Shown: positions 1-64,000 of the stretch, piece after piece | Numbering within the stretch: position 1 is the first letter of the stretch | How the letters are laid out: every line of letters begins with the position of its first letter | From: Pedobacter punctiformis | GTDB taxonomy: Bacteria > Bacteroidota > Bacteroidia > Sphingobacteriales > Sphingobacteriaceae | Reading direction: 5' to 3' | NCBI RefSeq assembly: GCF_027213715.1 | Contig: NZ_JAPWGM010000002.1 | Coordinates: 372,001-436,000 of the forward strand | DNA: 64,000 nt | The notes under the pieces: generated by a model | What the model was told of the DNA's origin: nothing | Databases searched by the model: none | What the model saw: the letters and a program-made list of their open reading frames with translations, nothing else | Program-made: the position numbers and the translations under genes

Positions 1-23
1 AATTCTTTGTCTGCATTATCTAA

Positions 24-1397
<1,374 letters not shown>

Positions 1398-1438
1398 ATT
1401 AAATATTTCAACAAAACAACAACATTACAATTTAGAAA

Positions 1439-2497
1439 ATGAGTTCAGAATCTATATATAAACATCCCAAACAGTTTAAATTAGAAAACGGAAAAAAAAT
1501 ACGAAACCTGCAAATTGCCTATCAAACTTATGGCAAGTTAAATGCTAATAAAGACAATGTAATTTGGGTTTGCCATGCTTTAACAGCAAATGCCGATGTA
1601 TTTGAATGGTGGGAAGGCTTATTCGGGCAAAATTCTTTATTTAACCCAGCCGATCATTATATCGTTTGTGCCAATGTTTTAGGGTCGCACTATGGAAGTA
1701 CAAGCCCATTAAGCACCAATCCGGTAAATGGCTTGCCATATTATCTGTCGTTTCCACAATTTACCATTCGCGATTTAGTCGCTGCGCATCAGTTATTGGC
1801 TGCACATTTAGGCATTAACCACATCAGCACTTTAATTGGTGGTTCGTTAGGCGGTCAGCAGGCAGTAGAATGGAGCATTTTGGAAGCCTCAAAAATTGAA
1901 AACCTGGTTTTAATTGCAACCAATGCGGTTCATTCTCCATGGGGAATTGCCTTTAATGAAAGTCAGCGTTTGGCCATTACAACTGATCGTACTTTTTATG
2001 CAAACCAACCTAATGGTGGTAGCAAAGGTTTAAAAACCGCCCGTAGTATTGCACTTTTAAGCTACCGTACCTATAATGCCTACGGCAATACGCAGGTGGA
2101 AAGTGTAAATGATAAAACAGATCAGTACCGTGCTTCTTCTTACCAAAACTACCAGGGCGAAAAATTAATAAACCGCTTTAATGCATATAGTTACTATTAT
2201 TTAACTAAAGCGATGGATAGCCATAATGTAGGCCGGAACAGAAAAAGTATTACGGATGCTTTGAAACAAATTAAGGCCAACACACTGGTTATTGGAATTG
2301 AAAATGACTTCTTATTTCCACTTTCTGAGCAGAAGTATCTGGCAGATCATATTCCTGGTGCAGAATTTTCGGCACTGCATTCTGACTATGGTCATGATGG
2401 TTTTTTAATTGAAACGGATGCTTTAACCAAAGTGATCGGCAACTTTATTAAAGAACACAAAAACAAAAAGATTATCAAATTACAGCAAACCGCTTAA
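1439..2497 (+). CDS. metX: Homoserine O-acetyltransferase
   Basis: Alpha/beta hydrolase-fold acyltransferase that activates homoserine with acetyl-CoA for MetY. The nucleophile elbow GGSLGG gives catalytic Ser at about residue 136; the likely acid is the Asp in NDFLFP (about 290) and the base is the His in GHDGF (about 319). The length of 352 residues is normal for MetX. It lies between metY and hom in the same direction with short gaps (41 and 50 bases), consistent with co-transcription. Acetyl- versus succinyl-CoA specificity is inferred from the metY partner and not read directly from residues. Confidence 0.93.
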   Translation: MSSESIYKHPKQFKLENGKKIRNLQIAYQTYGKLNANKDNVIWVCHALTANADVFEWWEGLFGQNSLFNPADHYIVCANVLGSHYGSTSPLSTNPVNGLPYYLSFPQFTIRDLVAAHQLLAAHLGINHISTLIGGSLGGQQAVEWSILEASKIENLVLIATNAVHSPWGIAFNESQRLAITTDRTFYANQPNGGSKGLKTARSIALLSYRTYNAYGNTQVESVNDKTDQYRASSYQNYQGEKLINRFNAYSYYYLTKAMDSHNVGRNRKSITDALKQIKANTLVIGIENDFLFPLSEQKYLADHIPGAEFSALHSDYGHDGFLIETDALTKVIGNFIKEHKNKKIIKLQQTA

Positions 2498-2547
2498 TGT
2501 GGTTTGGCAACGAAACAATTGAATAACAAAAGAACATTTATATCATA

Positions 2548-3786
2548 ATGAGTAAGAATTTAAAAATCGGATTATTTGGTTTTGGGGTTGTAGGACAAGG
2601 TTTATTGGATATTATCCAAAGCCAGAGTTTGAACTTAGAAATCATTAAAATCGCCATAAAAGATCCTAAGAAGAAACGTACTTTAAATAAAGATTTATTT
2701 ACGACAGACCGTGATGAAATTTTAAATAACAAGGAAATCAATACCATCGTAGAATTAATAAATGATGCTGATGCAGCGTATGAAATTGTAACTACAGCGC
2801 TTAAAAATGGTAAAAATGTGGTATCGGCCAACAAAAAAATGATCGCTACGCATTTAAAAGAATTGGTAGACCTGCAAAAAGAACATGGCACTTCCCTGCT
2901 GTATGAAGGTGCAGTTTGTGGTAGTATTCCAATTATCAGAAATTTAGAAGAATATTATGATAATGAACTTTTCCATGCTTTGAGCGGCATTTTTAATGGT
3001 TCTTCGAATTACATTTTATCGAAAATTTTTAATGATAACCAAAGTTATGATTCGGCTTTAAAAGAAGCTCAGGATTTAGGCTTTGCAGAAACTGATCCGA
3101 TTTTGGATGTGGGCGGTTACGATCCAAAATATAAATTGGCTATTGCCACGGCCCATGCTTATGGTTTGTTTGTTAATCCGGATGCAATTTTAAACATCGG
3201 GATTCAAAACCTTTCTGACCATGACATTAAATATGCGAGAGAGAAGAATTTTAAAATCAAGCTGGTTCCAACCGCACGTAAAGTAGATACGAAACAGATT
3301 GTTACTTATGTGCTGCCAAAATTGGTGGCTAAAGATGACTTCCTGTATAATGTGGAGAACGAATATAATGCAGTGACCGTTCAGGCGGCTTTTGCAGATA
3401 AACAATTTTTCTTTGGCAAAGGTGCTGGTGGTCACCCTACCGGTGCAGCAGTACTATCTGATATTGCGGCTTTACGTTATGATTACCGTTATGAATATAA
3501 AAAATATCATCAGGAAAACGGGGTTAAACATACAGATAATATTCTGTTAGAAGTGTATTTGCGTTACGCTGATGAGGATTTAATTAAATTGTTGGAGTTT
3601 GATAACATCAGCGAGCGTTATGCCGCCAGCAGCTTTAAATATGTAATTGGTACAGTTAAACTTCAACATTTGATTACCAACCGCGATTTGCTTTTAGATG
3701 CCAATGTGTTTATCGCTTACACCGGCAGACAGATTTATAAAGAAGAAAAAATCACCGCTCAGGCTTACGAAGAAGCGGTTTTGTAA
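2548..3786 (+). CDS. hom: Homoserine dehydrogenase (monofunctional)
   Basis: Reduces aspartate semialdehyde to homoserine, the branch point to methionine and threonine. The N-terminal Rossmann motif GFGVVGQG (residues about 10-17) binds NAD(P); the middle contains the family segment GAVCGSIPIIRNL with catalytic-domain residues, and the GAGGHPTGAAVLSDI motif lies in the second half. At 412 residues it is monofunctional: no aspartokinase domain is fused, unlike the bifunctional ThrA form. It is the last gene of the metY-metX-hom operon, ending just before a strong intrinsic terminator. Operon placement suggests flux to methionine. Confidence 0.93.
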   Translation: MSKNLKIGLFGFGVVGQGLLDIIQSQSLNLEIIKIAIKDPKKKRTLNKDLFTTDRDEILNNKEINTIVELINDADAAYEIVTTALKNGKNVVSANKKMIATHLKELVDLQKEHGTSLLYEGAVCGSIPIIRNLEEYYDNELFHALSGIFNGSSNYILSKIFNDNQSYDSALKEAQDLGFAETDPILDVGGYDPKYKLAIATAHAYGLFVNPDAILNIGIQNLSDHDIKYAREKNFKIKLVPTARKVDTKQIVTYVLPKLVAKDDFLYNVENEYNAVTVQAAFADKQFFFGKGAGGHPTGAAVLSDIAALRYDYRYEYKKYHQENGVKHTDNILLEVYLRYADEDLIKLLEFDNISERYAASSFKYVIGTVKLQHLITNRDLLLDANVFIAYTGRQIYKEEKITAQAYEEAVL

Positions 3787-3802
3787 GGAACAGCACAAAT
3801 TA

Positions 3803-3832
3803 GATGCGTTGCTATAACGCATCCGGTTTTTA
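3803..3832 (+). terminator. Intrinsic terminator of the metY-metX-hom operon
   Basis: A perfect 8-bp stem (GATGCGTT at 3803-3810 with AACGCATC at 3816-3823) around a 5-base loop, followed by CGGTTTTTAT. It begins 16 bases after the hom stop codon. Confidence 0.85.
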
Positions 3833-3890
3833 TAAAAGCTCAAAAGAGTTTTTTAAGGTTAATTTTTTTATTTGTTTTGTTGTTAAGCAT

Positions 3891-3917
3891 AAAGGCCGGA
3901 GCGATTCCGGCCTTTTG
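3891..3917. terminator. Bidirectional terminator between hom and the lipoprotein gene
   Basis: Perfect 10-bp stem AAAGGCCGGA (3891-3900) and TCCGGCCTTT (3906-3915) with a 5-base loop. T-rich sequence follows on the plus side and A residues precede it. It lies 11 bases past the stop of the minus-strand lipoprotein gene, so it probably serves that gene and backs up the met terminator. Confidence 0.8.
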
Positions 3918-3926
3918 TGTTTTGTT

Positions 3927-4382
3927 TTAAGGTCTAACCTTTACGTATTTTTCAATAATTACACGGTTAATACCGGCCTCTTCAACCTTTTCTTCTCCTT
4001 TTTGGATCAAAGTATCCTGGCTTAAAGTCAGGTTAAATTTAAAGGTTTTACCTTCCCAGTTTTTATCTTTATAATAATCAAGATGTTCTGTATACTCCTG
4101 ATCTGCAAGTGTGTAACGACCACCTCCGGCGTCAAAGCCATTTGTATCTTTTGGATTGGTACTGTGCCTTAAAAATGCAAAATGCGTATCGTTAATAATT
4201 TTAATCATTCTGGAATCTTTAGAATAATCAGTTGTTTTACTGGTTCCATTTTCGATGGTTGTACCAGAAATCAGTTGCCAGGTACCCTGAATGGGTAGTT
4301 TAGCATCATCTGCTTTTTCAGTTTTGCTTTTACATGAAATGAAAAAGGCAAAGACTGAAAGGGTTAAAAGTTTTAGTTTCAT
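3927..4382 (-). CDS. Small lipoprotein of unknown function
   Basis: A 151-residue protein with a short signal peptide ending in a lipobox-like FFISC, so probable lipidation at Cys17 and anchoring in the periplasm or outer membrane. The mature part carries a WQLISGTTIENGT segment and looks like a small beta-sheet domain of the lipocalin-like kind seen in many Bacteroidota lipoproteins (inference from pattern only). It is transcribed convergently with the met operon. The QPTR transporter gene lies 33 bases upstream in the same direction, so the two may be co-transcribed. Function not recognised. Confidence 0.7.
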   Translation of the reverse strand: MKLKLLTLSVFAFFISCKSKTEKADDAKLPIQGTWQLISGTTIENGTSKTTDYSKDSRMIKIINDTHFAFLRHSTNPKDTNGFDAGGGRYTLADQEYTEHLDYYKDKNWEGKTFKFNLTLSQDTLIQKGEEKVEEAGINRVIIEKYVKVRP

Positions 4383-4415
4383 ATTTAATAGGGATTTTGT
4401 TTTAAAAAGAAATAA

Positions 4416-5186
4416 TCAACCTCTCCCTGCCATCTTGATAAGTTTATGTGCCAGATCTTTACCTAAATAACCATCAATAATACCATGTACAACGTATAAA
4501 ATCGGAGTCATTAAAATGGCGACAATAAATTTGTAAGTATACCCAACCAAACCAATTGCGCCAACCATTTGCCAGCTGTAATGATATTGTGGGTTTAAAT
4601 AGAAGGCAATAAATATAACTACAAAACTATCAATCAGTTGAGATATTAACGTTGAACCTGTAGCACGCAACCACAAGGCTCTTTCGCCTGTAATTTTTTT
4701 GATTTTATGAAATATTAAAACGTCTGCCAGCTGCCCGATCATAAAAGCCGTAATAGAGCCTACAATGATCCACATACCTTGCCCGAAAATACCGGCAAAG
4801 GCATTATTCATATTTAAGTTCTGTCCGTTTACCTGTTGATTTATCCAAAAATCAGAAGGCTGCAAATGCATGGCTGCCCAAACTACAAAAAATGCAAAAG
4901 CAATAAGTATGGAGGTTAGAATGGATAAAAACCGAACCTGTTTCACGCCAAAATATTCATTAATGATATCGGTCATGATAAATATGATGGGCCAGGTTAA
5001 TACCCCTGCTGACATGTGAAAAGAAAGATGCGGAACGCCAAGCAAATTAATATCAAAGGGTTTGATACCCAGCGTACCTTCTACACTGAATAACTTTACC
5101 CCAATAAATTCTGACAATATTGCGTTTGCAACGAAAAAACTCCCAAGAACGAGTAACAGACGGCTTTCTTTTGTTTTAAAAGTCAT
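4416..5186 (-). CDS. Queuosine precursor transporter (YhhQ/QPTR family)
   Basis: Integral membrane protein of 256 residues with about six or seven hydrophobic segments. The segments ANAILSEFIGVKLF near the N-terminus, PIIFIMTDIINEYFG and the GSTLISQLIDSFVVIFIAF stretch are typical of the YhhQ family. This family imports preQ0/preQ1 for tRNA queuosine synthesis. queG, the last step of queuosine synthesis, is at 61.6 kb in the same window, but no other que genes are seen here. The family is clear; the exact substrate (preQ0, preQ1 or queuine) cannot be read. Confidence 0.88.
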   Translation of the reverse strand: MTFKTKESRLLLVLGSFFVANAILSEFIGVKLFSVEGTLGIKPFDINLLGVPHLSFHMSAGVLTWPIIFIMTDIINEYFGVKQVRFLSILTSILIAFAFFVVWAAMHLQPSDFWINQQVNGQNLNMNNAFAGIFGQGMWIIVGSITAFMIGQLADVLIFHKIKKITGERALWLRATGSTLISQLIDSFVVIFIAFYLNPQYHYSWQMVGAIGLVGYTYKFIVAILMTPILYVVHGIIDGYLGKDLAHKLIKMAGRG

Positions 5187-5369
5187 AGTGTATAAAACTA
5201 TAAATAAATTGGCTAAATACCCACACCCGATCCATTTTTTCGCAACGCTATATTTGTCATAAGCTAATTTTACAGTAAAGCGCTTGATTTTTACAAACGA
5301 CAGACCTTATATATGTGCTTAAGAAATTAAATCTCACAATCTTTGCGACTCAGAAAAATCGGAGATTTC

Positions 5370-6596
5370 ATGGCTAAAAAACAACACTTCTATCTTATTT
5401 TAATTTTAGGCTCTTTAGCTGCTCTCGGTCCTTTTTCTATTGATATGTATTTGCCTGGCTTTATTGACATTGCCAAAGATTTACATACTACAGAATCAGC
5501 TGTTTCGCTTTCTTTATCTAGTTTTTTTATTGGTATTTCTGCCGGACAGTTACTTTATGGTCCGCTATTGGATAAATACGGGCGTAAAAAACCTTTGTAT
5601 TTCGGTTTAGTGCTTTACATTATTGCTTCTTTAGGATGTTTAGCGGTAACGGATATTAACCAGTTAATTGTGTTGCGTTTTGTACAAGCCATCGGAAGTT
5701 GTGCTACCGCAGTGGCTTCCGTAGCCATGGTCCGCGATTTATTTTCGGTAGAAGAAAGTCCTAAAGTATTTGCTTCGCTAATGCTGGTAATTGCCGTATC
5801 GCCAATGCTGGCCCCTACTGCCGGCGGTTATTTAATTGCTGCACTGGGCTGGAAATATGTATTTGTATTTTTAGGTTTTATGGCTTTATTGATGTTGCTG
5901 GCCTCTGTTTTCAAACTTCCCGAAAGTTATAAACCGGATCCTGCCTATTCGTTAAAACCAAAACCAATTATAAACAGCTTTTTATCCGTTTTAAGAGAAC
6001 CCCAGTTTTACACCTACGCCTTAATTAGCTCCATTACATTTTCTGGTTTATTTGCTTATGTTTCTGCTTCGCCAACAGTATTTATGAAAATATACGAAGT
6101 AAGTAAAACCGGTTACGGATGGATTTTTGCCTTACTTTCTGTTTCATTTATTGGCTCCAGTCAAATAAACAGCTTGATTTTGAGGTGGTTTAGCAGCAAA
6201 AAGATTGTTCAATGGGCTTTATTGGCACAATGTATTTTCAGCTTAATATTTCTAATTTTTGCCTTAAACAATTGGCTTAACTTATACAGTACCATTGGGT
6301 TTATTGCGTTGTTTTTAGCCTGCCTGGGTTTAATTAATCCTAATGCTGCTGCCCTGTCGTTGGCACCATTTAGTAAAAATGCAGGAAGTGCTTCTGCTTT
6401 AATGGGTGCCTTACAAATGGGTTTAGGTGCTTTGGCTTCGGTTATGGTGAGTTTATTTAGCGAACATTCAGTATTGCCAATGCCTATTGTAATGACAGCT
6501 GCTGCATTTGTAGCTATGTTTTGTTTATTATTTAGCAGAAGGTTTATCAAACATGAAGTTGAGGCTTCGGCAGATGCTACCGTTGCTGCCCATTAA
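5370..6596 (+). CDS. Bcr/CflA family multidrug efflux MFS transporter
   Basis: Major facilitator superfamily drug:H+ antiporter with about 12 hydrophobic segments and 408 residues from the ATG at 5370. The opening GPFSIDMYLPGF is the Bcr/CflA signature, and the loop 2-3 motif A appears as LLDKYGRKKPLY. A TTG nine codons upstream (5343) would add an unusual charged extension, so the ATG is preferred. It stands alone; divergent from the transporter before it and convergent with the PepSY gene. Substrates could be bicyclomycin-like drugs or sulfonamides; this cannot be told from sequence. Confidence 0.9.
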   Translation: MAKKQHFYLILILGSLAALGPFSIDMYLPGFIDIAKDLHTTESAVSLSLSSFFIGISAGQLLYGPLLDKYGRKKPLYFGLVLYIIASLGCLAVTDINQLIVLRFVQAIGSCATAVASVAMVRDLFSVEESPKVFASLMLVIAVSPMLAPTAGGYLIAALGWKYVFVFLGFMALLMLLASVFKLPESYKPDPAYSLKPKPIINSFLSVLREPQFYTYALISSITFSGLFAYVSASPTVFMKIYEVSKTGYGWIFALLSVSFIGSSQINSLILRWFSSKKIVQWALLAQCIFSLIFLIFALNNWLNLYSTIGFIALFLACLGLINPNAAALSLAPFSKNAGSASALMGALQMGLGALASVMVSLFSEHSVLPMPIVMTAAAFVAMFCLLFSRRFIKHEVEASADATVAAH

Positions 6597-6609
6597 TTAT
6601 AATAAATTA

Positions 6610-6651
6610 GCCACAGAAAACATAGTTTTTTAATTCCGTGATTTCTGTGGC
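6610..6651. terminator. Hairpin between convergent genes
   Basis: Perfect 10-bp inverted repeat GCCACAGAAA (6610-6619) and TTTCTGTGGC (6642-6651) separated by 22 bases containing a T6 run. It sits exactly between the ends of the convergent efflux and PepSY genes. There is no long U-tract on either side, so it may be a weak terminator or an mRNA-end stabilising hairpin. Confidence 0.5.
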
Positions 6652-6658
6652 ATCCCAT

Positions 6659-7348
6659 TTAAGGGACAAATAACTTATAAATTAAGTAACAGGCTATTGT
6701 TCCAACAGCGGCAATAATAAAGCCGCTTAATCTTTTCTTTTTAATAAAGCAGATCAGGATAATACCGGATATGGATACCAAAGTCATTAGTACAGCCGAA
6801 ATATCAATAATCCATGACCACGCTTTGCCAGAATCCCGGCCTTTATGCAAATCGTTAATAACGGCTACAGCACCTAAACGGGTTACAGATAATTCATATT
6901 TTCCACTTTCGCGGTCCACAAAAGCATCTGCAACATAACCCGGGCCGTTAAAAGTTAAACTGCATTCGCCATCATCAATTCTAAAATCACTTAACGCTCC
7001 TTTAACCTGGTGTTTATTTCTAAAGTATTCAACAAGTTGAAGTTTATTAATTTTGGTAGTATCAGGCTGATTGACCCATTTAAGGCTTACCGCTCCCGAA
7101 TCTTTGGTAACCACCTCTTTTCCGGAAGTAAACCAATCTGCATGATTTAATGTTAAACCCGATACGGCAAAAAACAATAATATAGTGAAACTAACCATAG
7201 ATAAGTAAATGTGCAACCAGCGGGACAAACCCGCCAGTCGTTTTTTACCTTTTTGTTTTCCAGTTTCTTTTTTAGTCTGTTTTCTGCCTAAACCTGCCGG
7301 AGCAGCAATTACATTACTTTTTGGTTGTTGCGATTTTTCTGTAGTCAA
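6659..7348 (-). CDS. PepSY-associated transmembrane protein
   Basis: Membrane protein of 229 residues. A basic N-terminal tail (rich in K/R, residues 1-42) precedes a helix starting at WLHIYLSMVSFTILLFFAVSGLTLNH, the form seen in PepSY-TM proteins. A periplasmic PepSY-like region follows, then HKGRDSGKAW and two C-terminal helices. PepSY-TM proteins are often linked to ferric reduction or extracytoplasmic electron transfer. The only usable in-frame start before the first helix is TTG at 7348, which overlaps the apbE gene by 35 bases, indicating translational coupling. No canonical flavinylation motif was found; the closest is DSGAVS. Confidence 0.8.
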   Translation of the reverse strand: MTTEKSQQPKSNVIAAPAGLGRKQTKKETGKQKGKKRLAGLSRWLHIYLSMVSFTILLFFAVSGLTLNHADWFTSGKEVVTKDSGAVSLKWVNQPDTTKINKLQLVEYFRNKHQVKGALSDFRIDDGECSLTFNGPGYVADAFVDRESGKYELSVTRLGAVAVINDLHKGRDSGKAWSWIIDISAVLMTLVSISGIILICFIKKKRLSGFIIAAVGTIACYLIYKLFVP

Positions 7349-8846
7349 GTGATGCTGATGCTAATTCTGTATTCGGGGTTAATTCTATTTTCTTTGCAGA
7401 ACCAGTAAATTTCATGGTTTGAGAAATCATCTGATAAGTTCCATGCTCACGGGCAACTTCAATATAAACAGTGTATGTACCCGCTTTTACTAAATTTCCG
7501 CTGTCATCTTTACCATCCCAGGCCAGGCTGTATTTTCCAGGACCACGGGTTGCACTGCTTGTAGAGCTTAATTTACCTTCAGCTCCTTTTTTAAACTCGT
7601 CGCCATTAACACGGGTCCATGATTTTAAATCTGGTAACCAGCGTGGTTTATTATACCAAATGGCCAAATTACGAACCGGTGTTTTGGCTTCATTTTCTAC
7701 CCAAACGGCAACAAAAGGGCGACGAACACGTTTTCCGTCTTTAGATTCAATATTTGCAATTTCAAGGTTAACAATCAATTCATATTTGCTATTCCAAAGC
7801 TTATCTGCCTTACTGGCTATAGCGTTTGTAATAACGGGTTTATCAACAGCTACTTCGTATTTAGACCAGCCTTTGCTTTTAATTTCTTTACCTTCTTTAG
7901 TTACCAGTAAATATTCAACATCATTTCTGGTTTCGGTCAATTTTTGAATTTCGGCAACGGATAATACGTTAAACGAAGTTGCTAAAGCACCTGCTTCGCT
8001 TGCATTTGGTGCAATTACCGTTGCACTGATAATATCGCTAACCGGATTACCTGTACGCGGATCAACGATGTGCGAATACCATTTTCCATTTACGTTAAAA
8101 CCTCTGCGATAATTTCCACTGGTTGCAACAGCCATATTTGAAACTTTAATGGTGGTTAAAGCGGCATCATTTTCAGCATCTGCTTTAGGGTTGGCAATTT
8201 CAATATTTTCGGTATCCGAACCTTTAATAACCATATCACCACCAATGTTAACCACTACATTTTCAATACCAGCTGTTTTTATAGCTTTTTCAGCTGCTTT
8301 ATTAATGATGTAACTTTTAGCAAAAGAGTTTAAAGCCAAAGGCGCATCATCCAAACGGGTTACGGTTAAGTTTTTTTCGTCCAAGGTATAGTGTTTTTGT
8401 TTTACTGTGTTTACAGCACTTTGCAAAGCCAATGCAGAAGGCAAATGATTCTCTGCTGCTGCTTTTTTCCAAACCTGGCCAACAACTTCTGCAGATGCAT
8501 CTAAAGCACCATTAGTTAAACCTTTGTATGTTTCAAATTGCTGTAAAACTTCAAATAACTCAGGGGATATTTTAGTGGTTTTACGGCCATTTTTAATCCA
8601 TTGATTAAATTCACTGGTTGGTTTATAGGCACTCAATATCTGATCTAAACGATCAATTTCATTTAAGGCATTGGTTTCTGCCACATCGGCATCGGCCTGG
8701 TTAACGGTTTTAAACTTCAGTTCTAATGAAGTACCCAAAACATTTTCATAATTGGAAACAAATGTCCGCAAAGCCTTTTTAGGACTCACAAATGCTGAAG
8801 CTGTAATCATCAGCAAGCCAATAACAGCTAGGTGTTTAAATTTCAT
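7314..8846 (-). CDS. FAD:protein FMN transferase (ApbE) fused to a DUF2271 domain
   Basis: Secreted two-domain protein of about 510 residues from the ATG at 8846 (the longer frame would need TTG at 8870). A signal peptide (MKFKHLAVIGLLMITASAF) is followed by an ApbE domain: NIGGD, TSGNYRRGF, and HIVDPRTGNPV are the flavin-binding and catalytic-region motifs. The last third matches a DUF2271-type domain with WYNKPRWLPDL and a FlgD-like WDGKDDSGN-KAGTYTVY strand pair. ApbE covalently attaches FMN to threonine of extracytoplasmic redox proteins. It overlaps the PepSY membrane gene, which may be its partner in a periplasmic electron-transfer module (inference). Confidence 0.87.
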   Translation of the reverse strand: MKFKHLAVIGLLMITASAFVSPKKALRTFVSNYENVLGTSLELKFKTVNQADADVAETNALNEIDRLDQILSAYKPTSEFNQWIKNGRKTTKISPELFEVLQQFETYKGLTNGALDASAEVVGQVWKKAAAENHLPSALALQSAVNTVKQKHYTLDEKNLTVTRLDDAPLALNSFAKSYIINKAAEKAIKTAGIENVVVNIGGDMVIKGSDTENIEIANPKADAENDAALTTIKVSNMAVATSGNYRRGFNVNGKWYSHIVDPRTGNPVSDIISATVIAPNASEAGALATSFNVLSVAEIQKLTETRNDVEYLLVTKEGKEIKSKGWSKYEVAVDKPVITNAIASKADKLWNSKYELIVNLEIANIESKDGKRVRRPFVAVWVENEAKTPVRNLAIWYNKPRWLPDLKSWTRVNGDEFKKGAEGKLSSTSSATRGPGKYSLAWDGKDDSGNLVKAGTYTVYIEVAREHGTYQMISQTMKFTGSAKKIELTPNTELASASLDYRKIATTKK

Positions 8847-8907
8847 AAATTTCAATTGATTATTTTGCAAAGAAAAAGCTTTATTTGGATTAATTATAGA
8901 TAACGAT

Positions 8908-8915
8908 CAAATATA
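8908..8915 (-). promoter_or_regulatory. Possible -7 box for apbE-PepSY
   Basis: On the minus strand this reads TATATTTG, matching the Bacteroidota -7 consensus TAnnTTTG, 61 bases upstream of the apbE ATG. No good -33 TTTG is found 19 bases further upstream, so support is moderate to low. Confidence 0.35.
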
Positions 8916-9088
8916 TTTGAAATAATACAATTTTAACATTTATAAGCCGTTTTTTTAACAATTAGCATATTCATATAAACAACACGATCAGGCTGCATTT
9001 TACCTTTGTTTTTAAAATCCGAAGCCTAAAGCAAGCACATTAAACCTTTTACCTTAATATTCTTTTTCCTATTTTCGCTAACGAACAT

Positions 9089-10231
9089 ATGAATATACAA
9101 TCTAAACTTCCGGGTGTAAACACGACCATTTTTACGGTAATGTCTAAACTCGCTACAGAATATAATGCCATAAACCTTTCACAAGGATTTCCAGATTACG
9201 CATGCGACCCTAAACTTACTGAACTGGTAACCAAAGCCATGAAAGATGGTTTTAATCAATACGCTCCCATGCCAGGTTTACCTGCACTACGGGAGACTAT
9301 AGCTCAAAAAGTAGAAAATTTATACCAGACAAAATACAATCCGGATACCGAAATTACGGTTACAGCAGGTGGAACCCAGGCTATTTTTACTGCTTTGGCA
9401 GCCATTATAAATCCGGGCGATGAAGTGATTATTTTTGAACCGGCTTATGATTGTTACGCACCAACCGTAAAGCTTTTTGGTGGTTTGGTTAAAAGTTATG
9501 CCCTTGCCCCACCAAATTATAGTATTGACTGGGAAATGGTAAAAAAACTGTTTACTGTAAATACGCGGATGATTATTTTAAATTCGCCACACAACCCTAC
9601 CGGAAGTATTTTATCCAAAGATGATATTGAAGCCCTTATAAAGTTAACCCATAACACGGATATCCTCATTTTAAGCGATGAAGTTTACGAACACTTAATT
9701 TACGATGAACAAAAGCATCAAAGTGTAATGCTTTATCCTGAATTAAAAGAAAGAAGTTTTGTGGTTGCCTCATTTGGCAAACTTTTACATACCACCGGGT
9801 GGAAACTTGGTTATTGCCTCGCCCCTGCCAAACTAACTGCTGAATTTAGGAAAGTACACCAATTTAATGTTTTCAGCGTTAATAGTCCAATGCAGCATGC
9901 AATAGCTAATTATATTAACCAACCAGACAATTATACCGGTATTGCACAATTTTTTCAGCAAAAGAGGGATTATTTCCGATCACTTTTGGCTGAGAGCCGC
10001 TTTAAACTCTTACCTTGTAATGGGTCTTACTTTCAATGTGCCAGTTACAGCAATATCAGTGATGAAAAGGATACTGACTTTAGTATCAGATTAATTAAAG
10101 AATTTGGTGTTGCCACCATCCCAGTTTCGGCATTTTACCAAAGGGCTACGGATCATAAAATTATCCGCTTCTGCTTTGCCAAAGAAAATTTAACCCTTTC
10201 TATGGCTGCAGAAAAATTAAAAAATGTTTAA
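9089..10231 (+). CDS. Methionine (glutamine-dependent) aminotransferase
   Basis: Fold-type I PLP aminotransferase of 380 residues, subfamily of YbdL and glutamine transaminase K. Visible motifs: INLSQGFPDY near residue 34, TAGGTQAIF for PLP phosphate binding, NSPHNPTG, the Asp/Tyr of LSDEVYEH, and SFGKLLHTTGWKLGY with the PLP lysine. QGFPDY is typical of the methionine/kynurenine aminotransferase group. It converts alpha-keto-methylthiobutyrate to methionine using glutamine. The next gene, 21 bases downstream, is the omega-amidase that removes the resulting ketoglutaramate, which supports this assignment. A -7-like TATTTTCG lies at 9070-9077. Confidence 0.87.
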   Translation: MNIQSKLPGVNTTIFTVMSKLATEYNAINLSQGFPDYACDPKLTELVTKAMKDGFNQYAPMPGLPALRETIAQKVENLYQTKYNPDTEITVTAGGTQAIFTALAAIINPGDEVIIFEPAYDCYAPTVKLFGGLVKSYALAPPNYSIDWEMVKKLFTVNTRMIILNSPHNPTGSILSKDDIEALIKLTHNTDILILSDEVYEHLIYDEQKHQSVMLYPELKERSFVVASFGKLLHTTGWKLGYCLAPAKLTAEFRKVHQFNVFSVNSPMQHAIANYINQPDNYTGIAQFFQQKRDYFRSLLAESRFKLLPCNGSYFQCASYSNISDEKDTDFSIRLIKEFGVATIPVSAFYQRATDHKIIRFCFAKENLTLSMAAEKLKNV

Positions 10232-10252
10232 ATCTCCCAAACCAATAAACAT

Positions 10253-11056
10253 ATGGAATCACCAATTTACACCCAAATAGAAAATCTGAAAGTTACTGTC
10301 TTTCAGGCTTATCTCTTTTGGGAAAATACAGACAAAAACCTTCAAAACCTTAGCCTCAGATTATCCATGGGCGTTAGGGAAAAAACCGATTTAATTATCC
10401 TCCCCGAAATGTTCAATACAGGCTTCAGTATGCAATCAGAATTGCTGGCTGAAGAAATGGGAGGCAAAACCATGCAATGGATGCAGCAAATGGCCACCAA
10501 ATACGAATGTGTGGTAACCGGAAGCTTAATTATCAAAGAAAATGGAAAATATTATAACCGGATGATCTGGATGCTGGCCAATGGCGAACATCAGCATTAT
10601 GATAAAAGACATTTATTTAGCATGGGTGATGAAGATAAACATTACACCGCAGGAAATGATAAGTTAATTGTAGAGCTTAAGGGCTGGAAAATAAGATTAG
10701 CCGTATGTTACGATTTGCGTTTTCCGGTTTGGTTAAGAAATAAAGATGCCGAATACGATATTTTATTATTAGTAGCCAGCTGGCCTGATAAACGTTCTTC
10801 ACATTGGAAAGCATTGATTCCGGCCAGAGCGATAGAAAATCAAAGTTATGTAATTGGTGTAAATCGTGTAGGACATGATGGCAACCAGGTTTACCACGGC
10901 GGGCATTCAATGTGTATTGATCCTTATGGCAATACGGTTTATTACAAACCAGAGGATGAAGACATGTACACCATTACCATTACGTACGAAGAGATTGTTA
11001 AAATAAGAAGGCAATTTCCTTTTTTAAAGGATGCCGATGATTTTCAAATAAACTAA
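10253..11056 (+). CDS. Omega-amidase, YafV-type nitrilase family
   Basis: Cytoplasmic carbon-nitrogen hydrolase of 267 residues. The catalytic triad is visible: Glu in LPEMFNTGF (about residue 47), Lys in YDKRHLFSMGDE (about 119) and Cys in AVCYDLRFPVW (about 151). The F-D/E-P-type context and RHLFSMGDE motif are those of YafV and Nit2 omega-amidases that hydrolyse alpha-ketoglutaramate. The preceding gene is a methionine/glutamine aminotransferase, giving a complete two-step methionine salvage step (known pairing). Substrate range is inferred from family and context. Confidence 0.88.
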   Translation: MESPIYTQIENLKVTVFQAYLFWENTDKNLQNLSLRLSMGVREKTDLIILPEMFNTGFSMQSELLAEEMGGKTMQWMQQMATKYECVVTGSLIIKENGKYYNRMIWMLANGEHQHYDKRHLFSMGDEDKHYTAGNDKLIVELKGWKIRLAVCYDLRFPVWLRNKDAEYDILLLVASWPDKRSSHWKALIPARAIENQSYVIGVNRVGHDGNQVYHGGHSMCIDPYGNTVYYKPEDEDMYTITITYEEIVKIRRQFPFLKDADDFQIN

Positions 11057-11089
11057 TTGCAATAAACCTTAACAAACCGATCAATTTAA

Positions 11090-12124
11090 ATGTTTAACCG
11101 TCGTAAATTTATTAAAGCTTCTGCCCTATCGGCCGGATTACTGGCCCTTGATAAAACCAGTATGGCTGATGTAGTTCCAGCAAAAAAAGCAAATGCTAAA
11201 AACCTGCCCATTGTAATTTCAACCTGGGATTTTGGTATTGCAGCCAATGCAGATGCCTGGAAAGTTTTATCAGCCGGTGGACGTGCCCTGGATGCCGTTG
11301 AACAAGGTGTTTGGGTACCCGAAGCTGACGAAAAAAATCAGTCTGTGGGTTATGGAGGCTTACCAGACCGCGACGGACATGTAACCCTGGATGCCTGCAT
11401 TATGGATGAGTTAGGAAATTGCGGTGCTGTTTTAGCACTCGAACACATTAAACACCCAATATCAGTTGCACGTAAAGTGATGGAGAAAACGCCTCACGTG
11501 ATGCTTGCAGGTGATGGTGCCCTACAATTTGCCCTCGAACAAGGATTTAAGAAAGAAAATCTTTTAACACCTGCCAGCGAGAAAGCCTGGAAAGAATGGT
11601 TAAAAACGGCTAAATATGCACCGGTAATGAATATCGAGAATAAGCTTTATGAAAAAGCTGCCCCTCAAAAATTACCGGGCAATCAATACAACCACGATAC
11701 CATTGGTATGTTAGCCATTGATGCCAAAGGTAATATTTCTGGTGCCTGTACCACAAGTGGAATGGCTTATAAATTACATGGCCGTATCGGCGATAGCCCT
11801 ATTATTGGTGCTGGTTTATATGTAGATAACGAAGTGGGTGGTGCCACATCAACAGGTGTTGGTGAAGAAGTGGTTAGAAACGTAGGTTCATTTTTAGTGG
11901 TGGAATTAATGCGTCAGGGTTATGCGCCTGAGGCTGCTTGTAAAGAAGCTGTTTTACGTATTATTAAAAAGAAACCAGAAACTGCAAAAAACATTCAGGT
12001 TGGATTTTTAGCCATTAACAAAAAAGGCGAATATGGAGCTTACGCCATTCAACAAGGTTTTAGTTACGCGGTATGCAATGCAGAAAAGCAAGATTTGCTA
12101 ATTAAAGGCAAAAGTTATTATTAA
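11090..12124 (+). CDS. N4-(beta-N-acetylglucosaminyl)-L-asparaginase, Tat-exported
   Basis: Ntn-hydrolase of the glycosylasparaginase family, 344 residues. The N-terminus has a twin-arginine signal (FNRRKFIKASALSAG) with cleavage expected near the ALDKTSMAD segment, so it acts in the periplasm after folding. Autocleavage site is before the Thr of NHDTIGML (about residue 202), giving alpha and beta chains; GRIGDSPIIGAGLY is the substrate-binding loop. It cleaves the GlcNAc-Asn bond of N-glycan remnants, as in the Elizabethkingia enzyme. It follows the omega-amidase by 33 bases on the same strand, but a functional link is uncertain. Confidence 0.93.
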   Translation: MFNRRKFIKASALSAGLLALDKTSMADVVPAKKANAKNLPIVISTWDFGIAANADAWKVLSAGGRALDAVEQGVWVPEADEKNQSVGYGGLPDRDGHVTLDACIMDELGNCGAVLALEHIKHPISVARKVMEKTPHVMLAGDGALQFALEQGFKKENLLTPASEKAWKEWLKTAKYAPVMNIENKLYEKAAPQKLPGNQYNHDTIGMLAIDAKGNISGACTTSGMAYKLHGRIGDSPIIGAGLYVDNEVGGATSTGVGEEVVRNVGSFLVVELMRQGYAPEAACKEAVLRIIKKKPETAKNIQVGFLAINKKGEYGAYAIQQGFSYAVCNAEKQDLLIKGKSYY

Positions 12125-12158
12125 TTGAGTTTTCCCCCGATAAACCTATAACAGCAAC

Positions 12159-13034
12159 ATGGGCCTATTATCCAAATTTTTCGGAAAGAAAAATGTAGAA
12201 GAACGTAAAGACGAACCCGAAATGGTTTATATCCCCAATGAGGATGAACGCATGAACTGGGCCATTGAAAAAGCCAATTTAACCCTTTGGTATTTTGAAG
12301 AAAGCCTTAAAAATCCCCAACCCCACCAGGTTTATTTTTCGGTTAAAGTAAAAATAGTAGATCAGGATAACAGTGAACACATTTGGCTTACTGATCCTCA
12401 TTTTGATGATGAGGGCAATTTATTTGGCACAGTTGGAAATGAGCCTGTAAACGTAACAACTGTAAAGTTTGAACAAAAGATAGGCATTGACCGCAACCTG
12501 ATTTCAGACTGGATGACGATAGAAAACGGCCGCCTAATTGGTGGCTACACCATCAGAGCCATAAGAGAAGGTATCCCTGAACAGGAGCGCCAGGCTTTTG
12601 ATAAGAGCATTAATTTATACATTGATGAAGGTGTAGATCATTTTAAAGCCAATCTGGATAGCCCTGAAGGTGCAATTTTAGCCTTGGAAAAGGCATACAA
12701 CGAAAAAGATATTGATGCTGCCCTGGCCTGCAAAGATTTTCATGAAGAAGCCAAAGCCATGCTTTCCCGCTTAAATATGGATACTGATGAAGAAATTATC
12801 GCAAGTACTGCCGAAGTTTTAAATCTTTCTTTTATTAATAATCTGGAAGAAAACGGTTTCCCTGATTTTTCTAACCTTCAAAATGCCTTTACCGAAAGGG
12901 AGAAAACGGATGAAAACCACTGGATTATTACAGAGGTATGCTGGTTTCCGGATGGGGGCAAATCTGTTCAAAAATTAAACACATTCAAATCAGCTACCGG
13001 ATGGAAAGTTTTAGCTCCGGTTTCTGAAGATTAA
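12159..13034 (+). CDS. DUF2314 domain protein (YegJ-like)
   Basis: Cytoplasmic protein of 291 residues without signal peptide or membrane segment. Residues about 27-150 carry a DUF2314-like domain: NWAIEKANLTLWYFEESL, VKIVDQDNSEHIWLTDP and GTVGNEPVNVTTVKFEQKI. The second half (LALEKAYNEKDIDAALACKDF) resembles an NTF2-like or small helical domain. DUF2314 proteins have no established function. Acidic overall. It sits 34 bases after the asparaginase gene and 20 bases before cutC, so it may be part of a loose operon. Confidence 0.75.
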   Translation: MGLLSKFFGKKNVEERKDEPEMVYIPNEDERMNWAIEKANLTLWYFEESLKNPQPHQVYFSVKVKIVDQDNSEHIWLTDPHFDDEGNLFGTVGNEPVNVTTVKFEQKIGIDRNLISDWMTIENGRLIGGYTIRAIREGIPEQERQAFDKSINLYIDEGVDHFKANLDSPEGAILALEKAYNEKDIDAALACKDFHEEAKAMLSRLNMDTDEEIIASTAEVLNLSFINNLEENGFPDFSNLQNAFTEREKTDENHWIITEVCWFPDGGKSVQKLNTFKSATGWKVLAPVSED

Positions 13035-13054
13035 ATTAACCTACTCTATAAAAT

Positions 13055-13825
13055 ATGAGCCATACAAATTCAAAATCTCCTGCTGAAGATTTGAATGTTT
13101 TAGAAATCTGTGCCAACTCTTATGCTTCTGCTCTTGCCGCTCAAAATGGTGGTGCAAAGCGGGTAGAATTATGTGATAATTTGGCTGAAGGTGGAACAAC
13201 GCCCAGCTATGCCCAAATTGCCCTGTCCAAACAAAATTTAAGTATAGAAATCTGGCCAATTATCCGGCCAAGAGGCGGCGATTTCCTTTATTCTGACTTA
13301 GAGTTTGAGTTAATGAAAGAAGATGTAAAAATCTGTAAATCATTAAATTGTGACGGCATTGTTACCGGTATCCTCAATGAAAATGGTAGCATAGATAAAA
13401 AAAGAACCCTTGAAATCATTGAGCTTGCCAAACCTATGCCAGTTGCTTTCCACAGGGCTTTTGACATGAGTAATGATCAAGAAAAAGCATTGGAAGATTT
13501 AGTAGAAATGGGTATTGTACGGGTACTTTCTTCCGGTGGTTCTTCTTCTGCAATTCAGGGCATTGATACTTTAACTAAACTTGTTAACCAGGCTAATGGA
13601 AGAATTGCCATTATGCCCGGAGCAGGAATTAATGAAAATAATATTATTGAATTAATGTCTAAAACAGGTGCTAAAGATTTTCATGCTTCTGCCAAACAAT
13701 TTGTAGCCAGTAAAATGGAATACCGCAATACAGAAACCAAAATGGGCAGCATTGATGATGAGTATCAATATGAATTAACCTCGGTAGAAAAAGTAAAAAA
13801 ACTGGTAAGCCTTTTAGAAAAATAA
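13055..13825 (+). CDS. cutC: CutC family protein
   Basis: TIM-barrel protein of 256 residues. Motifs: LEICANSYASALAAQNGGAKRVELCDNLAEGGTTPSY at the first strand (split here as ICANS and RVELC...GGTTPS), PIIRPRGGDFLYS, FHRAFD and RVLSSGGS. CutC was first named for copper tolerance in E. coli; its direct biochemical function is unsettled. The ATG at 13055 fits the family start. A frameshifted small membrane gene follows after 2 bases and then a cardiolipin synthase gene, all on the same strand. Confidence 0.92.
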   Translation: MSHTNSKSPAEDLNVLEICANSYASALAAQNGGAKRVELCDNLAEGGTTPSYAQIALSKQNLSIEIWPIIRPRGGDFLYSDLEFELMKEDVKICKSLNCDGIVTGILNENGSIDKKRTLEIIELAKPMPVAFHRAFDMSNDQEKALEDLVEMGIVRVLSSGGSSSAIQGIDTLTKLVNQANGRIAIMPGAGINENNIIELMSKTGAKDFHASAKQFVASKMEYRNTETKMGSIDDEYQYELTSVEKVKKLVSLLEK

Positions 13826-13827
13826 AA

Positions 13828-14038
13828 ATGAGGGGAGAATTTCTGAAACCTTATCGTTTCCTGACGCTAATCGCCATTCTACTTTTAATCTCCTCATTCT
13901 TACTCACGAAGAAAACAATTGATATTAATTTAATTCGACACCTATTACATTATAAATTACAGTCAGCTTGCAAGATTACTTTCTATCATATTATTTGTAA
14001 TCAGCATTTTTTATAAATTTTATAAAGTAAAAGCTTAA
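13828..14038 (+). pseudogene. Small two-helix membrane protein gene, interrupted by a frameshift
   Basis: The first reading frame (13828-13935) encodes a charged N-terminus, a hydrophobic helix (LTLIAILLLISSFLL) and TKKTIDINLI, then drifts into unrelated residues and stops at 14016. Shifting by one base at about 13936 continues as DTYYIINYSQLARLL followed by a second helix and YKFYKVKA, stopping at 14038, only 4 bases before the cardiolipin synthase ATG. Joined, this gives a coherent ~69-residue protein with a IDINL-DTYYII core between two helices, reminiscent of small Bacteroidota membrane proteins with an HDTYF motif. A true frameshift, or a base-call error, at 13931-13937 is the simplest explanation. 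Confidence 0.7.
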
Positions 14039-14042
14039 AAAA

Positions 14043-15494
14043 ATGAACTGGTTGCTCCTATCAGAAATTGTCTATGCAATTATAGTCATACTCGTTTGTT
14101 TAAGGGTTGTTATTGATACGCGAAGCAATACCAAAACGCTTGCCTACCTCCTGCTGACTATTTTTATTCCGGTGCTGGGTATAATTATTTATTTCTCTGT
14201 TGGGATTAATTACCGCAAAAGAAAGATGTTTTCTAAAAAGCTATTGCAAAATGAAGATTTAGCAAAGCAGATTGAAATAGAAGTTAACCAATATTCTCAA
14301 AACACATTTAATAACAGCCCTGAGCATGTTCAGGTTTATGAAAGGTTATCCCATCTTTTACTTAAAGACACCCGGAGTCCTTTAACCGGGCACAATGCCG
14401 TTAAATTGTTATTTAATGGTGAAAACAAATTTCCGGAGGTTTTACAGGCATTACGGAAGGCCGAACATCACATTCACATTGAATATTACATTTTTGAAGA
14501 TGATGAGGTTGGACGGTCTATTGAAAAAGTACTCATCGAAAAAGCTAAGGAAGGTATAGAAATCAGGTTTATTTATGATGATTTTGGAAGCCGGTCCATT
14601 CGAAAAAAAATGGTAGACAGGCTAAGGAATGCCGGAATTGAAGCCTTTGCATTTTCGAAAATTACTTTCATTGCTTTAGCTAACCAGCTTAATTACCGAA
14701 ATCACCGCAAAATTATTATTATAGATGGTGTTGTAGGCTTTGTAGGTGGTATTAATGTAAGCGACAGGTATGTAAATCATGCAGAAAGTAAAGCACTTTT
14801 TTGGAGAGACACACATCTTCGGTTAGAAGGTCCGGGTATTTATTATCTTCAATACTTGTTTTTATGCGACTGGAATTTTTGTGCAGAGGAGAAATTACAG
14901 CCTAATAATTTATTTTTCCCAAGACATCATGCTGATTCTAAAAACACTAAAGTTGTTCAAATAGCGGCAAGCGGACCGGATTCAAACTTCCCGTCCATCT
15001 TGTTTTCTTTACTTGAAGTGATTAGCAATGCAAAAAAGGAAATTCTGATTACAACGCCTTATTTTATACCTGGCGAAAGTATTATTGATGCCTTAACGGT
15101 TGCAGCATTGAGTGGTGTATCCATCAAATTGCTCGTTCCGGATATATCTGATTCTAAACTGGTAAATGCAGCTGCAAAATCATATTACGACGAGTTGTTA
15201 AAGGTTGATGTAGAAATATATCTTTATCAAAAAGGTTTTGTACATGCCAAAACGATGGTTGCTGATAAAGAAATTGCAATAGTAGGCAGTGCCAATATGG
15301 ATTACAGAAGCTTTGATCTTAATTTTGAAGTGAATGCCATTATTTATGATGAAGAAATCGCTGGTCAGTTAAGCAATGCTTTTTATGATGATATTCTGAA
15401 TGCTAAAAAAATTGACCGCCAGGCATGGGAAAATCGCCCCGCCATCAGGCAATTACTGGAAAAATCGGCTAGACTTATTTCTCCTTTACTATAA
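14043..15494 (+). CDS. cls: Cardiolipin synthase
   Basis: Phospholipase D superfamily enzyme of 483 residues that condenses two phosphatidylglycerol molecules at the inner membrane. Two N-terminal transmembrane helices (residues about 4-24 and 33-55) are followed by two HKD motifs: NHRKIIIIDG near residue 219 and HAKTMVADKEIAIVGSANMDYRSF near residue 400. Length and architecture match ClsA-type enzymes. It begins 4 bases after the reconstructed end of the frameshifted small membrane gene, implying an original translational coupling. Confidence 0.94.
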   Translation: MNWLLLSEIVYAIIVILVCLRVVIDTRSNTKTLAYLLLTIFIPVLGIIIYFSVGINYRKRKMFSKKLLQNEDLAKQIEIEVNQYSQNTFNNSPEHVQVYERLSHLLLKDTRSPLTGHNAVKLLFNGENKFPEVLQALRKAEHHIHIEYYIFEDDEVGRSIEKVLIEKAKEGIEIRFIYDDFGSRSIRKKMVDRLRNAGIEAFAFSKITFIALANQLNYRNHRKIIIIDGVVGFVGGINVSDRYVNHAESKALFWRDTHLRLEGPGIYYLQYLFLCDWNFCAEEKLQPNNLFFPRHHADSKNTKVVQIAASGPDSNFPSILFSLLEVISNAKKEILITTPYFIPGESIIDALTVAALSGVSIKLLVPDISDSKLVNAAAKSYYDELLKVDVEIYLYQKGFVHAKTMVADKEIAIVGSANMDYRSFDLNFEVNAIIYDEEIAGQLSNAFYDDILNAKKIDRQAWENRPAIRQLLEKSARLISPLL

Positions 15495-15610
15495 AACAGT
15501 TTTTATAGAGATCAACTTCTTGCAATTTCACGCAAAATCAAAATATTTCTATTCTTTTTTTGAGATTGACACTTTCAATTCTATATTTATAGCAATTTAA
15601 AAACGCTCAC

Positions 15611-16141
15611 ATGATTGAAACCCAAACCAATACTTTCTGCAGTTGCTGCTATAGCAAATATACTCTCGATGATATTTTTTGTAAAAATTGCGGATATCCT
15701 TTGCAGGGAACTAAACATCAGCAAGATTCTTTCATTTCAGACAGACAAATCAGAGAAATTGAATTAGAAGAATCAAATAAGAAAATTAAATCTGCGACTA
15801 ATTCTCTTTATTGGATAGCTGGGGTACTCGCTTTTTGGGGAATAATATTTTTCGCAATGAATCAAGACAGTGGAAATGATGGATTTGTAATATTTATTAC
15901 AAATATAATCCTCTCTATTTCCTTTTTGGCACTTGGAGCATGGAGTAAAACTAAACCTGCACCAGCATTAATCTCTGGATTATCATTATTTGTTATTATT
16001 CAAATTTTAAATGCTGTAGTTTCTCCTATATCAATACTTTCAGGTATTATTTTTAAGGTTATAATTATTGGATACCTGATAAAGGGAATCAAGGGAGTAC
16101 TTGAAGCAGATAAGTTAAAGAAAGAATTAAATGTAGATTAA
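15611..16141 (+). CDS. Zinc-ribbon membrane protein of unknown function
   Basis: Protein of 176 residues. A zinc ribbon at the N-terminus (CSCCYSKY then CKNCGYP, residues about 10-35) is followed by a charged linker and four hydrophobic segments (about residues 62-80, 88-105, 115-135 and 138-155), then a lysine-rich tail. No catalytic motif seen. It ends one base before the TTG start of a CPBP protease that also begins with a zinc ribbon, so the two are almost certainly co-translated and may act together. Function not recognised. Confidence 0.75.
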   Translation: MIETQTNTFCSCCYSKYTLDDIFCKNCGYPLQGTKHQQDSFISDRQIREIELEESNKKIKSATNSLYWIAGVLAFWGIIFFAMNQDSGNDGFVIFITNIILSISFLALGAWSKTKPAPALISGLSLFVIIQILNAVVSPISILSGIIFKVIIIGYLIKGIKGVLEADKLKKELNVD

Positions 16142-16142
16142 C

Positions 16143-16928
16143 TTGGAGGATACTGAAAACCTAACCAAAGTTTGTCATAACTGTCAATCAGAAATCCTGA
16201 CCAGCAACCATTATTGTAATTATTGCGGACAAACTCAAAATGCTGAAGAAATTGAGACCGCTGGTTTTAAGTGGTCAAACCTTCAACAATTAGCTCTATT
16301 TTTCGTTGTTCAGGTTTTACTTTGCATAACACCTGCTATTATAAAAGAAAACAGCATTTTCTTTAATTTAAGTTTAGATGTTGTAATGGCCATTACAACC
16401 TTAATATTTTTTGGTTACAGCTGGGCAGAAAATAAATATTTATTAAAATGGCCTGCCTTTTCTCTGAAAAAGTTACTTCTTTTTATTGTAATTGCTTCTC
16501 TGGCCTCTGTAATTGTTCAGTACCTGGTTACCCATTTAAATTTAATTTTGTGGAATAAAACACAAAGCTACTACGATACTTTCAGTGGGCATCCTTACGG
16601 TAAATACCTGATGATTTTATCCATCGCAATATTTCCTGCTTTATTTGAAGAACTGGCCTACCGGGGATATTTAATGCAAAAACTGATCAATATTTTTGAC
16701 GAAAAGCAAGCTATTTACATTAGTTCCTTTATCTTTTTTATTATGCATTTTAGCCTGATTTCTTTTTTCTGGCTATTGCCTTTTGCAATAACATTAGGTT
16801 TTATCAGGATCCGTGAAAAAACGATATGGTACGGTGTAATCATTCATTTTATTTTTAACCTTACGGCGTGCTTATATGAATTGGTTGATTATGATGAGTT
16901 GCAACACCTTTTAAATAGTCTTCAATAA
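16143..16928 (+). CDS. CPBP family intramembrane protease with N-terminal zinc ribbon
   Basis: Membrane protein of 261 residues. An N-terminal zinc ribbon (CHNCQS and CNYCGQ, residues about 11-31) precedes about seven hydrophobic segments. CPBP (Abi/CAAX protease-like) motifs are complete: EELAYRGYL (EExxxR), FIMHFS and GVIIHFIFN. The start must be the TTG at 16143, since the next in-frame ATG falls far beyond the zinc ribbon. Bacterial CPBP proteins act in bacteriocin immunity or membrane-protein processing. It is paired with the preceding zinc-ribbon membrane gene; substrate unknown. Confidence 0.85.
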   Translation: MEDTENLTKVCHNCQSEILTSNHYCNYCGQTQNAEEIETAGFKWSNLQQLALFFVVQVLLCITPAIIKENSIFFNLSLDVVMAITTLIFFGYSWAENKYLLKWPAFSLKKLLLFIVIASLASVIVQYLVTHLNLILWNKTQSYYDTFSGHPYGKYLMILSIAIFPALFEELAYRGYLMQKLINIFDEKQAIYISSFIFFIMHFSLISFFWLLPFAITLGFIRIREKTIWYGVIIHFIFNLTACLYELVDYDELQHLLNSLQ

Positions 16929-16941
16929 ACCTTTTTGTTCC

Positions 16942-17361
16942 TTATTGAGGAAAAGAATCTTTAAACCGACCATAAACCCAGGTTCCGGCTACTGCGCTTA
17001 ACAAGGTAACAATTACAACAGTTGCTCCTGTTCCAATTTGTGCAAACAATGGACCGGGGCAGGCACCGGTAATGGCCCAGCCCATTCCAAAAATTAAGCC
17101 ACCATAAATTTGCCCTTTATTAAATTTCTTTGGCGTAATCACGACTTCCTCTCCTGTTATAGTTTTAATTTTAAATCGTTTAATAATCAAAATGGAAATC
17201 ATTGCCACTAAAATAGCACTTCCAATTATACCATACATATGAAATGATTGTAACCTGAACATTTCCTGAATGCGAAACCAACTGATAATTTCAGCTTTTA
17301 CAAACACGATTCCGAAAACCATACCTACAATCATATATTTTAAGTTTGAGATCAGTTTCAT
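16942..17361 (-). CDS. YeeE/YedE-type permease, second half (DUF6691-like)
   Basis: Membrane protein of 139 residues with about four helices. The motif GMGWAITGACPGPLFAQIG is the conserved cysteine-bearing segment of YeeE/YedE thiosulfate permeases. The start is the ATG at 17361, which overlaps the stop of the upstream half-gene by one base (TAATG), so the two halves are translationally coupled and probably form one transporter. Earlier in-frame starts lie inside the upstream gene and are rejected. This split arrangement is known for Pmp/YeeE systems controlled by sulfur-sensing regulators. Likely role: uptake of a sulfur compound. Confidence 0.86.
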   Translation of the reverse strand: MKLISNLKYMIVGMVFGIVFVKAEIISWFRIQEMFRLQSFHMYGIIGSAILVAMISILIIKRFKIKTITGEEVVITPKKFNKGQIYGGLIFGMGWAITGACPGPLFAQIGTGATVVIVTLLSAVAGTWVYGRFKDSFPQ

Positions 17362-17930
17362 TATAGTTTCAAAATATAAGGTAAAATCAGGTTTGCGGTA
17401 AAAAAACCGCCAACCATAAAACAAATTGTAGCAATTAAAGATGGCCATTGCAGACTGGAAATCCCCATGATGGCATGCCCGCTGGTACACCCGCCTGCGT
17501 AACGCGTACCAAAGCCAACCATAAAACCACCAAAAACAATTAAAATAAAGCCTTTTAAAGAAAGTAAATTGGTCCAGTTAATCATTTCTGATGGAACAAG
17601 CTTAGAGAAATCATGAATCCCATACCCGGATAATTCATTTACTAATTTTGAATTGAGCTTCAGTTCATCCGGATTGGAGAGCCATAACGAAGTTAAATAA
17701 GCCCCCAATAAAATGCCCAGCACGAAGAATAAATTCCAGCTTTCTTTCTTCCAGTCGTATTGAAAAAACGGAATTTTAGCAGGAATGCAGGCTGCACAAA
17801 TGTGCCTTAAATTGGCAGAGATACCAAATGGTTTATTACCCAGGAGCAATAGCCCAGGAACAATAAGGCCAATTAGAGGCCCTGCAACATACCACGGCCA
17901 GGGTTGTTTTATCCAATCCAGAAAATTCAT
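17361..17930 (-). CDS. YeeE/YedE-type permease, first half
   Basis: Membrane protein of 189 residues with about five helices. [20 protein letters not shown] is the signature cysteine motif of the YeeE/YedE family (thiosulfate or related sulfur substrates). An additional CAACIP motif is seen near residue 44. The gene overlaps its partner half by one base. DUF983 follows upstream on the same strand (31 bases away) and a Crp/Fnr-type regulator lies further upstream. The family is clear; the transported sulfur species is not. Confidence 0.88.
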
Positions 17931-17961
17931 TGGATAAATGTCGGTATAAAATCTCTAATTA

Positions 17962-18354
17962 CTAATCTCCACTGCCTGGAACATAATGTAAACCAGGGGT
18001 TAAATAGTGTAATAAAACAACTCTCGAATAGCGGTAATTAATTGGAGAACATAACAAAACACCAAAAAGAATTAAACCAACGTAATACCATAAGTTCTCG
18101 TAAATTAATGGTAAACCTAAAATATATGAAGCTACACCTATGGTTATAATTTCAGCTACGTTCATTGCATAACTCACAAACATGGCTACATAGAAAAAGC
18201 CCGGCTCACGTTCAAATTTTAAATTACAATGTGGACAATTGACATTGGTTTTTTGCAATTTAAAAGCATAAGCACTTCCGGTAAAAATATCGCCTTTTCT
18301 ACAACGTGGACACTTACACTGAATAAACGCCTGAAATTTAGATAACTCTTCCAT
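17962..18354 (-). CDS. DUF983 zinc-binding membrane protein
   Basis: Protein of 130 residues with an N-terminal zinc ribbon (CKCPRCRKGD and CPHCNLKFEREPGF) and two transmembrane helices, the standard DUF983 layout. DUF983 proteins are widespread in Bacteroidota and Alphaproteobacteria with no defined function. It lies just upstream of, and in line with, the split YeeE/YedE permease. A TAAATTTG box on the minus strand at 18383-18376 may be its promoter. Confidence 0.88.
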   Translation of the reverse strand: MEELSKFQAFIQCKCPRCRKGDIFTGSAYAFKLQKTNVNCPHCNLKFEREPGFFYVAMFVSYAMNVAEIITIGVASYILGLPLIYENLWYYVGLILFGVLLCSPINYRYSRVVLLHYLTPGLHYVPGSGD

Positions 18355-18375
18355 AATTCATTTTATTTAATGTTA

Positions 18376-18383
18376 CAAATTTA
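18376..18383 (-). promoter_or_regulatory. Probable -7 box for DUF983 and the sulfur permease
   Basis: On the minus strand this reads TAAATTTG, a full match to TAnnTTTG, 21 bases before the DUF983 start codon. The -33 position reads TGTT, only a partial match to TTTG. Confidence 0.45.
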
Positions 18384-18489
18384 GGCCTAATTGAATGTCT
18401 AAAACATGACCTATATCATATTCTTAAAACAAGACAATCCGCTTACATTCGATAATTGAAAGCTATAAATCCGGTATAACATTCATTTA

Positions 18490-18590
18490 TCATTCTGAAC
18501 ACACTGAAGAATCCAAAACAACTGGCATCAGCTTATAAGAGAAATTTTAAAGTATAGCTGGTGTGAGATTCTTCGTTTCTCAGGATGACA
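18490..18590. repeat. Long palindromic intergenic element (CCTGAG-type)
   Basis: About 100 bases that can fold into one imperfect hairpin. GAAGAATC (18506-18513) pairs perfectly with GATTCTTC (18567-18574). Outside it TCATTCTGA pairs imperfectly with TCAGGATGA, and inside it GCATCAGC pairs with GCTGGTGT through G-T wobbles. The arm pattern resembles the dispersed TCCTGAG...GAAGGATC repeats common in Bacteroidota genomes. It lies between the ends/starts of the Crp and DUF983 genes. Degenerate fragments of a similar kind are at 49325-49435. Confidence 0.6.
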
Positions 18591-18624
18591 AAAGCTTTTA
18601 CCCCTTAAATCTTATCGATATATT

Positions 18625-19233
18625 TTATAAAAAACGATCCATTTCTATAGAATCATTTTTTATGATTTTACCTTTTTTAAGCTGTATAATTTGCTTTGCA
18701 GCCAATAACTTTACTTCTCTGATCACTGTTTCTACACGAAGCCCGGTCATATCTGCCAGTTCCTGACGGGTTACGTTTAAAGGCTGTCCGGCCGGAACAT
18801 CAGCAATTAAATAGTTAATAATGGTTAATAAGCGGTGTTCTGCCTTTTCATTTGCAAGTTCTTCCAGCATCATCGATTTATAAAAGAGGCGGTTACTCAG
18901 TACCTTTATTAAATCCATACTAAAATCCGGATCGTTTTTAAGCAGGTCGAAAAACGCATCTTTGTTTACCGCAATCAGCTGGCTATCTTTATTGGTAACG
19001 GTGTACGCGAGATAAGGCCGGTTAATCAATAAAGCTGGTTCGCCAAAATATTGACCGGATTTAAAAATACCCTGTATAAATTCTTTTCCCTCATCGCTTA
19101 CGGTAACCATTCTAATCTCGCCCGATTTGATAAAGTAAACAAACCTGGGTTGCATACCAGGTTCGTAAATTATGGTATCCTTTAAATATTCTTTAACCTG
19201 AAAACCTTGATCTATTAATTTTTTAATGTACAT
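18625..19233 (-). CDS. Crp/Fnr family transcriptional regulator
   Basis: Regulator of 202 residues. A cyclic-nucleotide-binding-type beta-roll occupies residues about 10-115 (YEPGMQPRFVYFIKSGEIRM, GQYFGEPALL). A C-terminal winged helix-turn-helix is at about 150-190 (VTRQELADMTGLRVETVIREVKLLAAKQII). There is no cysteine set for an Fnr-type Fe-S cluster. It shares direction with the DUF983/YeeE genes downstream after a 270-base gap and may control them (inference). The ligand is unknown. Confidence 0.88.
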   Translation of the reverse strand: MYIKKLIDQGFQVKEYLKDTIIYEPGMQPRFVYFIKSGEIRMVTVSDEGKEFIQGIFKSGQYFGEPALLINRPYLAYTVTNKDSQLIAVNKDAFFDLLKNDPDFSMDLIKVLSNRLFYKSMMLEELANEKAEHRLLTIINYLIADVPAGQPLNVTRQELADMTGLRVETVIREVKLLAAKQIIQLKKGKIIKNDSIEMDRFL

Positions 19234-19288
19234 TTTAGTCTGCAGTTTTCAGTAATCGGCCTGGTTAAAACAATGAAAGAAATTTTAA

Positions 19289-20278
19289 CTAGTTATTTAA
19301 AGTTTCTTTCATTAAGCGGCTATAAAAATCTTTAAGGGTTAAACCCATCGCAGCCACTTGCTGTGGAATAAAACTGGTAGCCGTTTGCCCCGGAATGGTA
19401 TTAATTTCTATAAAGTAAAAATCACCCTCATCTCCCGTTAAAATAAAATCAATGCGCACCACGCCTCTGCAATTTAACCTTTTATATACTTCAGCAGCAA
19501 TTTGTGCTACCCTGTCTTTGGTTTCTTCCCGTATAAGTGCGGGTGTGGTTTCAGTGGCTACACCTGGGGTATATTTTGCTTCGAAATCGAAAAATTCTTT
19601 TGCTGTTTCAACTTCGGTTGGAGGTAAAACAACAATTTCTCCATCTAGCTTAGCTACACCAACGGTAAACTCACGTCCTTCTATAAACTCTTCAATTAAA
19701 ATTTGAGTATCCTCATTAAAAGCTTTGTCCAGTGCTGTTTCCAAATCGTCAGCATGTGTAACTTTACTCATTCCAATACTACTGCCCCCGTTATTAGGTT
19801 TTACAAAATAAGGAAGTTTTAAATCAGCCTTAATCTGATCAAGACTATAATTTCCATCTTTAAAAATCTGAACTGACTTAGCTGTATTTAAATTTTCAAT
19901 TCCAGTTACAATGGCTTTTGTATAACCTTTGTTCATCGTAATAGATGAAGTTAAGGCATCGCAGGTAGTATAAGGAATATTCAGCATATCGAAATAGCCC
20001 TGTAATTTACCATCCTCACCCGGAGAGCCATGAATGGCAATAAAAACACCGTCAAATTTAATTTTACGACCATCAAGCGTTAAAGAGAAATCGTTTTTAT
20101 CTATATCAATTTTAACCGAATCGGCAGGCTCATAAAACCAGCCTTTATCGTTCAGCATTATTTTGTATACCTCGTATAAATCAGTGTCAATATTTTGCGC
20201 AATCGTGGCCGCACTCTTTACCGATATTACCCATTCTCCAGTTGTACCGCCAGTTAACAATGCAATAGTTTTCTTCAT
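19289..20278 (-). CDS. ddl: D-alanine--D-alanine ligase
   Basis: ATP-grasp ligase of 329 residues that makes the D-Ala-D-Ala dipeptide for peptidoglycan. Motifs: IAIHGSPGEDGKLQGYFDMLNIPYTTC split around residue 80-105 (HGSPGEDG is the usual HGxxGEDG), KPNNGGSSIGM, EEFIEGREFTVG, and C-terminal FIEINTIPGQT for Mg2+ binding. Length is typical. The gene is divergent from the PASTA-mltG genes on the plus strand, forming an envelope-biosynthesis neighbourhood. Confidence 0.95.
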   Translation of the reverse strand: MKKTIALLTGGTTGEWVISVKSAATIAQNIDTDLYEVYKIMLNDKGWFYEPADSVKIDIDKNDFSLTLDGRKIKFDGVFIAIHGSPGEDGKLQGYFDMLNIPYTTCDALTSSITMNKGYTKAIVTGIENLNTAKSVQIFKDGNYSLDQIKADLKLPYFVKPNNGGSSIGMSKVTHADDLETALDKAFNEDTQILIEEFIEGREFTVGVAKLDGEIVVLPPTEVETAKEFFDFEAKYTPGVATETTPALIREETKDRVAQIAAEVYKRLNCRGVVRIDFILTGDEGDFYFIEINTIPGQTATSFIPQQVAAMGLTLKDFYSRLMKETLNN

Positions 20279-20452
20279 GTGGAAAATCCTTAATTATAAA
20301 TAGAATTGAATATAAATATATCCTCAAAAATATAAATATCTTTGCGCAATAATTAATTTTGAATGATAGAATTAATAAATGTTGAAATTATACGTTCATG
20401 GAGATAATGAATACGCTAACCTAAAAATCATTCATTCAATTATTAAAATAAC

Positions 20453-20460
20453 TACATTTG
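20453..20460 (+). promoter_or_regulatory. Probable -7 box for the PASTA-mltG operon
   Basis: TACATTTG matches TAnnTTTG and lies 33 bases upstream of the PASTA gene ATG. A second match, TATCTTTG, is at 20337-20344 further upstream. No TTTG is found at the ideal -33 position for either, so these are moderate calls. Confidence 0.45.
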
Positions 20461-20493
20461 AGTTTGTATGCTTAACCCCAGAATTTAAGATTC

Positions 20494-21264
20494 ATGTCTA
20501 AATTTATTGATTATTTAAAAACCAAATCTTTCAGAAACAACATATTAGCCGCTGTTTTTACTGTATTTGCATTGTTGCTGATTGCCTTTTTTAGCTTAAG
20601 ATATTACACCAAACACGGTGAAGGTTTAAATGTACCTTTGGTTAAGGGGCTTTCTTTTGAGCAGGCTGTTGCTAAACTTAAAGATGCGGGCCTAAAATAT
20701 GAAGTGGATTCTGTTTATATTATGGATCAGCCACCCGGTTTGGTTATTGATCAGGATCCTGATGCAAATACCTTTGTTAAGGATAACAGAACTGTTTATC
20801 TGACTATAAATACAGCTAAAACGCCGAATACCAAATTTCCGGATATCGGTTTTAAAACTTTAAGAGAGGCGGTAGCCATTATTGAAAGTGCGAGATTAAA
20901 ACTTGGAGATACTACCTATAAACCTGATGTGAGTAAAGACGTGGTTTTACAGGCTTCATTTGGTGGACAACCAATTCAGGCAGGTCAATCTTTACCTGTA
21001 GGTTCCCGTATTGATCTTGTTTTAGGCGATGGCCGTGGCAGTGAAGAAGTTGATATCCCTCAACTAGTAGGTTTAACCGTTGATGAGGCTAAATTTAGCT
21101 TAAAAGGCTCGATGCTTTCTTTAGGCAATATTATTTATGAAGGCGAAATTACAGATAGTGCCAATGCTGTAATTACCAAGCAAGACCCAATGCCGGCAGA
21201 TTCTTTAACCAAAGTTTCCATCGGCACCAGAATTAACATTACTTTATCTAACAAACAACAATAA
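20494..21264 (+). CDS. PASTA domain membrane protein
   Basis: Protein of 256 residues with a short cytoplasmic N-terminus, one transmembrane helix (about 16-37) and three PASTA repeats outside: VPLVKGLSFEQAVAKLKDAGL, then FPDIGFKTLREAVAIIESARL and IPQLVGLTVDEAKFSLKGSML. PASTA domains bind peptidoglycan stem/muropeptide. No kinase or transpeptidase domain is attached, so it may be a wall-sensing or anchoring subunit. mltG begins 18 bases downstream, suggesting a shared role in cell-wall remodelling. Confidence 0.9.
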   Translation: MSKFIDYLKTKSFRNNILAAVFTVFALLLIAFFSLRYYTKHGEGLNVPLVKGLSFEQAVAKLKDAGLKYEVDSVYIMDQPPGLVIDQDPDANTFVKDNRTVYLTINTAKTPNTKFPDIGFKTLREAVAIIESARLKLGDTTYKPDVSKDVVLQASFGGQPIQAGQSLPVGSRIDLVLGDGRGSEEVDIPQLVGLTVDEAKFSLKGSMLSLGNIIYEGEITDSANAVITKQDPMPADSLTKVSIGTRINITLSNKQQ

Positions 21265-21282
21265 TTACGCATTCGCATTCCA

Positions 21283-22338
21283 ATGACTGAAATAGAAAAT
21301 AAGAAACCTGGAGCAGGTAAAAAAGTAGCAATCATTATTGCTATTGTAGCCATTTTAATTGCAGGATATTTTGCCCTGAATTTTTATAAGCTTTACTTTT
21401 CTCCTAACGTAACCGAAAATCAAAAATACCTTTACATCAAAACAGGAAGTGATTACAACAATTTGCTTGATGTTTTAGACAAAAAAAATATTCTTAAAAA
21501 CCTACCCTCTTTTAAAGAAGCCGCGGGTAAAATGAATTTAGCCTCCAATTTAAAACCTGGTCGTTACCGCTTAAAAAATGGTATGACAAACCGTAGCCTG
21601 ATTAATTTGATAAAGGCAGGAAACCAGGATCCGGTTAAACTTAAATTTCAAAACATCCGTAAGAAAGAGAATTTTGCCGCTTATTTAGCCAATAATTTAG
21701 AGCCTGATTCTTTAAGTTTCATTAGTGTTTTAGATTCTACAGCATTGATTAGTAAATATGGTTTTAACCAGGATAATATTTACGCAATGTTTGTACCGAA
21801 CACGTATGAAATGTACTGGAATGTTTCTCCAACAGATTTTTTTGAACGTATGCATAAAGAATATGAGAAATTCTGGACTGCAGAACGCAAACAAAAGGCA
21901 GCAAGTCTTAACTTAACCCCAATACAAGTTCATATTTTAGCTTCTATAGTAGATGCAGAGGCACTTTACGATAAAGAAATGCCAATTATTGCTGGTTTAT
22001 ATTTGAACCGCTTAAACAAAGGAATTTTATTACAGGCAGATCCTACCGTGATTTTTGCCAATAACGATTTTACCGTTAAAAGGGTTACCGGAAAATTATT
22101 ACAGGTACAATCACTATACAACACTTATAAATATGCAGGCTTACCTCCGGGACCAATCATGATGCCAAGCATTAACGCGATTGATGCTGTTTTAAACCGC
22201 GACAACAATAAATATATTTACATGTGTGCTAAAGATGATTTTTCGGGTTACCACAACTTTGCTGAAACTAAGGAACAACACGAAATTAACGCAAAAAAAT
22301 ACCGCGACGCTTTAAATAAAAGAAACATCTTTAAATAA
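21283..22338 (+). CDS. mltG: Endolytic murein transglycosylase MltG
   Basis: Inner-membrane lytic transglycosylase of the YceG family, 351 residues. One N-terminal helix (about residues 14-34) is followed by the LysM-like subdomain and the YceG catalytic domain. The catalytic Glu lies in ASIVDAEALYDKEMPIIAGLYLNRL, and LLQADPTVIFA and GLPPGPIMMPSINAIDAVL are further family motifs. It cuts nascent glycan strands to end synthesis. The stop overlaps the next gene start by one base (TAATG), indicating coupling to the thioesterase gene. Confidence 0.94.
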   Translation: MTEIENKKPGAGKKVAIIIAIVAILIAGYFALNFYKLYFSPNVTENQKYLYIKTGSDYNNLLDVLDKKNILKNLPSFKEAAGKMNLASNLKPGRYRLKNGMTNRSLINLIKAGNQDPVKLKFQNIRKKENFAAYLANNLEPDSLSFISVLDSTALISKYGFNQDNIYAMFVPNTYEMYWNVSPTDFFERMHKEYEKFWTAERKQKAASLNLTPIQVHILASIVDAEALYDKEMPIIAGLYLNRLNKGILLQADPTVIFANNDFTVKRVTGKLLQVQSLYNTYKYAGLPPGPIMMPSINAIDAVLNRDNNKYIYMCAKDDFSGYHNFAETKEQHEINAKKYRDALNKRNIFK

Positions 22339-22748
22339 TGTTTGTACACGAAACTAAAGTTAAAGTGCGCTATGCTGAAACCGACCAAATGGGTGTGGTT
22401 CATCATGCAAACTATGCACTTTACTATGAACTTGCCAGAACGGAATGTTTTGAGGCCTGCTCCGGTATAACATACGCTTCAATGGAAGCCGACGGAGTAA
22501 TGTTACCCATTTTAGAATTACAATCGAAATATTTAAAACCTGCATTGTACAATCAGGTTTTAACCGTAAAATCTATTGTTAAGGAATTACCAACCGTACG
22601 TTTAAAAGTTGATTATGAGATCTATAATGAAGAGAATCAACTGATAAACATTGGCCATACTACATTGGTTTTTGTAGACAGAGAAACGAGAAAACCCTGC
22701 CACCCACCAAAAAATTTTATGGATGGGGTAAATCAGTACTTTATATAA
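22338..22748 (+). CDS. Acyl-CoA thioesterase, YbgC/4HBT family
   Basis: Single hot-dog-fold domain of 136 residues. The YbgC-type active site appears as VRYAETDQMGVVHHANYALYYE with the catalytic Asp at about residue 16. It hydrolyses acyl-CoA or acyl-ACP; in many bacteria YbgC links to Tol-Pal and phospholipid turnover. It overlaps mltG by one base and is followed 6 bases later by a BrkB-family gene, so it belongs to an envelope operon. Confidence 0.9.
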   Translation: MFVHETKVKVRYAETDQMGVVHHANYALYYELARTECFEACSGITYASMEADGVMLPILELQSKYLKPALYNQVLTVKSIVKELPTVRLKVDYEIYNEENQLINIGHTTLVFVDRETRKPCHPPKNFMDGVNQYFI

Positions 22749-22754
22749 TTTTAC

Positions 22755-23744
22755 ATGGAATGGTTACACCGGCAATTATTAAGATTTAAGCTCTATTCTA
22801 AATTTATCGAATGGACTAAAGTCTGCGTTTTGCCAGGCTTTAGCCCCCTGCCCCTTTATACCGTAGCAACTTTCTTTTTTAGAGAAATAAAAAAAGAGTC
22901 ACTGGTAAATAAATCATCTTCTCTGGCTTATAGTTTTATGCTGGCCATTTTTCCGGGAATTATCTTTTTATTTACCCTGATTCCATTTATTCCAATCAAG
23001 CATTTCCAGGATCAGTTATTAGGTTTAATTGAACTTGTGTTGCCGCATAATGCTTTTGATGCTTTTGAAGCGACTTTAAAAGACATTATCAAAAAGCAAA
23101 ACAGCCGTTTACTATCTTTTGGTTTTGTTTCTGCCCTATTTTTTGCTACAAATGGCGTTAAAAACTTAATGAAGGCATTTAATAAGTCATCGTTAGTGAT
23201 TGAAACCCGAAGCTGGTTAAAACAACGTTTAATTGCCTTAATTTTAACAACCGTTATTTGCTTTTCCATCATTATCTGTATTAGTGCAATGGCACTTGGA
23301 GAGGTTTTATTAAGGTACATTCAGGACGAGCTTCACATTAAGGATAGTTTGGCCGTGTACGCCATACAATTAACCCGCTGGACCATTTTAGCTGCTTTGT
23401 ATTTCATGACCATTTCAATTCTTTACAGATACGGCCCTTCACACGCAAAAAAATGGAAACTTTTTAGTGCAGGTTCCTGGCTGGCTACTATTCTTGCTTT
23501 TTTAACCATCTGGGGGTTTTCCTTCTACATTAATAATTTCGGTTCTTACAATAAAGTTTATGGCTCGATTGGAACTTTAATTGTCATTATGATCTGGCTT
23601 TATTTAAATTCTTTGATCTTATTAATCGGATTTGAGCTTAATGCAAGCGTTGATGTAAGCAAAAGAAGCGTTAAAATTATCCGTCCAAACTTCAATTTAT
23701 TTAAAAAATCTGCCCGGATTGAGGAGAATTTAAGGAAGGATTAA
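22755..23744 (+). CDS. YihY/BrkB family inner membrane protein
   Basis: Protein of 329 residues with about six hydrophobic segments. The SSSLAYSFMLAIFPGIIFLFTLIPFIP region split around residues 54-80, the central RYGPSHAKKWKLFSAGSWLATILAFL and the NFGSYNKVYGSIGTLIVIMIWLYLNSLILLIGFELNA end are characteristic of this family. Its function is not established, although it was once mislabelled ribonuclease BN; recent work points to lipid transport roles in some members. Last protein gene before tRNA-Ser. Confidence 0.9.
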   Translation: MEWLHRQLLRFKLYSKFIEWTKVCVLPGFSPLPLYTVATFFFREIKKESLVNKSSSLAYSFMLAIFPGIIFLFTLIPFIPIKHFQDQLLGLIELVLPHNAFDAFEATLKDIIKKQNSRLLSFGFVSALFFATNGVKNLMKAFNKSSLVIETRSWLKQRLIALILTTVICFSIIICISAMALGEVLLRYIQDELHIKDSLAVYAIQLTRWTILAALYFMTISILYRYGPSHAKKWKLFSAGSWLATILAFLTIWGFSFYINNFGSYNKVYGSIGTLIVIMIWLYLNSLILLIGFELNASVDVSKRSVKIIRPNFNLFKKSARIEENLRKD

Positions 23745-23804
23745 AATTTTTCTTCCTCTGTGTTAAGCAATTATCAATTTAACATAAAAAAATATAGATC
23801 ACGG

Positions 23805-23835
23805 TTTGCAGTTCTGATCGGAATTTGTACTTTTG
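23805..23835 (+). promoter_or_regulatory. Promoter of tRNA-Ser, TTTG-N19-TAnnTTTG
   Basis: TTTG at 23805-23808 and TACTTTTG at 23828-23835 are separated by exactly 19 bases, matching the Bacteroidota housekeeping promoter consensus. The mature tRNA begins 6 bases after the -7 box. Confidence 0.85.
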
Positions 23836-23840
23836 CCGAT

Positions 23841-23925
23841 GGAAAGCTGGCAGAGTGGTCGAATGCGGCAGTCTTGAAAACTGTTGACTGTAACAGGTCC
23901 GGGGGTTCGAATCCCTCGCTTTCCG
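23841..23925 (+). tRNA. tRNA-Ser (anticodon UGA)
   Basis: 85-base class II tRNA. Acceptor arm GGAAAGC (23841-23847) pairs with GCTTTCC (23918-23924), discriminator G at 23925. Anticodon loop CTTGAAA closed by CAGT/ACTG gives anticodon TGA at 23875-23877. T arm GGGGG-TTCGAAT-CCCTC. A long variable arm (TGACTGTAACAGGTCCG region) marks it as serine. CCA is not encoded. Confidence 0.95.
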
Positions 23926-23933
23926 CAAAAGCC

Positions 23934-23969
23934 AAATGGCACCATTGACAGACAAATGGTGCCATTTTT
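23934..23969 (+). terminator. Terminator of tRNA-Ser
   Basis: AAATGGCACCATT (23934-23946) pairs with AATGGTGCCATTT (23955-23967) around a short loop and is followed by TTTA. It starts 9 bases after the tRNA. The remaining 200 bases up to the SDR gene show no gene or repeat that I can recognise. Confidence 0.85.
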
Positions 23970-24175
23970 ATATTTATTCTATAAGTTGCAAATCTTAGCA
24001 GTCTATTGAAAAATATAGGTCTTCATTTCTCATGCTTAAATGATTTTAAACGCTTGTTCACAGGATAACAGATTACTGTTTTTGGCTCTTTTTTAATTCG
24101 AAAAGAGAACCTCTTAAATATAATTTTTTGATAATTTGTGATTTGATTTATCAGCGCTATGCAATTCACAATTCA

Positions 24176-24913
24176 TTACCAAGGTATTTCTCCCGTTTCG
24201 GGATTATTTTCTTCACTAAAGAATTTTCCGGTCGGTCCGTCTTTGTCAATTAAGGCATATTTTACAATTCGCTTTCCGGCATCCTCTATAGATCCAGTTC
24301 CTCTATGACCGTTGAAATCGGTTTTTGTAAATCCCGGGCAAACAGCATTTATTTTAAAGTTACTATCCTTTAACTCATACGCCAAAACAACGGTATACAT
24401 ATTCATTGCTGATTTGGAAGAAAGATAAACCGCTGCTTTGTAGTCATAATACTTATATGAAGGATCGCTGTGCAAAGTAATTGAACCTTGACTTGAAGTT
24501 ACATTTACAATACGGGGGTCAGAAGATTTTTTCAATAAATCAATAAATGCCTGTGTAACCCTTACAACCCCATAAACATTTACATCGTATGCAGCTTTGA
24601 ACTGGTCTATGGTAGAATCAAGTGCCATCTGTGGATAACCACCAAAAATACCTGCATTATTGATGAGTATGTCCAGCGTTTTTGTTTTCTTACCCATTGT
24701 TGTACGGGCATGTTTTACAGATTCATCATCTGTAATATCAAGCTGAATAGCCTCTACATTGCTTAGTCCTTCCGTCTTTAATTTATTCACTGCTGCTATA
24801 CCGTTTTCTAAACTGCGACTGCCGAGATAAACGTAAATTCCTTTTTGAGCAAGTTGCCGTGCAACTTCAAAGCCAATACTTTTGTTAGCTCCTGTTATTA
24901 ACGCTGATTTCAT
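24176..24913 (-). CDS. SDR family NAD(P)-dependent oxidoreductase (carbonyl-reductase type)
   Basis: Classical short-chain dehydrogenase of 245 residues. Cofactor motif TGANKSIGFEVARQL (TGxxxxIG), NNAG (NNAGIFGG), catalytic Ser in VNVTSSQG and YLSSK as the YxxxK pair, and PGFTKTDF after the active site. These match carbonyl reductase-like SDRs with NADP preference suggested by the GSRS segment after beta-2. An AraC-family gene lies 71 bases upstream on the same strand and probably regulates it. Substrate unknown. Confidence 0.88.
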   Translation of the reverse strand: MKSALITGANKSIGFEVARQLAQKGIYVYLGSRSLENGIAAVNKLKTEGLSNVEAIQLDITDDESVKHARTTMGKKTKTLDILINNAGIFGGYPQMALDSTIDQFKAAYDVNVYGVVRVTQAFIDLLKKSSDPRIVNVTSSQGSITLHSDPSYKYYDYKAAVYLSSKSAMNMYTVVLAYELKDSNFKINAVCPGFTKTDFNGHRGTGSIEDAGKRIVKYALIDKDGPTGKFFSEENNPETGEIPW

Positions 24914-24984
24914 TTTTTATTTGTTTAAATTAATGAAGCAAAAGTAGATAGCTGAAAAATAGAGGAGATGGACAAATCAATTTA

Positions 24985-25857
24985 TTATCTTGACGAATCT
25001 TGCTGGGCTTCCAAAAAATCACTTACGCTTTTCCCTGTACATTTTTTGAAAAATCTTGAAAAGTAATCAGGATCATTAAACCCCAATTCGTAAGCTAATT
25101 CTTTTACAGAAAGAGGAGAATACTGTAATTTTCGCTGTGCTTCAATGATTAACCGGCTAGTGAAAAAATCTTTAGGCGAAACTCCCGAATATTCTTTTAC
25201 AATTCTATATAAACTGTTTGTGGTTAAAGCCAGTTTTTCGGCTATTGCATTTACAGAAGGCTGCTCTGTAAGATGAGTTTCCACCATTAATTTGAACTCA
25301 ATGAACTTTGAAAGATTGGTATTTAGAATATTTACAGGTTCTGTATTTTTGAAATAAGCGCTATTTAACTCTGCTAATAGAGTGTTCAGGTAAGCTAATG
25401 TTATTTCTATATCGGTAGGATTTTCGTCTATATGAAGGATCTGATTTAAAATTTCAAAAACTTTTCTTACTCTTTCTCTTCTAATAGGATCAAAAATTAT
25501 AATCTGTGAGTTTAAAGGATTGACCAAAAAAGGAAATTGTTGTGGTAGCAGTGCTAATGTATTTTCATCAAATAATAATTTGAAATATTTAAGATCAGTA
25601 GTTTTAGGTGGAGGTACAAATACCTGATTAGGCATTGCAAAAAGCAAATGACCGTTAGTAAGAGTGATATCCTTTAAATCCAAATTGTATGTAATAGAAC
25701 CGCTCTCAACCAGCATTATAAAATAAGAAGTCAGCCTACGGGGTTGTAAGAGCTTTTGCTGCATATCAGCAGAAAGATAAGGACTGTTGTTCGAGACAAT
25801 CTTTACACTCAATTTACCTTGCTTTAAATTGTTGGATTTTTCGTTTTGTTCCCGCAT
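24985..25857 (-). CDS. AraC family transcriptional regulator
   Basis: Regulator of 290 residues. The N-terminal cupin-like sensing region (about 35-160) is followed by a two-HTH AraC domain in the last 100 residues: PSVNAIAEKLALTTNSLYRIVKEYSG and the signature LAYELGFNDPDYFSRFFKKCTGKSVSDF. It is oriented toward the SDR gene immediately downstream and is divergent from a second AraC gene across a 423-base gap. The effector is unknown. Confidence 0.88.
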   Translation of the reverse strand: MREQNEKSNNLKQGKLSVKIVSNNSPYLSADMQQKLLQPRRLTSYFIMLVESGSITYNLDLKDITLTNGHLLFAMPNQVFVPPPKTTDLKYFKLLFDENTLALLPQQFPFLVNPLNSQIIIFDPIRRERVRKVFEILNQILHIDENPTDIEITLAYLNTLLAELNSAYFKNTEPVNILNTNLSKFIEFKLMVETHLTEQPSVNAIAEKLALTTNSLYRIVKEYSGVSPKDFFTSRLIIEAQRKLQYSPLSVKELAYELGFNDPDYFSRFFKKCTGKSVSDFLEAQQDSSR

Positions 25858-26280
25858 ATTGTCTGTTCAGATTTAGTAATATGCCTTTTAAAATGTAAGC
25901 AAAGAAAAACAGTATTAAAACATATTTTAAAGGCTTTTTATTACGGGGCAAATTTAACTATAATATTTTCAATGAATTCAGCTCTTATATTGAAACCAAA
26001 ATTTGGATTCATTGATGGCATTTAAAAATAATGATATTAAGTGTTCGACCGTAATCCCTTTCAGTCCGCAAGAGAAATTTTTCTTTGAATATCAATAATT
26101 TATAAAAAAACTAACATTAATCGAAAGTCCTTTAAAATTACTTTTTAAAGGACAATCCCATTCAGGCACCTTGTTTAAAATAGCTTATTGTCCTAAATTA
26201 TAACCCCCAGAAATTTTCGGCACATTTATATACAAGATAAATATACTGTAATCTATACTACCCCGTAAAATCGGGATATT
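25858..26280. other. Long intergenic region between divergent AraC genes
   Basis: A very AT-rich gap of about 420 bases without a convincing gene. It holds a perfect 11-bp inverted repeat, GTCCTTTAAAA (26127-26137) with TTTTAAAGGAC (26143-26153), and a looser pair of related arms near 25882-25935 (GCCTTTTAAAATG and ATTTTAAAGGC). The shared CTTTAAA cores could be regulator sites or decayed palindromic repeats. Confidence 0.4.
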
Positions 26281-26325
26281 ATGTATGAACTCTTATTTTT
26301 ATTTAAAATTCGGTTACTTTGCATA

Positions 26326-27189
26326 ATGCTATTTCGTTTTCCACCAACGGCTCCGATTATAAATGACCATACCTTTTTATATAGCGAGTCACAAACATTT
26401 GCAAAGCTAAAAATCGAATCTAAAGCTGGAAAAAGAACTGTCTTTATGTCTGAACATACTCTTATCTTTGTAATGAGTGGAATAAAGCTTTTGCATTTTT
26501 CAAACCAAACCTTAAAAATCACTCCCGATAATGTTTTCCTTTTAAAGAAAGGAATATATGTAATGGCAGAATACATTCAGGAAGGATTGACTTTCGAAGC
26601 GCTCATGATATTCCTATCTGAAAACATTTTAAAATCCTTTATATCAAAACCGAATAAATACATGGGCTTAAACAAAAGCGATCCGTGTATAGTCTTTCCA
26701 GTCAACCCCCTTATTCAGGATTTCAAAATTCAATTTCGACAATATTTTGAACACCCTTTATTCAATTATGAACAACTAATTCAACTGAAACAGATGGAGA
26801 TTCTTACTCTTCTGCTTGCTTCAGGTTATAAAGAACAAACATTAGCTTTTATTGATTCTGCAGTTAGCAAGAATCTGCAAGATATGGATTCTGTACTACA
26901 GGAATATATGTTACAGCCCATTACCATTGCCGAACTTGCCAACCTCTGCAATAGAAGTCTGGCTACTTTTAAAAGGGATTTTAAAAAGCAATATCATACC
27001 TCGCCAAGAGTATATATCAATAAGCACCGGTTACGCCATGCCAGAATGCTGTTGGAGAATACGGATAAACAAATTTCTGAAATATCTACTGATTGTGCCT
27101 TTGAAAGCACTTCCTATTTTATTCGAATCTTTAAACAGGAGTTTGGTCTTACCCCTCAAAAAATGAGAGCCAAAATTACCATTGAATGA
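26326..27189 (+). CDS. AraC family transcriptional regulator
   Basis: Regulator of about 287 residues. The C-terminal AraC domain is clear: ITIAELANLCNRSLATFKRDFKKQY and ISTDCAFESTSYFIRIFKQEFGLTPQKMR. The N-terminal part (LIFVMSGIKLLHF, ITPDNVFLLKKGIYVMAEY) resembles the ExsA-like subgroup. An ATG at 26281 would add 15 hydrophobic residues unlike the family; a TTACTTTG box (26314-26321) lies just before the ATG at 26326, so that start is preferred, though not certain. It reads toward an SDR-like gene 56 bases downstream, mirroring the AraC-SDR pair on the other strand. Confidence 0.83.
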   Translation: MLFRFPPTAPIINDHTFLYSESQTFAKLKIESKAGKRTVFMSEHTLIFVMSGIKLLHFSNQTLKITPDNVFLLKKGIYVMAEYIQEGLTFEALMIFLSENILKSFISKPNKYMGLNKSDPCIVFPVNPLIQDFKIQFRQYFEHPLFNYEQLIQLKQMEILTLLLASGYKEQTLAFIDSAVSKNLQDMDSVLQEYMLQPITIAELANLCNRSLATFKRDFKKQYHTSPRVYINKHRLRHARMLLENTDKQISEISTDCAFESTSYFIRIFKQEFGLTPQKMRAKITIE

Positions 27190-27245
27190 GCCATTAGAAA
27201 TATTCTACGGAAACAAACTGCCTTAATTTTGTTAAAAAAACAAAT

Positions 27246-27848
27246 ATGAAAATTTTAATAGTAGGCGGTAATGGCACAATAGGAAAAAAGGTAGTTGAAG
27301 GATTGTCTAAAAAACATGATCTGATCATTGGTGGGAGAAATACCGGTGATGTTAGTGTTGACATTTCTTCTTCGGCGTCTATTTCTGAACTGTTCAAAAA
27401 GATTGGTAAACTGGACAGTATTGTCTGCACCGCAGGAACAGGCTATTACGGCTCTTTTGACGAGATGACACAAGAGCATATAATGCCTGGAATTTATGGA
27501 AAATTGCTAGGTCAGATAAATCTGGTTTTGATAGGTAAGAACTTTTTAAATCCTGAAGGGTCAATTACTCTAACAACAGGCATAGCGGCGACTCATCCTG
27601 CCCGAAATGGATCTTGTGTTGCAATGATCAATGGGGCGATTAACAGTTTCGTGTTAGCAGCTTCACAGGAGCTCAGGGAAGACAAAAGAATTAATGCAGT
27701 AAGCCCTGGTCTGGTAGAAGATAGTAAGGAACGTTATGGTGAATTCTTTCCCGGTTATAACCTTGTATCCATGAGTAAACTGGTAAATGCATATATCTTA
27801 AGTATCGAAGGAGCCGTAAACGGAAAAATTCTGAAGGTATACTCTTGA
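27246..27848 (+). CDS. Atypical short-chain dehydrogenase-like protein
   Basis: Rossmann-fold protein of 200 residues. The N-terminal GGNGTIG nucleotide-binding motif and the GGRNTGD/VDISS segment point to NADP binding, and INAVSPGLVEDS matches the SDR post-active-site region. The catalytic YxxxK is missing: the corresponding segment is GSCVAMINGAINSF (about residues 122-135). Related 200-residue SDR-like proteins in other bacteria share this loss (from memory), so it may be a family trait. It follows an AraC gene and ends in a strong terminator. Confidence 0.8.
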   Translation: MKILIVGGNGTIGKKVVEGLSKKHDLIIGGRNTGDVSVDISSSASISELFKKIGKLDSIVCTAGTGYYGSFDEMTQEHIMPGIYGKLLGQINLVLIGKNFLNPEGSITLTTGIAATHPARNGSCVAMINGAINSFVLAASQELREDKRINAVSPGLVEDSKERYGEFFPGYNLVSMSKLVNAYILSIEGAVNGKILKVYS

Positions 27849-27891
27849 AAAGCATAATCAATGTAAGGATAGGCTCATCTTAGTCTCCATC

Positions 27892-27923
27892 AAAAATGCT
27901 ACCTCAAACAGGTAGCATTTTTT
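27892..27923 (+). terminator. Intrinsic terminator after the AraC-SDR pair
   Basis: Perfect 13-bp stem AAAAATGCTACCT (27892-27904) with AGGTAGCATTTTT (27910-27922), 5-base loop, then TG. Confidence 0.88.
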
Positions 27924-28048
27924 GTTTCTGGACATTTCCGTTTATTCAGTTGCTAATCTCCCTATTCCTTCATATAGTAAGAACTAAAAATATTCGAAAC
28001 CTTTTAAAAAATAGTTGGTTGTACATACAAATCTTAAAATACATCACT

Positions 28049-28627
28049 ATGGCAACTACAACAAAAACAACGAACACAAAAAGTTCAACAGCAAAAAAAA
28101 CGATCAAACCGAAAAACAAAACAGGTAAAATGGAAGATTCAGAATTCCATAAGTTTTTTGTTGACGAATTGAAAGACATTTACTGGGCAGAGCAACACTT
28201 GGTAAAAGCTTTACCAAAAATGAAAAAAGCGGCAACAAGTCCTGAGCTCGCTTCAGCATTTGAGAAACATACAGTAGAAAGTCAAACGCATATTGAAACA
28301 TTGGAACAAGTTTTTTCATTGCTGGATGAAAAAGCTGCAGCTAAAAAATGTGATGCGATGGCAGGTTTACTGGAAGAAGCAACTGGAATTATAGAAGATA
28401 CAGAAGCAGGTACGATGATTCGTGATGCCGGTTTAATCTTAGCTGCACAAAAGGTAGAACATTACGAAATTGCAACCTACGGTACTTTAAAAACCTTTGC
28501 CGAAAACATGGGACATACGCAGGTGGTTGAATTATTATCACGCACCCTTGAAAATGAAAAGGAAACGGATGTAGCCTTAACGAAAGTTGCTGAAGCCTTT
28601 ATTAACCAGGAAGCAGCAGCAGAATAG
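28049..28627 (+). CDS. DUF892 ferritin-like protein (YciE/YciF type)
   Basis: Protein of 192 residues from the ATG at 28049. A Thr/Lys-rich tail (residues 1-33) precedes a four-helix ferritin-like domain: FFVDELKDIYWAEQHLVKALPKM, FEKHTVESQTHIETLEQVF and KVEHYEIATYGTL. Glu/His residues in these helices can form a di-metal site. DUF892 proteins are linked to stress and stationary-phase responses. The open frame extends upstream to 27896, but that part overlaps a terminator and is not protein-like. An ECF sigma gene follows 300 bases later. Confidence 0.9.
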   Translation: MATTTKTTNTKSSTAKKTIKPKNKTGKMEDSEFHKFFVDELKDIYWAEQHLVKALPKMKKAATSPELASAFEKHTVESQTHIETLEQVFSLLDEKAAAKKCDAMAGLLEEATGIIEDTEAGTMIRDAGLILAAQKVEHYEIATYGTLKTFAENMGHTQVVELLSRTLENEKETDVALTKVAEAFINQEAAAE

Positions 28628-28647
28628 TTAAACCTAATTTAATACAG

Positions 28648-28688
28648 ATGCCCTGAATAATATTCCGGGCATTTTTTGTTTAAGCCTT
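28648..28688 (+). terminator. Terminator after the DUF892 gene
   Basis: ATGCCC (28648-28653) pairs with GGGCAT (28677-28682), with an inner GAAT/ATTC pair extending the stem, followed by TTTTTG. The 240 bases beyond it up to the sigma gene show no feature that I recognise. Confidence 0.8.
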
Positions 28689-28926
28689 TTTAGTTTGCCT
28701 GAATTTTAAAACACCGGATAAAAACAGTAAAAATGAAAAACTACCTGAAAGCTCCGTATTTATACGTAAAATAAATTCTTAAGCCAAAGTAAAAAAATCA
28801 AAAAACTGCTTGGAACACTCAACCAGGTACACTCAGACCATATTTTATCTTTCATTGCTTTCTTTTTAACTCCAAATTGGTATAGGTTTTGTTTTATAAA
28901 AAACATCACCCCTAACCTATAATAAC

Positions 28927-29442
28927 ATGACTCAAATTGAATTTAACAACATGGTTAATAACCATTCAGCTTCGCTTCGGATGCACGCTTTAAATTTCAC
29001 AAAAGACATTGAGGATGCAAACGATCTGGTACAGGATACCTTACTCAAAGCGATTCGTTTCTATCAGAATTTTCAGGAAGGAACGAATTTTAAAGGCTGG
29101 CTTTTTGTGATTATGAAAAATACTTTCATCAACAATTACCGTAAAATAACGAAGTCTAAATCATTGGTTACACAAGATGAAGAGATATCATCAGCAAACC
29201 TGATGTATAGTGCTGAGCAAAACGGATCTGTTGGAAAGTTAATTATAGATGATATTCACACCGCATTAAGCAAATTACCTGAAGCATATAGTGTTCCATT
29301 TATCCGGTATTTTGAAGGTTACAAATATCATGAAATTGCAGAAGCGTTGGATATTCCACTCGGCACTGTTAAAACCAGAATTCATATGGCCCGGGAAATG
29401 TTAAAGAAATATCTTAAAACCTACGCGAAGGTCAATCAATAA
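28927..29442 (+). CDS. ECF-type RNA polymerase sigma factor
   Basis: Sigma-70 family protein of 171 residues. Region 2 is seen as DANDLVQDTLLKAIRFYQNFQEGTNFKGWLFVIMKNTFINNYRK (split around the -10 binding helix), and region 4 as LPEAYSVPFIRYFEGYKYHEIAEALDIPLGTVKTRIHMAREML. Regions 1 and 3 are absent, as in ECF factors. No anti-sigma gene is next to it, which is usual for this Bacteroidota group (often EcfG-like regulation without a linked partner). A long intergenic repeat follows the stop codon. Confidence 0.9.
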   Translation: MTQIEFNNMVNNHSASLRMHALNFTKDIEDANDLVQDTLLKAIRFYQNFQEGTNFKGWLFVIMKNTFINNYRKITKSKSLVTQDEEISSANLMYSAEQNGSVGKLIIDDIHTALSKLPEAYSVPFIRYFEGYKYHEIAEALDIPLGTVKTRIHMAREMLKKYLKTYAKVNQ

Positions 29443-29460
29443 TATTTAAAATAAAGATTT

Positions 29461-29800
29461 GGAAATGGATAGATTGCAGTTTTTGGCTAATGCGGTCCCA
29501 CTCCCGGTTTCTGTCCCGATGGAAAGATCGGTACATTCATTCAGATTTGGGGTTTAGAAACAGAGTTTCTCTTCTCCACGTCATTGCGAGCCATGAAGCA
29601 ATCTCAAAGCGTTTGTTTTAAACTAACTACAGTTGCAAAATTGCTTCGTGTCTCGCAATGACGATAGTTTTAAGTATTTTGTACTACCCCATGCTATTTA
29701 AATGCAATTGGAAGCAGCATCCCCCGATTTTTCTTCGGGGATATAGCGGAAAGCGGGATTAATATTCAAAAGAAAACCAAGCCTGGCTTTACAAAAAGAC
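29461..29800 (+). repeat. Dispersed structured intergenic repeat, copy 1 (with nested palindrome)
   Basis: A ~340-base copy of an element also found at 39118-39376 and 52661-52910. Shared landmarks: 5' TCCCGgTTTC (29502-29511) that pairs with 3' GAAAGCGGGA (29749-29758); a CCGAT/ATCGG hairpin near 29515-29530; GGGTTTAGAAAC; GTTTTAAGTATTTTGTACTA; CCCCCGATTT-TTCGGGGATATAGCG (29721-29747) as a 3' hairpin; and the end AAGCCTGGCTTT. It fills most of the 475-base gap between convergent sigma and response-regulator genes. A second palindrome is inserted at 29579-29663. Confidence 0.8.
29579..29663. repeat. Nested palindromic repeat (GTCATTGCGAG type)
   Basis: Perfect 12-base arms: CGTCATTGCGAG (29579-29590) and CTCGCAATGACG (29652-29663). 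Inner arms GAAGCAAT (29595-29602) and ATTGCTTC (29640-29647) also pair. It lies in the large loop of repeat copy 1. Deleted derivatives occur at 39207-39242 and a half copy at 59506. Confidence 0.85.
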
Positions 29801-29880
29801 TTGATAAAATCATCAAACACTTTCGGCTACTTGTCCTGGTTTGTATCAGAAAGTTCAACGTAATTTACTTATGAAAAAGA

Positions 29881-29911
29881 AAACCCCGGAGATTAGAAAT
29901 CTTCGGGGTTT
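29881..29911 (-). terminator. Terminator of the response regulator gene
   Basis: A 14-bp stem with one G-T wobble (AAACCCCGGAGATT at 29881-29894 with AATCTTCGGGGTTT at 29898-29911) around AGA. On the minus strand it is followed by TTTTCTTTTTC. Confidence 0.85.
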
Positions 29912-29917
29912 ATTATT

Positions 29918-30310
29918 TTAAACTTTCGATGTTTTACTTTCAGCACTCCGCTTCAGTAAAGTATTAATTCTTATTAAAATATCGTCAATATCAAATGGTT
30001 TGCTAATGTAATCATCAGCAAAAGCAGCAGTAGCTTTTTCTTCACTATCATTTTGAGCAGACATTACAATAATCGGGATGTGTTTTGTAAAAATATCTGT
30101 TTTTAAATCTTCACATATTTCTGCTCCATTTCCATCTGGCAGCATCACATCCAACAAAAACAAATCAGGCATAGCATCCTGAATATTCATTTTTAATTCT
30201 GAAAAAGACGATGAAAGCTGTAATTCAAAACCTTCTTCCTTTAAAAGAATTTCGATTACATTTCTAATTTCCTGATCGTCTTCCAATACGTGTATTCGTG
30301 TTTTTCCCAT
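29918..30310 (-). CDS. Single-domain response regulator (CheY-like receiver)
   Basis: Receiver domain only, 130 residues from the ATG at 30310 (a TTG at 30316 is also possible). Acidic pair in HVLEDDQE, phospho-acceptor Asp in LFLLDVMLPDGNG (about residue 53), Thr/Ser switch in IIVMSAQ and Lys in DDYISKPF. There is no output domain and no histidine kinase nearby, so its partner is encoded elsewhere. It lies 35 bases downstream of the DeoR-type gene on the same strand; linkage to glycerol use is unclear. Confidence 0.88.
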   Translation of the reverse strand: MGKTRIHVLEDDQEIRNVIEILLKEEGFELQLSSSFSELKMNIQDAMPDLFLLDVMLPDGNGAEICEDLKTDIFTKHIPIIVMSAQNDSEEKATAAFADDYISKPFDIDDILIRINTLLKRSAESKTSKV

Positions 30311-30345
30311 ATTCAAATCTAAAGTTAATTTTTGCCTGGTTAAGG

Positions 30346-31110
30346 TTATACTATAGTTACAGTAACACCTAAAGCTTCCAAATGTTTTACAATCTGATCA
30401 GAAATTCCTTTATCGGTTATAATGTGATCGATTTCTTCCAAACCACATATTTTACCAAAGCCACGTTTGCCAAATTTAGTCGAATCTGCCAGCACAATTG
30501 TCCTTTGCGACACATCTATCATTTTCCTGTTTAAGTGTGCTTCCATTGCATTGGTTGTGGTTAAACCAAAATCCAAATCTATACCATCAACACCTAAAAA
30601 GAATTTATTAAAGTAAAAATCCTGTAAAATCTGCTCGGCATAAGTTCCCATAACCGAAGATGAACTTTTACGCAATAAACCGCCCAGTTGAATTACCTCA
30701 ATACTGGATTCCCTCATTAATTCTAAGGCTACATTTAAGGCCGAAGTAACAACTGTTAAATTGCTTCCAGGTGTAATATTTTTAGCAAAATACAATACCG
30801 TAGTTCCGGAGGCAATTACAATAGAATCATTTTCACTTAGTAAACTGGCAGCAGCAGCCCCTATCCTGTTCTTTTCAATTGATTGCAGCTTTTCTTTCTC
30901 ATTAACCGGACGATCTACCGTATATGGATTATTTACAGTGGCCCCACCGTGGGTTCTAAATAATAAACTTTTATCCTCAAGCAGTTTTAGATCCTTTCTT
31001 ATGGTCACAGAAGATACTTTCAATTCCTTACACAGATCAACAACATTGATATATTGATCTTTTTGTAAACGGTTTAATATGAATTGATGTCTTTCAGCTA
31101 AATTCATCAT
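30346..31110 (-). CDS. DeoR/GlpR family transcriptional repressor
   Basis: Repressor of 254 residues. N-terminal DeoR winged HTH (RHQFILNRLQKDQYINVVDLCKELKVSSVTIRKDL, residues about 7-45, split here by the helix turn) and a C-terminal sugar-phosphate-sensing domain with SGTTVLYFAKNI, GGLLRKSSSSVMG and TNAMEAHLNRKMID. It is divergent from glpD-glpK-glpF with a 161-base gap, so regulation of the glycerol genes by glycerol-3-phosphate is likely (inference from GlpR). Two adjacent ATG codons begin the frame. Confidence 0.88.
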   Translation of the reverse strand: MMNLAERHQFILNRLQKDQYINVVDLCKELKVSSVTIRKDLKLLEDKSLLFRTHGGATVNNPYTVDRPVNEKEKLQSIEKNRIGAAAASLLSENDSIVIASGTTVLYFAKNITPGSNLTVVTSALNVALELMRESSIEVIQLGGLLRKSSSSVMGTYAEQILQDFYFNKFFLGVDGIDLDFGLTTTNAMEAHLNRKMIDVSQRTIVLADSTKFGKRGFGKICGLEEIDHIITDKGISDQIVKHLEALGVTVTIV

Positions 31111-31211
31111 AAGCTTTTAATAGTTATATTTTATTGCAAAATAAGTAAATAAAATAGCTACCGAAATACTTTATCTTTTATTTAAAATTATTTAACAAAA
31201 ATAACACATTA

Positions 31212-31248
31212 TTTCGATCATTATTATTTATACTTGCGTATTGTTTCG
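31212..31248 (+). promoter_or_regulatory. Putative glpD promoter/operator region
   Basis: TATACTTG at 31229-31236 matches TAnnTTTG at 7 of 8 positions, 35 bases before the glpD ATG. It is flanked by two copies of TTTCG (31212-31216 and 31244-31248) that could mark a repressor site. Low certainty. Confidence 0.3.
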
Positions 31249-31271
31249 TTTTAACAAGAAATAGAAAGCAA

Positions 31272-32837
31272 ATGAAAAGACTACATCACTACCATATAGC
31301 AGAACAAACCGAATGGGACTTTATTATTATTGGAGGCGGGGCAACAGGTTTAGGTACGGCGCTTGATGCAACCAGCCGTGGCTTTAAAACTTTACTGGTT
31401 GAACAATCAGATTTTGCGAAAGGTACATCCAGCAGAAGCACCAAACTTGTTCATGGTGGTGTACGTTATTTGGCCCAGGGCGATATTGGGCTGGTTAAAC
31501 ATGCGCTTAAAGAACGTGGATTAATGCAACAAAATGCTGGTCATTTAGTTAATAAAGAAGAATTTATCATTCCATGTTACGATTGGTTTTCAGTGGCAAA
31601 ATACTTAACCGGGCTTACACTTTACGATTGGCTTGCCGGGAAATACAGCTTTGGAAAATCCAAATATCTATCAAAAAAAGAAGTGATTTCTGTGATGCCC
31701 GGTATTAAAACGAAAGGATTAAAAGGAGGGATCCGTTATTTTGATGGTAAATTTGATGATGCTCGTTTAGCCGTTAATATTGCACAAACCGCTGTTGAAA
31801 ACGGAGCAACCTTAATAAACTACATGAAAGTAACGAATCTTTTAAAAGATTCGAAAGGAAACATAACCGGTGTAGAAACTGAAGATACCCTTACCGGAAA
31901 AACATTAAAACTAAACGGCAAGGTGGTTATTAATGCTACGGGTGTATTTGTTGATGAGATTTTACAAATGAACAATCCTCAATCTAAAAAAATGGTCCGC
32001 CCGAGTCAGGGTGTTCATGTTGTTTTAGATAAAAGCTTTCTAAAAAGTGAGTCAGCACTGATGATTCCTAAAACGTCTGATGGCCGGGTTTTATTTGCGG
32101 TGCCCTGGCATAAACATGTACTGGTAGGCACAACAGATACCCCTTTAGATGAGCATAGTTTGGAACCAAGAGCACTAAAAGAAGAAGTAGAATTTATTTT
32201 AAATACGGCTTCAGCTTATTTTAATCAGCAGCCAACTGAAAAAGATATTTTAAGTGTATTTTCAGGGTTAAGACCACTGGCTGCTCCTACCAATGCAGGA
32301 AGTAACAGTACAAAAGAAATTAGCCGTGATCATAAATTAGTCGTTTCTGCTAAAGGTTTGATTACCATAACCGGAGGCAAATGGACAACCTACAGAAGAA
32401 TGGCTGAAGAAACAGTAGATTTGGCGATTACGCACGCTGGTTTGGAAACGAAAGCATGTGTAACTAAAACTTTAAAGATTCATGGCAATACCGATACACA
32501 TGGGGAGAATCATTTAGATATTTACGGATCAGACAGGGCAAAGATTGAAGCACTCGCACTTTCAAATCCAGAATGGAACAAAAAACTTCATCCGGATTTT
32601 CCTTACCTCGAAGCAGAAGTAGTTTGGTCTGCAAGGAATGAAATGGCTGAAACTGTAGAAGATATTTTGAGCAGAAGATTGCGAATTTTATTTATTGATG
32701 CACATGCTGCAAAAGCAATGGCCCCAAAAGTTGCCTCGCTTCTGGCCAAAGAATTAACAGCAGACGAAAGCTGGATTGAAAATCAAATTTCTACCTTTAA
32801 TGCATTAGCCGATGGCTACTTATATAAAGCAAATTAA
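31272..32837 (+). CDS. glpD: Glycerol-3-phosphate dehydrogenase (FAD-dependent)
   Basis: Membrane-associated flavoenzyme of 521 residues that oxidises glycerol-3-phosphate to dihydroxyacetone phosphate and feeds electrons to quinone. FAD-binding motif IIIGGGATGLGTALDATSRG (about residues 18-37), then SSRSTKLVHGGVRYL, a second conserved stretch VLVGTTDTP, and FSGLRPLAAP. The C-terminal domain carries AEVVWSARNEMAETVEDILSRRLR, typical of GlpD. First gene of a glpD-glpK-glpF unit, divergent from a DeoR-type repressor. Confidence 0.95.
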   Translation: MKRLHHYHIAEQTEWDFIIIGGGATGLGTALDATSRGFKTLLVEQSDFAKGTSSRSTKLVHGGVRYLAQGDIGLVKHALKERGLMQQNAGHLVNKEEFIIPCYDWFSVAKYLTGLTLYDWLAGKYSFGKSKYLSKKEVISVMPGIKTKGLKGGIRYFDGKFDDARLAVNIAQTAVENGATLINYMKVTNLLKDSKGNITGVETEDTLTGKTLKLNGKVVINATGVFVDEILQMNNPQSKKMVRPSQGVHVVLDKSFLKSESALMIPKTSDGRVLFAVPWHKHVLVGTTDTPLDEHSLEPRALKEEVEFILNTASAYFNQQPTEKDILSVFSGLRPLAAPTNAGSNSTKEISRDHKLVVSAKGLITITGGKWTTYRRMAEETVDLAITHAGLETKACVTKTLKIHGNTDTHGENHLDIYGSDRAKIEALALSNPEWNKKLHPDFPYLEAEVVWSARNEMAETVEDILSRRLRILFIDAHAAKAMAPKVASLLAKELTADESWIENQISTFNALADGYLYKAN

Positions 32838-32875
32838 AACCGAATAAAAACGATAACCTAACTAAATAATTTATT

Positions 32876-34366
32876 ATGAGTAAGTATATCCTGTCTCTCG
32901 ATCAGGGAACCACAAGTTCGAGGGCCATAATTTTTAACCATGATGGCGAAATTGTTGCCATCGCTCAAAAAGAGTTTAAGCAAATATATCCTCAGGCTGG
33001 CTGGGTTGAACACGATCCACTTGAAATCTGGTCTACACAACTTTCTGTTGCCACTGAAGTAATTGTAAAGGCTGATCTCACTGCGAAAGACATAAACTCC
33101 ATAGGCATTACCAACCAAAGGGAAACGACTGTGGTTTGGGATAAAAAGACCGGAGTTCCTATTCATAATGCAATTGTTTGGCAAGACCGCCGGACATCGG
33201 ATTATTGTGATGAAATCAGAAGCCAGGGTTTAGCAAAAAAAATCCAGGATAAAACCGGGTTAATTATTGATTCTTATTTTTCTGCTACAAAAGTAAAGTG
33301 GATTTTAGATAATGTTGAAGGTGCCAGGGCAAGAGCTGAGGCTGGAGAATTGGCTTTTGGAACAATAGACAGTTGGTTAATCTGGAAATTGACAGATGGA
33401 AGAGCACACGTTACCGATGTAAGTAATGCTTCCAGAACGATGATTTACAATATTCATACGCTAAACTGGGATAAAGAATTATTAGAGCTCTTTAACATTC
33501 CGGAGCAAATGTTACCTGAAGTTAAATCGTCAAGTGAGGTTTATGCAGAAACTACCGGAAACATATTGGCTGCAAAGATTCCAATTGCAGGCATCGCCGG
33601 AGATCAGCAATCTGCATTATTCGGACAAATGTGTACAGAACCCGGGATGGTTAAAAACACCTATGGTACTGGTTGTTTTATGTTAATGAATATTGGAAAA
33701 GACCCTAAAATAGCGGCAGGTAATCTTTTAACTACTATTGCCTGGAAAATTAAGGGTGAAGTATTTTACGCACTTGAAGGCAGTATTTTTATTGGTGGTG
33801 CTGTAGTACAGTGGCTTAGAGATGAAATGGGTTTCATTTCCAGATCTGCTGATGTAGAAACCCTTGCTGAAAGAGTGCCAGATACCCAGGGCGTATATGT
33901 AGTTCCTGCTTTTGCGGGTTTAGGTGCACCACACTGGGATCAACATGCCCGTGGAACCATTACAGGGCTTACCAGAGGTACAAATAAATCGCATATTGCC
34001 CGAGCTGCTTTGGAAAGTATTGCCTATCAAACCATGGATGTTTTAAAAACAATGGAAGTGGTATCAGGTGTAAACATCGCCGAACTTAGGGTTGATGGTG
34101 GCGTAACCGCAAATAACCTTTTAATGCAATTCCAGGCTGATTTACTAAATTGTAAAGTAATAAGACCAGAGGTTACTGAAGTTACGGCAATTGGCGCAGC
34201 TTACCTTTCAGGTTTGGCAACTGGTTTTTGGGACAGCGTTGATCAAATCCGTTCTCAATGGAAAGTAAATAAAACTTTTGTTGCTGCAGAGGGCATAGAC
34301 AATACCGAAAGAATAAAAGGCTGGAACAGGGCTGTAAAAGCAGCCAGAGTAAATGCTGAAGATTAA
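32876..34366 (+). CDS. glpK: Glycerol kinase
   Basis: FGGY-family kinase of 496 residues that phosphorylates glycerol using ATP. Motifs: [12 protein letters not shown] (ATP site), [30 protein letters not shown], and [33 protein letters not shown] and the C-terminal [18 protein letters not shown] match GlpK. It follows glpD by 38 bases and precedes the glycerol facilitator; together they convert external glycerol to dihydroxyacetone phosphate. Confidence 0.96.
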
Positions 34367-34385
34367 TTAAAATAAAATAACTTAG

Positions 34386-34412
34386 CTCCGGGTAAAATAA
34401 ACCCGGAGATTT
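34386..34412 (+). terminator. Hairpin between glpK and glpF (attenuator-like)
   Basis: Perfect 8-bp stem CTCCGGGT (34386-34393) and ACCCGGAG (34401-34408) followed by ATTTTAACC, located inside the 62-base glpK-glpF gap. It could partly terminate transcription and lower glpF expression, or protect the 3' end of the upstream message. Confidence 0.6.
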
Positions 34413-34428
34413 TAACCAAATATTTATT

Positions 34429-35160
34429 ATGTCAGATTTTGTTGCAGAATTTATCGGCACCGCACTATTAATTTTGTTAGGAAATGGTGTTGTAGCCAAT
34501 GTTGTACTAAAGGGTACAAAAGGAAATAATAGCGGATGGATTGTAATTACAACCGCCTGGGCTTTAGCTGTTTTTGTTGGGGTTGTAATTGCGGCTCCAT
34601 ACAGCGGCGCTCATTTAAACCCGGTAGTAACGCTGGCACTGGCCATCACTCAAAAATTTGCCTGGGTTAAGGTACCCTACTACATCTTGGCCCAACTACT
34701 GGGCGCAATGGTAGGTTCATTTCTGGTTTGGGTTATGTATAAAGATCATTTTGACGCAACAGACGATCAGGGTCTAAAAGCTGCTCCTTTTGCTACAGCA
34801 CCTGCCATACGAAATCTTAAATCAAATCTTTTCTCTGAAATTATTGGAACATTTGTTTTAATTTTTGTGATTTTCTATTTCACGAATGCAGAAATGGGTA
34901 CGGCAAAAACACCAATTGGATTAGGTTCTCTTGGCGCTATTCCGGTTGCATTTTTAGTTTGGGTAATTGGCTTGGCACTTGGAGGAACAACCGGTTATGC
35001 CATTAACCCTGCGAGAGATTTAGGCCCCCGTATCGTTCATAGTTTAATTCCGATGAAAGGCAAAGGAAGCAGTGACTGGTCTTATGCCTGGGTTCCTGTT
35101 ATAGGCCCGGTTATTGGAGCTTCATTAGCCGCACTCTTATATATTGCACTAAACCCTTAA
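34429..35160 (+). CDS. glpF: Glycerol facilitator / aquaglyceroporin (MIP family)
   Basis: MIP channel of 243 residues with six helices and two half-helices. The second pore motif is the usual NPA (INPARDLGPR), where the D of NPARD marks glycerol-permeable members. The first is NPV (GAHLNPVVTLAL) in place of NPA, an uncommon variant. It allows passive glycerol entry, then trapped by GlpK. Last gene of the glp unit; a strong terminator follows. Confidence 0.93.
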   Translation: MSDFVAEFIGTALLILLGNGVVANVVLKGTKGNNSGWIVITTAWALAVFVGVVIAAPYSGAHLNPVVTLALAITQKFAWVKVPYYILAQLLGAMVGSFLVWVMYKDHFDATDDQGLKAAPFATAPAIRNLKSNLFSEIIGTFVLIFVIFYFTNAEMGTAKTPIGLGSLGAIPVAFLVWVIGLALGGTTGYAINPARDLGPRIVHSLIPMKGKGSSDWSYAWVPVIGPVIGASLAALLYIALNP

Positions 35161-35180
35161 TTTACAGATAAACAAACTAT

Positions 35181-35215
35181 AAAAATCTCTGTCAGTATAT
35201 CCGGCAGAGATTTTT
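35181..35215 (+). terminator. Terminator of the glp operon
   Basis: AAAAATCTCTGTC (35181-35193) pairs with GGCAGAGATTTTT (35203-35215) with one G-T pair; T-rich end. It starts 20 bases after the glpF stop. Confidence 0.85.
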
Positions 35216-35391
35216 ATACGTTTTAAATAATTTCCAGATTACCTAATAATTTAAACGGGTTATAACAATCAACTATTCTTTGCGTTATTTTGTTAATTCA
35301 ATTTTAAATTTTATTTTAGATTAAGTCCCTATATATATTCATCCAAATAAATAGAGTTATAAACATTAATAATTCAACTAAATTTAATACT

Positions 35392-35724
35392 ATGGGAAAA
35401 TTTGTAATTACAAAAAGAAAAAACGGTGAATTTCAATTCAATTTAAATGCTGGTAATGGTCAGGTTATTTTAACCAGCGAAGGGTATGTTGCAAAAGCAA
35501 GTTGCGAAAATGGAATAGAATCTGTTAGAAAAAATTCGCAGGATGATTCAAAATTTGACAAGAAATCATCCACAAACGGAAAAGCTTATTTTAATTTAAA
35601 GGCTACAAACGGACAAATTATAGGGTCGAGCCAAATGTATGAAAGTGAGGCATCACGTGATAATGGCATTGCATCGGTAAAAAACAATGCTCCGGATGCA
35701 ACAGTGGATGATCAAACAGTTTAA
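35392..35724 (+). CDS. YegP family protein (DUF1508), two repeats
   Basis: Small protein of 110 residues made of two similar ~50-residue units: GKFVITKRKNGEFQFNLNAGNGQVI... with SEGYVAKASCENGIESVRKN, and GKAYFNLKATNGQII... with YESEASRDNGIASVKNN. This tandem layout is the YegP/DUF1508 fold, a short beta-sheet with one helix. Function is unknown; such genes are often stress-induced. It shares a bidirectional terminator with the convergent rplT gene. A 231-base gap upstream contains the glp terminator and otherwise no clear feature. Confidence 0.92.
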   Translation: MGKFVITKRKNGEFQFNLNAGNGQVILTSEGYVAKASCENGIESVRKNSQDDSKFDKKSSTNGKAYFNLKATNGQIIGSSQMYESEASRDNGIASVKNNAPDATVDDQTV

Positions 35725-35734
35725 ATAAAACATA

Positions 35735-35761
35735 AAAAGGGAACCAGATTGGTTCCCTTTT
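35735..35761. terminator. Bidirectional terminator of yegP-like gene and rplT
   Basis: Perfect 11-bp stem AAAAGGGAACC (35735-35745) and GGTTCCCTTTT (35751-35761). It serves the plus-strand YegP gene and, read on the minus strand, the thrS-infC-rpmI-rplT operon. Confidence 0.88.
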
Positions 35762-35790
35762 CAATATCATGATCGCCTGAGCGAAAATAT

Positions 35791-36135
35791 CTATTTTACT
35801 GCATCAATAACAGCTTTGAAAGCCTCAGGATGATTCATTGCTAAATCAGCTAATACTTTACGGTTTAAACCGATTTCTTTTGAAGCTAGTTTACCGATTA
35901 ATTGAGAGTAAGAAATACCGTGCTGACGGGCACCTGCATTAATACGTTGGATCCATAATCCGCGGAATTCTCTTTTCTTAACTTTACGGTCACGGTATGC
36001 ATATTGCAAACCTTTTTCTACTGTGTTTTTAGCAACAGTATAAACCTTACTTCTTGCTCCCCAATAGCCTTTGGCCATATTAAGGATTTTCTTTCTTCTT
36101 CTTCTCGAAGCTACTGCGTTTACCGAACGTGGCAT
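35791..36135 (-). CDS. rplT: 50S ribosomal protein L20
   Basis: 114 residues from the ATG at 36135 ([18 protein letters not shown]); the longer frame would need a TTG and adds non-conserved residues. The arginine-rich N-terminus and [25 protein letters not shown] segment are L20 hallmarks. Binds 23S rRNA and is needed for 50S assembly; in several bacteria it represses its own operon. Last gene of thrS-infC-rpmI-rplT. Confidence 0.97.
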
Positions 36136-36210
36136 GTTGTTGTTGTTTTTTGGCAAGCGGCGTTCCGTTTATCGGAAACTTAAAGCCTGATACCTGGTGA
36201 AATTAATAAA

Positions 36211-36411
36211 TTACTTTCCGATGCAAAGCATACGTTTAACGTTTCCTGAATCAGCGTCTGAAACTAGACTTGCTTGACCTAGTGCACGTTTACGTTTAGT
36301 ACTCATCTTGGTTAAGATGTGACTTTTGTATGCGTTGTTTCTTTTGATTTTACCTGTTCCAGTAAGCGAAAAACGCTTTTTAGCACTGGAATTGGTTTTC
36401 ATTTTTGGCAT
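36211..36411 (-). CDS. rpmI: 50S ribosomal protein L35
   Basis: 66 residues, typical size. [50 protein letters not shown] (read in segments) is the L35 sequence pattern, rich in basic residues. Located between infC (30 bases upstream) and rplT (76 bases downstream) in the conserved operon. Confidence 0.97.
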
Positions 36412-36440
36412 AACCTGTTTTTTAATTTATAAACCTATTT

Positions 36441-37010
36441 TTATTTTTTTGCTACTTTAGGCGCAACTGTCAGAAACATACGTTTACCTTCTAATTTAGG
36501 TAATAACTCTACTTTTCCAACATCTTCCAAAGCCTGGGCAAATTTTAATAATAAAATTTCTCCCTGCTCTTTGTAAACAATTGCTCTACCTTTAAAATGT
36601 ACATAAGCTCTAACTTTCTCACCGTTCTCTAAAAAGCTTACTGCGTGTTTTAATTTAAATTGAAAATCGTGATCGTTCGTGTTAGGACCAAAACGAATTT
36701 CTTTAATAACCGTTTGCTTAGCATTAGATTTGATCTCTTTCTGCTTTTTCTTTTGCTCGTAAACAAACTTGCTGTAATCAATAATCCTACAAACCGGTGG
36801 CACTGCATTTGGAGAAATTTCTACCAAATCCAATTCCAACTCATCAGCAAGTGACAAAGCTTTTGCCAAAGGATAAATCCCCGGTTCAACATTATCGCCA
36901 GCTAAACGCACTTCAGGCGATTTAATAAACTGATTAATGTTATGCTCTGCTTCTTTTTTCTTAAAAGGTGGACGTGGTCCCCTGTTAAATCCTGGTCTTC
37001 CTAATGCCAA
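36441..37010 (-). CDS. infC: Translation initiation factor IF-3
   Basis: 189 residues with N-domain ([44 protein letters not shown]), basic linker ([11 protein letters not shown]) and C-domain ([35 protein letters not shown]). It prevents subunit joining and proofreads start codons. The start codon here is TTG (37010); no ATG precedes the conserved region. Non-canonical starts in infC are known as a self-control device, because IF-3 rejects them. It follows thrS by 16 bases. Confidence 0.96.
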
Positions 37011-37026
37011 ATTTGTACTATTTTAA

Positions 37027-38952
37027 TTAAACTGTTATTTCTTTTATTAATAAATTATTGAACTCTTCTAAAGTCATTTCGCCTAAATCTCCCACTCCAT
37101 GTTTACGTACCGAAGCTTTACCTTCAGCCATTTCTTTCTCACCAATGATGAGCATATAAGGGATTTTTTTAACCTCCGCATCGCGGATTTTGCGACCGAT
37201 TTTCTCATCACGAAAGTCAATCAGCCCGCGAATATCGGAATTATTTAGTTCATCTAAAACTTTTTTTGCATATTCTTCATACTTTTCTGAAATAGGAAGG
37301 ATTATAAACTGCTCCGGACTTAACCATAATGGGAAGTTTCCGGCACAATGTTCAATCAAAACAGCAACAAATCTTTCTAATGAACCAAAGGGTGCACGGT
37401 GAATCATTACTGGTCTGTGCTTCTGGTTATCGCTACCTGTATATTCCAGTTCGAAACGCTCAGGCAAATTATAATCTACCTGAATGGTACCCAACTGCCA
37501 CTTTCTACCCAATGCATCTTTAACCATAAAATCAAGCTTCGGACCATAAAAAGCAGCTTCTCCATATTCTATTACGGTATTCAATTCTTTTTCAGCAGCA
37601 GCTTCTATAATTGCATCTTCAGCCAGTTTCCAATTTTCATCGGTACCAATATATTTTGTTTTATTTTCAGGATCGCGTAAGGAAACCTGTGCAGTATAAT
37701 CCTCAAACCCTAATGATTTGAAAACATATAAAACAAGATCGATTACTTTTTTAAATTCTTCTTTTACCTGATCCGGGCGACAAAATAAATGCGCATCATC
37801 CTGAGTAAAACCACGTACGCGGGTTAAACCATGCAATTCTCCACTTTGTTCGTAACGGTAAACAGTACCAAACTCTGCAAAACGAACCGGTAAATCTTTG
37901 TAAGAACGTGGTTTAAACTTATACATTTCGCAGTGGTGCGGGCAGTTCATCGGCTTTAACAAAAACTCCTCTCCTTCTTGTGGAGTTCTTATTGGCTGAA
38001 AACTATCTTTACCATATTTTTCGTAGTGACCAGAAGTTACATATAAATTTTTATGTCCGATATGTGGCGTAACCACTTGCTCGTAACCATGTTTTGCCTG
38101 TGCTTTAGCTAAAAATTGAACTAAACGTTCACGCAAAGCAGTTCCTTTTGGCAACCACATTGGTAAACCCATGCCTACCTTTTCAGAAAACATAAACAAT
38201 TCCAGTTCTTTCCCTAATTTACGGTGATCGCGTTTTTTAGCTTCTTCAATCATTAAAAGATATTCGGTAAGCTCGCTTGCCTTAGGAAAAGTTACTCCAT
38301 AAATACGGGTTAGCTGTTTTTTAGTTTCATCACCACGCCAGTAAGCACCAGCAACGTTCATTAACTTAACCGCTTTTACAAAACCCGTATTCGGAATGTG
38401 CGGACCGCGACATAAATCAGTGAAAGAACCTTGAGTATAGAAAGTTATCTTTCCATCTTCAAGTCCTTCAATTAAGTCCAGTTTGTATTCATCACCTTTT
38501 TCGGTGAAATATTTAATTGCATCGGCTTTGCTTACACTTTCGCGAACAAAAGTTTCTTTTTGCTTGGCCAACTCAACCATTTTTGTTTCAATAGCTTTGA
38601 AATCGTCAGAAGAAAATTCCCTGTCGCCAAAATCTACATCGTAGTAAAAACCAGTTTCAATAGCCGGACCAATTCCAAATTTAGTTCCCGGATAAAGTGC
38701 TTCTAAAGCTTCGGCCATTAAGTGGGCTGATGAATGCCAAAAAGTAGATTTTCCGGCAGCATCGTTCCAGGTTAATAATTTTACGGATGAATCAGACTCA
38801 ATTGGTCTGCTCGAATCCCAAACTTCGCCATTAACTTCTGCAGCTAAAACGTTGCGGGCTAATCCTTCAGAAATAGATAATGCAATTTGATGGGCAGATG
38901 TGCCCTTTTCGTACTGACGTACTGAGCCGTCAGGTAAAGTAATGTTAATCAT
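37027..38952 (-). CDS. thrS: Threonyl-tRNA synthetase
   Basis: Class II synthetase of 641 residues. TGS domain (1-60), editing domain with [11 protein letters not shown], catalytic core with FRPHHCE-type zinc ligands (NCPHHCEMY), motif 2 [23 protein letters not shown], motif 3 [18 protein letters not shown], and the C-terminal anticodon-binding domain. Full length. First gene of the thrS-infC-rpmI-rplT operon; its leader contains a small hairpin and a Bacteroidota-type promoter. Confidence 0.97.
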
Positions 38953-38993
38953 CTACAACTATGATTTAAATTTTAAAATAAATAATTAATTAA

Positions 38994-39016
38994 AAAATCA
39001 CCTACTACGTGATTTT
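38994..39016 (-). promoter_or_regulatory. Hairpin in the thrS leader
   Basis: On the minus strand AAAATCAC and GTGATTTT form an 8-bp stem around a 7-base loop, followed by TTAATTAATT. It lies between the promoter and the thrS ATG, so it could act as a weak attenuator or message-stability element. Confidence 0.45.
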
Positions 39017-39024
39017 ATTTGCTG

Positions 39025-39055
39025 CAAAAGTATGGATTTCATAACGGATTACCAA
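39025..39055 (-). promoter_or_regulatory. Probable thrS operon promoter
   Basis: Minus strand: TACTTTTG (39032-39025) matches TAnnTTTG, with TTG (39055-39053) 20 bases upstream as the -33 element. The start codon lies about 70 bases downstream. Confidence 0.6.
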
Positions 39056-39117
39056 GTTTTGGCTGTAAATCAATCTTAAAATCCATCATTTTATAATGCA
39101 GTGTAGCACATTTAAAT

Positions 39118-39376
39118 AACAACAGCCCTCCTCCTGTTCCTATAAGATGAAAACTGAAACATCTCGCTCAGAATACAGGTTTAGAAACGATGTTATCAGT
39201 TAATAACGTCATTGCGGGGTAAGAAGCAATCTGGCAATGACGATGGTTTTAAGTATTTTGTACTATCCGGCGTTATTTAAACCTGATTGAAGCATCATCT
39301 CCCGATTTTTCATCGGGGATACAGCGGAAAGCAGGAACAATTTTCATAAACAGCACAGGATTTGCTTTCCAAAAAC
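39118..39376 (+). repeat. Dispersed structured intergenic repeat, copy 2
   Basis: About 259 bases related to copies 1 and 3. 5' TCCTG (39132-39136) can pair with 3' CAGGA (39332-39336); CAGGTTTA (39176-39183) pairs with TAAACCTG (39278-39285); 3' hairpin CCCGATTTTTCATCGGG. Compared with copy 3, both stems carry a G-to-A change matched by C-to-T on the other side. A shortened nested palindrome lies at 39207-39242, at the same place as in copy 1. It fills most of the 430-base gap between thrS and the acyltransferase gene. Confidence 0.78.
39207..39242. repeat. Deleted nested palindrome in repeat copy 2
   Basis: CGTCATTGC (39207-39215) and GCAATGACG (39234-39242) are perfect arms; between them GGGGTAAGAAGCAATCTG corresponds to the left inner arm of the copy-1 palindrome, with the right inner arm lost. 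Confidence 0.75.
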
Positions 39377-39382
39377 AAAAGC

Positions 39383-40471
39383 CTAGGCTTTGATCATCTT
39401 TGTTTTTAAATACTTTCGCAATGGTACATCAATAAACTTCATAACCAGATAAGCCACAACAATTAAAAGGATTACGGAAACCGGAATTATAACCTCCAGT
39501 AATGACATTTTAGGTTTAACTACTGCAACATAAGTTAAAAATATCCACACGAAAGGATAATGCGTCATGTAAAGCGGGTAGGAAATTTCGCCTGACAGTT
39601 TACATATCTTTTTGAATGAAGTAGTAAGTGTAGCACCTGCGCCCAAAGCAACCAGAAGTGGAAAATAAAACAACACCATTATTGATTCTGTTAACCAGTT
39701 CCATTGATCAGAAAAAGGCACTAAAAAGGCAAGAACTAACAAAATGCTGACCCCTATAAATCCTAATTTATTTTTGATGATCCAGTTAGAGCGATAAACC
39801 AGCATGCCTGCTAAAAAGGAATAGAAAACCCTGGCACCACCATCCCAAAAATTTGGCCCGCCCCAACCGCCACTTAAATTAGTGGAATGAACAGCAACAT
39901 AACAGATTAATACTGCTGCAACTACCGTTAATACAATCAGTATTTTCTTATTGAGTTTATACAGGATAAAAATGTAAAAAATGTTGGCTATATATTCCCA
40001 AAATAATGACCAGCTGGGTGCATTTAAGCAAAAAAGGTTTAGGTAACGCTCAGGCATAACCGGATAGGGAATTAAAAAGGCAGAGGCTAAGAACATCATC
40101 AGTGTTTTACCAAGACCATAAACAGTATAAAAGTCACTGTAAGGATCGAAAAGAAAGGTTAATAAGCCAAGCACTGAACCAATAACAACCAGCGGATGCA
40201 AACGAATGAGCCTTAGTTTAAAAAACTGCATAACACCTATCCCTTCTGCCCGGTTATCGTAAGCGTATGCAATTACAAAGCCTGATAAACAAAAAAAGAA
40301 ATCGACGGCCAGATAACCGTGTGCAATAAAATTTTTGCTGTAATCGGTAATTGCAATTTCCATAAAATGAAAAATTACAACGGCTATGGCTGCAACACCT
40401 CTTAATCCATCTAAAATTTCAAAATGTTGTTTCGTCTTTAATAAATCTACGTTAGTTTCTTTCGTAATCAC
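39383..40471 (-). CDS. Acyltransferase 3 family membrane protein
   Basis: Membrane protein of 362 residues with about ten hydrophobic segments, matching the acyltransferase 3 (OafA/NodX-like) family. Motifs: LDGLRGVAAIAVVIFHF near the N-terminus with the conserved R and H, and FFFCLSGFVIAYAYDNR (helix 2). It probably O-acylates a surface or secreted polysaccharide. The start is GTG at 40471, as the next ATG falls after the first conserved motif. It stands alone, with the structured repeat just beyond its stop codon. Confidence 0.87.
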   Translation of the reverse strand: MITKETNVDLLKTKQHFEILDGLRGVAAIAVVIFHFMEIAITDYSKNFIAHGYLAVDFFFCLSGFVIAYAYDNRAEGIGVMQFFKLRLIRLHPLVVIGSVLGLLTFLFDPYSDFYTVYGLGKTLMMFLASAFLIPYPVMPERYLNLFCLNAPSWSLFWEYIANIFYIFILYKLNKKILIVLTVVAAVLICYVAVHSTNLSGGWGGPNFWDGGARVFYSFLAGMLVYRSNWIIKNKLGFIGVSILLVLAFLVPFSDQWNWLTESIMVLFYFPLLVALGAGATLTTSFKKICKLSGEISYPLYMTHYPFVWIFLTYVAVVKPKMSLLEVIIPVSVILLIVVAYLVMKFIDVPLRKYLKTKMIKA

Positions 40472-40610
40472 GCTTGGTTAGGGTTAAAATCTGATCCCAA
40501 TAATAACCATTTTAGAATAATGGACAAAAATCTGAATGTACCATTGATCTTACATTTAAATTGTTTGGATGAATGGCTACCATGTTTTATTTATACCTGA
40601 AAAATAAAAA

Positions 40611-40638
40611 AGCCTGCTCAATTAAAATTGAGCAGGCT
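40611..40638. terminator. Terminator of the GLPGLI-like gene
   Basis: Perfect 12-bp stem AGCCTGCTCAAT (40611-40622) and ATTGAGCAGGCT (40627-40638), 4-base loop. On the minus strand it is followed by TTTTTATTTTT, so it terminates the gene at 40659-41558. Confidence 0.88.
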
Positions 40639-40658
40639 TATAGTTGCTTATGAAACAA

Positions 40659-41558
40659 TTAGTTAACCATAATTGTTCTTACTTGACCTGCACCACCCTG
40701 TCTTCCATTTCCCCTAAAACGTTTCATCATATTATCCATTTTAGTTTTGTATTCTTCCTGGGTAATTAGTTTTGCTTTTTTCGGCGCAGTAACGTCTTTT
40801 GCACTCACGCCCCGGTATTCAATGCTTTTCGCAATGGTATTGTTTCCCCTGCTTTCGATTGCCAGAACTGTTCCTTCTGTCCACATATTTGGATTAGGCG
40901 AAAAGTTAAATCCTAAGTCATTTGTGTACCAAATGTGTGTTTCTTCGGTAACTTCTTTATCCATATCCAGAATTTTAACGGTCCTGGTTGATTTAACAAT
41001 CACTTCTTTACAGTCAAAACCAATAATTTTTTTAGTTGCATCTGTTTTTACCACTTCAATTTTAGGCGGAGCCACGGGTTTTGCTTTTGTTGTATCATTT
41101 GGATTTCCGCCACCCATTCTCAATGAACCTATCGGACCTGACGTTGATAGAGTCAATTTACCAGGCATATAATACGTAGTATCATTTAAATCAAATACTT
41201 CCGTTAATTTTTGATCCGCGAAAGTATAATAATATTCTCTGTTACCACCAGCCCCACCAAAACGCATCATCATACGGCCCATACCGCCACCACCACCGCC
41301 TGCACCATTGCTATCTTCAGTTTCTTCAACAGGCATATAACTTGCGTTAGTTGCGGTAAATAAGAGTTCGAAATTATTTTTACTGCTGGAAGGCATGCGG
41401 GCTGCCATTTGCTCAGGGATTTTAATGCCACTTGCCGCTGCCATTGCTGCCGGATCTACAGTAGCTTCAAATTGTATAGCTCCTGAAGTTTTCTTTTGCG
41501 CATTTGCAATAAATACGAATGAGAAAACACCAAAAAGAGCAAAAATTACTTTTTTCAT
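40659..41558 (-). CDS. Secreted GLPGLI/DUF4412-like protein
   Basis: Protein of 299 residues with a signal peptide (MKKVIFALFGVFSFVFIANAQ). Central part KKIIGFDCKEVIVKST followed by THIWYTNDLGFNFSPNP resembles the GLPGLI family of Bacteroidota exported proteins (I-G-x-x-C-K-x-A then W-Y-T). A glycine- and methionine-rich linker (GGGGGGMGRMMMRFGGAGG) lies near residues 88-107. No enzymatic motif seen. Probably periplasmic or surface; function unknown. Isolated gene between terminators. Confidence 0.75.
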   Translation of the reverse strand: MKKVIFALFGVFSFVFIANAQKKTSGAIQFEATVDPAAMAAASGIKIPEQMAARMPSSSKNNFELLFTATNASYMPVEETEDSNGAGGGGGGMGRMMMRFGGAGGNREYYYTFADQKLTEVFDLNDTTYYMPGKLTLSTSGPIGSLRMGGGNPNDTTKAKPVAPPKIEVVKTDATKKIIGFDCKEVIVKSTRTVKILDMDKEVTEETHIWYTNDLGFNFSPNPNMWTEGTVLAIESRGNNTIAKSIEYRGVSAKDVTAPKKAKLITQEEYKTKMDNMMKRFRGNGRQGGAGQVRTIMVN

Positions 41559-41658
41559 TTTTATGAGATTTTGTTTTGTTGTTTGATTCAGGAATATTGA
41601 AATGGTTTAAACAAAAATACTATTGTTTTAATATTCAGGCTGTTAAAATTTGTTAAAA

Positions 41659-42396
41659 CTAATATTCGGTGCTTTCTAACCAGCCATTGGTTAACACATC
41701 AGCGATGTGCATGGTTTTAATTGGTAAATTATTTTGATCAATATAACCCTGAAGATGTAAAAGGCAAGATAAATCTGTTGAAATAATATAATCGGCTTTT
41801 TGTGCCAAAGCATGGTTAACCTTTTGTTCGGCCATTGCTGAAGAAATTGCATTGAATTTAACTGCAAAAGTACCACCGAAACCACAGCACATATCAGTAT
41901 CTTCCATTTCAATCATTTCCAAACCGTGTACCTTTGATAAAAGCAAACGTGGTTCATCTTTAATTTTGCATTCGCGTAAAGCACTGCAGGAATCATGGTA
42001 AACAGCTTTCCCCTCTAACTCAGCTCCAAAATAATCTTTCTTTGCGATGTTAACCAGAAAATCAGACAGTTCGAAAATATTAGATTGAAGGCTTCTGCAT
42101 TTATTATGGACAATGGTATTGGTAAACAAATCGTTATAACCGTTCTTAATCATGCCTACACAAGATGCTGAGGGGGCTACAACATAGGTGTTTTCTGTAA
42201 AATCATTTAAAAATTTAGTTCCCACCTCTTTGGCTTCGTCCCAGTAGCCTGCATTGTACGCAGGCTGTCCGCAACACGTTTGCTTTGAATTGTATTCCAC
42301 CTTACATCCAGATTTTTCTAATAATTTTAACGTATTAAAAGCGGTTTCGGGATATAATTGGTCTACAAAACAGGGAACAAATAATTCTACTTTCAT
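41659..42396 (-). CDS. (Fe-S)-binding protein, LutA/YkgE family
   Basis: Protein of 245 residues from the ATG at 42396 (the longer frame would need a TTG). It carries two cysteine-rich CCG domains: KQTCCGQPAYNAGY (about 40-55) and DMCCGFGGTFAVK (about 175-187), as in LutA/YkgE lactate-utilisation subunits and heterodisulfide reductase-like proteins. The usual LutB and LutC partners are not in this window, so the electron partner is unclear. It is 12 bases downstream of an MFS transporter gene on the same strand, suggesting joint transcription. Confidence 0.88.
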   Translation of the reverse strand: MKVELFVPCFVDQLYPETAFNTLKLLEKSGCKVEYNSKQTCCGQPAYNAGYWDEAKEVGTKFLNDFTENTYVVAPSASCVGMIKNGYNDLFTNTIVHNKCRSLQSNIFELSDFLVNIAKKDYFGAELEGKAVYHDSCSALRECKIKDEPRLLLSKVHGLEMIEMEDTDMCCGFGGTFAVKFNAISSAMAEQKVNHALAQKADYIISTDLSCLLHLQGYIDQNNLPIKTMHIADVLTNGWLESTEY

Positions 42397-42408
42397 CAAC
42401 AAAAATCT

Positions 42409-43731
42409 TTAAGCGGGTAAATTTACAATTTTAGGGCTTGCCTTGTGTTCTATTTTTTTAAGAAGCATTAAAAAGATTAAACCAATGATAAAAAATGATG
42501 CCAAAGCTATAATAGAATACCTGATATTGTCGGTTACTTCTTCAATATAGGCAAAACTGAAAAGACCGATTACAATTGCCAGTTTCTCTGTTACATCATA
42601 AAAGCTAAAGAAAGAGGTCGAATCCGGGGTATTTTCAGGCAAAAGCTTCGAGTAGGTTGACCTTGAAAGTGATTGAATACCGCCCATAATTAAACCCACT
42701 ACCGCAGATAAGGCATAAAACTGATATTCATTACTTACATAATACCCACCAATACAAGCGCCAATCCAAATGATTACCACATAAATAAGGACATTGGTAT
42801 TGCCCCATTTTTTGGAGAGGAACGACATCAACATGGCACCTGGTATGGCCACCAATTGAATAATTAAAATTACTGCAATTAATTTTGCCGTTCCTAGTTT
42901 CAGCGTTTTCTCTGCAAAACCTGCAGCAGCAAGCATAATGGTTTGAACGCCCATTGAATAAAAAAAGAATGCGGTTAAAAACCCTTTTAGTTTCTTCATT
43001 TGTTTTACCTGACTCCAAACCTTTGATAATTCGTTAAATCCATCTTTAATCAAATTGCGCTTTACTTTTTCGTATTGCTTTTTGACAGATGGCAGGTTTT
43101 TAAAAGGAATTTGAGCAAATGCAATCCACCAGATGCCCACAAGCAGGAAAGAAATCCTTGCCGGTAAAGAACCATCGGTTATGCCAAACCAATCTGGTTT
43201 TAAAACAAACAGAAAACAAATAAGTTGCAATAAAACAGAACCTACATAACCATAAGAAAAGCCCTGTGCGCTAACTCTATCCTGCTCACTCTCTGTCGCA
43301 ATTTCGGGTAAATAAGAATTATTAAACAATACACCACCAATATAACCCATTGCGGCTAGTACAAAACAGATAATCCCTATTTCGAGTGTTTTTAGTTCAA
43401 AAAAGTATAGGCCTGCACAGGCCAGGCCACCCATGTAGGTAAAAAATTTCATAAAAGCCTTCTTATTTCCCCTGTTATCGGCAATTGAAGAAAGAACAGG
43501 CAATGCCAAAGCCATAACCAGGTAGGCAAATGATAGGGCATAATTACTTAAAGCGGTATTGGTAAATGTTCTGCCAAAAAAATTAACCTGATCTCCGTGT
43601 GCTTTGGTTGTGGTAATGATGGTGTAATAAGCAGGGAAAATGGTGGAGGTAATTACCAGATTATAGGCAGAATTTGCCCAATCAAAAAAAGCCCAGGAGC
43701 GGATTACTTTTTTATTGTTTTTTTCTATCAT
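42409..43731 (-). CDS. UMF1-type MFS transporter
   Basis: Membrane protein of 440 residues with about 12 hydrophobic segments. RSWAFFDWANSAYNLVITSTIFPAYY at the N-terminus and SRSTYSKLLPENTPDSTSFFSFYDVTEKLAIVIGLF-type motif in the second half mark the UMF1 / Atg22-like family (read here in shorter pieces). Substrate unknown; Atg22 relatives export amino acids in yeast. Next gene downstream (12 bases) is the LutA-like protein. Confidence 0.88.
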   Translation of the reverse strand: MIEKNNKKVIRSWAFFDWANSAYNLVITSTIFPAYYTIITTTKAHGDQVNFFGRTFTNTALSNYALSFAYLVMALALPVLSSIADNRGNKKAFMKFFTYMGGLACAGLYFFELKTLEIGIICFVLAAMGYIGGVLFNNSYLPEIATESEQDRVSAQGFSYGYVGSVLLQLICFLFVLKPDWFGITDGSLPARISFLLVGIWWIAFAQIPFKNLPSVKKQYEKVKRNLIKDGFNELSKVWSQVKQMKKLKGFLTAFFFYSMGVQTIMLAAAGFAEKTLKLGTAKLIAVILIIQLVAIPGAMLMSFLSKKWGNTNVLIYVVIIWIGACIGGYYVSNEYQFYALSAVVGLIMGGIQSLSRSTYSKLLPENTPDSTSFFSFYDVTEKLAIVIGLFSFAYIEEVTDNIRYSIIALASFFIIGLIFLMLLKKIEHKASPKIVNLPA

Positions 43732-43827
43732 TTGTATTTTATGAGGGTTAACTGCTTACTTGTTTAAATTGGCTAATTGTGCAAATTAACCAGTTCATAC
43801 AGTTTAAACGATTAAATATTTTATCGG

Positions 43828-45720
43828 CTAAAGATAGTATTTCTTGCCATCTGATTTAATTTTACCGGCATCTAATAATTCACGAATGGCCTCTAAACGT
43901 TCATTTTCATTTCCTTTTTTTATGCTCATCACTAAATCATCCAAACTTAAAGGTTGTTGCTGCAATAATGAAATAATTTCAAAATCAAGCTGATCGTTTA
44001 TTTGTGCTTCATTTTCCTGTTTCTTTTCAGCCAGACAAACATCACATACGCCGCACTTTGGCGCATTATGCTCGTCGAAATAATTTAACAACTGCATACT
44101 TCTGCATACAGAACTCGACGCATAAGCAACAACCGCATTGATTTGCTTGAGCAAAATTTCTTTTCTTAATTCCAGGTATTTAACGTCCACATCAAAATGA
44201 TCCATATCCACACGTGGCCGCACATATTGCAGCTGAGGCTGATCCGTTTGCTGCAAATAAGAAAGCAGTTCTATAGATTCAAGTTTATTCAATAAGGATA
44301 CGATTCCACTATAAGAAAAGCCTGTCCTTTTGGCCAGTTCTGCCTCATTAATCTTTACATAACCATCAAATGCCCCTCCGTAAGAACGAAGAATGGTTTT
44401 TATTAAATTATCGTAGGCTTTATTTTCAATCTGAAATCGGTAAACTTCTTCATGTGAAACGGTAAACATTAATCTCGAAGGGAGAAAAACACTTTCCGAC
44501 AAAGTTAGGTAGCCATCATGTTCTAAAAATTTTAGTGCTGATAAAGTTTTCAAAACACTTAAATTAAATCTTTTGCAAAAATCGGCCACATCGAAAGGAA
44601 AATTGAGCCCTTCGCCAGCACCGAAAGCCAGCTGAAAATAATTACCAAGATAATGATAGGTTTTTCTAATCTCGTCAGCTGACGGGAAGCTATCGATATA
44701 CCTGGATTCTAAATTTAAAGCATCAGCCTGGTTGGCCAATAAAACGGCATAACTCCTTTTTTCATCTCGTCCTGCCCTGCCTGCTTCCTGGTAATACGCT
44801 TCTAAACTTTCGGGTAAATCCAAATGCACTACAAACCGAACATCGGCTTTATCAATCCCCATTCCGAACGCATTTGTAGCCACCATGATCCTGGTTTTAT
44901 TCAGTTTCCAGTCTTCCTGTTTTTTGAAACGGACATCACGTTCTAATCCGGCATGATAAAAATCGGCTTTAAGCTGATTGCGGTTTAGGAAATTAGCAAC
45001 TTCTGTGGTTTCTCTCCTGCTTCGAACATAAACCAAACCTGTTCCTTTTACATTACGGCAAATATCAATCAGTTTTTTATATTTATCTTCCTGTCCAAAA
45101 ATTACATAACTCAGGTTATCTCTGGCAAAACTTTTAACGAAGATTTGTGGATCTTTCATTTCAAGTTTCTCTACTATATCCTTTCGAACAAATGAAGTAG
45201 CCGTAGCAGTAAGAGCTAAAACAGGTACATTGGGTAAAATTTCACGAAGTTTTGAAATTTGCTGGTATGGCGGGCGGAAATCGTAACCCCACTGCGAAAT
45301 ACAATGTGCTTCATCAACCGCAATCAGGTTAACATTCATGTAAGAAATCCGTGTTCTAACCAGATCGGAAAGCAATCTTTCAGGAGACAGGTACAGGAAT
45401 TTAACTTTACCATAAATACAGTTATCGAGTAAGATATCGATCTCTCTTTTACCCATGCCTCCATAAATGGCAATGGCTTCAATCCCTTTTGACTTCAGGT
45501 TTTCTACCTGATCTTTCATCAGGGCAATCAATGGAGAAACTACAATACAAATGCCTTCATTTACCAAAGCCGGTACCTGAAAACAGATGGATTTGCCCCC
45601 ACCGGTAGGTAAAAGCGCCAGACTATCCTTTCCTTCCAAAACAGAAGTAATGATATCCTGCTGCAGTGGCCTGAAAGACTGATGTCCCCAATACTTTTGT
45701 AAAATCTCTATTGCTGTCAT
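43828..45720 (-). CDS. recQ: RecQ family ATP-dependent DNA helicase
   Basis: Helicase of 630 residues. Walker A GGGKSICFQVPAL (motif I), DEAHCISQWGYDFRP (motif II), LALTATAT (motif III), ATNAFGMGIDKADVRFVVH and QEAGRAGRDEKRS (V, VI). The zinc site of the RecQ C-terminal domain is seen as CRSMQLLNYF and CGVCDVC near residues 540-563, followed by a short winged/helical tail. An HRDC domain is not evident. Acts in replication-fork repair and recombination. Divergent from the amidohydrolase gene with a 74-base gap. Confidence 0.94.
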   Translation of the reverse strand: MTAIEILQKYWGHQSFRPLQQDIITSVLEGKDSLALLPTGGGKSICFQVPALVNEGICIVVSPLIALMKDQVENLKSKGIEAIAIYGGMGKREIDILLDNCIYGKVKFLYLSPERLLSDLVRTRISYMNVNLIAVDEAHCISQWGYDFRPPYQQISKLREILPNVPVLALTATATSFVRKDIVEKLEMKDPQIFVKSFARDNLSYVIFGQEDKYKKLIDICRNVKGTGLVYVRSRRETTEVANFLNRNQLKADFYHAGLERDVRFKKQEDWKLNKTRIMVATNAFGMGIDKADVRFVVHLDLPESLEAYYQEAGRAGRDEKRSYAVLLANQADALNLESRYIDSFPSADEIRKTYHYLGNYFQLAFGAGEGLNFPFDVADFCKRFNLSVLKTLSALKFLEHDGYLTLSESVFLPSRLMFTVSHEEVYRFQIENKAYDNLIKTILRSYGGAFDGYVKINEAELAKRTGFSYSGIVSLLNKLESIELLSYLQQTDQPQLQYVRPRVDMDHFDVDVKYLELRKEILLKQINAVVAYASSSVCRSMQLLNYFDEHNAPKCGVCDVCLAEKKQENEAQINDQLDFEIISLLQQQPLSLDDLVMSIKKGNENERLEAIRELLDAGKIKSDGKKYYL

Positions 45721-45794
45721 AAATCGGCAGTACCAAAACTATAAAAAAGCGGCACATATTACTAAATTGCGGCGCAATTAATCTTAATAATTTA

Positions 45795-48700
45795 ATGAAA
45801 CAATTTTTCTTTTTATTCGCGTTCTCGCTATTTACGTTTACTTCAATGGCTCAGGAAAAAAAATGGGACGTAGAAAAATATCCTGGAACCACCAAAAACT
45901 TTAGCATTAACACGGACGAAGGTACCTGGATGAATGTAGATGTTAGTGCAGATGGTAAAGAAATTGTTTTTGATTTGCTTGGCGATATTTATGTTATGCC
46001 AATAACCGGTGGAAGTGCAAAATTATTAAGCGGCGGCATTGCCTGGGACGTGCAACCGAGGTTTAGTCCCAATGGAAAATACATTTCTTATACCAGCGAT
46101 AAAAGTGGTGGCGATAATATATGGATAATGAATCGGGATGGTTCTGCTAAAAAACAAGTCACTAAAGAAAGTTTCAAGTTACTGAATAATGCAACCTGGA
46201 TGCCTAATAGTGAATATTTAGTGGCAAGAAAACATTTTACAGCTTCCCGTTCTCTTGGTGCAGGCGAAATGTGGATGTACAACATCAATGGTGGAGAAGG
46301 CATTCAGCTTACCAAAAGAAAAAATGATCAGCAGGATGCTGGTGAGCCAAATGTTTCTCCTGACGGTAAATACGTTTATTTTAGTGAAGATGTAACCCGC
46401 GGGCCCAATTTTGAATACAGTAAAGATCCGAATGGAACCATTTACGCCATCCGTCAGCTGGATTTAAACAGCGGCAAACTTTCTACTTTTATTAATGAGC
46501 AAGGCGGCGCTTGTCGTCCTCAGATTTCTCCTGATGGAAATTTAATGGCTTTTGTTAAGCGTGTTCGCTTAAAATCTGTTTTATATGTACAAAACATAAA
46601 AACAGGTGAAGAATGGCCGGTATATGAAGATTTATCTCATGATCAACAAGAAACCTGGGCCATTTTTGGTGTTTATCCAAATTTTGCGTGGATGCCGGAT
46701 AGTAAAGGCCTTGTTTTTTATGCAAAAGGAAAAATCAGGAAAACGGACCTCGCCAATTTACAAACCGACGAAATTCCTTTCCAGGTAAACAGCACACAAA
46801 CTGTGCAGCAAGCCTTACATTTTGAACAGGAAGTTTTTAAAAGTGAATTTTCAGCTAAAATGTTAAGGCAGCTGGTTACTGCTCCGGATGGAAATATGGT
46901 TGTATTTAACGCAGCCGGATATCTGTATAAAAAAGAAATGCCAAACGGAAATCCTGAACGGTTAACCAACGGTACGGATTTCGAATTTGATCCGGGTTTT
47001 AGTCCTGACGGGAAGTATATTGTTTACACCACCTGGAATGACGAACTTAGAGGAGCCATAAAAAGAACCGATCTTAAAACGGGTAAAACCATTACATTAA
47101 GTGATGAAAAAGGTTTTTATTATTCGCCCCAATACTCAACCAAAGGGGATAAAATTGTTTTCAGAAAAGGTGTTGGAAATGATGTTTTGGGTTACAGCTA
47201 TGGTCGTGGTACAGGAATTTTTATAATGCCTGCTGGCGGTGGAACCAAAACTTTAGTAACCGAAAACGGTATCAGACCACAATTTAACAACACGGATAGC
47301 AGAATTTACTTCCAGAGTTATGCTGATGGGAAAAAAGCATTAAAAAGTGTTGATTTAAATGGTTCAAATGAGCGTACACACTTTACTTCGCAATATGCAA
47401 ATCAGTTTGTAATAAGCCCGGATAATAAATGGGTTGCTTTTAACGAATTGTTTAACGTATACATTACACCAATGATTAATGTTGGAACAGCGCAGGATGC
47501 ATCAGCAGGCAATAAAGCTATTCCCGTAACCAAAGTAACAACTGATGGTGGAACATACATCCAATGGAGCACGGATAGTAAAAATTTACACTGGACAATG
47601 GGGCCGAAATACTTCACAATCGATGTAAATAATGCTTTTAACTTTGATGGCAATACTCCAAAAACCACAGCAACATCCACAGATATTAATTTAGTGCTGA
47701 AAAGCGATGTTCCAACGGGAATTGTTGCACTTAAAGGCGCCAGAATTATTTCAATGAAAGGTGATGAAGTGATAGAAAACGGAACAATATTAACAGATGG
47801 AAATAAAATTACAGCTATTGGTAAAAGTGATGCAATTACCATCCCGGCAAATGCGAAGGTTATTGATGTAAATGGTAAAACCATTATGCCCGGCATTATT
47901 GATGTTCACGCACATTTGCGTACCAGCCCGGATGGAATTACGCCTCAAAGTGACTGGAGTTACATGGCCAACCTGGCTTTTGGTGTAACCACATCACACG
48001 ATCCTTCGAGTAATACGGAAATGGTATTTAGTCAAAGCGAAATGCTTAAGGCTGGCAGAATGATTGGCCCTAGGGTTTATTCTACCGGCTCTATTTTATA
48101 TGGTGCAGATGGTGATTTTAAAGTTGTAATTAACAGCCTGGACGATGCGTTGGCAAACCTGCGCCGGTTAAAAGCTGTTGGGGCATTTTCTGTTAAATCT
48201 TACAATCAGCCACGCCGCGAACAACGTCAACAGATTTTAGAAGCTGCCCGTCAGTTAAAAATGGAAGTAGTACCTGAAGGCGGTTCAACATTTTTTACCA
48301 ATATGAATATGGTAGCCGATGGACACACTGGAATTGAACACAGCATTCCGGTGTTACCGGTATACAAAGACGTGACTAGCTTTTGGAACAATACCGAAGT
48401 TGGCTATACGCCTACTTTAATTGTGGCCTACGGTGGACAATGGGGCGAAAATTATTGGTACGACCGCACCAATGTTTGGGAAAATGAAAAGTTAATGACT
48501 TATACCCCACGTTCGATTATAGATGAAAAGGCCCGCCGCAGAACAACTTCTGAATATGGAGATTATAACCATATTGAAATTGCTAAAGCCACTAAACAAA
48601 TTGCAGATGGGGGCACCAAAGTAAACTTAGGGGCACACGGACAAATACAGGGTTTAGGTGCACATTGGGAATTATGGATGATGGTTCAGGGTGGTTTCTC

Positions 48701-49022
48701 TCCTCTTCAGGCCATTCGAAATGCAACCTTAAATGGCGCTTCATACTTAGGCATGACTAAAGAAATTGGTTCACTGGAAGTTGGAAAACTAGCAGATTTA
48801 GTGATCATGGATGCTAATCCGCTGGATGATATCCGTAATTCGGAAAAGATAAAATATGTGATGATTAACGGTCGTCTGTATGACAGTGCAACTTTAAATG
48901 AAGTTGGAACAAGAGAAAAACTACGTGGAAAATTATGGTTTGAAACGGCTAAGGGCAATGGCTATGTAATTCCGAATGCGGAAGCAGAAACCTGGACTTT
49001 TACTGTTCCTCATTGCGATTAA
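45795..49022 (+). CDS. Secreted PD40 beta-propeller and amidohydrolase fusion
   Basis: Large exported protein of 1075 residues with signal peptide (MKQFFFLFAFSLFTFTSMAQ). Residues about 40-620 form TolB/WD40-like (PD40) blades: repeated WDVQPRFSPNGKYISYTSDKSGG, EPNVSPDGKYVYFSEDV, PGFSPDGKYIVYTTW. Residues about 650-1060 are a metal-dependent amidohydrolase: PGIIDVHAHLR (HxH metal motif near 698), GHTGIEHSIP and NLGAHGQIQGLGAHWELW, ending GSLEVGKLADLVIMDANP. Probably a periplasmic hydrolase/peptidase-like enzyme; substrate unknown. Such fusions are common in Bacteroidota. Confidence 0.92.
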   Translation: MKQFFFLFAFSLFTFTSMAQEKKWDVEKYPGTTKNFSINTDEGTWMNVDVSADGKEIVFDLLGDIYVMPITGGSAKLLSGGIAWDVQPRFSPNGKYISYTSDKSGGDNIWIMNRDGSAKKQVTKESFKLLNNATWMPNSEYLVARKHFTASRSLGAGEMWMYNINGGEGIQLTKRKNDQQDAGEPNVSPDGKYVYFSEDVTRGPNFEYSKDPNGTIYAIRQLDLNSGKLSTFINEQGGACRPQISPDGNLMAFVKRVRLKSVLYVQNIKTGEEWPVYEDLSHDQQETWAIFGVYPNFAWMPDSKGLVFYAKGKIRKTDLANLQTDEIPFQVNSTQTVQQALHFEQEVFKSEFSAKMLRQLVTAPDGNMVVFNAAGYLYKKEMPNGNPERLTNGTDFEFDPGFSPDGKYIVYTTWNDELRGAIKRTDLKTGKTITLSDEKGFYYSPQYSTKGDKIVFRKGVGNDVLGYSYGRGTGIFIMPAGGGTKTLVTENGIRPQFNNTDSRIYFQSYADGKKALKSVDLNGSNERTHFTSQYANQFVISPDNKWVAFNELFNVYITPMINVGTAQDASAGNKAIPVTKVTTDGGTYIQWSTDSKNLHWTMGPKYFTIDVNNAFNFDGNTPKTTATSTDINLVLKSDVPTGIVALKGARIISMKGDEVIENGTILTDGNKITAIGKSDAITIPANAKVIDVNGKTIMPGIIDVHAHLRTSPDGITPQSDWSYMANLAFGVTTSHDPSSNTEMVFSQSEMLKAGRMIGPRVYSTGSILYGADGDFKVVINSLDDALANLRRLKAVGAFSVKSYNQPRREQRQQILEAARQLKMEVVPEGGSTFFTNMNMVADGHTGIEHSIPVLPVYKDVTSFWNNTEVGYTPTLIVAYGGQWGENYWYDRTNVWENEKLMTYTPRSIIDEKARRRTTSEYGDYNHIEIAKATKQIADGGTKVNLGAHGQIQGLGAHWELWMMVQGGFSPLQAIRNATLNGASYLGMTKEIGSLEVGKLADLVIMDANPLDDIRNSEKIKYVMINGRLYDSATLNEVGTREKLRGKLWFETAKGNGYVIPNAEAETWTFTVPHCD

Positions 49023-49057
49023 CAAATTGGAATCATCGTTATATCCACATAAAACAA

Positions 49058-49321
49058 ATGCAGCCAAATAAATTATACAATATAGCTTCCGTTATTTTTC
49101 TGATACTGGCTTGCTTTGTTTTTTCTTACAGCGGTTATTATTTACTGGGCATACAAACCATAGATTTGTTTCTGGCTTTGGCTGCTATGGCTTATATCAG
49201 TGCTTTTGTTGCGGTAATGAAAGATAAAAAATCAGTGATATCCTGGTTACTTCTGATTTTCAATTCAATTCTGCTGATTTTTATTATCTATTTCTTAACC
49301 CATTACAAAATAAAAGTATAA
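49058..49321 (+). CDS. Small three-helix membrane protein
   Basis: 87 residues from the ATG at 49058, preceded by AAACAA. Three hydrophobic segments fill most of the protein (NIASVIFLILACFVFSYSGYYLL; IDLFLALAAMAYISAFVAVM; ISWLLLIFNSILLIFIIYFL), with a short basic end. A longer frame from 49013 overlaps the amidohydrolase gene and adds unlikely residues. It lies 35 bases after that gene on the same strand. Function not recognised. Confidence 0.7.
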   Translation: MQPNKLYNIASVIFLILACFVFSYSGYYLLGIQTIDLFLALAAMAYISAFVAVMKDKKSVISWLLLIFNSILLIFIIYFLTHYKIKV

Positions 49322-49357
49322 AAAATAGGTCTGTTATCCTGAGTAGAGCAATAATAA

Positions 49358-49380
49358 AATCTTCGATAAACTCGAGGATT
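49358..49380 (+). terminator. Hairpin after the small membrane gene
   Basis: AATCTTCGA (49358-49366) pairs with TCGAGGATT (49372-49380) with one G-T wobble, 5-base loop. Surrounding sequence (49325-49435) has fragments like TATCCTGAGTAG and TCATTCTGAA, so it may derive from a palindromic repeat and not be a dedicated terminator. Confidence 0.4.
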
Positions 49381-49439
49381 GACAAATTAGGTAATGAACC
49401 CGATCATTCTGAATTTGTTTAAGGAAGAGTAGCTAATAA

Positions 49440-51647
49440 TTAAAGAACCAAAAGACCAGCGTCTCTTAAAACATTAACAGGTTTTGAATACCAAAACAAT
49501 TCAAAATCTTGAAAATTGGTTTCAAAATCAGTTTTTATCTCCTGAAAGGTATAAACCTTGTCATTTGATATCGATACTTTTTCTAAAACAGCGGACAGCC
49601 ACATCCCTTCATCCTGATTAGTTTGAATGGTAAGACTATCTTTTTTATTCTGAAAAGTTAAGGAAACCATTTCCCACGAATTTCCTTTTTTAGATTTTGT
49701 AAAGCTTTCTACTTCAGGTTTGCCACCCAACCAAACAATCTTAGCTGTTGATTTTATATTGAAATGATTGTCTTCATTTAAAGCCTTTTCGATAAAGTCA
49801 GCCGGAATTTTTGTTCTCGGAATTTTAAAATCAAACCAATCCTGCAATTCGTAATCAAAACAAATTCCATGCATAAAATTGAAAAGCGATTTTTTTAATC
49901 CGTAGCTAAATTTATTATGATCTATACCTGTTTTATCAATATAGTTAATGTCATTGTTTGCAAAAGTTCCAATAGTTTCCGTTTCTTTTACCACCCCAAA
50001 TTTTTCGGGATACATACCAACCGGGCTATGCGCTGTCATGGCAAACTGATGCCAAAATCCGGATTGTAAAATACCCATTTCAAATAACTGCCGAACCATT
50101 TCTAAACTATCTACCGTTTCCTGAATGGTTTGTGTTGGGTAGCCATACATTAAATAAGCATGCACCATAATGCCCGCTTCGGTAAAATTTCGGGTAACTT
50201 TTGCCACCTGTTCTACCGTTACCCCTTTATCAATAAGTTTTAATAAACGATCTGAGGCAACCTCCAAACCACCTGAAACGGCAATACAGCCCGATGCTTT
50301 TAACAACACACATAAATCCTGCGTAAAACTTTTTTCAAAGCGAATGTTTGTCCACCAGGTTACTGCAAGTTTTCTTCTGATAATTTCTAAAGCAACCTCA
50401 CGCATTAATGCCGGTGGTGCCGCTTCATCCACAAAGTGAAAACCATTTTGGCCTGTTTTTTCTGCCAGTTCTTCAATCCGGTCTACAACTAGTTTTGCGG
50501 CAACCGGTTCATATACCTTAATATAATCTAAAGAAATATCACAAAATGTACATTTACCCCAATAACAACCGTGTGCCATGGTTAATTTATTCCACCTGCC
50601 ATCGCTCCACATTCTATGCATCGGGTTTACAATTTCGATGACAGAAATGTACTGATCTAATTTTAAGTCCGAATAATCGGGTGTTCCAACGTCAGCTTGT
50701 TTATAATCCTGCCGTAAAGTGTCATTACGATAAACCACTTTTCCATTTTCGAGTAAAAAAGTGCGTTTAAATAGCTGCATTTCTACAGGAGCAGATTGAT
50801 TTATATTCTGAATCAGTAATTCAACCGGAAGTTCGCCATCATCCAGTGTGATGTAATCAAAAAATTCAAAAACGCGTTGATCGGATAACGAACGTAATTC
50901 TGTATTAGGGAAACCACCACCCATAGAAATCCTAATTTCAGGATGGTATTTTTTAACCCATTGTGCCGCACGAAATGCACTGTACAAATTACCCGGGAAA
51001 GGAACGGAAATTAAAAATAGTTTCGGTTGGATAGTTTCAATGCGTTCTTTTAAAATATCGATCAGAATTTCGTCGATATAAGTCAGTTCCTTTTGCAGGG
51101 CACAATAAAGTTCATCAAAAGAGTTGGCGCTTCTGCCTAAACGTTCTGCATAACGACTAAAACCAAAATTTTCATCAACACACTCTACAATAAAATCAGA
51201 AATATCCTCCAGATATAGCGTAGCTAAATGTTTGGCCTTATCTTGAGTTCCCATAGCTCCAAAAGCCCAATCCAACTCTTCAAGCTGCGAAAACCTGGAT
51301 GCCTGAGGCAAAAAGTCGTCACCGCATATCTGTAATGCCAGGGTGGGGTTTTTCCCCTGAAGAAAATCAATTACCGCATCTATTGTTTTTAAATATTCAT
51401 CTTTTAAAGCCAGTATACGCTTACTATTGGCAGAAATTGCAGACAAATTAATGATTTGCTCCACATGATTAAACAAATTTTGCAGTCCGGATTTTGAAAA
51501 CAACACCAGTATAACTTCAATACCCAAATCTGCCTGCGTAGCGCTTATATTTTTTGTATTTAAAAAACCTTTTATATACGCCGTTGCCGGATATGGAGTA
51601 TTCAGTTGAGTAAAAGGCGGCGTAATAAGAAAAAGTTCTGTTTTCAA
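49440..51647 (-). CDS. B12-binding-like radical SAM protein
   Basis: Protein of 735 residues. The N-terminal part (LITPPFTQLNTPYPATAYIKGFL to about residue 250, with SMGGGFPNTELR) resembles cobalamin-binding domains of radical SAM enzymes. The radical SAM cluster motif is HGCYWGKCTFCDIS (CxxxCxxC, about residues 358-366), followed by FHFVDEAAPP and GGLEVASDRLLKLIDKG. The C-terminal ~170 residues look like an additional small domain (FDFKIPRTKIPADF). Start is TTG at 51647. No precursor peptide or partner enzyme is adjacent, so the substrate is unknown. Confidence 0.85.
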   Translation of the reverse strand: MKTELFLITPPFTQLNTPYPATAYIKGFLNTKNISATQADLGIEVILVLFSKSGLQNLFNHVEQIINLSAISANSKRILALKDEYLKTIDAVIDFLQGKNPTLALQICGDDFLPQASRFSQLEELDWAFGAMGTQDKAKHLATLYLEDISDFIVECVDENFGFSRYAERLGRSANSFDELYCALQKELTYIDEILIDILKERIETIQPKLFLISVPFPGNLYSAFRAAQWVKKYHPEIRISMGGGFPNTELRSLSDQRVFEFFDYITLDDGELPVELLIQNINQSAPVEMQLFKRTFLLENGKVVYRNDTLRQDYKQADVGTPDYSDLKLDQYISVIEIVNPMHRMWSDGRWNKLTMAHGCYWGKCTFCDISLDYIKVYEPVAAKLVVDRIEELAEKTGQNGFHFVDEAAPPALMREVALEIIRRKLAVTWWTNIRFEKSFTQDLCVLLKASGCIAVSGGLEVASDRLLKLIDKGVTVEQVAKVTRNFTEAGIMVHAYLMYGYPTQTIQETVDSLEMVRQLFEMGILQSGFWHQFAMTAHSPVGMYPEKFGVVKETETIGTFANNDINYIDKTGIDHNKFSYGLKKSLFNFMHGICFDYELQDWFDFKIPRTKIPADFIEKALNEDNHFNIKSTAKIVWLGGKPEVESFTKSKKGNSWEMVSLTFQNKKDSLTIQTNQDEGMWLSAVLEKVSISNDKVYTFQEIKTDFETNFQDFELFWYSKPVNVLRDAGLLVL

Positions 51648-51788
51648 AAGAAAATATTTAATTACAAATTAAGTGATTTTAAAGATTAATTTAGGCATTA
51701 AATAAAGGTATTCTCTCTGCTTACCTAACCGGAAATACAATTAATGTTAGTCACTAACGTTTTAAATACAAAACACGTTTTATCGTAC

Positions 51789-52505
51789 ATGAAATTTATT
51801 CAGCTGCTCTTCTTTATAATTCTTACTCAAGTCAGCTTTGCACAAAAAGCATTTATTTTCCCTAAAATTAAAACTCAGGGCGAAACTATCGCACAGCTTA
51901 CTCCAATTAACTGGGCTGTTATTGATCAAACTCAGGGCGATTTAAACAATGATGGTTCGGAAGATCTGGCAATGGTTTTAGAATATCATAAAGCCATTGA
52001 TGAAACCCGTGTTTATGGCGATAATAGCACCGATATTATAAAGGAAACACAGAAACCGAGAATGCTGGTTATTTTTTTTAAAGATAAACTTAATGGTCTT
52101 TACCAGCTTTCGACCCAAAACAATGATTTTATTTTAAGATCGGAAGAAGGCGGTAAACTTGGTGACCCGCTTCAGCAAATTTACATCAGAGAAGGACAAT
52201 TATATTTAAGATTTAGCGGAGGAAGCGAATGGCGCTGGGAATTAGGTTATACATTTAAATTCCAGGACAAAGATTGGTTTTTAACCAATGCAGTTAACCT
52301 TTACTACAATAACAATACTGGCGAAATGACCGAAAGGGTTTATAATTTTACAGATCGTGAATTGTACACCACCTATGGAAATATATACCGCAGAGACATT
52401 TCTAATCATAGAACCAGCGAGGTTTTATTCTTTAATCGTTTAAGAACTTTTAAAACTTTTAAAAAACCATGGGCCTGGGAAATTATGCCTAATGTTTACC
52501 TGTAA
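51789..52505 (+). CDS. Secreted protein with FG-GAP/VCBS-like segment
   Basis: Protein of 238 residues from the ATG at 51789 (signal peptide MKFIQLLFFIILTQVSFAQ). A DQTQGDLNNDGSEDLAMVLEY segment resembles calcium-binding FG-GAP or EF-type repeats (DLNNDGxxD). The rest (YLRFSGGSEWRWELGYTFKFQDKDWFLTNAVNLYYNNNTGE) is beta-rich. No enzymatic motif. Single gene, convergent with yhiN across the repeat-rich 446-base gap. Function unknown. Confidence 0.78.
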   Translation: MKFIQLLFFIILTQVSFAQKAFIFPKIKTQGETIAQLTPINWAVIDQTQGDLNNDGSEDLAMVLEYHKAIDETRVYGDNSTDIIKETQKPRMLVIFFKDKLNGLYQLSTQNNDFILRSEEGGKLGDPLQQIYIREGQLYLRFSGGSEWRWELGYTFKFQDKDWFLTNAVNLYYNNNTGEMTERVYNFTDRELYTTYGNIYRRDISNHRTSEVLFFNRLRTFKTFKKPWAWEIMPNVYL

Positions 52506-52550
52506 AAATCTATTTGTTGTGTTGTTCTACTTGAAAAACCGATATCAGTG

Positions 52551-52620
52551 ATATGGAAATGGGCAACTATAGCCTCGTTTCTGATGAAAAATCTGAATAG
52601 CTCATTCTGCTTTCCAAATC
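52551..52620 (+). repeat. Degraded copy of the structured repeat (copy 4)
   Basis: ATGGAAATGGGCAACTATAGCC, then TCGTTTCTGATGAAAAATC and CTGCTTTCCAAATC match the two ends of copy 3 with the middle missing. It lies immediately upstream of copy 3 and ends in the same 24-base sequence as copy 3 does. Confidence 0.65.
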
Positions 52621-52631
52621 ATTTTAATCTG
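52608..52631 (+). repeat. Direct repeat, left unit
   Basis: A 24-base sequence beginning TGCTTTCCAAATC and ending TTAATCTG, identical to 52897-52920. The next ~18 bases are also similar in both places (AAATTAATTG versus AAATCAATTG). It marks the 3' end of the degraded and full repeat copies. Confidence 0.9.
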
Positions 52632-52660
52632 TAAATTAATTGACATTTATATCCTTCGTA

Positions 52661-52910
52661 CTCTGGAAATGAACAGGCAGCAACATTTACGAAACTACAG
52701 CCCCGCTCCCGTTTCTGTTCCAATGAAAAATCGGAACATTTCACTCCGATCGGGTTTAGAAACAATGTCACTTTACGACATTTTGTCCATTACTTGCACG
52801 ATCCGATTTTATAAACCCGATTGCAGCGGCATCCCCCGATTCTTTTCGGGGATATAGCGCAAAGCGGGAACAAACTTATATAAAAACTACAGCCTATGCT
52901 TTCCAAATCA
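52661..52910 (+). repeat. Dispersed structured intergenic repeat, copy 3 (best preserved)
   Basis: About 250 bases, the most intact copy. Pairings: TCCCGTTT (52707-52714) with AAAGCGGGA (52861-52869), one bulge; GTTCC (52717-52721) with GGAAC (52733-52737); ATCGGGTTTA (52749-52758) with TAAACCCGAT (52812-52821), perfect; and a 3' hairpin CCCCGATTCTTTTCGGGG near 52833-52851. The nested palindrome seen in copies 1 and 2 is absent. A 62-codon open frame inside it (52669-52857) is judged accidental. Confidence 0.82.
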
Positions 52911-52920
52911 TTTTAATCTG
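52897..52920 (+). repeat. Direct repeat, right unit
   Basis: Identical 24-base sequence to 52608-52631, at the 3' end of copy 3. The pair spans 289 bases unit to unit. Confidence 0.9.
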
Positions 52921-52951
52921 CAAATCAATTGGTGTTTATTAGGAAAGGAGT

Positions 52952-54142
52952 TTATAAATTCTGTGCAATTACAAAACCACTTGCCCATGCCCATTGAAAA
53001 TTATAACCACCCAGCCAGCCCGTAACATCCATACATTCGCCACCAAAATATAATCCAGGTATCTTTTTACATTCAAGCGTTTTAGAGGAAATTTCATTGG
53101 TATCAATTCCACCACGCATTACCTCAGCCTTATCGTAACCTTTATCCCCGGCCGGTTTAACCTTAAAATGATGAATGGTTTGTTCAATCTGCTCAATTTC
53201 TGCATTAGTTAAAGAAGCAACTGTTTTGCTTAAAGGCAGAAATTTGCCCAAGGCATCCGTAAATTTCCGGGTATAAAATCTGTTCAATAAAGTCGATAGC
53301 AATGATTTTCCATTCGTTTTACGTTCTTCATCTAGTAAAACAACTATATTTTGATTGGGCAACAGGTTCAGATTAATCACCTCACCCCTGCGCCAAAAAG
53401 AAGAAATTTGTAAAATTGCCGGTCCGCTTAAACCCCAGTGCGTAAAGAGAATATTTTCTTCGAAAGAAATTTCGTCATTACTGACTTCACAAAAAACCGA
53501 GTTGCCTGATAATTGGGCAAACCATTCTTCATCTTTACCTGTAATGGTTAACGGAACCAAAGCAGGGGCTGTTTCTATAATTTTCAGATCGTTTTTCCGG
53601 GCAAAACGCAGTGCAAAATCTGTAGCACCCATTTTAGGAATCGGTAAACCTCCTGTTGCGATAACGAGCTTAGTGGCGGTTAATACCACTGTTTTACCAT
53701 TTTTATCGTAAGTAACTTTAAATCCATCGGCTAATACTTCAATATCCTTTACATCCGCATTACACCTAATCTCCTGACCCAAATCTGCACAAACTGAAGT
53801 AAAAATAGCGACTACATCCTTTGCATTTTTGTTATCCGGAAACAACTGCCCAAGCGTTTTTTCCTTACCCTGAATGCCGTAAGTTTCAAAAAAACTAATG
53901 GTATCGTCAACTGTCCATTGTGTAAAAGCCGATTTTATAAAATGTGGATTGGCAGAAATAAACTGCTCTGCCGATGCTAAATAATTGGTGTAATTACACC
54001 TTCCACCACCCGAAATTAAAATTTTAGCACCGGGTTTTTCGCTCTTTTCCAGTACAATAACCTGTTTACCTAAATAACCCGCCTGTACGGCACACATTAA
54101 GCCACAAGCACCGGCACCAATAATTATTGCATCTGCATTCAT
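52952..54142 (-). CDS. YhiN/HI0933 family flavoprotein
   Basis: NAD(P)/FAD-dependent oxidoreductase-like protein of 396 residues from the ATG at 54142. N-terminal Rossmann motif DAIIIGAGACGLMCAVQAG (FAD), LISGGGRCNYTNY (family motif), VIATGGLPIPKMGATDFAL, and C-terminal YFGGECMDVTGWLGGYNFQWAWASG. The C-terminal motif is very typical of this family. Physiological role unknown. Divergent from purK across 56 bases. Confidence 0.92.
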   Translation of the reverse strand: MNADAIIIGAGACGLMCAVQAGYLGKQVIVLEKSEKPGAKILISGGGRCNYTNYLASAEQFISANPHFIKSAFTQWTVDDTISFFETYGIQGKEKTLGQLFPDNKNAKDVVAIFTSVCADLGQEIRCNADVKDIEVLADGFKVTYDKNGKTVVLTATKLVIATGGLPIPKMGATDFALRFARKNDLKIIETAPALVPLTITGKDEEWFAQLSGNSVFCEVSNDEISFEENILFTHWGLSGPAILQISSFWRRGEVINLNLLPNQNIVVLLDEERKTNGKSLLSTLLNRFYTRKFTDALGKFLPLSKTVASLTNAEIEQIEQTIHHFKVKPAGDKGYDKAEVMRGGIDTNEISSKTLECKKIPGLYFGGECMDVTGWLGGYNFQWAWASGFVIAQNL

Positions 54143-54161
54143 CAATAAAGTTTATTATGGT

Positions 54162-54169
54162 TACTTTTG
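54162..54169 (+). promoter_or_regulatory. Probable -7 box for purK-purE
   Basis: TACTTTTG, a full match to TAnnTTTG, 29 bases before the purK ATG. No matching -33 box at the ideal distance. Confidence 0.45.
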
Positions 54170-54198
54170 TGCAAAATTAGCATACTTTTTCACACCTC

Positions 54199-55338
54199 AT
54201 GGCAAAACAGATCAGCGAATTAAAATTAGGCATATTAGGCGGCGGGCAATTAGGACGAATGCTCATTCAGCAGGCGATTAATTACAACGTAACTTCTTTA
54301 GTTTTAGATCCAGACCCCGACGCTCCCTGTAAACACATTTGCAATTACTTTGAAAACGGTTCAATTACAGATTTCGACACCGTATATAATTTCGGTAAAA
54401 AAGCAGATATTATTACCATTGAAATTGAAAAAGTAAATATTGAAGCCCTTGAGCAGTTGGAGAAAGAAGGCAAACAGGTTTTCCCTCAATCCCGTGTAAT
54501 CCGTTTGATACAGGATAAAGGCATACAAAAGCAGTTTTTTAAAGAAAACGACATTCCTACTTCTCCTTTTCAGCTGGCCAATACAAAGGATGATATGCTG
54601 AACAGCAACTTTGATTTCCCCTATATTTTAAAACTGCGGAAAGATGGTTACGATGGTAAGGGTGTAATGCGGATGAACAGTATTGAAGATATTGACAATG
54701 CTTTTGATGCACCCTGTATTATTGAGAAGTTAGTCGATTTTGAGAAAGAAATAGCTGTAATTGTGGCCCGAAACTCTAAAGGAGATATGAAAACCTTCCC
54801 AGTGGTGGAGATGGAATTTAATCCCGAAGCCAATCTGGTTGAGTTTTTAATCTCACCTTCTACTTATGCGGAAAGTTTACAGCAAAAGGCAGAAAATATT
54901 GCGAAAAATATTGCTTCTTCTATGAACATTACCGGAATTTTAGCGGTTGAAATGTTTGTGACCAAAGAAGGCGAAATATTGGTAAATGAAGTTGCGCCCA
55001 GACCGCATAATAGTGGACATCAAACCATAGAAGGTAATTATGTTTCTCAATTTGAACAACATATACGGTCTATCTATAATTTACCTTTAGGTGATACATC
55101 CAGCATAACCAATGCGGTAATGATTAATTTATTGGGTGAAAAAGGTTATGAAGGCATAGCTAAATATGAAAATCTGGAAAAAATATTATCTATAGATGGC
55201 GTTTTTGTTCACCTGTATGGTAAAAAATATACCAAGCCTTTCCGAAAAATGGGGCACATTACCATTGTGGATATCGACCGGGAAAAAGCCATCGAAAAAG
55301 CGAGATACGTACAAAAAACATTAAGAGTAATTGCATAA
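54199..55338 (+). CDS. purK: 5-(carboxyamino)imidazole ribonucleotide synthase
   Basis: ATP-grasp enzyme of 379 residues in purine synthesis that carboxylates AIR with bicarbonate. Motifs: LGILGGGQLGRML at the N-terminus, LKLRKDGYDGKGVMRM, and EVAPRPHNSGHQTIEG. Forms an operon with purE, which begins 38 bases downstream. Confidence 0.96.
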   Translation: MAKQISELKLGILGGGQLGRMLIQQAINYNVTSLVLDPDPDAPCKHICNYFENGSITDFDTVYNFGKKADIITIEIEKVNIEALEQLEKEGKQVFPQSRVIRLIQDKGIQKQFFKENDIPTSPFQLANTKDDMLNSNFDFPYILKLRKDGYDGKGVMRMNSIEDIDNAFDAPCIIEKLVDFEKEIAVIVARNSKGDMKTFPVVEMEFNPEANLVEFLISPSTYAESLQQKAENIAKNIASSMNITGILAVEMFVTKEGEILVNEVAPRPHNSGHQTIEGNYVSQFEQHIRSIYNLPLGDTSSITNAVMINLLGEKGYEGIAKYENLEKILSIDGVFVHLYGKKYTKPFRKMGHITIVDIDREKAIEKARYVQKTLRVIA

Positions 55339-55376
55339 ATAATAAAATTTAAATACCAATTCTAAAACAATACATC

Positions 55377-55883
55377 ATGAGTAATACAAATTCACAAAAC
55401 TTCAGTGTCGGAATTATTATGGGAAGCAAGTCTGATTTACCGGTTATGCAGGATGCAGCTGATATTTTAAAAGAATTTGGAATTAATTATGAAATTACAG
55501 TGGTTTCTGCCCACCGTACGCCTGAGCGCATGTTCAATTATGCAAAAGAAGCGCAAGGAAGAGGCTTAAAAGTAATTATTGCCGGTGCTGGCGGTGCTGC
55601 ACATTTACCGGGTATGGTGGCTTCCATCACTACCCTGCCAGTTATTGGCGTTCCTGTAAAATCATCAAATTCTATTGATGGCTGGGACAGCATTTTATCT
55701 ATCCTGCAAATGCCTAATGGCATTCCGGTTGCTACAGTAGCTTTAAATGCAGCAAAAAATGCAGGCTTACTTGCAGCTCAAATTCTGGCCACTGCTGATG
55801 AATCTTTAACCATTAAAATGCAAGCTTATAAAGATGAGCTTAGAAAAAAGGTTGAAGAAACAGCGGCTGAAATGGAAGGATAA
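55377..55883 (+). CDS. purE: N5-carboxyaminoimidazole ribonucleotide mutase
   Basis: Class I PurE of 168 residues. It moves the carboxyl group made by PurK to give [16 protein letters not shown] and [10 protein letters not shown] (active-site His), [16 protein letters not shown] and [23 protein letters not shown] are canonical. It partners directly with purK upstream. Confidence 0.97.
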
Positions 55884-55897
55884 ACTTTAAGTGAAAA

Positions 55898-56461
55898 TTA
55901 ATTCAAACTTGGATCTGCCGGGAAGTTACTGATGTGGGCATATTTTGGCCCAAGGTTTACAATTACGTCACGCCAAAGCTTTTCATCATCATTTGAAAAA
56001 ATAGTATCAGGATCAGGAATATCGCTCACCATCCAGGCGTTTTGCTCTATTTCTCTATCCAATTGCCCTTCATCCCAGCCTGAATAGCCCATAAAAAATT
56101 TCACGTCGTTTTCGCTAATGGCGTTGGTATTAATTAAAATTCTTAAAGTTTCAAAATTCCCTCCCCAGTAAAGTCCATCTCCAATAGGCTCTCCACTTTG
56201 CATCTGATCATAACACCTGTGAATAAAATGAAGCGTATCAGCAGCCACAGGCCCGCCAAAGTAAATGTGGTTATCAGCTTGCCATAAATCCTGAATAACA
56301 TCTTTTAACAATAAATTACCCGCCTGATTTAAAATATACCCAACCGAACCTTCGTCACCATGTTCAGTTAACAAAACAACAGATCTTTTAAAATTCGGAT
56401 CGGCCATAAATGGCTCAGAAATGAGCAAGCGCCCTATTTTGGGTTTAATATTGTTCAGCAT
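55898..56461 (-). CDS. YqgE/AlgH family protein
   Basis: 187 residues from the ATG at 56461. IKPKIGRLLISEPFMADPNFKRSVVLLTEHGDEGSVGYILN (read in pieces) is the family start, followed by IYFGGPVAADTLHFIHR and GYSGWDEGQLDREIEQNAW. Two further in-frame ATGs (56473, 56485) would extend it into the pdxH promoter and are less likely. The function is not well defined. Divergent from pdxH with 46 bases between start codons. Confidence 0.9.
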   Translation of the reverse strand: MLNNIKPKIGRLLISEPFMADPNFKRSVVLLTEHGDEGSVGYILNQAGNLLLKDVIQDLWQADNHIYFGGPVAADTLHFIHRCYDQMQSGEPIGDGLYWGGNFETLRILINTNAISENDVKFFMGYSGWDEGQLDREIEQNAWMVSDIPDPDTIFSNDDEKLWRDVIVNLGPKYAHISNFPADPSLN

Positions 56462-56472
56462 GATGATAATCA

Positions 56473-56503
56473 TTTGTAGCACCATAAAAGATGCTTATTT
56501 TTG
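56473..56503 (+). promoter_or_regulatory. pdxH promoter, TTTG-N19-TAnnTTTG
   Basis: TTTG (56473-56476) and TATTTTTG (56496-56503) are spaced exactly 19 bases, matching the Bacteroidota consensus. The pdxH ATG begins 5 bases after the -7 box, so transcription probably starts at or next to the ATG. Confidence 0.8.
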
Positions 56504-56507
56504 TTTT

Positions 56508-57158
56508 ATGCAAGTTACTAATGAATTTCTACAAAACCTACGCCAAGATTATAAAAGCGCCACATTGGATGAATCTGATGTAGATAACAACCCCATTAAT
56601 CAATTTAAAAGCTGGTTTGAACATGCCATTTCAGCTAAAATATATGAACCGAATGTAATGACTTTAGCTACTGCCGATAAGAGTGGTAAACCCGATGCCC
56701 GTATTGTACTGCTTAAAGGTGTAGATGAGGATGGTTTTCGTTTTTACACCAATTACCTGAGTCAGAAAGGAAAAGAGTTAAAAAGGAACCCACAAGCTTG
56801 TCTGGTATTTTTCTGGCCTGAACTGGAAAGACAGGTGCGTATTGAAGGTACTGTAGAGAAACTGGATAAAGAAACTTCTGAACAATATTTTCATAGCCGC
56901 CCTAAAGACAGCCAGATTGGAGCAATAGCCTCTCCCCAAAGTCAGGTTATTCCAAACAGAGCCTTTTTAGAAGAAAAAGTAGCCGATTTAACTTTAAAAA
57001 ATGAAGGCAAAACCATTGTTAAGCCTGCACATTGGGGTGGTTATATTGTTAAACCAACCAGAATAGAATTTTGGCAGGGAAGATCAAATCGTTTACACGA
57101 CCGGATCAATTACCAATGGATTAAAAATGAGTGGGTTAAAAGCCGTCTCGCTCCTTAA
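56508..57158 (+). CDS. pdxH: Pyridoxamine/pyridoxine 5'-phosphate oxidase
   Basis: FMN enzyme of 216 residues that makes pyridoxal 5'-phosphate. Motifs: MTLATADKSGKPDARIVLLKGVDEDGFRFYTNYLSQKGKEL (FMN binding, read in segments), FFWPELERQVRIEG, and WGGYIVKPTRIEFWQGRSNRLHDR at the C-terminus. ATG at 56508 fits the family; longer frame runs into the divergent yqgE gene. The promoter lies only 5 bases upstream, pointing to a leaderless or nearly leaderless message. Confidence 0.95.
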   Translation: MQVTNEFLQNLRQDYKSATLDESDVDNNPINQFKSWFEHAISAKIYEPNVMTLATADKSGKPDARIVLLKGVDEDGFRFYTNYLSQKGKELKRNPQACLVFFWPELERQVRIEGTVEKLDKETSEQYFHSRPKDSQIGAIASPQSQVIPNRAFLEEKVADLTLKNEGKTIVKPAHWGGYIVKPTRIEFWQGRSNRLHDRINYQWIKNEWVKSRLAP

Positions 57159-57174
57159 AATTTTGTTCATAAAC

Positions 57175-57211
57175 AAAATAGAGATCGGCTATCCAGCAAG
57201 ATCTCTATTTT
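57175..57211 (+). terminator. Terminator of pdxH
   Basis: Perfect 12-bp stem AAAATAGAGATC (57175-57186) and GATCTCTATTTT (57200-57211), 13-base loop. The rest of the 318-base gap to the next gene holds a small CTGGA/TCCAG hairpin near 57266 and the box at 57417. Confidence 0.85.
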
Positions 57212-57416
57212 AACTAATCATTAACTAACCTAATTTTCACCAGGAAGCGCTTTTATATAAACGCCTGGACTATTTAAATCCAGCCGATAACTTTCTTCGC
57301 TTTTATAAGCAATTAACTTGCCTGTTTTGTTTGTAGGAAGGTTAAAAAAGTTTAAATAATAAATAATGACGATGGATCAACAAATAGAAAATCCTTAATT
57401 ATAAAGTGGCATTAAC

Positions 57417-57424
57417 TACATTTG
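57417..57424 (+). promoter_or_regulatory. Probable -7 box for the 3-hydroxybutyryl-CoA dehydrogenase gene
   Basis: TACATTTG, full match to TAnnTTTG, 52 bases before the ATG; -33 box not evident. Confidence 0.4.
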
Positions 57425-57476
57425 AGTACAATACTTATATAAAACCAAATTATAAACAGATAAAAAAACCAGGTAC

Positions 57477-58364
57477 ATGAAAAATATATCAGTAATCGGA
57501 TCAGGAACAATGGGAAATGGCATTGCACACACATTTGCGCAGTTCAATTACCATGTAAACCTGATCGATATTAACCAAAGTGCTTTAGATAAGGCGATAC
57601 AAACCATTAGCAAAAATCTGGACAGACAGGTAAGCAAAGGTTCTATTACTGAAGATCAAAAGGCGACAACACTAAAAAACATCCGCACTTTTGTTTCTAC
57701 AGAAGAAGGTGTAAAAAACGCAGACTTAATTGTTGAAGCTGCAACTGAAAATATCGACCTTAAACTTAAAATTTTTAAGGATCTGGATAGCTTTGCACCC
57801 CAAAATGCAATTTTAGCTTCCAATACTTCATCTATTTCGATTACCCAAATTGCGGCTGTAACCAACAGAGGTGATAAAGTGATTGGAATGCATTTCATGA
57901 ATCCGGTACCGGTGATGAAACTTGTTGAAGTTATAAGAGGTTACGCTACCAGTGATGAAACGACTAAAACCGTAATGGCACTTGCTGAACAATTACAAAA
58001 AGTGCCGGTTGAGGTAAATGACTATCCTGGTTTTGTGGCTAACCGTATTTTAATGCCAATGATTAATGAGGCCATTTATACCTTATATGAAGGCGTGGCT
58101 GGTGTTTACGAAATTGATACTGTTATGAAATTGGGCATGGCTCATCCGATGGGTCCATTACAACTGGCTGATTTTATTGGCCTGGATATTTGTTTGGCTA
58201 TATTAAAAGTATTGCATGATGGATTTGGTAATCCGAAATACGCACCTTGCCCACTATTGGTTAATATGGTTGCTGCCGGTAAAAAAGGAGCCAAAACCGG
58301 TGAAGGTTTTTATCAGTACACGGCAGGTTCTAAAGAATTAGTCGTTTCTACAAAATTTAAATAA
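57477..58364 (+). CDS. 3-hydroxybutyryl-CoA dehydrogenase
   Basis: 295-residue NAD(P)-dependent 3-hydroxyacyl-CoA dehydrogenase (Hbd/PaaH type). Rossmann motif VIGSGTMGNGIAHTFA, catalytic-domain motifs SNTSSISITQIAAVT, HFMNPVPVMKLVEVI (catalytic His) and DYPGFVANRILMPMINEAI. C-terminal segment GMAHPMGPLQLADFIGLD completes the family. Acts in fatty-acid or butanoate metabolism; no partner thiolase or enoyl-CoA hydratase nearby, so the pathway is open. Confidence 0.93.
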   Translation: MKNISVIGSGTMGNGIAHTFAQFNYHVNLIDINQSALDKAIQTISKNLDRQVSKGSITEDQKATTLKNIRTFVSTEEGVKNADLIVEAATENIDLKLKIFKDLDSFAPQNAILASNTSSISITQIAAVTNRGDKVIGMHFMNPVPVMKLVEVIRGYATSDETTKTVMALAEQLQKVPVEVNDYPGFVANRILMPMINEAIYTLYEGVAGVYEIDTVMKLGMAHPMGPLQLADFIGLDICLAILKVLHDGFGNPKYAPCPLLVNMVAAGKKGAKTGEGFYQYTAGSKELVVSTKFK

Positions 58365-58452
58365 TCACAAAAGCTGTTTAATTTTTATCGTTCCCTTATA
58401 TTTTTATAACTAGAATTTTAAACAGTTTCCTAATTTTTTTAGCATTTAATTT

Positions 58453-58460
58453 TATCTTTG
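58453..58460 (+). promoter_or_regulatory. Probable -7 box for ruvB
   Basis: TATCTTTG, a full consensus match, ends 4 bases before the ruvB ATG at 58465. This suggests a leaderless transcript, although no TTTG is seen at -33. Confidence 0.5.
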
Positions 58461-58464
58461 TTTC

Positions 58465-59487
58465 ATGAATGAGAATCTTGATCCAGAAGCAGGCAACCTA
58501 ACCCCTACCGATCGCGACATTGAGCGGGTGCTGAGGCCGCAGGCTTTTGAAGATTTTACCGGACAAGAGAAAGTAATGGAGAACCTGAAGATTTTTGTTC
58601 AGGCAGCCAAACTTCGTGGCGAATCTTTAGATCACGTGTTATTACATGGCCCTCCGGGATTGGGTAAAACAACCCTTTCACATATTATTGCCAATGAAAT
58701 GGCGACCGGAATAAAAGTAACTTCGGGTCCTGTTTTAGATAAACCCGGAGATTTAGCCGGACTTTTAACCGGGCTTGATGAAGGTGATATTCTGTTTATT
58801 GACGAAATCCATCGTTTATCGCCATTGGTAGAAGAATACTTGTATTCGGCAATGGAGGATTTTAAGATTGACATTATGCTGGAAACAGGCCCTAATGCCC
58901 GTTCCGTACAAATTTCATTAAACCCATTTACTTTAGTGGGCGCTACCACCCGATCAGGATTATTAACGGCACCATTACGTGCCCGTTTCGGGATTAATGC
59001 CCGCCTGGCTTATTATGACGCCAAACTTTTAACAACAATTGTTTTAAGATCATCAGATATTCTAAAAACTGCCATCAGTGATGAAGGCGCTTATGAAATT
59101 GCCCGCCGTAGTCGCGGTACGCCCCGTATTGCAAATGCTCTGTTAAGGAGAACAAGAGATTTTGCACAGATAAAAGGAAATGGAAACATTGATACTGAAA
59201 TTGCCCGTTATGCTTTAAATGCCTTAAATGTTGATGAACACGGCTTAGACGAAATGGACAACAGGATCCTGGTTACCATTATTGATAAATTTAAGGGCGG
59301 ACCAGTTGGTTTAAAAACAATTGCAACCGCTGTTGGTGAAGATGAAGGTACCATTGAAGAGGTTTATGAGCCTTTCTTAATTCAGGAAGGTTACATTATG
59401 CGTACCTCACGTGGAAGAGAAGTTACCGAAGCAGCATACAAACATTTAAAGAAAAACTATCCCGGACAAACCGGAAAATTGTTTTAG
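58465..59487 (+). CDS. ruvB: Holliday junction branch migration helicase RuvB
   Basis: AAA+ motor of 340 residues. Walker [19 protein letters not shown], Walker [13 protein letters not shown], sensor 1 [18 protein letters not shown], and C-terminal winged helix [29 protein letters not shown]. Works with RuvA and RuvC on recombination intermediates; neither is adjacent. Confidence 0.97.
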
Positions 59488-59505
59488 ATTTTACAACAAA
59501 ACTTT

Positions 59506-59530
59506 CGTCATTGCGGGGTACGAAGTATTC
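59506..59530 (+). repeat. Half copy of the GTCATTGCG palindrome
   Basis: CGTCATTGCGGGGTACGAAG matches the left arm of the palindromes nested in repeat copies 1 and 2 (CGTCATTGCGGGGTAAGAAG in copy 2). No right arm follows. It lies just downstream of ruvB; the remainder of the 197-base gap shows nothing else that I recognise. Confidence 0.6.
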
Positions 59531-59684
59531 ATTTTCAAACCATTGATTAACGGATCACTTCTCACCTCACAACGGCAACTTGTACACAACTGCATGCCAT
59601 TTATCTTCATAAAACTGGCACTATAAGCCATTTCTACAAACATTTTGGTATCTTTTTCGTTCAATAAAGTATAAACAAATTATA

Positions 59685-61193
59685 ATGAATATTGAATTAC
59701 GAAAATTAACGCTCGAAGATTATGCTGATCTTGCAGCGTCAATGGCTCAGGCCTACGACACCATGGGCGGACAAATATGGTCAAAATCAAGCATCGCTAA
59801 ATTATTAAAAATCTTTCCCGAAGGACAGCTTTGTATTGCTGTTGATGATAAAGTTGTAGCCTGTTCATTATCCATCATTGTTGATTATGATGAATATGGT
59901 GATAAACATACTTATAAACTGATTACAGGAGATTATTCTTTTTCTACTCATAATTCAAACGGCGACACTTTATATGGTATTGAAATTTTTGTAAGCCCCG
60001 AATTTAGAGGATTGCGTTTGGGCAGAAGACTTTATGAAGCTCGTAAAGAACTTTGTGAGAGCTTAAATTTAAAAAGCATCATTGCAGGTGGCCGTATCCC
60101 GGGTTATCACGAATATGCTGATAATCTGAGTCCAAGGCAGTATATTGATAAAGTTAAAGCAAAGGAAATTTACGATCCTACTCTAACCTTTCAGATATCC
60201 AATGATTTCCACGTGAGGAAAGTGCTTAAAAACTATCTTCCAGGCGATCATGAATCAAAAGAATATGCTACTTTAATTGAGTGGAATAACATTTATTATC
60301 AGGGCGTTGATGCCTCTGCCAGATCAGCTATGACCATTCGTTTAGGACTGGTCCAGTGGCAAATGCGTTTGTTTCCGGATATGGATAGCTTTTACGAACA
60401 GGTTGAGTTTTTTGTTGATGCAGTAAGTGGTTATAAATCAGACTTTATCCTGTTTCCCGAATTGTTTAACACACCATTACTACAACCCTATAACCATCTG
60501 CCGGAAATTGAGGCCATGCGCAAACTGGCCGAAAAAACAGAAGAGATTGTACAGAGAATGCACGAATATTCACTGAGTTATAATGTGAATATTATAACCG
60601 GCAGTATGCCTTTGCTGGATAATGGGAAACTGTATAATGTGACTTATTTATGCCATAGAACAGGAAAAATAGACGAATACCGCAAAATTCACATCACCCC
60701 TAACGAACAAAAGTATTATGGTATGGTTGGCGGCGATAAAGTACAGGTATTTGATACCGATTGTGGCAAAATCGGTATTTTAATTTGCTATGATGTTGAA
60801 TTTCCCGAATTGAGTCGCATTTACGCAGATCAGGGTATGCAAATTCTTTTTGTTCCATTTTTAACCGATACCCAAAATGGCTATACCCGCGTAAGGCATT
60901 GCGCACAGGCCAGGGCAATTGAAAATGAATGTTATGTAGCCATTGCAGGTTGTGTGGGTAACTTGCCAAAAGTGAATAATATGGATATTCAGTTTGCTCA
61001 ATCGGCAGTATTTACTCCATCCGATTTTGCTTTTCCTACCAATGCAGTTAAAGCCGAGGCAACGCCTAACACAGAAATGGTTTTGGTGGTTGATGTAGAT
61101 CTGCATCTTTTGGATGAATTACACCATTATGGAACCGTTAAAATTTTAAAAGACAGGAGAACCGATTTATACAGTGTTAATCTTTTAAAATAA
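59685..61193 (+). CDS. GNAT acetyltransferase fused to a carbon-nitrogen hydrolase
   Basis: Two-domain protein of 502 residues. N-terminal GNAT domain (about 1-210) with the acetyl-CoA loop GIEIFVSPEFRGLRLGRRLYEARKEL. C-terminal nitrilase-type domain (about 220-500) with Glu in FPELFNTPLL, Lys in YRKIHITPNEQ and Cys in ILICYDVEFPELSR, giving a complete E-K-C triad. This fusion is a known minor branch of the nitrilase superfamily of unknown substrate. No partner gene adjacent. Confidence 0.92.
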   Translation: MNIELRKLTLEDYADLAASMAQAYDTMGGQIWSKSSIAKLLKIFPEGQLCIAVDDKVVACSLSIIVDYDEYGDKHTYKLITGDYSFSTHNSNGDTLYGIEIFVSPEFRGLRLGRRLYEARKELCESLNLKSIIAGGRIPGYHEYADNLSPRQYIDKVKAKEIYDPTLTFQISNDFHVRKVLKNYLPGDHESKEYATLIEWNNIYYQGVDASARSAMTIRLGLVQWQMRLFPDMDSFYEQVEFFVDAVSGYKSDFILFPELFNTPLLQPYNHLPEIEAMRKLAEKTEEIVQRMHEYSLSYNVNIITGSMPLLDNGKLYNVTYLCHRTGKIDEYRKIHITPNEQKYYGMVGGDKVQVFDTDCGKIGILICYDVEFPELSRIYADQGMQILFVPFLTDTQNGYTRVRHCAQARAIENECYVAIAGCVGNLPKVNNMDIQFAQSAVFTPSDFAFPTNAVKAEATPNTEMVLVVDVDLHLLDELHHYGTVKILKDRRTDLYSVNLLK

Positions 61194-61220
61194 GTTCTTG
61201 AAAATATTGATATAAAATAA

Positions 61221-61246
61221 AATGCCGGCCCATCACAACCGGCATT
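61221..61246. terminator. Terminator between convergent genes
   Basis: Perfect 8-bp stem AATGCCGG (61221-61228) and CCGGCATT (61239-61246). On the minus strand it is followed by TTTTATTTTATA, so it mainly serves the small minus-strand gene. Confidence 0.75.
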
Positions 61247-61262
61247 CACCTAAAACTATTTG

Positions 61263-61469
61263 CTACTTACGCATAGCAAACCAAACTATCAATCCTACAA
61301 TAATTAATATAGGGATGATCCATTTCATTGCCAGCCCTGCTCCATTTTCATCTTTTTCTGTTACGGCAGGTTTACCGGGCCCCGGATCGTCTTTATGTTT
61401 TTCGTAATCTTGTTCAATAGGTTTGGGAGCTGCTCCCGTTTCCATATGTTTTGGATCTGTATTTTCCAT
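61263..61469 (-). CDS. Small C-tail-anchored membrane protein
   Basis: 68 residues. The first 45 are polar and proline/charge-rich (DYEKHKDDPGPGKP), and residues about 48-66 form one hydrophobic helix (WIIPILIIVGLIVWFAM) followed by RK. It has its own downstream terminator and an upstream region shared divergently with queG, so it is probably a real gene. Function not recognised. Confidence 0.65.
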   Translation of the reverse strand: MENTDPKHMETGAAPKPIEQDYEKHKDDPGPGKPAVTEKDENGAGLAMKWIIPILIIVGLIVWFAMRK

Positions 61470-61604
61470 CTTATTAGCTATTGAGTAGAAAACCGGATAT
61501 ATTTATTGCATTATAGCTCAATTTATATTCTGGTTTAATAATCAATTAATTTAGTTTTCATAATTACAACAGTTCATTAAGTAAAAGGTTTTAATCTTAA
61601 GCCT

Positions 61605-61612
61605 TATCTTTG
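61605..61612 (+). promoter_or_regulatory. Probable -7 box for queG
   Basis: TATCTTTG matches TAnnTTTG and ends 8 bases before the queG ATG, indicating a very short leader. No clear -33 box. Confidence 0.5.
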
Positions 61613-61620
61613 CAAAATCC

Positions 61621-62562
61621 ATGTACAATAATTCTGCAAAATACAGCCGGTTAATAAAAGATGAAGCCATTCGTTTGGGCTTTATGGCCTGTGGCATTTC
61701 TAAAGCAGAATTTTTAGAAACTGAAGCCCCCAGATTGGAAAAATGGTTAAACAATAACCACCACGGTGAAATGAAGTACATGGAAAATTATTTTGATAAA
61801 CGGCTCGATCCCAGACTATTAGTTGACGACGCCAAATCGGTAATATCCTTATCTTTAAACTATTATACTGAAGAAAAGCAGACGGACCCAGATGCCCCTA
61901 AAATTTCTAAATATGCTTACGGTCAGGATTACCACACCGTAATTAAAGATAAACTTAAACACTTATTAAACTTTATTGAAGAAAATATAGGCGAAGTCTC
62001 TGGTCGTGCTTTTGTGGATTCTGCCCCTGTTTTAGATCGTGCCTGGGCGCAACGCTCGGGAATTGGCTGGATTGGCAAAAATTCAAACCTGATTAGTAAA
62101 ACCGAAGGGTCTTTTTTCTTTCTTGCAGAATTAATTGTTGATCTGGAATTGGATTATGATCATCCTTTCCAAGCCGATCATTGTGGAAGTTGTACGCGTT
62201 GCCTGGATGCTTGTCCTACAGATGCCATTATCGCCCCGCAGGTTGTAGATGGCAGTAAATGTATTTCATATTTAACAATTGAGCTTAAAAATGAAATTCC
62301 GGACGAGTTTAAAGATAAAATGAGCAACTGGATGTTTGGTTGCGACATCTGTCAGGATGTTTGTCCCTGGAACCGATTCTCAAAAGCACACCAGGAAGAA
62401 GCTTTTAAACCCGAAAATGGCTTGTTAGACCTTAGTGCTAAAGAGCTTACTGAAATAACCGATGAGGTTTTTAAAAAGGTATTTAAAGGATCGGCTGTAA
62501 AACGAACCAGGTTTAATGGTTTAAAAAGAAATATTGATTTTTTAAAAATAGAAAATGCTTAA
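61621..62562 (+). CDS. queG: tRNA epoxyqueuosine(34) reductase
   Basis: Cobalamin-dependent Fe-S enzyme of 313 residues that reduces epoxyqueuosine to queuosine in tRNA. Two [4Fe-4S] motifs: [15 protein letters not shown] (about 197-211) and [12 protein letters not shown] (about 241-252). [26 protein letters not shown] is the family motif. No HEAT-repeat extension, the short form. The next gene starts within its last codons (8-base overlap). Confidence 0.95.
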
Positions 62563-63409
62563 ATCTATTGTTTTTTCCCTGCTGCTGCTTGTTTTTGCAT
62601 TGCACACAAATGCACAAAACCTGCATTTAAAAAAAAGAAAAACTGATGTCCCTGGTGGTAAAGCTTTTGCCCAAAGTATTAGCGACAGTACATTGACATT
62701 AGAAGATCGTGAAAAGATCATTTTCAGAGAAATTAAAAATGGCAATGTCCCTGATTTTTTAAGAAACCTTGTGGAAATTAAGAAGAATATTACGATAGAA
62801 GGCGATACAAATATTTATCACATCTCCTATTATGTGTTGCCGGATTATTTTGCAATAGGCAACAATGATGATTTCATTTATATGCCCATGACGCCGATTT
62901 TGGCACAAAAAATTGCTGATTTAACGCATTGTATTTTACCAACAAAAAACCTGGTAGACGAGATTTACGCAAATTCAAAGATTAAATTAACGCCACAAAA
63001 TATTCCGCCAACTAAAGCCATGACTACAGTCCCTGTTTTTATTGCACATACAGATTCCGTTTTAACCCAGCTGAAACCTGTTCTTAACCGGCACAATCAT
63101 GGAGAATTAACTGCAGGGAACAAAAAAGACATCATCCTTTCCAATAAAATATATGGAGAAAGTACCCCAAGAGTTGTTATTTATGGCTGGCACCGGGCCG
63201 AAGGAAAACCCATTCAACCCGTTTATAACAAACACACTAACTTATGGGCAGATTATAGCCACGGAATAAGGTTAATTCAAAACAAAATATTAATAAACGG
63301 AAAAAAGACGACCTTAAAAAAAGTTTTATCAAACGACAAGTTAAATGTGCTCTTTAGCAACGAAGGCACAATTAAACAAGCATATTATCCTGTTTTTGAT
63401 TCTTATTAA
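62555..63409 (+). CDS. Secreted protein of unknown function
   Basis: 284 residues with a signal peptide ([22 protein letters not shown]). Segments such as [42 protein letters not shown] and [15 protein letters not shown] are well-ordered and suggest a folded enzyme-like domain with conserved H/D residues, but I do not recognise a named family. It overlaps queG by 8 bases, so it is co-translated, yet its exported nature suggests an independent role. A weak hairpin AATCAG/CTGATT (63430-63449) lies between its end and the next gene. Confidence 0.75.
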
Positions 63410-63451
63410 GAGTTATCTAATCTTCTTAGAATCAGAAACAATCCTGATTAC

Positions 63452-64000
63452 TTAGTTTACGTTAAAAGTATTATCACTCTTAGCTTTATCAGGAACATGT
63501 GCACTTCCTAAAACCACTTTATTTAGTTTTTTAACTGTAACAACAGATACTGAGATTTCTTTATCGCCTTTTTCCCAAACGCCAATACTTGCATGTTGTT
63601 TTTCTACTGATCCGTCTTCGTAGGTTAAAGTCAAATCAACTGGTAAAGGTTTATTACTTTTATTTTCGACAGTTATAGCATAACCGTTCTCCGTTTTATT
63701 CACAGCTTTAATCCCCATATCGGTTATTCCACCTTCAAAAAACCAGCGTTTCCAAAACCAGTTCAAATCTTTACCACTTCCCTCATTCATGCTGTAAAAA
63801 AAGTCGTATGGCATAGGGTGTTTTCCATTCCAATTTTTGATGTAATGGTGTAAAGCTTTTGTAAACAATTCATCTCCCAGATAATCTTTAACAAATAAGT
63901 AAGCCAATCCAGGTTTCGGATATGAATTGGTAAAAGAGCCTGAACCATTTAAATCAGGAGTTAGGGTCATAATCGGTGTATCGTCTTTACTGCCTGAAGA
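63452..64000 (-). CDS. M1 family metallopeptidase, C-terminal part (runs off the window)
   Basis: The frame is open to the window edge; about 183 C-terminal residues are visible. PKPGLAYLFVKDYLGDELFTKALHHYIKNWNGKHPMPYDFFYSMNEGSGKDLNWFWKRWFF (seen in pieces) is the helical part after the M1 catalytic domain, followed by a beta-sandwich tail (VENKSNKPLPVDLTLTYEDGS). The HExxH site lies outside the window. An internal ATG at 63970 should not be taken as the start. Confidence 0.85.
   Translation of the reverse strand, partial: SSGSKDDTPIMTLTPDLNGSGSFTNSYPKPGLAYLFVKDYLGDELFTKALHHYIKNWNGKHPMPYDFFYSMNEGSGKDLNWFWKRWFFEGGITDMGIKAVNKTENGYAITVENKSNKPLPVDLTLTYEDGSVEKQHASIGVWEKGDKEISVSVVTVKKLNKVVLGSAHVPDKAKSDNTFNVN

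Follow-up and report, generated by a model that had tools for sequence, protein, structure and literature searches.

The element and its copies

The window analysed here is a stretch of 64,000 nucleotides of Pedobacter punctiformis (G000:C8:372001-436000). Three of its gaps between genes hold the same element, in one orientation and with shared landmarks, as the sequence-only reading of this DNA had described. Copy 1 is flanked by the convergent ORF ends 29442+ and 29918-, copy 3 by 52505+ and 52952-, which agrees with the earlier statement that two copies lie between convergent gene ends; copy 2 is flanked by two minus-strand genes. The three repeats are thus real, but their limits had been drawn too narrowly: the model places them at 29445-29808, about 39110-39386 and 52649-52920. 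No match to a coding or insertion sequence was seen. Just past copy 1, at 29881-29911, lies an intrinsic terminator-like hairpin of the ordinary type.

The 3' third of the element is Flavo-1 (RF01705), a family that had been suggested for comparison. Copies 2 and 3 pass its gathering cut-off of 42 bits; copy 1 does not (Table 1). When 29 Flavo-1 arms of this genome were aligned, the conserved sequence extended about 35 nt beyond the Rfam model, up to an outer end TTGCTTTCCAAAT; the foot of the arm consensus reads TTTAAACC...CRGGA. A covariance model of 119 positions built from the 3' arms of this genome only, here called R1, also matches copies 1 and 3 on the minus strand, at their 5' arms. 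Since a model of the 3' arm finds the 5' arm on the opposite strand, the element is an inverted doublet of one arm of about 110 nt around a variable spacer. The 5' arm can indeed pair with the 3' arm, as had been noted; it is, however, not a unique 5' domain but a copy of the 3' arm that is inverted and has diverged. The 5' arm of copy 2 gives no match in the R1 search; at the orthologous site of the sister species G090 it is intact (L210 1302-1418, 46.3 bits). Read by eye, full copies have ATTWGGAAA at their 5' outer end, the complement of the 3' end, and the element is thus bounded by an approximate 9-bp inverted repeat, ATTWGGAAA...TTTCCWAAT. Single arms are frequent among the copies.

At their centre, copies 1 and 2 contain a second, unrelated palindrome family, the CGTC-tagged REPs. 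In copy 1 they form an inverted repeat (29579-29602/29640-29663) with 92% complementarity. A third palindrome of this kind (CGTCATTGCGAG...) is found in the window outside the spacers, at 59505-59531. In G090, the spacer at the copy 2 site carries other palindromes, not CGTC REPs.

Table 1. Parts of the three copies and adjoining repeats, in window coordinates
Feature	Position	Strand	Evidence or remark
Copy 1, 5' arm (inverted arm copy)	29445-29565	-	R1 match, 29.7 bits, E 0.0026
Copy 1, spacer: nested palindrome CGTCATTGCGAG...CTCGCAATGACG, CGTC-tagged REP pair	29578-29663	.	Inverted repeat
Copy 1, 3' arm	29690-29808	+	R1, 86.3 bits
Copy 1, Flavo-1 core	29696-29764		RF01705, 25.7 bits, below gathering score
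Copy 2, decayed 5' arm	39110-39190	-	By-eye landmarks CCTCCTGTTCC...ACAGGTTTAGAAAC
Copy 2, spacer: nested CGTC-REP remnant	39206-39245	.	Repeat family D6
Copy 2, 3' arm	39269-39386	+	R1, 106.3 bits
Copy 2, Flavo-1	39275-39342		RF01705, 46.7 bits
Left direct repeat beside copy 3	52608-52650	+	43 nt, 88% identical to 52897-52939
Copy 3, 5' arm (inverted arm copy)	52649-52767	-	R1, 48.1 bits, E 1.1e-7
Copy 3, 3' arm	52803-52920	+	R1, 112.4 bits
Copy 3, Flavo-1	52809-52875		RF01705, 50.9 bits
Right direct repeat beside copy 3	52897-52939	+

Arrangement of the arms in the genome

Further copies, for which the sequence-only reading had proposed a search, are plentiful. The genome contains 39 Flavo-1 matches, 14 control genomes contain none, and the matches are far more frequent than expected by chance. 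With R1, at least 97 arms are found among the best 150 candidates scored; by ORF calls, the arms are nearly all intergenic.

Among these at least 97 arms, 29 neighbouring pairs lie within 400 bp of each other, as against about 1.2 expected, and all 29 pairs listed are inverted, none direct (p = 3.7e-9). Eighteen have their heads together (-+, with spacers of 8-87 nt) and 11 their tails (+-). Among the 57 close pairs in 88 loci, most of which belong to congeners, 51 are inverted. Six are direct, none of them ++, and the arms of every direct (--) pair stand at least 148 nt apart, which leaves room for one missed arm. Doublets also build tandem arrays, in this genome (L040, with a unit of 262 bp), in G090 and in G041. 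A hint from contig C8 that orientation follows replication was abandoned, since in the complete genome G041 each replichore contains arms of either orientation.

A subfamily reading GCATGAGGGATAG...ATAGCCC (L002, L045-L050, L063, L077, L180) adjoins lpd in three genomes and forms arrays at one other conserved site. Considered as a conserved variant, GCATGAGGGATAG... turned out to be a low-copy subfamily at a few sites.

Presence and absence

At the gap of copy 3, 30 loci of the genus were compared. The gap is empty in nine congeners, measuring 19-82 bp without arms (L143, L148, L145, L159, L141, L146, L168, L163, L156); the remaining loci contain single arms or other palindromes, except for the sister species G090, where 817 bp hold three tandem doublets. 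Because of these three tandem copies, the direct repeats around copy 3 are read as probable leftovers of a tandem array that is still present in G090. A palindrome AAACCTATCAGGTTTT-GAAACCTGATAGGTTT fills the gap in several congeners (L145, L146, L163, L168 and others). In four others (L150, L152, L164, L167) the gap houses a small gene pair, which in L164 matches DUF433 and DUF5615.

Copy 1 is missing in G090. The flanks there are 84-87% identical, and the flanking gap is too diverged to define an insertion site. More generally, the flanks of the element have diverged by 10-20% even in the nearest genomes, and a target duplication is therefore not demonstrable. The differences between sister species imply that copies were gained or lost at these sites.

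The distribution is a mosaic one. Flavo-1 occurs in 38 of 60 sampled congeners, mostly with 13-65 copies, and 22 have none. Over the phylum it is found in 28 of 198 genomes and in 17 of 102 genera; the copies sampled in a Flavobacterium-like genus have the look of compact single hairpins, not of doublets. Carriage of copy 3 by plasmids or phages was considered and dropped, a search against both having yielded no match at E 0.01.

Folding: RNA or DNA?

Covariation had been named as a decisive point, and it is strong. In the alignment of the 29 arms, 12 of 15 consensus pairs show compensatory changes. Of the pair cells examined, 95% are paired; the covariation value of 0.661, compared with 0.184 in shuffles, was reached by none of 500 shuffles. 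Such pairing support applies to any palindrome that is kept as such. The closed multi-branch fold proposed earlier survives as one of two possible pairings, but the arms also fold singly, and it is in the single-arm fold that the covariation is seen. On either strand, copy 3 gives a better fold than shuffled sequences do.

G-T cells are rare (41 of 1957, or 2.1%) and not above A-C cells (54), the latter being mostly confined to three columns of a conserved C-A mismatch. Once these columns are removed, 25 G-T cells face 7 A-C cells, and a folded single strand may thus matter, be it of DNA or of RNA. In a small control of six tRNAs, 17 of 132 pairs were G-T and none was A-C. The most conserved letters of the arm sit in internal loops, a placement that would be suitable for a protein-binding RNA as well.

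Could Flavo-1 then be a genuine structured RNA, an sRNA or a 3'-UTR element, that is multicopy by chance? The covariation, the conserved loop letters and the excess of G-T outside the three columns are in line with this, Rfam lists RF01705 under the type sRNA, and in Flavobacterium psychrophilum several 5' transcribed regions overlap Flavo-1 (PMC9723704). The same RNA-seq study, however, reports Flavo-1 hits on the sense or the antisense strand of transcripts, with many others lying beyond them, and does not support a consistent transcript (PMC9723704). Against an RNA also stand the inverted doublets and alternating arrays, the lack of any fixed relation to the gene strand, the absence of copies from orthologous sites and the low content of wobble pairs. 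A dedicated Flavo-1 sRNA is unlikely, the RNA-seq data of F. psychrophilum, a species of another genus, arguing against it, and we consider the structured RNA as a whole improbable.

Position relative to genes

Of 35 arm settings, 24 are convergent (69%), 8 tandem and 3 divergent, as against 39 convergent, 148 tandem and 41 divergent ones among 228 background gaps. The convergent excess is significant by gap count (p = 2e-11) and by gap length (p = 8e-8), in a test that is only approximate because the background, taken from the window and G041 with simple ORF calls, includes gaps with elements.

This preference, together with the folding of copy 3 on either strand, would be accounted for by static DNA or termination elements, such as cruciforms, sites for gyrase or nucleoid proteins, or bidirectional terminators, that are kept for their function between convergent genes. 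Against this, the element is lacking at the same position in many sister species, and Flavo-1 altogether in 22 of 60 congeners. Moreover, a terminator scan of the arms detected few terminator-like sites, and beyond copy 1 there is an ordinary terminator distinct from it. To a static role we give a low probability.

At one contig end, a long-hairpin variant of Flavo-1 directly follows a 5S rRNA gene (L021, G000:C12:458-556). Two loci are similar (L015, L035), and near-identical flanks are seen at two other contig ends; the sequences suggest that this variant follows several rRNA operons.

In search of a mobilising enzyme

A gene family recurring beside the arms was sought in the compared loci and none was found except at orthologous loci; a recurrent neighbouring gene was therefore discarded as the mobiliser. 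Equally unrewarding was the search for an autonomous parent between distant inverted arms: at C12:145-148 kb there are ordinary genes, and the gap of a 1.2-kb inverted pair at 4.01 Mb of G041, which was examined closely, contains no long ORF.

In size (250-340 bp), in its inverted arms with the short inverted ends and in its presence or absence at orthologous sites, the element resembles a MITE, the arms being long terminal inverted repeats that a DDE transposase would cut on double-stranded DNA. Against this stand the lack of a recurrent ORF between or beside arms in the compared loci, including the 1.2-kb pair, the many single arms and the conserved hairpins within the arms, which are unusual for DDE ends; also, the comparison with flanks diverged by 10-20% provides no demonstrated target duplication. 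A MITE is hardly a likely answer.

The least probable of the alternatives is that the elements are true REPs mobilised by the RAYT (Y1) transposases of the genus, which co-occur with them there but show neither adjacency nor a phylum-wide association. Among 60 congeners, 35 have both Flavo-1 and a Y1 gene, 20 have neither and 5 are discordant (3 + 2; Fisher p = 8e-11). The genomes devoid of Flavo-1 are mostly the more distant ones, as judged by the identity of a neighbouring gene, and the association within the genus may therefore be a clade effect. Arms are not enriched beside 40 Y1 genes (11 in 158 kb, or 0.70 per 10 kb, compared with 23 in 300 kb, or 0.77 per 10 kb, in the control). The Y1 genes inspected carry other palindromes, e.g., GGCTAAAGCC, and the arm consensus has no GTAG/CGTC foot. 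Over the phylum the association is not significant (24/28 vs 121/170, p = 0.17), and two genomes, G108 and G227, contain about 20 copies each and no Y1 gene. The only Y1 transposase gene found in the present genome, L042 (G000:C1:532993-533334), lies between TTGGCTAAAGCCAA palindromes and in this way resembles a REPtron, though one with another repeat.

Relation to known systems

The sequence-only reading had left the choice between a structured RNA, a mobile element and a cruciform. Doublets, alternation, arrays, presence or absence at orthologous sites, mosaic distribution and RNA-seq data without consistent expression favour mobile DNA. Probably, though with room for doubt, we are dealing with a dispersed DNA repeat of the REPIN/BIME type that is non-autonomous and would be mobilised in trans. 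Its two arms of about 110 nt face each other across a variable spacer and terminate in the approximate 9-bp inverted repeat, and each can form an imperfect hairpin with conserved letters in its internal loops. An enzyme acting in trans would recognise the folded arm in single-stranded DNA and thereby spread the element; copies would persist where they are harmless, at the 3' ends of genes, and arrays may grow through local tandem duplication. Flavo-1 of Rfam would then be one arm of a DNA element and no independent small RNA.

How does this fit with what is known? The 3' arm has the same sequence and hairpin as Flavo-1 (Weinberg et al. 2010, PMC2864571), but RF01705 covers 76 nt of a single arm, modelled as an sRNA, whereas the arm here is some 35 nt longer and half of an inverted doublet. 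In architecture the element resembles REPINs and BIMEs (Bertels and Rainey 2011, PMC3116915), with palindromic units between genes that pair in inverted orientation, form alternating arrays, also occur as single arms that look like remnants, and have a mosaic distribution. Like REPs and REPINs, the element is high-copy, extragenic, palindromic and arranged in inverted doublets. A REP arm, however, comprises 20-40 (up to 65) nt. Its foot bears the tag GTAG/GTGG or CGTC, which is absent from the consensus foot of the element, and a RAYT gene is flanked by its own repeats, whereas no Y1 gene was found flanked by the arms described here; lacking these two defining features, the element is not classed with the REPs. 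The CGTC-tagged REPs (Di Nocera et al. 2013, PMC3733652), which are nested in copies 1 and 2, are likewise high-copy palindromes without a dedicated transposase, and their mobiliser is unknown in the literature (PMC3733652); they differ in their unrelated sequence, stems of 8-9 bp and the CGTC tag. With MITEs the element shares shortness, the lack of genes and terminal inverted repeats (inverted arms, and short ends seen by eye), but no parent was found in the compared loci and each arm has an internal hairpin.

A bolder version deserves mention, tentative and on balance doubtful as it is: the Flavo-1 doublets of Bacteroidota might form a class of their own, mobile DNA of a single-strand-hairpin type, with a foot unrelated to that of REPs and moved by an enzyme not yet linked to such elements, and RF01705 would be a transposon end.

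For Rfam, the consequence is that RF01705 represents, in this genus, one arm of a DNA doublet. Matches to RF01705 are annotated as small RNAs in Bacteroidota genomes, which would be misleading should they prove to be the arms of mobile DNA doublets. Screens for RNAs that rely on covariation only would then have a demonstrable failure mode, palindromic DNA repeats, and the folded arm would offer a defined bait for finding the mobilising enzyme.

Follow-up and report, generated by a model that had tools for sequence, protein, structure and literature searches.

A palindromic repeat in a Bacteroidota genome consists of Flavo-1 hairpins, often in inverted doublets, with compensated base pairs inside each hairpin

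Three described groups of elements bear on the repeat reported here. The first is the Flavo-1 RNA motif (Rfam RF01705; Weinberg et al. 2010, PMC2864571), matches to which are, in Flavobacterium psychrophilum, sense or antisense to transcripts indistinctly and in many cases lie outside transcripts (PMC9723704). The others are the REP, REPIN and BIME palindromes with their RAYT transposases (PMC2817692, PMC3116915) and a CGTC-tagged class of palindromic repeats reported in Bacteroidetes (PMC3733652). In our literature search we found neither a description of Flavo-1 as an inverted doublet nor a link between Flavo-1 and REP elements. What at first appeared to be a new structured element is a member of a known family, Flavo-1, in an inverted-doublet arrangement for which we found no description.

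The window (the whole stretch of 64,000 nt that was analysed, G000:C8:372001-436000) comes from a 4.12-Mb Bacteroidota genome and harbours three copies of the repeat, at 29.5, 39.1 and 52.7 kb. Each is built from two homologous Flavo-1 hairpins arranged head-to-head, the left on the minus strand and the right on the plus strand, as follows:

29490..29559, minus strand: left hairpin of copy 1 (R1 model 45.9 bits, L151:4795-4864)
29579..29663, plus strand: nested palindrome CGTCATTGC...GCAATGACG in the spacer of copy 1
29696..29764, plus strand: right hairpin of copy 1, degenerate, 5' arm TGCA against CGGG (Rfam 25.7 bits, R1 model 61.4 bits)
39118..39376, plus strand: copy 2, doublet of two inverted Flavo-1-type hairpins (left edge approximate)
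39120..39186, minus strand: left hairpin of copy 2, a degenerate Flavo-1, outer stem CCT/AGG (R1 model 31.8 bits, E = 1e-4; no Rfam match up to E = 1)
39207..39242, plus strand: nested palindrome CGTCATTGC...GCAATGACG, likewise in the spacer, of copy 2; its class is the CGTC-tagged REP palindromes
39275..39342, plus strand: right hairpin of copy 2, Rfam Flavo-1, outer stem CCTG/CAGG (46.7 bits)
52695..52761, minus strand: left hairpin of copy 3, Flavo-1, outer stem CCCG/CGGG (Rfam 32 bits, below the gathering cut-off yet significant, E = 4.5e-5, in a local 401-nt search)
52809..52875, plus strand: right hairpin of copy 3, Rfam Flavo-1, outer stem CCCG/CGGG (50.9 bits)

With the Flavo-1 covariance model run on the window, the right halves of copies 2 and 3 exceeded the curated gathering cut-off of 42 bits. 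A profile of left halves matched right halves on the opposite strand and, together with the Rfam match to the left half of copy 3, this identifies the unit as a doublet of homologous hairpins and rules out the left half as unrelated sequence; it is an inverted Flavo-1 relative. A 300-nt query from copy 2 matched 27 places across the genome, and almost every other copy that similarity turned up in the genome also matches Rfam Flavo-1. Genome-wide, the model gave 42 matches, with 31 of these at or above the cut-off.

Each hairpin comprises a 4-bp outer stem (CCCG/CGGG) and an apical stem that varies, together with an internal loop of conserved sequence (GATTGnAGCGG / AGCGGAAAGC). The strands of the internal loop are not complementary, and alignments show that their sequence is kept across copies and genomes. 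Copies 2 and 3 have folding energies 3.2 and 4.1 standard deviations below those of dinucleotide shuffles. Elements occur singly, as doublets and in tandem arrays (periods of 262 and 323 bp), and the doublets are found in both left-right and right-left order with 27 to 146 nt between the hairpins. One hybrid hairpin (L024:1501-1566) joins the outer arm of a left half to the 3' arm of a right half, as if a doublet had been deleted across its centre.

An earlier note on this DNA, comparing the three copies, had described a long stem between inner segments and another between outer segments, with compensated changes in both. All the letters that it quoted occur exactly in copies 1, 2 and 3. The inner segments read CGGGTTTA (52751-52758) against TAAACCCG (52812-52819) in copy 3 and CAGGTTTA (39176-39183) against TAAACCTG (39278-39285) in copy 2. 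Copy 1 has indeed lost this central stem, because its letters read GGGGTTTA (29549-29556) against TAAATGCA (29699-29706). The outer letters are TCCTG (39132-39136) with CAGGA (39332-39336) in copy 2, and TCCCG with CGGGA in copy 3 (52707-52711 and 52865-52869) and copy 1 (29514-29518 and 29754-29758). However, the two stems are not independent, as had been supposed, since the four CCCG/CGGG-type segments in each copy all make up the outer stems of two homologous inverted hairpins. The compensated changes can therefore be read as local pairs or as inner/outer pairs, and copies 2 and 3 alone cannot separate these. Two changes in one pair of copies are in any case little proof; the proof comes from a genome-wide alignment.

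We used two alignments. In a plain MAFFT alignment of 46 hairpins (44 from this genome), 12 of the 14 local pairs were changed on both sides, giving 72 such cells against 19.7 in shuffled data. In a larger set of 141 hairpins from this genome and 12 relatives, which was fitted to a model of the local structure and so leans towards it, the count was 344 against 80.9, far above versions in which the 3' partner was slid. These counts bear out the claim that the paired structure is conserved and that the compensatory changes are genuine. The variable pair singled out by the earlier note appears across the 141 hairpins as CG (56), UA (55), GC (18) and UG (5). Local and long-range pairing were then compared in 21 doublets from the same 13 genomes, some of which share one tandem array and so are not all independent: within hairpins the variable pair was Watson-Crick in 39 of 42 cases (shuffled mean 17.9, p about 2e-4), whereas across the doublet the inner stem was Watson-Crick at this pair in 7 of 21 (shuffled mean 8.6, p = 0.85). 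The outer stem across the doublet likewise gave 7 of 21 (p = 0.92), taken at the outer-stem position of each hairpin, a few bases outside the TCCCG quoted for the left half. The covarying pairs thus lie inside each half, in the Flavo-1 outer stem, and not between the halves, and the Rfam secondary structure is backed by covariation in these copies. Local pairs also vary in place: judged by the flanking proteins, several copies share their intergenic site between this genome and relatives, and there the outer stems show compensated differences (L144/L043, with CCGT/ACGG and CCGC/GCGG; L138/L228; and L143/L230, where orthology rests on one matching flank). The compensation noted previously (G-to-A with C-to-T, and its outer-stem counterpart) is real, but its partners are local; in the larger alignment that had been named as the refuting test, the long stems do vary independently. 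With just two or three copies to compare, homologous hairpins in inverted orientation can give the appearance of long-range compensation.

On balance, we find that the inverted Flavo-1 doublet is probably best explained as a REP/REPIN-like family of DNA palindromes. An old, dispersed intergenic repeat would work as a palindrome of the REP/REPIN type, with a hairpin recognised in the main as extruded or single-stranded DNA; each hairpin would be kept by selection, and spread or turned over by some activity. We propose with less assurance, at somewhat under even chances, that the ‘Flavo-1 RNA’ of Rfam may be no RNA gene: it would be the hairpin building block of a REPIN-like DNA element of Bacteroidota, one that often works as an inverted doublet and is moved or homogenised by some enzyme. 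The element is present or absent at a syntenic site: the gap between the acyltransferase gene and thrS, the two genes that flank copy 2, measures 430 bp here, with the element, and 176 (G003) and 121 bp (G016) without it. The empty site could reflect loss instead of insertion, and no target-site duplication could be defined.

A RAYT/Y1 transposase was considered as a partner and is unsupported by flanks or by distribution. None of 17 Y1/RAYT-like loci has Flavo-1 within about 1.5 kb, and no Y1 gene flanked by the repeat was found. Among the Flavo-1 loci examined, a Y1 gene was near in two genomes only, at about 0.2 kb in G038 and at about 1 kb in G009; a further Y1 gene lies 1-2 kb from a marginal match. 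Within the genus, 14 genomes carry 14-65 Flavo-1 matches and nine carry none; Y1_Tnp is present in all 14 Flavo-1-rich genomes and absent from eight of the nine without Flavo-1. In a thrS tree, eight of the nine Flavo-1-less genomes form one clade with G015 (2 matches), the ninth, G014, not being placed, so the parallel between Flavo-1 and Y1_Tnp is not independent. It is also broken by G033 and G039, which have Flavo-1 and no Y1_Tnp match. Two loci may be recorded separately. The single Flavo-1 match of G038 (L049, G038:C3:219317-219419) is the one about 0.2 kb from a Y1 transposase gene, the only such gene of that genome; this single case is possibly chance. The only Y1 transposase found in the present genome (L028, G000:C1:532993-533334) is immediately preceded by an inverted repeat of another kind, TTTTGGCTAAAGCCAA / TTGGCTTTAGCCAAAA.

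Next to copy 2, and separate from the Flavo-1 repeat, the thrS leader (thrS ATG at 38952) contains a hairpin, ATCAC-GTAGTAG-GTGAT (window 38996-39014, minus strand), that resembles the anticodon arm of tRNA-Thr: a 5-bp stem and a 7-nt loop NUNGUAN, with anticodon AGU, UGU or GGU. Such a mimic precedes thrS in nearly all genomes of the genus examined (the exact pattern is missing in G017 and G024) and, with wholly different stems, in two other families (G030, CCTAT/ATAGG; G029, CCTGC/GCAGG); it was not found before thrS in five other genomes outside the genus. Shuffled thrS leaders showed the pattern in 10 of 5000 cases. The mimic may serve ThrRS autoregulation of the kind of the E. coli thrS operator.

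Judged against gene calls that are mechanical ORFs, the 42 Flavo-1 matches of this genome are intergenic, one overlapping a short ORF. Convergent gene pairs host 22 of 36 of these intergenic regions, compared with 10 of 102 control gaps. In twelve relatives the figure is 11 of 58, so that the bias is not reproduced and a general preference for convergent genes is not upheld. In co-directional regions, the copies of this genome show no orientation bias, while those of the twelve relatives are sense in 28 cases and antisense in 12 (p = 0.017, uncorrected). A fixed 3'-UTR orientation, hinted at by eye at a few loci, did not hold up for this genome. Several species have rRNA operons with a Flavo-1 copy past the 5S rRNA gene and its terminator, roughly 100 to 600 bases from that gene (L136:458-556, L130:5001-5105 and L147:197-295; in relatives L186, L201, L207, L212, L182 and L177). 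At another locus, about 170 bp separate a Flavo-1 copy from a minus-strand TPP riboswitch (L118:4736-4831 and 5001-5079).

The foremost alternative, which we consider rather unlikely, is that Flavo-1 is what Rfam has it to be, a transcribed structured RNA (a 3'-UTR or sRNA element), with the covariation reflecting selection on RNA folding. The strength of the covariation in the 141 hairpins, the Rfam type (sRNA), the sense bias in relatives and the copies past the 5S end of rRNA operons all agree with this. However, across nine robust, well-aligned pairs we counted 1139 Watson-Crick, 23 G.U and 14 A.C cells, whereas eight tRNAs from the same loci have 20 G.U and no A.C among 177 pairs, i.e. 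G.U makes up about 2% of cells in the repeat and 11% of pairs in the tRNAs. Scarce G.U, at a G.U:A.C ratio near one, would fit DNA-level selection or correction better than RNA folding, although it is not proof and the 23:14 ratio may leave room for a mild RNA preference. Also against an RNA stand the occurrence of both orientations and of inverted doublets, the lack of orientation bias in this genome and the F. psychrophilum transcripts, which give no consistent strand for Flavo-1 (PMC9723704).

Less probable again is that the compensated changes arise by templated correction of imperfect palindromes (hairpin strand switching) and not by selection. Such correction should leave Watson-Crick pairs and little G.U or A.C, in line with the counts, and it finds further support in the apical stem, which is alike across many copies here and wholly different at orthologous sites, CCCCGA...TCGGGG here and CTTTTT...AAAAAG elsewhere. 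In rough classes, the former occurs in many right halves of this genome and the latter in most sampled copies of relatives, a biased sample taken from the top of a score-ranked list. The apical stems are alike across copies here and unlike between species (L124/L161, L134/L180, L138/L228, L144/L043, L143/L230), as in concerted evolution; their sequences suggest homogenisation within the genome. Templated correction, however, leaves unexplained the non-complementary internal loop, which stays ‘uncorrected’ and conserved across copies and genomes and which therefore implies selection on at least part of the element.

More doubtful still, and drawn by analogy with the gyrase-binding BIMEs of E. 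coli, is the idea that the doublets, where they lie between convergent genes or follow rRNA operons, would have a topological role or act as roadblocks. The convergent bias of this genome and the copies beyond the 5S gene in several genomes speak for it; the relatives lack that bias, and from one entire clade of the genus Flavo-1 is missing or almost missing. Finally, one large hairpin over the whole doublet is the least probable selected structure. Its long inner stem is energetically feasible, appears in the minimum-energy structures of copies 2 and 3 and could in some copies still pair through G.U. Across the 21 doublets, however, the two sides of this stem do not covary, and several doublets (L197 and L234 among them) have non-complementary arms and self-consistent hairpins; neither the right-left order nor the variable gap favours the large hairpin.

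We return to the DNA palindrome, and read the repeat as behaving more like mobile DNA than like a dedicated RNA gene. Flavo-1 gains an architecture of inverted doublets, tandem arrays, an empty site and species-typical apical stems, through which DNA and RNA readings can be tested against each other. Compared with Rfam Flavo-1, the outer stem, internal loops and flanking UUUA are alike, and the covarying pair of the earlier note is a pair of the Rfam structure; Rfam, however, has a single hairpin; here two often stand head-to-head, the left one being divergent, and CCCCGA...TCGGGG is the apical stem of most copies in this genome. With REP/REPIN/BIME elements the repeat shares intergenic, dispersed and palindromic copies, inverted doublets, alternating arrays and compensated changes within palindromes. 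It differs from them in its longer unit, in numbering tens and not hundreds of copies, in having no repeat-flanked RAYT that we could find and in lacking a GTAG-type head at the palindrome base, which reads TTTAAACC...GGGA in the hairpin alignment. The CGTC-tagged repeats (PMC3733652) have their like in the palindrome nested in the spacers of copies 1 and 2, which is separate from the Flavo-1 hairpin and lies inside the doublet.
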